From assembly GCA_025457805.1 (NCBI GenBank), contig JALOTR010000020.1:1-11977 (forward strand): a DNA stretch of 11,977 nucleotides. Reading direction: 5' to 3'. The stretch is from Akkermansiaceae bacterium (lineage in GTDB: Bacteria > Verrucomicrobiota > Verrucomicrobiia > Verrucomicrobiales > Akkermansiaceae). The notes under the pieces were generated by a model. It was not told the DNA's origin, made no database searches, and was given only the letters and a program-made list of their open reading frames with translations. Every line of letters begins with the position of its first letter. Position 1 is the first letter of the stretch. Positions 1-11,977 of this stretch are shown in pieces. The position numbers and the translations under genes were made by a program.

Positions 1-1041
1 GCCTACAAGCGGGCTGCGGAAGTCGCCAAGGAAGAGCATTCGTATTTCACCAAAACCCGCCGCAAGGCAACGGAAGAGGGGGCGGCTCAGGAGTTGGAGC
101 GCAGAAAACAAATGCTCTCCAACCAGCAGGAAGAACTGAAGCAGCTCGGAAAAATGTATGATGCGGATGACGTCACCGAGGAGACGGAAGAAATCATCCT
201 CACCCGCCAGAAGGACGACGTGGCCGCTGCCGAGTTTGCCTTGCGGATGGAGACGCTCGACTACAAGCGGACGCTCGAAGTGACGCTGCCCCGCGAGGCG
301 ATTTCGCTGGCCAACAACGAGCGCGACACCGCGCTCAACCTGCTCAAGGCGCAGGAGGAACTTCCGCGCTCCATTTCGCAGAAGCAAATCGAGGTGGCCG
401 CCCTCAAAACCAGTCATCAACGGGAAAAAGAAGCCCTCGCGAAGCTGGAAAAAGACCGCGCGCTTTTTGAAATCAAGGCACCGGCTGACGGTTGGTTTTA
501 CCATGGTCCGGTCGAGAACGGCCGCTGGACCACGGGGGACTTGGTCAAGACCTTGGTCAAACATGGCCGCCCGCTTCCTTACAAGGCCTTCGCCACCTTC
601 GTCCCTGCCACCTCGAAACTGGCGCTCACCGCGTTTCTGGAAGAAGCCACGGCCAACGCCCTGAAACCCGAACTCGCCGGCACCGCGACCCTCGCCGGAC
701 GCGAGGATGTGGAAATCCCGGTGAAAATCAGCCTTCTCTCCCCCACCCCGGGAGCGGATGGCACCTACCGCGCCGACCTCAGCGCCACCTGGCCAAAGGA
801 ACTCACGCCCGTCACCGGAGCCACCGCCAAAGTCCGCATCATTTCCTATCATCAAGCCGCCGCGATCGCCGTGCCCACCCGCGCCCTCCAATACCACCCG
901 CAAGGCTGGTCCGTGGAGGTCAAGCTGGCGGATGGAAAAACCGAGAAACGTCCGGTAAAACGAGGCCGCGTCTCTGCCGACCTCACGGAAATTGTGTCAG
1001 GGCTCGAAGTGGGCCAAGTGATCATCTCGCCAGACAAGTGA
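1..1041 (+). CDS. HlyD-family periplasmic adaptor (membrane-fusion) protein, 5' truncated by the window
   Basis: The frame is open from the first base of the window, so the gene starts upstream and 346 residues are visible. The first 150 or so residues are charged, Lys/Glu/Arg-rich and heptad-like, as in the long alpha-helical hairpin of membrane-fusion proteins. Next comes a lipoyl-type half-motif (ALFEIKAPADGWFYHGPVEN, followed by GRWTTGD), resembling the 'I.AP.DG.V......G..V..G' strand of HlyD/RND adaptors. The rest is beta-rich and ends with the typical GLEVGQVIISP. Such adaptors link an inner-membrane ABC or RND pump to an outer-membrane channel; the pump would lie to the left. The TTG at 94 could be called as a start, but the open frame and coiled coil continue upstream of it. 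The fold call is fairly secure; the exported substrate is unknown. The next gene begins 35 bases downstream. Confidence 0.8.
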   Translation, partial: AYKRAAEVAKEEHSYFTKTRRKATEEGAAQELERRKQMLSNQQEELKQLGKMYDADDVTEETEEIILTRQKDDVAAAEFALRMETLDYKRTLEVTLPREAISLANNERDTALNLLKAQEELPRSISQKQIEVAALKTSHQREKEALAKLEKDRALFEIKAPADGWFYHGPVENGRWTTGDLVKTLVKHGRPLPYKAFATFVPATSKLALTAFLEEATANALKPELAGTATLAGREDVEIPVKISLLSPTPGADGTYRADLSATWPKELTPVTGATAKVRIISYHQAAAIAVPTRALQYHPQGWSVEVKLADGKTEKRPVKRGRVSADLTEIVSGLEVGQVIISPDK

Positions 1042-1076
1042 GGGAGACTGGATCCAGCCGCCACCCACCGACGCCC

Positions 1077-2255
1077 ATGACCCGCTCCAGCCTGCGAGTT
1101 TCGATCTGCCTGCTTGCCTCTGTGTTTTGCGGCTCCGGGTTTGCCGCCGAGGCACCTGCGAAGAAGCCGGTGGCCAACCTTGCGCAGATCGACGACGCCA
1201 TCCGTCGCGGTGTGGATTTCCTGATTGCGGATCAGAACTCCAACGGCTCATGGGGCGGACCCACGCGCACCAAGGGCCTCAACATTTACGCACCCTTGCC
1301 CGGGGCGCATCATGCCTTCCGTGCCGGGGCTTCCGGACTTGCTCTCGCCGGTCTGATCGATGCCAAAGATCCCAGGCCCGAGGCGGCGGCAACTTTGGAA
1401 AAGGCCGCGACATGGACGGCTGCCGAGTTGCCAAAACTCCGGCGTGCGGATCAAACGACCACCTACAATGCATGGGGCCACGCCTATGGATTGCGGGCGC
1501 TCACGAGATTGTATCAACAGGAAAAAGACCCTGCCAGAAAAGCCAAATGGGCAAGCCTCGCACAGGAACAAGTCGATCTCGCGAACCGATACGAAGACGT
1601 CAATGGCGGCTGGGGTTATCTGGATTTGTTCGACGACGTGACCACCAAGGTACCATCCGGACTTCCCACCTCATTCACCACCGCCACCGTGTTGCTGGCG
1701 ATGGCCGAGGCGCGTGATGTGATGGGAGTGAAGCTGGACGAAAAAAAGGTCGCTCGCTCCATAGTCAGCATCAACATGCAGCGCACGCCGGACTTTGCTT
1801 ATACCTATTCGTTTCCCCACCGGATGCATCCGCGAACAGATATCAATCGCCCGGCTGGATCACTCGCACGATCGCAAGCCTGCAACGCAGCACTTCGCGT
1901 GTTCGGCGAGAAGTTGGTAACCGATGAAGTTATCACCACCTGGGCCAATCGGTTTCTCGACCGCGAGGGCTTCCTCAGCAACGTCCGCAAGCGCCCTGTC
2001 CCGCACGAAGGGGCCTTCCGCATCGCGGGATATTTCTATTATTATGGAATCTTCTATTTCACCGAAAGCGTCTCGCTGCTGCCCAAGGAAGCGCATGCCG
2101 AATATGCAAGACGGCTTGCCGGAGTGATCATCGAGAAGCAGGAGAAGGATGGATCGTGGTGGGATTATCCCTTGTATGACTATCATCAACCTTATGGCAC
2201 CGGTTACAGCCTGATGGCTTTGGCATGGTGCCGGGAAGCTCTCAATAGCAAGTAG
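1077..2255 (+). CDS. Secreted prenyltransferase/squalene-oxidase-repeat (alpha-alpha toroid) protein
   Basis: A 392-residue protein. I chose the ATG at 1077 because it gives a good Sec signal peptide (basic MTRSSLR, hydrophobic core, AxA-like GFAAEA near residue 24); the frame is open far upstream only because it shadows the HlyD gene. Several QW-like repeats of the terpenoid cyclase/prenyltransferase toroid are visible: DFLIADQNSNGSWGG (about 47-61), DVNGGWGYLDL (about 174-184) and IIEKQEKDGSWWDYPLYDYH (351-370), followed by a GTGYSLMALAW helix. No DxDD cyclase motif is present, so it is unlikely to be a true triterpene cyclase. Export also argues against prenyl transfer. Related secreted toroid proteins of unknown function are common in Planctomycetes and Verrucomicrobia. 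The gene sits 35 bases after the adaptor gene, so co-transcription is plausible. Fold confident, function unknown. Confidence 0.75.
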   Translation: MTRSSLRVSICLLASVFCGSGFAAEAPAKKPVANLAQIDDAIRRGVDFLIADQNSNGSWGGPTRTKGLNIYAPLPGAHHAFRAGASGLALAGLIDAKDPRPEAAATLEKAATWTAAELPKLRRADQTTTYNAWGHAYGLRALTRLYQQEKDPARKAKWASLAQEQVDLANRYEDVNGGWGYLDLFDDVTTKVPSGLPTSFTTATVLLAMAEARDVMGVKLDEKKVARSIVSINMQRTPDFAYTYSFPHRMHPRTDINRPAGSLARSQACNAALRVFGEKLVTDEVITTWANRFLDREGFLSNVRKRPVPHEGAFRIAGYFYYYGIFYFTESVSLLPKEAHAEYARRLAGVIIEKQEKDGSWWDYPLYDYHQPYGTGYSLMALAWCREALNSK

Positions 2256-2265
2256 GGCAGCATTC

Positions 2266-2283
2266 CATCCGGACTGCCGGATG
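2266..2283. other. Perfect 7-bp inverted repeat (hairpin) between the toroid and beta-helix genes
   Basis: CATCCGG and CCGGATG flank a 4-base ACTG loop, starting 11 bases after the toroid-gene stop codon. One mismatch outward, two further T-A pairs could extend the stem. No T-run follows, so this is not a classic intrinsic terminator. It could be a transcript-processing or attenuation stem, or a Rho-assisted end. It lies 31 bases before the ATG of the beta-helix gene. Confidence 0.4.
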
Positions 2284-2314
2284 AAAGACCGGGGCGGGAT
2301 CCGCGTTCCATAGG

Positions 2315-3823
2315 ATGATGAAAATCCGGATGCCTCTTCTCGCCTTGTTGTGTTGCCTCGCCACACCTGCGGGCGGCGGGCAACACTCGGAGCTGTGGGG
2401 CGCCGATGGTAAAAACTGGGATCCCGCAGGCCGTTTGCCCGATGTTTCCCATGCCGGTTATGCGTGTGGTGAGAAGCCCATTCCGAAAGTGGCGGTCCGT
2501 GCCAACGTGCGTGATTTAGGCGCGAAGGGCGATGGGGTGACCGATGACTCGGCGGCATTTCTCAAAGCCATTGAAAAGGCCCCCAGCGGTGCAATCCTGA
2601 TCCCGGCGGGGCGATATTGCATCACGAAGATTCTGGAAATCCAGCGGCCGGGTCTTGTGTTGCGCGGCGAGGGCGCAGGCGAAACCATTCTGGTCTGCAA
2701 GGTGCCCCTCAATGATATCGCCCCAAACTGGGGGGAGACGACGAGCGGACTGCGCACATCGAATTACTCATGGTCCGGCGGGATGGTATGGTTCAAAGGT
2801 GGCAACTCCGGCAAACGGATCGGCAAATGCACCACCATGGCGAAGCGCGGTTCACGTGAACTGAAAGTCGAAGGAGACACCTCAATGCTCAAGGCGGGTT
2901 CCTGGATTGAAATCCGCGTGAATGATGATGAGCAGAAAACCCTGCTGGAGCATCTTTATTCGGGCGACCCGGGGAATCTAACAAAAATCAAACCCGGCAA
3001 ACATTCCACCAGCTTTGTGACGCGGCTGCGCTGGGTGGATGGCAAGCGGCTTGCCTTGGAACGACCCTTGCGGATCGATGTCCGCCCGGAGTGGAAGCCG
3101 GTGGTTTCGCACTATCAACCTGAGGTGACTGAAAGCGGAATCGAAGAGTTATCATTTGAGTTTCCGGAACGCGAGTATGGCGGACATTTTTCCGAGCTGG
3201 GATACAATGCCGTGGCCTTCAACGGGGTGGCGCATTGCTGGGCGAGGAATCTGGAGATCATCAATTCGGACAGCGGGATCTTTGCCGGCGGACGATATTG
3301 CACGATCGAGGGGCTGCGTTTCATCACGAGGAATGTGAAGGAAAACAACGGCGAGTTCGGCCATCACGGAGTGACGCTTTCAGGTCATGACAACCTGCTC
3401 ACACGGTTCGATATCCGCCAGCGTTTCATTCATGATATCAGCGTGGAACGTGGGGCGGGAAACGTGGCGTCGTCCGGCAAGGGGATCGACTTGTGTTTCG
3501 ATCACCACAAGCGTGCACCTTATGAGAATGTGTTCACTGACATCGATCTCGGTGAAGGCACACGGATGTGGAAAAGCGGTGGCGGCGCGGACCTGGGAAG
3601 GCACTGTGCTGCACGGGGAACTTTCTGGAACATCCGGGCAAAGAAGAACCAGAAACATCCGGGGAATTTCGGTCCACCTTCGATGAATCTCGTGGCCGTG
3701 CAAACCGAAGAAGAATCCGTCACAGAAGAAGACGGGAAATGGATGGAAGCGATCCCACCGGAAAAAATCGCGCCTGCCAACATCCATGAAGCGCAGATTG
3801 CAAGGCGATTGAAGGCGAAGTGA
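2315..3823 (+). CDS. Secreted right-handed beta-helix protein, pectate-lyase-3-like (putative polysaccharide lyase or hydrolase)
   Basis: A 502-residue protein with a Sec signal peptide (MMKIRMPLLALLCCLATPAG); ATG codons at 2315 and 2318 are equally possible starts. The strongest landmark is VRDLGAKGDGVTDDSAAF (about 65-82), the opening motif of the Pectate_lyase_3/GH28-like beta-helix family. It is followed by IPAGRYCIT and LVLRGEGAGETIL, the first helix rungs. Upstream, WDPAGRLPDVSHAGYACGE is a segment often found ahead of this fold in secreted polysaccharide enzymes. Later rungs (AVAFNGVAHCWARNLEIINS, then FIHDISVERGAG) keep the helix pattern to near the C-terminus. Catalytic residues cannot be assigned from sequence alone, so lyase, hydrolase or non-catalytic binding are all open. 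It probably acts outside the cell or in the periplasm on a polysaccharide. The 59-base gap upstream holds a hairpin. Confidence 0.83.
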   Translation: MMKIRMPLLALLCCLATPAGGGQHSELWGADGKNWDPAGRLPDVSHAGYACGEKPIPKVAVRANVRDLGAKGDGVTDDSAAFLKAIEKAPSGAILIPAGRYCITKILEIQRPGLVLRGEGAGETILVCKVPLNDIAPNWGETTSGLRTSNYSWSGGMVWFKGGNSGKRIGKCTTMAKRGSRELKVEGDTSMLKAGSWIEIRVNDDEQKTLLEHLYSGDPGNLTKIKPGKHSTSFVTRLRWVDGKRLALERPLRIDVRPEWKPVVSHYQPEVTESGIEELSFEFPEREYGGHFSELGYNAVAFNGVAHCWARNLEIINSDSGIFAGGRYCTIEGLRFITRNVKENNGEFGHHGVTLSGHDNLLTRFDIRQRFIHDISVERGAGNVASSGKGIDLCFDHHKRAPYENVFTDIDLGEGTRMWKSGGGADLGRHCAARGTFWNIRAKKNQKHPGNFGPPSMNLVAVQTEEESVTEEDGKWMEAIPPEKIAPANIHEAQIARRLKAK

Positions 3824-3888
3824 TATCCCTTTGTTGTTTCAATCGGGATCACGGCTGGAATCTCCCTTCGTCGGCATTCGCGCGGTGA

Positions 3889-3924
3889 CGCAAAAGTGCA
3901 GGAGATTTCCGTGAAGATTCAATG
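3889..3924 (+). promoter_or_regulatory. Putative XylR/AraC-type operator, copy 1 (direct repeat, 21-base period)
   Basis: This 36-base element is shared with 7269-7304 (29/36 identical) and 9035-9070 (31/36), and the first 15 bases (CGCAAAAGTGCAGGA) are identical in all three. The two half-sites start at 3889 (CGCAAAAGTGCA) and 3910 (CGTGAAGATTCA), 21 bases apart. The downstream half-site here is the most diverged, with 7 of 12 matching. It lies in the 218-base gap after the beta-helix gene and about 118 bases before the pseudopilin start. The arrangement fits two tandem AraC-type helix-turn-helix contacts on one DNA face; binding by the regulator at 6027-7235 is inferred. Confidence 0.65.
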
Positions 3925-3938
3925 ACTTCTGCGGACAT

Positions 3939-3970
3939 CATGCCAATCTGGGGATCGAGCATGTGGCATG
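3939..3970. repeat. 7-bp inverted repeat downstream of operator copy 1
   Basis: CATGCCA (3939-3945) and TGGCATG (3964-3970) form a perfect inverted repeat with an 18-base spacer, just downstream of operator copy 1. It could be a second protein-binding palindrome or a leader hairpin. An inverted repeat with the same TGGCA/TGCCA core occurs after operator copy 3 (9087-9092 with 9109-9114). The function is unknown and chance occurrence is possible. Confidence 0.3.
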
Positions 3971-3985
3971 TTTTCCATTGCCCAT

Positions 3986-4001
3986 TCTCGGAAACCCGAG
4001 A
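3986..4001 (+). other. Short hairpin in the pseudopilin leader
   Basis: TCTCGG and CCGAGA form a perfect 6-bp stem with a 4-base loop (AAAC), 40 bases before the pseudopilin ATG. No T-tract follows. It may be a leader-RNA structure; no known riboswitch or leader class is recognised. Confidence 0.3.
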
Positions 4002-4006
4002 CCACC

Positions 4007-4029
4007 TGCATATGTTCAGGAAAATTCAG
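4007..4029 (+). promoter_or_regulatory. Possible isolated operator half-site before the pseudopilin gene
   Basis: GTTCAGGAAAATTC (4014-4027) matches 13 of 14 bases of the corresponding part of operator copy 3 (GTGCAGGAAAATTC). Over 23 bases about 17 match. The second half-site is absent, with only 2 of 12 bases matching at the expected place. It ends 12 bases before the ATG at 4042. It may be an accessory single site or chance; low confidence. Confidence 0.25.
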
Positions 4030-4041
4030 ATAGATCATCCG

Positions 4042-4740
4042 ATGAAGCGTCGATCACGCATTCACGCGGCGGGCCTTACCTTGACGGAGGTGCTCGTCGT
4101 GATTGTCATCATCGGCGTTCTTGCCGCGATCTTGTTTCCCCTGGCCCAAGGCATGCGGGAACGGGCGCGATCGGCACAATGCGTGCAAAACCTGCGGCAA
4201 ATCGGCATCGGGCTGCAGGGTTATATCCAGGAAAAGAACGGCCGTTTTCCCGATGGTTCTGCCGATGTTTCATGGGTGCCAGGGATCACGACGACGCGAT
4301 GCTGGTATGACGCCGCCGCGGAAAACATGGGGCGCGAGTATGTCCCCTATCACAAGGGCGATCCATTGCCGTCAGCGTTTGGGTGTCCCTCTGGAAATGG
4401 AAAAGCCTATGAACCGGCTTGGCCTTACACTGGCGATTATGCGGCAAACTTCTATCTCGGCCATCCGAACCACGGCGTCACGACGATCTCCGCGGTGAAG
4501 AATCCTTCATCAACCCCATACGTCCAGGACACGGTGAAGCAAAACAACTTCGGCACCGCGATCTACGGTTCCGGGTTTTCGAAAACCGCCAACACCGCCT
4601 TCGCGGATCGGCATCGCGGCAGTGGCAACATCCTGTGGGTGGATGGTCACGTTTCCACATTCACTCATGCCCAATACATGATGATTGCAAACGATCCCAA
4701 GCGCGGAGGTCCATACAACTTCATCAGGGGAAACTGGTAG
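4042..4740 (+). CDS. Type II secretion/prepilin-like protein with H-X9-DG C-terminal motif
   Basis: A 232-residue protein from the ATG at 4042. I preferred this start because it leaves the short basic leader expected of a prepilin (MKRRSRIHAAG). The frame is also open to ATGs at 4012 and 3922, the latter inside operator copy 1. GLTLTEVLVVIVIIGVLAAI (11-30) is the N-terminal methylation and transmembrane motif, with predicted cleavage after Gly11 and the conserved Glu at +5 of the mature chain. The C-terminal DRHRGSGNILWVDGHVSTF contains His191 and Asp201-Gly202 separated by nine residues, the H-X9-DG signature of pseudopilin-like proteins abundant in Planctomycetes, Verrucomicrobia and Lentisphaerae. 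It would sit in the inner membrane with a periplasmic globular domain. Its partners are unknown, and no secretion apparatus is encoded nearby. Operator copy 1 upstream suggests control by the XylR-type regulator. Confidence 0.88.
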   Translation: MKRRSRIHAAGLTLTEVLVVIVIIGVLAAILFPLAQGMRERARSAQCVQNLRQIGIGLQGYIQEKNGRFPDGSADVSWVPGITTTRCWYDAAAENMGREYVPYHKGDPLPSAFGCPSGNGKAYEPAWPYTGDYAANFYLGHPNHGVTTISAVKNPSSTPYVQDTVKQNNFGTAIYGSGFSKTANTAFADRHRGSGNILWVDGHVSTFTHAQYMMIANDPKRGGPYNFIRGNW

Positions 4741-4835
4741 TCAGCAGACAATTCGCGCTGTTTCCCGGGAATCCTTGCCAAGGTCCGTCCGGGTGCCTTG
4801 GATGGGCTGTGGTTTGAATGTTTTGTGCCGATCGA

Positions 4836-6002
4836 ATGCATCCTGCTCCTTCCAAATTGCCCTTGTTTGTGTTTGAAGCCTTGGGCTCCCTGGCCTGCGG
4901 TTTTTATGGGAATTATGTGTTTTTTCTGTTCCGCGATCGGCATGGTTTCGGCAACCTCGGCAATCTCGGCGTGGCCGCCATGATGGGCTTGGTGATCGCA
5001 TTGGCTTCCTGGCAGGCCGGGAAACTTGCGCAGCATCACGGTTGTTTCCGGGCGATGCTTGCGGGTCTTTTGGGGATGATGGTGGCTTTGGGAATCGGTG
5101 CGTGTTTCCCATCATTGCCGGTGCAGTTGGCCGTGCTCGTGGTTTGGGCAGCCTCGCAATTCATGATCTGGCCCGCGCTGGAGGCTCTGGTGACGGAGGG
5201 TGCAAGCGGTGGTGCCCGCGCACGTCTCGTCGGAGTTTACAGTGTGGTGTGGGCAAGCTGTTCGGCGCTATCGTATTTCTTCGGCGGAGGTCTGATCGAG
5301 TGGCTCGGGATCGGCAGCATTTTCTGGCTGCCACCGGGACTGCACTTGCTGCAGCTCGTCGTGTTGTGGAGGTATGCGCGGGGTGATGGTGAGACTCCAA
5401 AAGCGATTCCTGTGACGCACGAGCCCGTTCCGGACCGGCGTGTTGCAAATCCGCAGTCATTCCTGCGGATGGCCTGGCTGGCGAATCCCTTTGCCTGCGT
5501 CGCGGCATTCACCTTGCTGGCCATGATTCCGGAACTCGCACGGAGGATGGGCTTGAGCACGACGATGGCCGGCTTGTTTTGCTCGATCTGGTTTTTCGCG
5601 CGCTTGTTGGCGTTCATCGTGATGTGGCAATGGCCCGGCTGGCATTACCGGTTCCGCTGGCTGTTAGGCGGATACCTTCTGCTGATCGCTGGCTTCGCCA
5701 CGGTGCTCACGGCGGATGGTTTGTTCTGGCTTGGTGTGGGACAAGTGGCGTTCGGGTTGGCGGTGGGGTTGCTGTATTACGCGTCGCTGTTTTACTCGAT
5801 GGATGTGGGTGAGGCGCGCGCCGAGCAAGGAGGCATCCACGAGGCGATGATGGGTGCGGGAAACTTTGTGGGCCCGGGAATCGGTGCCTTGAGCCTGTGG
5901 ATCGCACCGCACTCGGCACATGCCGGAGTTTGGTCGGTGAGCGGCTTGCTCGCGATCGGTTTGGCCGTGTTGGTTCGTAATCGCTTGAAGGGCGCGGCCT
6001 AG
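4836..6002 (+). CDS. Major facilitator superfamily-like transporter
   Basis: A 388-residue, strongly hydrophobic protein with about 12 predicted membrane segments arranged as two halves around a polar loop (RYARGDGETPKAIPVTHEP). This matches the usual MFS length and architecture. The ATG at 4836 starts just before the first membrane segment; an in-frame ATG at 4818 adds six residues, and neither has a clear Shine-Dalgarno sequence. Visible segments include GLVIALASWQAG, MMVALGIGACF and the Gly-rich C-terminal MMGAGNFVGPGIGALSLWIA. The substrate cannot be assigned. It lies 95 bases after the pseudopilin gene and ends 24 bases before the XylR-type regulator gene, so it may import the compound that regulator senses (inference from position). 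Confidence 0.75.
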   Translation: MHPAPSKLPLFVFEALGSLACGFYGNYVFFLFRDRHGFGNLGNLGVAAMMGLVIALASWQAGKLAQHHGCFRAMLAGLLGMMVALGIGACFPSLPVQLAVLVVWAASQFMIWPALEALVTEGASGGARARLVGVYSVVWASCSALSYFFGGGLIEWLGIGSIFWLPPGLHLLQLVVLWRYARGDGETPKAIPVTHEPVPDRRVANPQSFLRMAWLANPFACVAAFTLLAMIPELARRMGLSTTMAGLFCSIWFFARLLAFIVMWQWPGWHYRFRWLLGGYLLLIAGFATVLTADGLFWLGVGQVAFGLAVGLLYYASLFYSMDVGEARAEQGGIHEAMMGAGNFVGPGIGALSLWIAPHSAHAGVWSVSGLLAIGLAVLVRNRLKGAA

Positions 6003-6026
6003 AATGGCAATGCATTCGTTCAACCC

Positions 6027-7235
6027 ATGAAAAAACCCTCCGGAAACAAATCCACCCCACGGGTGGCTTTGCTCATCGAATCGTCGCGCAGCTACGGGCG
6101 TGAGTTGCTGATGGGAATCGCCAAGTATGTGAGGATTCACGGACCCTGGTCTGTCGAATTCGAAGAGGGCGACCCCGGCGAGCATTTTCCCAAATGGTTC
6201 GGCCGTTGGAAATGGGATGGCATCATCGCGCGGGTCTCAACTCCGGACATGGCCAAGGTCATTCGCCGGACCGGAGTGCCGGTGGTGGATTTGAGCGGGA
6301 GTCTGCCCGAATCCCGCTTTCCGCGGATCCGTTCGGATGAAAAGGCTGTGGGCAGGATGGCTGCGGAGCATCTGTTAGAGCGCGGATTCAAGCATTTTGC
6401 ATTCTGCGGGTTCAATGGCACGGATTGGTCTGACTTGCGCCGGGCAAGTTTCGAAGAGCGGATTTCCGAAGCGGGATTCGCTTGTCTGGTGTTTGAAAAT
6501 CCCGGCCCGATGAAATCATTTTCCCTCTCGGACTATGAGGAACACGGCGAACGGCACGAGCGGGATTTGATGCGCTGGTTGCAATCGCTGCCCAAGCCTT
6601 GTGGCCTCATGGCTTGCAACGATTCGCGCGGACGGCAGGTGCTCAATTGCTGCCGCGAAGTGGGTGTGGCCGTGCCGGATGAAGTTGCGGTCATCGGTGT
6701 GGACAAAGATGAAATCTTCTGTGAGTTGTCCGATCTGCCCTTGTCGAGCGTGATCCTCAACACCCAGCAGATCGGGTTTGAAGCCGCTGCATTGTTGGCG
6801 AGGCTGATGGCGGGCGAAAGCGTGGAGTCCGCATCCATCGTGGTCCAACCGATGGGCGTGATGGCCCGCCAATCCACGGATGTGCTTGCGATCGATGACC
6901 GGCACATCGCGACGGCGCTCAAGCACATCCGCGAACATGCGTGCGACGGGCTCGACGTCGAGTCCCTGCTCAGGGCTGTCCCACTTTCCAGGAGTGTGCT
7001 CGAACGGCGCTTTTCACAAATCCTTGGAACTTCACCGAAGGTGGAGATTCTTCGTGTCCGGCTCGACCGGGTATGCCGCCTCCTGGCGGAGTCCGATCTG
7101 TCACTCGCGGAAGTGGCCCACAAAGCTGGCTTCGAACATCCGGAATACATGAGTCGTCTGTTCAAGAAAAAGATGGGGATCACTCCGGGTGAATTCCGGA
7201 AGTTTCCCGGCACCGCACATCTTCCGCTTCGATGA
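6027..7235 (+). CDS. XylR-type transcriptional regulator (periplasmic-binding fold plus AraC helix-turn-helix)
   Basis: A 402-residue cytoplasmic regulator. Residues about 11-285 form a LacI/GalR-like ligand-binding domain: RVALLIESSRSYGRELLMGI (12-31), WDGIIARVSTP, GVPVVDLSGS, then DEKAVGRMAAEHLLERGFKH, ACNDSRGRQVLNCCREVGVAVPDEVAVIGVD in segments at about 196-226, and the SSVILNTQQIGFEAAALLARL region. Residues 291-393 form the AraC/XylS DNA-binding domain with two helix-turn-helices: VESLLRAVPLSRSVLERRF, then LAEVAHKAGFEHPEYMSRLF followed by KKKMGITPGEFRK. This order matches XylR of E. coli and its many verrucomicrobial relatives, which sense sugars and usually activate catabolic genes. Length is normal. 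The ATG at 6027 gives a basic N-terminus. The likely targets are the three tandem-repeat elements at 3889, 7269 and 9035. If 4042-7235 is one operon, it regulates itself. The ligand is unknown. Confidence 0.9.
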   Translation: MKKPSGNKSTPRVALLIESSRSYGRELLMGIAKYVRIHGPWSVEFEEGDPGEHFPKWFGRWKWDGIIARVSTPDMAKVIRRTGVPVVDLSGSLPESRFPRIRSDEKAVGRMAAEHLLERGFKHFAFCGFNGTDWSDLRRASFEERISEAGFACLVFENPGPMKSFSLSDYEEHGERHERDLMRWLQSLPKPCGLMACNDSRGRQVLNCCREVGVAVPDEVAVIGVDKDEIFCELSDLPLSSVILNTQQIGFEAAALLARLMAGESVESASIVVQPMGVMARQSTDVLAIDDRHIATALKHIREHACDGLDVESLLRAVPLSRSVLERRFSQILGTSPKVEILRVRLDRVCRLLAESDLSLAEVAHKAGFEHPEYMSRLFKKKMGITPGEFRKFPGTAHLPLR

Positions 7236-7268
7236 GGGTGTTCCATGCTTCGAACCATTTCCGCCTGC

Positions 7269-7304
7269 CGCAAAAGTGCAGGAAAGATCCGCAAATGTTC
7301 AATG
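7269..7304 (+). promoter_or_regulatory. Putative XylR/AraC-type operator, copy 2 (best-preserved direct repeat)
   Basis: Half-sites CGCAAAAGTGCA (7269) and CGCAAATGTTCA (7290) match at 10 of 12 positions and are exactly 21 bases apart. The whole element matches copy 3 at 33 of 36 positions. It lies in the 116-base gap between the regulator gene and the PhoD-like gene, 47 bases before the latter's ATG. TTCAAT at 7298-7303 is 17 bases from ATGGCA at 7321-7326. Copy 3 shows the same layout, so these could be the -35 and -10 regions of an activator-dependent promoter, although neither resembles the consensus. Confidence 0.7.
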
Positions 7305-7351
7305 TCCTCTCGCACACTGCATGGCAGCCTTTTACAAAACATCCATTCACC

Positions 7352-9028
7352 ATGAAACCCATCCTCCAAATCCTCTCGATGCTTGTGCCAGCGGCCACCA
7401 TTGCATTCGCCCAACCCACCCGCCACGGCGAACCGCCCGTGAAGGCACCATTTCTGAAGGGTGAGGATTCGCTCTGCGTCAACGATTGGTGGAAACGCCC
7501 CGCGGGTGAAATCATTGATCTGAAGGTGCCGCGCGATCAGGTGGTGTGTTTTGGAATTTACACGGTTCACAACCGCATCCTCAAACTCACCGCTCAGCTC
7601 TATCCGCTTTTCCCTGCGGAAACCCGCGAGGTGCGGCTCGAAATTGACAAGGAGGGTGCGTGGACCGAAGTCGCACGGCAAAAGGTCAACGATCTCGGTT
7701 GGTCCACCACCTTCCGCATTGCGGATTGGGATGACTCGAAACATGTCAAATACCGGCTTCTTCATGGCGAGAAGGCATCGTTCGAGGGACTCATCCGGAA
7801 GAATCCCTCGGACAAGGATGAAATCGTAGTCGCTGCCCTCTCGTGCAACTCCAACAAGGACCGCGGCCTGCGCCCGGAATACGTGCGAAACATCAACCAC
7901 CAGGATCCCGACCTTGTGTTCTTTGCTGGCGATCAATCGTATGATCACAAACAACACACGGCTGCCTGGCTCAAGTTCGGCCTCGCATTTCGTGATATCT
8001 TCCGCGAGCGCCCTTGTGTCACGATTCCAGATGATCACGACATCGGCCAAGGCAATCTTTGGGGCGAGGGTGGCAAGATCGCCAAGGCCGAAGCCGGCCA
8101 CGACGGCGGTTATTTCTTTCATCACGAATATGTCAAAATGGTCGAGCGCCAACAATGCGCGCACCTGCCGGATCCATATGATCCTGCACCCGTCGAGCAA
8201 GGCATCGGTGTTTATTACACGCGTCTTCTGTTAGGTGGAATCGATTTTGCCATCATCGAGGACCGCAAGTTCAAGACAGGGCCGCTCGGTCGTCATCCGA
8301 TGAAAGGACCGCGCCCGGACCACGTCCTCGATCCTCAATACGATCCAAAAGTAATCGACACGCCGGGCCTGCAATTGCTCGGCGCACGTCAGGAAAAATT
8401 CCTCGCCGACTGGGCCAAGATGCGCGAGGGCGTGGCCATCAAGGCGGTCCTCTCGCAAACCGGTTTCTGTGGTGGCGCACATCTCCATGGATCGCGCGAC
8501 AACCGCCTCCATGCCGACCTCGATTCCAACGGCTGGCCACAAACCGGCCGCAACAAGGCGCTCGAACTCATCCAGCAAGCCCGCGCCGTCCACATCGCCG
8601 GTGACCAGCACATCGCCACCTTGATCCAGCATGGCATCCGCGATTTCCGCGACGGTCCCTGGGCCTTCGTCGTGCCAGCCATCGTCAACAACTACTATGG
8701 CCGCTGGTGGTGGCCCGAGGATGAAAAACCCGGTGCCCATCCCATCGCCGGATCACCGCTGCCGTGGACTGGCGACTATCTCGATGGTTTCCATAACAAA
8801 ATCACCATGCTGGCCTACGCCAACCCTGAGAACCGCCTCCAGAACATCGCGGGCATCAAACCTGGCGACACCAGCAATGCCGATGCTGACTGGGGGCACG
8901 GTTATGGTTTGATCCGTTTCGTCAAAAAATCAGGTGAGGTCACCTTCGAATGCTGGCCCCGCTTCGCCGATGTGACCAAGCCCGGTGCCCGCCAATTCCC
9001 GGGTTGGCCACAAACAGTGAAACCCTGA
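7352..9028 (+). CDS. Secreted PhoD-like metallophosphatase (alkaline phosphatase D family)
   Basis: A 558-residue protein from the ATG at 7352, chosen because it gives a clean signal peptide (MKPILQILSMLVPAATIAFA, cleavage near Ala20-Gln21). The frame is open further upstream but that stretch runs through operator copy 2. An N-terminal beta domain (about 25-150) precedes the metallophosphatase domain. Metal-binding landmarks are AALSCNSN (161-168), PDLVFFAGDQSYDH (186-199, the GDQ aspartate), TIPDDHDIGQGNLWGEGG (224-241), and HIAGDQHIATLIQHG (414-428) with the late histidines. PhoD-family enzymes are exported Ca/Fe-dependent phosphodiesterases or phosphomonoesterases; whether this divergent member cleaves phosphate esters is inferred. 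It is homologous end to end with the catalytic part of the minus-strand protein at 9863-11977, both closing with a GWPQT/DWPQT motif. Operator copy 2 lies just upstream. Confidence 0.87.
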   Translation: MKPILQILSMLVPAATIAFAQPTRHGEPPVKAPFLKGEDSLCVNDWWKRPAGEIIDLKVPRDQVVCFGIYTVHNRILKLTAQLYPLFPAETREVRLEIDKEGAWTEVARQKVNDLGWSTTFRIADWDDSKHVKYRLLHGEKASFEGLIRKNPSDKDEIVVAALSCNSNKDRGLRPEYVRNINHQDPDLVFFAGDQSYDHKQHTAAWLKFGLAFRDIFRERPCVTIPDDHDIGQGNLWGEGGKIAKAEAGHDGGYFFHHEYVKMVERQQCAHLPDPYDPAPVEQGIGVYYTRLLLGGIDFAIIEDRKFKTGPLGRHPMKGPRPDHVLDPQYDPKVIDTPGLQLLGARQEKFLADWAKMREGVAIKAVLSQTGFCGGAHLHGSRDNRLHADLDSNGWPQTGRNKALELIQQARAVHIAGDQHIATLIQHGIRDFRDGPWAFVVPAIVNNYYGRWWWPEDEKPGAHPIAGSPLPWTGDYLDGFHNKITMLAYANPENRLQNIAGIKPGDTSNADADWGHGYGLIRFVKKSGEVTFECWPRFADVTKPGARQFPGWPQTVKP

Positions 9029-9034
9029 GGTCGC

Positions 9035-9070
9035 CGCAAAAGTGCAGGAAAATTCCGCGAATGTTCAATG
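9035..9070 (+). promoter_or_regulatory. Putative XylR/AraC-type operator, copy 3
   Basis: Half-sites CGCAAAAGTGCA (9035) and CGCGAATGTTCA (9056) match at 9 of 12 positions with a 21-base period. The linker makes a perfect GGAAAATTCC palindrome only in this copy. It begins 7 bases after the PhoD-like stop codon and ends 110 bases before the PEP-CTERM ATG. TTCAAT (9064-9069) lies 17 bases from TTGGCA (9087-9092), the spacing seen after copy 2, so the two leaders share geometry beyond the element itself. Confidence 0.68.
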
Positions 9071-9086
9071 ACGGATTGGCCGCAAC

Positions 9087-9114
9087 TTGGCATTTTCATT
9101 TCGGATTTTGCCAA
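9087..9114. repeat. 6-bp inverted repeat in the PEP-CTERM gene leader
   Basis: TTGGCA (9087-9092) and TGCCAA (9109-9114) are separated by a T-rich 16-base spacer. The left arm occupies the position that would be the -10 region if operator copy 3 abuts a promoter. It may be a protein site, a weak hairpin or chance. A comparable TGCCA/TGGCA pair follows operator copy 1. Confidence 0.3.
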
Positions 9115-9180
9115 CCCTTCTGCCGCCGAACCATTGCGGGTTCATATCAGGGCATTTGGAGCAACCATTAAAAACCCGTC

Positions 9181-9861
9181 ATGAAATCAATCATCACTTC
9201 GTTCTTTGTTGCCTCGGCATCCGTAGCGACGCTGCCTGCAGCGATCACCATCACGGTAGCGAACAATGTCCCCAATGGAACGGTTTCCGGTGGATCCGGA
9301 ACGGGTGCAGGCTCGATCAGCACAAGCTCCGGCACCATGAGTTCCAACCTTGGCCTGCCTGTCACGACCTATACTGTAAGTGGTGTGAATCTGACATCAG
9401 AAGGCGGAACCGCCAGCGAATCATTCACCTTCACCATCAGCTACACAGCGACCACGAATGGAGTCACAGCTGGCACTCCGGTATTCAGCAGCTTCGGAAA
9501 TGTCGGAGTCGGAACGGGTGGGATTGTCAGCGGCGCGGAAACGCTCACGGCCACCATCTCATTGACTTCTACAAGCTTCGCAGGGCTCTCGCTGACGGGC
9601 TTCACGAAGGCAAGAGCCGGTGGATTCACATCTGGTGAAACAGGCACATTCACCTGGCAATCAGGCGGAACGGATACAGTTGAATTTGGCAGTACCATTT
9701 CGAATGTCTCGGGCAATTCGGTCACACTCACCGCCATCGGCGCTTCCACGCTCAACTTCGAGGGATTCGAGGCGCAATTTTCCGCAGTTCCCGAACCGGC
9801 GGCCACCACTCTGTTAGGCATGGGGACGCTCGCACTGCTGCGTCGCAGGAGAACGGCCTGA
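9181..9861 (+). CDS. PEP-CTERM sorting-domain protein
   Basis: A 226-residue exported protein. The N-terminus MKSIITSFFVASASVATLPA is a signal peptide. The body (about 21-200) is rich in Ser, Thr and Gly, contains no Cys, and is predicted all-beta. The C-terminus VPEPAATTLLGMGTLALL followed by RRRRTA (203-226) is a complete PEP-CTERM tripartite signal: the PEP motif, a membrane segment and an arginine cluster. Exosortases cleave such tails and pass the protein to the surface or extracellular matrix; no exosortase is encoded in the window. The body matches no domain I recognise. Operator copy 3 upstream suggests co-regulation with the PhoD-like and pseudopilin genes. The stop codon is one base from the stop of the convergent minus-strand gene. 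Confidence 0.88.
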   Translation: MKSIITSFFVASASVATLPAAITITVANNVPNGTVSGGSGTGAGSISTSSGTMSSNLGLPVTTYTVSGVNLTSEGGTASESFTFTISYTATTNGVTAGTPVFSSFGNVGVGTGGIVSGAETLTATISLTSTSFAGLSLTGFTKARAGGFTSGETGTFTWQSGGTDTVEFGSTISNVSGNSVTLTAIGASTLNFEGFEAQFSAVPEPAATTLLGMGTLALLRRRRTA

Positions 9862-9862
9862 G

Positions 9863-11977
9863 TTAGGGAAGATCCCAGCGTGCCCGATAAAAGCGTTTGC
9901 CTTCCGGTGATGACACGGTGTCGGTGAGGCGGATCGATACCCGGCTGGTGCCGCTGGAAGGGAAGTTCTCCCTGCCTGTTTCGACATAACTGTTTGCCGG
10001 CACTTCCTGCCAGACATCCATGTTCGCGGATGTTTCAACAATCATTCTGGATGCGGCGGAATCGACCGGAAACGAGGTATCGAAATCCACCGTAAGCGTC
10101 GATCCATCCAGTGTCACACTGCCTTGGAGCTTGGGCTTCGACGAGCTATCGCGTGGATCGGTTTGAAATTGGAATTCCTCATCATTCGTGAAGCCATCGC
10201 CATCGGGGTCCGCGCCGCCACCGGAGATTGCCGGATTGTTCAACTCGGGGGCGGAAAAATAGGAGGCATTCCATTCGGCACGGCCGGGGAAAACGCGGAC
10301 AGTCGTCTGCGCAGTGATGGTGCCGTTGAGGGTGAGCGTGTAAGTGGTATCGGCCACCGGTGATACTTCGAGGTAGCCGATTCCATCCACCGTCCGGCTC
10401 AGAACATTGCCCGCGCCTTGGTCGATCACGAGTGTCGTCGGTGAGCTGACGTCCCACTCCAGGGTTGCCACTCCTCCCTCAACAATCGAGGGCTGCACTG
10501 CTCCGAAAAGGCGGATCGCAGCAGGTCCAGCGACGGCAGCGGTCTGACCTGTTAGAGTTTCCGAAACGCTGGCATCACCATAGGCAATCTCGACCCGATA
10601 GGTGGCGGCGTTGTCATAAACCGGCGGACGATAACGGCTGCCTCGGATGCGCATGGCATGGACCAGTTCACCGGTCGTTTCCTGATAGATACGCACCACC
10701 GGATTGTCACGCCAGTGGGTATCGATCACCGGAAGATAACCCGTCGCCACCCGCCCATCGTTGTCGGTCTGGCGAATCGTTTGCGGCCAATCCGAGAACT
10801 GTGCGCCGGTCTGCGGGTATTCCGGATCGGCATGGATCGGCCAAGCTTCGAAGGTAATTTCACGGGTCTTGCGCTGAACCCGAGTAATGCCATAACCTGC
10901 CCCTCGGTCGTGATAGTTTGGTGGATTGACCCCGGTGGTTTGTTGATAGTATTCCGGAGAATTGGCCGAACCGAGAATCGCGAAATGATGGGGATCGTTT
11001 GATACAAGATTGGGAGTCACACCATCCGGCAGCGTGCCCACGCCGTTGAAGAAGTAGTCTCCCTTGTATGGACTGATGGTTGGCGTGGTGCCATCCGCAT
11101 TGTGAACCGGATCGAAGATGCGCGGGAAGAAATTTGCCATCGCCGGAGCGGTGAATGAAATGCCGGCATCGCGCGGAGCATCTGCCCCATGGTGGGCGAG
11201 TGTGCCGAGGTGCTGATCGCCGGACAATTGGAACATGCGGCTCGTGCGGATAAGTCGCCACGCCTCGTTGCGGCGATGCGTCGGCCAGCCATGGGCGTCC
11301 CGGTCGGTCATGCGGAAGATATATCCCGTGTTGGCGTGAGTGTTCAGGATTGCCAATGGGGATTGGGAAGCGACGAGTTTGATGTCCTGCCCGGCCCAGT
11401 CCTTGTTCCACTGCCGCAGGAACTCATGCTGGCGCTCGCCCAGCAGATGCTGTTCTTCAAGAGTCCCGGGCGAGCTCGGACCAGTCTTGAACTTGCGGTC
11501 TTCGAGGATGGCGACGCCGAGTCGCCCATAGGTCATGCCGGTAAAATAGACGCCGATTCCCTGCGCGATTGTGGGTGGTGGTTGGACGGAGTTATAGGGA
11601 TCCGGATCCGGCAGGTTCGAGGTGTGTGCCCGTTCGGACATGCGCACCCACTCGGGCGGTTCGATGTAGCCACCGGTGCCTTCACTGGTCGTCGCGATGC
11701 CGCCCTCGCCCCAAAGATTTCCCTGGAAGATATCATGATCATCCGGGATGGCGACCGTCGGAATATCCCGCGAAAGATCCCGGGCTTGCATGACCCACAG
11801 ATACCACTTGTAGAGGAAATCGAGTTGGCGGTTGATATCACTCGACGTGTCTTTGTTGGTCGGCTGCGGTTCGTAGAGTTGATCGCCAAGGGCCAGCAGG
11901 ACATCGGGTTGGTGCTTCGCGATGTGGGCGAAGGATTGCGGGTGCGGATGCCACATCATCACCGGCGACCAATCGAA
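9863..11977 (-). CDS. Large PhoD-like metallophosphatase with C-terminal Ig-like and TSP3-like calcium-binding region, 5' truncated
   Basis: The frame is open to the right edge, so the N-terminus (signal peptide and first metal ligand) lies outside; 704 residues are visible. Numbering from the GTG at 11962: PDVLLALGDQLYE (19-31) and AIPDDHDIFQGNLWGEGG (71-88) are metal-site motifs; AILEDRKFKTGP (151-162) and QLSGDQHLGTLAHHG (245-259) complete the PhoD-like domain. These align closely with the protein at 7352-9028. After the shared end (SDWPQT, about 390-395) it carries about 300 extra residues: a beta domain (about 400-475), an Ig-like domain (about 478-557), an acidic TSP3-like repeat DPDGDGFTNDEEFQFQTDP (585-603) likely to bind Ca2+, and a C-terminal beta module ending RFYRARWDLP. 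This terminal module is frequent in verrucomicrobial secreted proteins. There is no PEP-CTERM tail, so anchoring would differ from its neighbour. Its promoter lies outside the window. Confidence 0.85.
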   Translation of the reverse strand, partial: FDWSPVMMWHPHPQSFAHIAKHQPDVLLALGDQLYEPQPTNKDTSSDINRQLDFLYKWYLWVMQARDLSRDIPTVAIPDDHDIFQGNLWGEGGIATTSEGTGGYIEPPEWVRMSERAHTSNLPDPDPYNSVQPPPTIAQGIGVYFTGMTYGRLGVAILEDRKFKTGPSSPGTLEEQHLLGERQHEFLRQWNKDWAGQDIKLVASQSPLAILNTHANTGYIFRMTDRDAHGWPTHRRNEAWRLIRTSRMFQLSGDQHLGTLAHHGADAPRDAGISFTAPAMANFFPRIFDPVHNADGTTPTISPYKGDYFFNGVGTLPDGVTPNLVSNDPHHFAILGSANSPEYYQQTTGVNPPNYHDRGAGYGITRVQRKTREITFEAWPIHADPEYPQTGAQFSDWPQTIRQTDNDGRVATGYLPVIDTHWRDNPVVRIYQETTGELVHAMRIRGSRYRPPVYDNAATYRVEIAYGDASVSETLTGQTAAVAGPAAIRLFGAVQPSIVEGGVATLEWDVSSPTTLVIDQGAGNVLSRTVDGIGYLEVSPVADTTYTLTLNGTITAQTTVRVFPGRAEWNASYFSAPELNNPAISGGGADPDGDGFTNDEEFQFQTDPRDSSSKPKLQGSVTLDGSTLTVDFDTSFPVDSAASRMIVETSANMDVWQEVPANSYVETGRENFPSSGTSRVSIRLTDTVSSPEGKRFYRARWDLP

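Follow-up and report, generated by a model that had tools for sequence, protein, structure and literature searches.

The window analysed here, a stretch of 11,977 nucleotides, encodes in order an efflux/secretion-like protein (so labelled by eye, Pfam giving no match for it), a weakly cyclase-like protein and a pectate-lyase-like protein, followed by the first copy of a 36-base element, a pseudopilin, an MFS transporter and a regulator. Beyond the regulator lie the second copy of the element, a PhoD-like gene, the third copy, a PEP-CTERM gene and, in the opposite orientation, the C-terminal part of a second PhoD-like gene. Labels beginning with G (genomes) and L (loci) are those of this analysis, G000 being the window's own genome. 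The genes surrounding the element are the following:

4042 to 4740, + strand: DUF1559 / prepilin-type pseudopilin, predicted target; its orthologue in G098 also has a site
4836 to 6002, + strand: MFS transporter, adjoining the regulator in 6 of the 8 mapped regulator loci
6027 to 7235, + strand: XylR-type regulator with a PBP1_XylR and Peripla_BP_3 sensor and an AraC-type HTH_18 domain, proposed to bind the operator
7352 to 9028, + strand: PhoD-like protein, predicted target
9181 to 9861, + strand: PEP-CTERM protein, predicted target; its orthologue in G098 also has a site
9863 to 11977, - strand: second PhoD-like protein, C-terminal part, running past the window end

The regulator scored above the cut-offs for PBP1_XylR, Peripla_BP_3, HTH_18 and HTH_AraC, and has the arrangement of XylR-type proteins, with an N-terminal XylR/periplasmic-binding-like sensor and a C-terminal AraC helix-turn-helix. 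Residues 11-392 of its 402 align to residues 26-405 of E. coli XylR (4fe7; E = 2.4e-56), an alignment that runs across both domains. Orthologues with 80-81% identity were found in the genus genomes G098 and G148. In G000 itself, there were 15 matches to the XylR-like protein at E <= 1e-3, the window's own included, among them several paralogues.

The three copies of the element lie on the + strand at 3889-3924, 7269-7304 and 9035-9070 and align without gaps, with pairwise identities of 29/36, 31/36 and 33/36 and the same first 15 bases, CGCAAAAGTGCAGGA, in all three. These coordinates and counts exactly reproduce those of the first-pass annotation, which had described the element. The conserved unit proved to be one base longer, 37 bases, giving three predicted operators:

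3888 to 3924, + strand: predicted operator 1, half-sites 3888-3903 and 3909-3924, preceding the pseudopilin gene
7268 to 7304, + strand: predicted operator 2, half-sites 7268-7283 and 7289-7304, preceding the PhoD-like gene
9034 to 9070, + strand: predicted operator 3, half-sites 9034-9049 and 9055-9070, preceding the PEP-CTERM gene

Such similarity is not found in shuffled sequence. The top 36-base pair had 33 matches in the window and 24-27 in 20 first-order Markov shuffles, and a 15-mer occurring three times was present in the window and in 0 of 500 shuffles. Sequence flanking the copies was just 25-32% identical between them, so that the copies are not parts of duplicated genes, in agreement with the earlier claim. 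It had also been claimed that the copies are intergenic and precede genes for exported or membrane proteins. Their intergenic placement holds when 4042, 7352 and 9181 are taken as the gene starts; open frames reaching further upstream, from 3922 and 7232, overlap copies 1 and 2 and are extensions of the same frames. Export is read from family matches (pseudopilin, PEP-CTERM) and from N-termini judged by eye.

The element itself repeats directly in tandem with a period of 21 bases, being made of two head-to-tail half-sites with a consensus of approximately CGCAAAAGTTCA. Over 15 sites from six genomes, identity at offset 21 reached 0.652 versus 0.14-0.39 at the remaining offsets from 5 to 29, corresponding to the pair of direct repeats, spaced by about two turns of the helix, that characterizes XylR/AraC-type operators. 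The two half-sites of these 15 sites matched on average at 10.8 of 16 positions, a value equalled by none of 20000 column permutations. The best repeat was found in G148 (site 14257, 14/16), and the window copies are imperfect repeats (7, 11 and 10 of 16). A blind search of 6 clade loci for dispersed 36-mers with internal repeats recovered solely this element, yielding 7 pairs at offset 21 and none at the other six offsets from 17 to 23.

In total, 22 sites, whose shared descent makes their counts overstate independence, were found in nine genomes or contig sets. Fifteen of them belong to six genomes: four in the window's own genome (59% complete), four each in G098 and G148, and one each in G188, G207 and G208. 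Further regulator orthologue loci contributed two (L097), three (L098) and two sites (L099, Haloferula rosea KCTC 22201), whereas L095, L096 and L100 repeat G148, G188 and G207 and were counted once. The fourth site of the own genome lies on another contig, C75 (G000:C75:8764-8800, - strand).

These sites were detected with matrices, since those of the relatives are diverged forms; indeed, the exact patterns of the window copies had no match in 144 other family genomes. The matrix built from the three window copies found three sites in G098 and two in G148 beside the regulator orthologues, at 33-40 bits, with the next matches below 3 bits. A sequence-only model built from eight sites, together with later scans, brought the number to 15; one scan scored 150 of the 595-759 first-look candidates in each genome, and another, under stricter filters, 93 per genome. 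In a held-out test, the matrix from the three window copies only gave 31.4-44.5 bits to all 19 other sites, and its best score across 1.16 Mb, the 67 loci of less closely related regulators, was 21.5 bits. As a separate check, seven whole genomes (7 of the 73 genus genomes) were searched with a degenerate pattern allowing 2 mismatches at most; the 15 matches were exactly the 15 sites already found, and the reversed control gave none. The pattern having been derived from known sites, the informative result is that no extra and no control matches appeared.

The sites cluster near regulator orthologues and ahead of genes in these scans of the own and related genomes, as would be expected of the local regulon proposed in the first-pass annotation, and no random dispersal was seen. 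In G098, assembled as a single contig of 4.39 Mb, the four sites fall within 13 kb (3935480-3948517), with the regulator among them (3935593-3936786). For 21 of the 22 sites a start codon follows at a distance of 26-169 bases, counting in four cases (window 3888 and 7268, L040 14257, L099 6405) an internal methionine chosen over a longest-frame start that overlaps the site. Conservation beside the same genes was also observed. The G098 orthologues of the pseudopilin (65% identical) and of the PEP-CTERM protein (58%) are each directly behind a site, and in Haloferula rosea the orthologue of a 474-aa protein of C75 (54% over 359 residues) likewise stands behind a site. A MITE-like mobile or dispersed repeat, or a chance family, might be suspected from several near-identical copies on the same strand of one window, but the lack of any copy beyond the locus in the 7 genomes searched, the regular placement before start codons and the retention beside orthologous genes in relatives leave this explanation with a negligible probability.

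The Haloferula rosea site is placed as in C75, between the orthologue of the 474-aa gene and a divergent second PhoD-like gene; the G098 counterpart of the C75 site faces the PhoD-like gene instead. Contig C75 ends inside the N-terminal part of the second PhoD-like gene (G000:C75:8854-11054), which lies 54 bases from the fourth operator, and the window ends inside the C-terminal part. In G098, L039 from 18252 (open to the locus end) corresponds to the N part and L062, 209-3559, to the C part, and by their coordinates they match overlapping stretches of one reading frame. In Haloferula rosea a 1452-codon frame matches the N part, which is the best match listed for it. Judging from these sequences, the window contig and C75 very probably adjoin, which would place the four sites of the own genome within a single region of about 23 kb. 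The window's three longest inverted repeats sit in both PhoD-like genes (8018-8284 and 11477-11755, on opposite strands) and probably merely mirror the homology of these two genes.

The presence of the site was found to follow that of the regulator. Among the 73 genus genomes, a strong site occurred in 5 of the 5 with a full regulator orthologue (at least 70% identity) versus 1 of the remaining 68, namely G208. Similarly, in 51 named-record loci, the 6 with at least 70% regulator identity scored 42-62 bits, and none of the other 45, whose regulators are at most 54% identical, exceeded 12.5 bits. Weak matches in G117 and G127 (E about 5e-4) were left out of the strong sites, looking by eye like one coding frame in both, possibly MazG. 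G180 (95% complete) carries a 155-residue regulator fragment (77%) at the edge of a 3.4-kb contig and no site.

The tandem architecture, the promoter-like spacing described below, the confinement to the locus and the co-occurrence with the regulator are seen in the sequence, and the element is most plausibly the operator of the XylR-type regulator encoded at 6027-7235, to which we assign a probability of roughly 0.85. The 21-base repeat, the XylR-like character of the regulator and the fixed distance to a -10-like element go beyond the shared regulatory input of the earlier proposal, which our data support. A different assignment, in which another regulator encoded elsewhere binds the element and the gene at 6027-7235 is merely co-located, would agree with the G208 site, which has no detected regulator orthologue (best XylR-like match 31%; genome 66% complete). 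Nevertheless, strong sites track full orthologues across the genus, three more orthologue loci carry the site, the 45 loci with less similar regulators stay at low scores, and a direct repeat suits an AraC-type DNA-binding domain (PMC9723621); we therefore consider binding by another regulator very unlikely.

Behind the G208 site, only frames of 133 and 73 codons, spurious-looking by eye, start within 900 bases. The site is preceded by a 446-codon frame (L070:6482-7822) that reads by eye as an ATPase (GARQTGKT). In both G208 and G207 (L071, site 10097), an antisense frame of 163 codons, nearly the same in the two, is found some 0.6 kb ahead of the site. A neighbour common to these two genomes might explain the lone G208 site.

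Aligning the 22 sites revealed a weak, degenerate extended -10-like element (TGnnAnnnT) at a constant distance behind them. In 14 of the 22, the sequence behind the site has A at position 22 and T at position 26, against an average of 1.2 sites (sd 1.8) for the 119 offsets; the runner-up, 10/22 at offset 1, lies within the conserved bases that end the site. At the -10 register the mean match to TGnTATAAT was 3.95/8 versus 1.95 overall. An ATGACT-like hexamer, 17 bases upstream of the -10-like element and overlapping the end of the proximal half-site, is a weak -35-like candidate. The -35 is the less certain part of the promoter assignment, as the best match to TTGACA is not unique but ties between site position 19, in the spacer, and position 35 (both mean 3.95/6). 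The core promoters predicted in the window from this alignment, all weak, are:

3922 to 3950, + strand: predicted core promoter 1, -35-like ATGACT at 3922-3927 and, around 3945, a -10-like element that reads best as TGC CAATCT one base upstream of the common register
7302 to 7330, + strand: predicted core promoter 2, -35-like hexamer at 7302-7307, TGG followed by CAGCCT at 7325-7330
9068 to 9096, + strand: predicted core promoter 3, -35-like hexamer at 9068-9073, TGG followed by CATTTT at 9091-9096

A scan of 3800-9200 for sigma-70 consensus promoters found none, against a mean of 2.0 in shuffles. Some of this conservation reflects common descent; the sequences downstream of L098 sites 11975 and 13992 are near-copies of each other. 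The position of the element in 5' gaps and on the coding strand would also fit a transcribed leader RNA, but the conserved -10-like element follows the site, so that transcription is expected to start behind it, Rfam gave no match for the element at gathering threshold, and the conserved pattern is a direct repeat. An RNA element is accordingly a highly improbable reading.

The geometry of a site beside a promoter has parallels in known systems. In class II activator sites of the AraC family (araI1-I2 type), two half-sites follow each other in tandem at a spacing of about 21 bases, and the one nearer the promoter touches the -35. The sites described here have halves with a 21-base spacing, and the proximal half would abut the candidate -35-like hexamer, which is weak and not unique; the sensor of the regulator is XylR/LacI-like and not the sensor domain of AraC. 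In E. coli, according to PMC6375646, XylR apparently acts as an activator at xylE, with two adjacent sites, one of them beside the RNA polymerase site; the domain order and this paired arrangement resemble those of our system. The targets differ, since no xylose-catabolism enzyme was found among the proteins scanned here. Indeed, xylose isomerase and kinase families had no match in the 9 window proteins, in 4 of the 6 main C75 proteins or in the scanned first genes behind the 4 sites of G098, so that the control of xylose uptake and catabolism genes that defines a xylose (XylR) regulon was not seen in this set. Another parallel is Vibrio XylRA, an XylR homologue reported in PMC12125979 to activate the xul polysaccharide locus, with binding tested by EMSA and several predicted sites of two direct repeats before the xul genes. 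Both systems pair an XylR homologue at a polysaccharide locus, a probable one here, with multiple direct-repeat sites before genes. The differences are that the Vibrio motif is described as AT-rich, its effector is xylose and its locus serves beta-1,3-xylan. An XylR-type regulator with a tandem operator is of a known kind.

If the regulator binds these sites, activation is probably the outcome, because of the tandem geometry beside a weak -35 and of the activation reported for XylR homologues. Binding with the opposite effect, in which the regulator on its tandem site obstructs RNA polymerase and a sugar relieves the block, would agree with the LacI-like sensor half and with a site that touches the -35 region, a position also compatible with occlusion. 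However, the poor -35 and -10 are what promoters dependent on an activator would be expected to have, the predicted transcription start is downstream of the site, and relatives of the same architecture activate, according to the accounts of Vibrio XylRA (PMC12125979) and of E. coli XylR at xylE (PMC6375646, apparently an activator). Repression is consequently the unlikely variant of the operator reading.

Under the operator reading with activation, we infer from the sequence a regulator that binds the tandem site, an inducer, and activation, which could be combined as follows. Half-sites 21 bases apart can let the two DNA-binding domains of a dimer share one helix face, and the regulator dimer would place its domains in this way. 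The sensor domain would take up a sugar freed from a polysaccharide, probably sulfated and perhaps galactose-containing, whereupon the DNA-binding domains would fill the tandem site beside RNA polymerase and otherwise weak promoters would fire. In this manner, the pseudopilin, PEP-CTERM and PhoD-like surface proteins would be produced together with the enzymes and the transporter of the locus.

The gene content near the sites is suggestive of such a substrate. Sulfatases are encoded on C75, and GLAA-B beta-helix proteins occur in the relatives, with a homologue on C75. The MFS transporter is found beside the regulator in the window, G098, G148, G188, G207 and Haloferula rosea, and was not seen there in L097 and L098. 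Together, these genes make the neighbourhood look like a glycan-utilisation locus, and its content suggests a sulfated polysaccharide. GLAA-B domains belong to alpha-1,3-galactosidases (GH110), and the substrate may be a galactan. The earlier picture of a regulon of exported proteins stands in so far as surface-protein genes lie behind the sites, but it was incomplete, omitting the sulfatases, the GLAA-B beta-helix proteins and the MFS transporter.

Two proteins within the locus in relatives (L039:14004-17432 and L040:18894-20000) show, over roughly their first 60 residues, a likeness to Verru_Chthon cassette protein A that scores far under the NCBIfam cut-off; the G148 protein directly follows a site.

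To our knowledge, the roles of pseudopilin, PEP-CTERM and Verru_Chthon-type surface proteins are unclear, and the sites link them to a specific polysaccharide locus. We tentatively suggest, as a possibility with less than even odds, that a sugar-sensing XylR-type activator induces verrucomicrobial surface proteins of obscure function (DUF1559 pseudopilin, PEP-CTERM, Verru_Chthon_A-like, PATR/autotransporter-like and PhoD-like) in step with a sulfated-polysaccharide locus. If so, these abundant proteins would be an inducible machinery for glycan capture or surface digestion, dedicated to one substrate. Keyword searches of the open PubMed Central literature found neither the motif, the regulon or a link to pseudopilin/PEP-CTERM genes, nor any operator described for XylR-like regulators from Verrucomicrobia or Planctomycetes. 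A defined site, its regulator and a promoter geometry make this a directly testable regulon, for instance in Haloferula rosea KCTC 22201.

More distant XylR-like regulators did not show the same arrangement. In 64 of their loci there was no comparable multi-copy element (8 pairs at offset 21, 6 at 18), a count of tandem repeats in 22 loci gave no clear excess (14 clusters at 21, 11 at 18), and 25 loci had no dispersed element with a 21-base period. Distant operators may be single-copy or too diverged, or the tandem layout may be particular to this clade. Beside a planctomycete regulator with 49% identity, L101:2485-2521 (- strand) contains AAAACCTCA twice, 21 bases apart, a weak repeat that is possibly a diverged operator.
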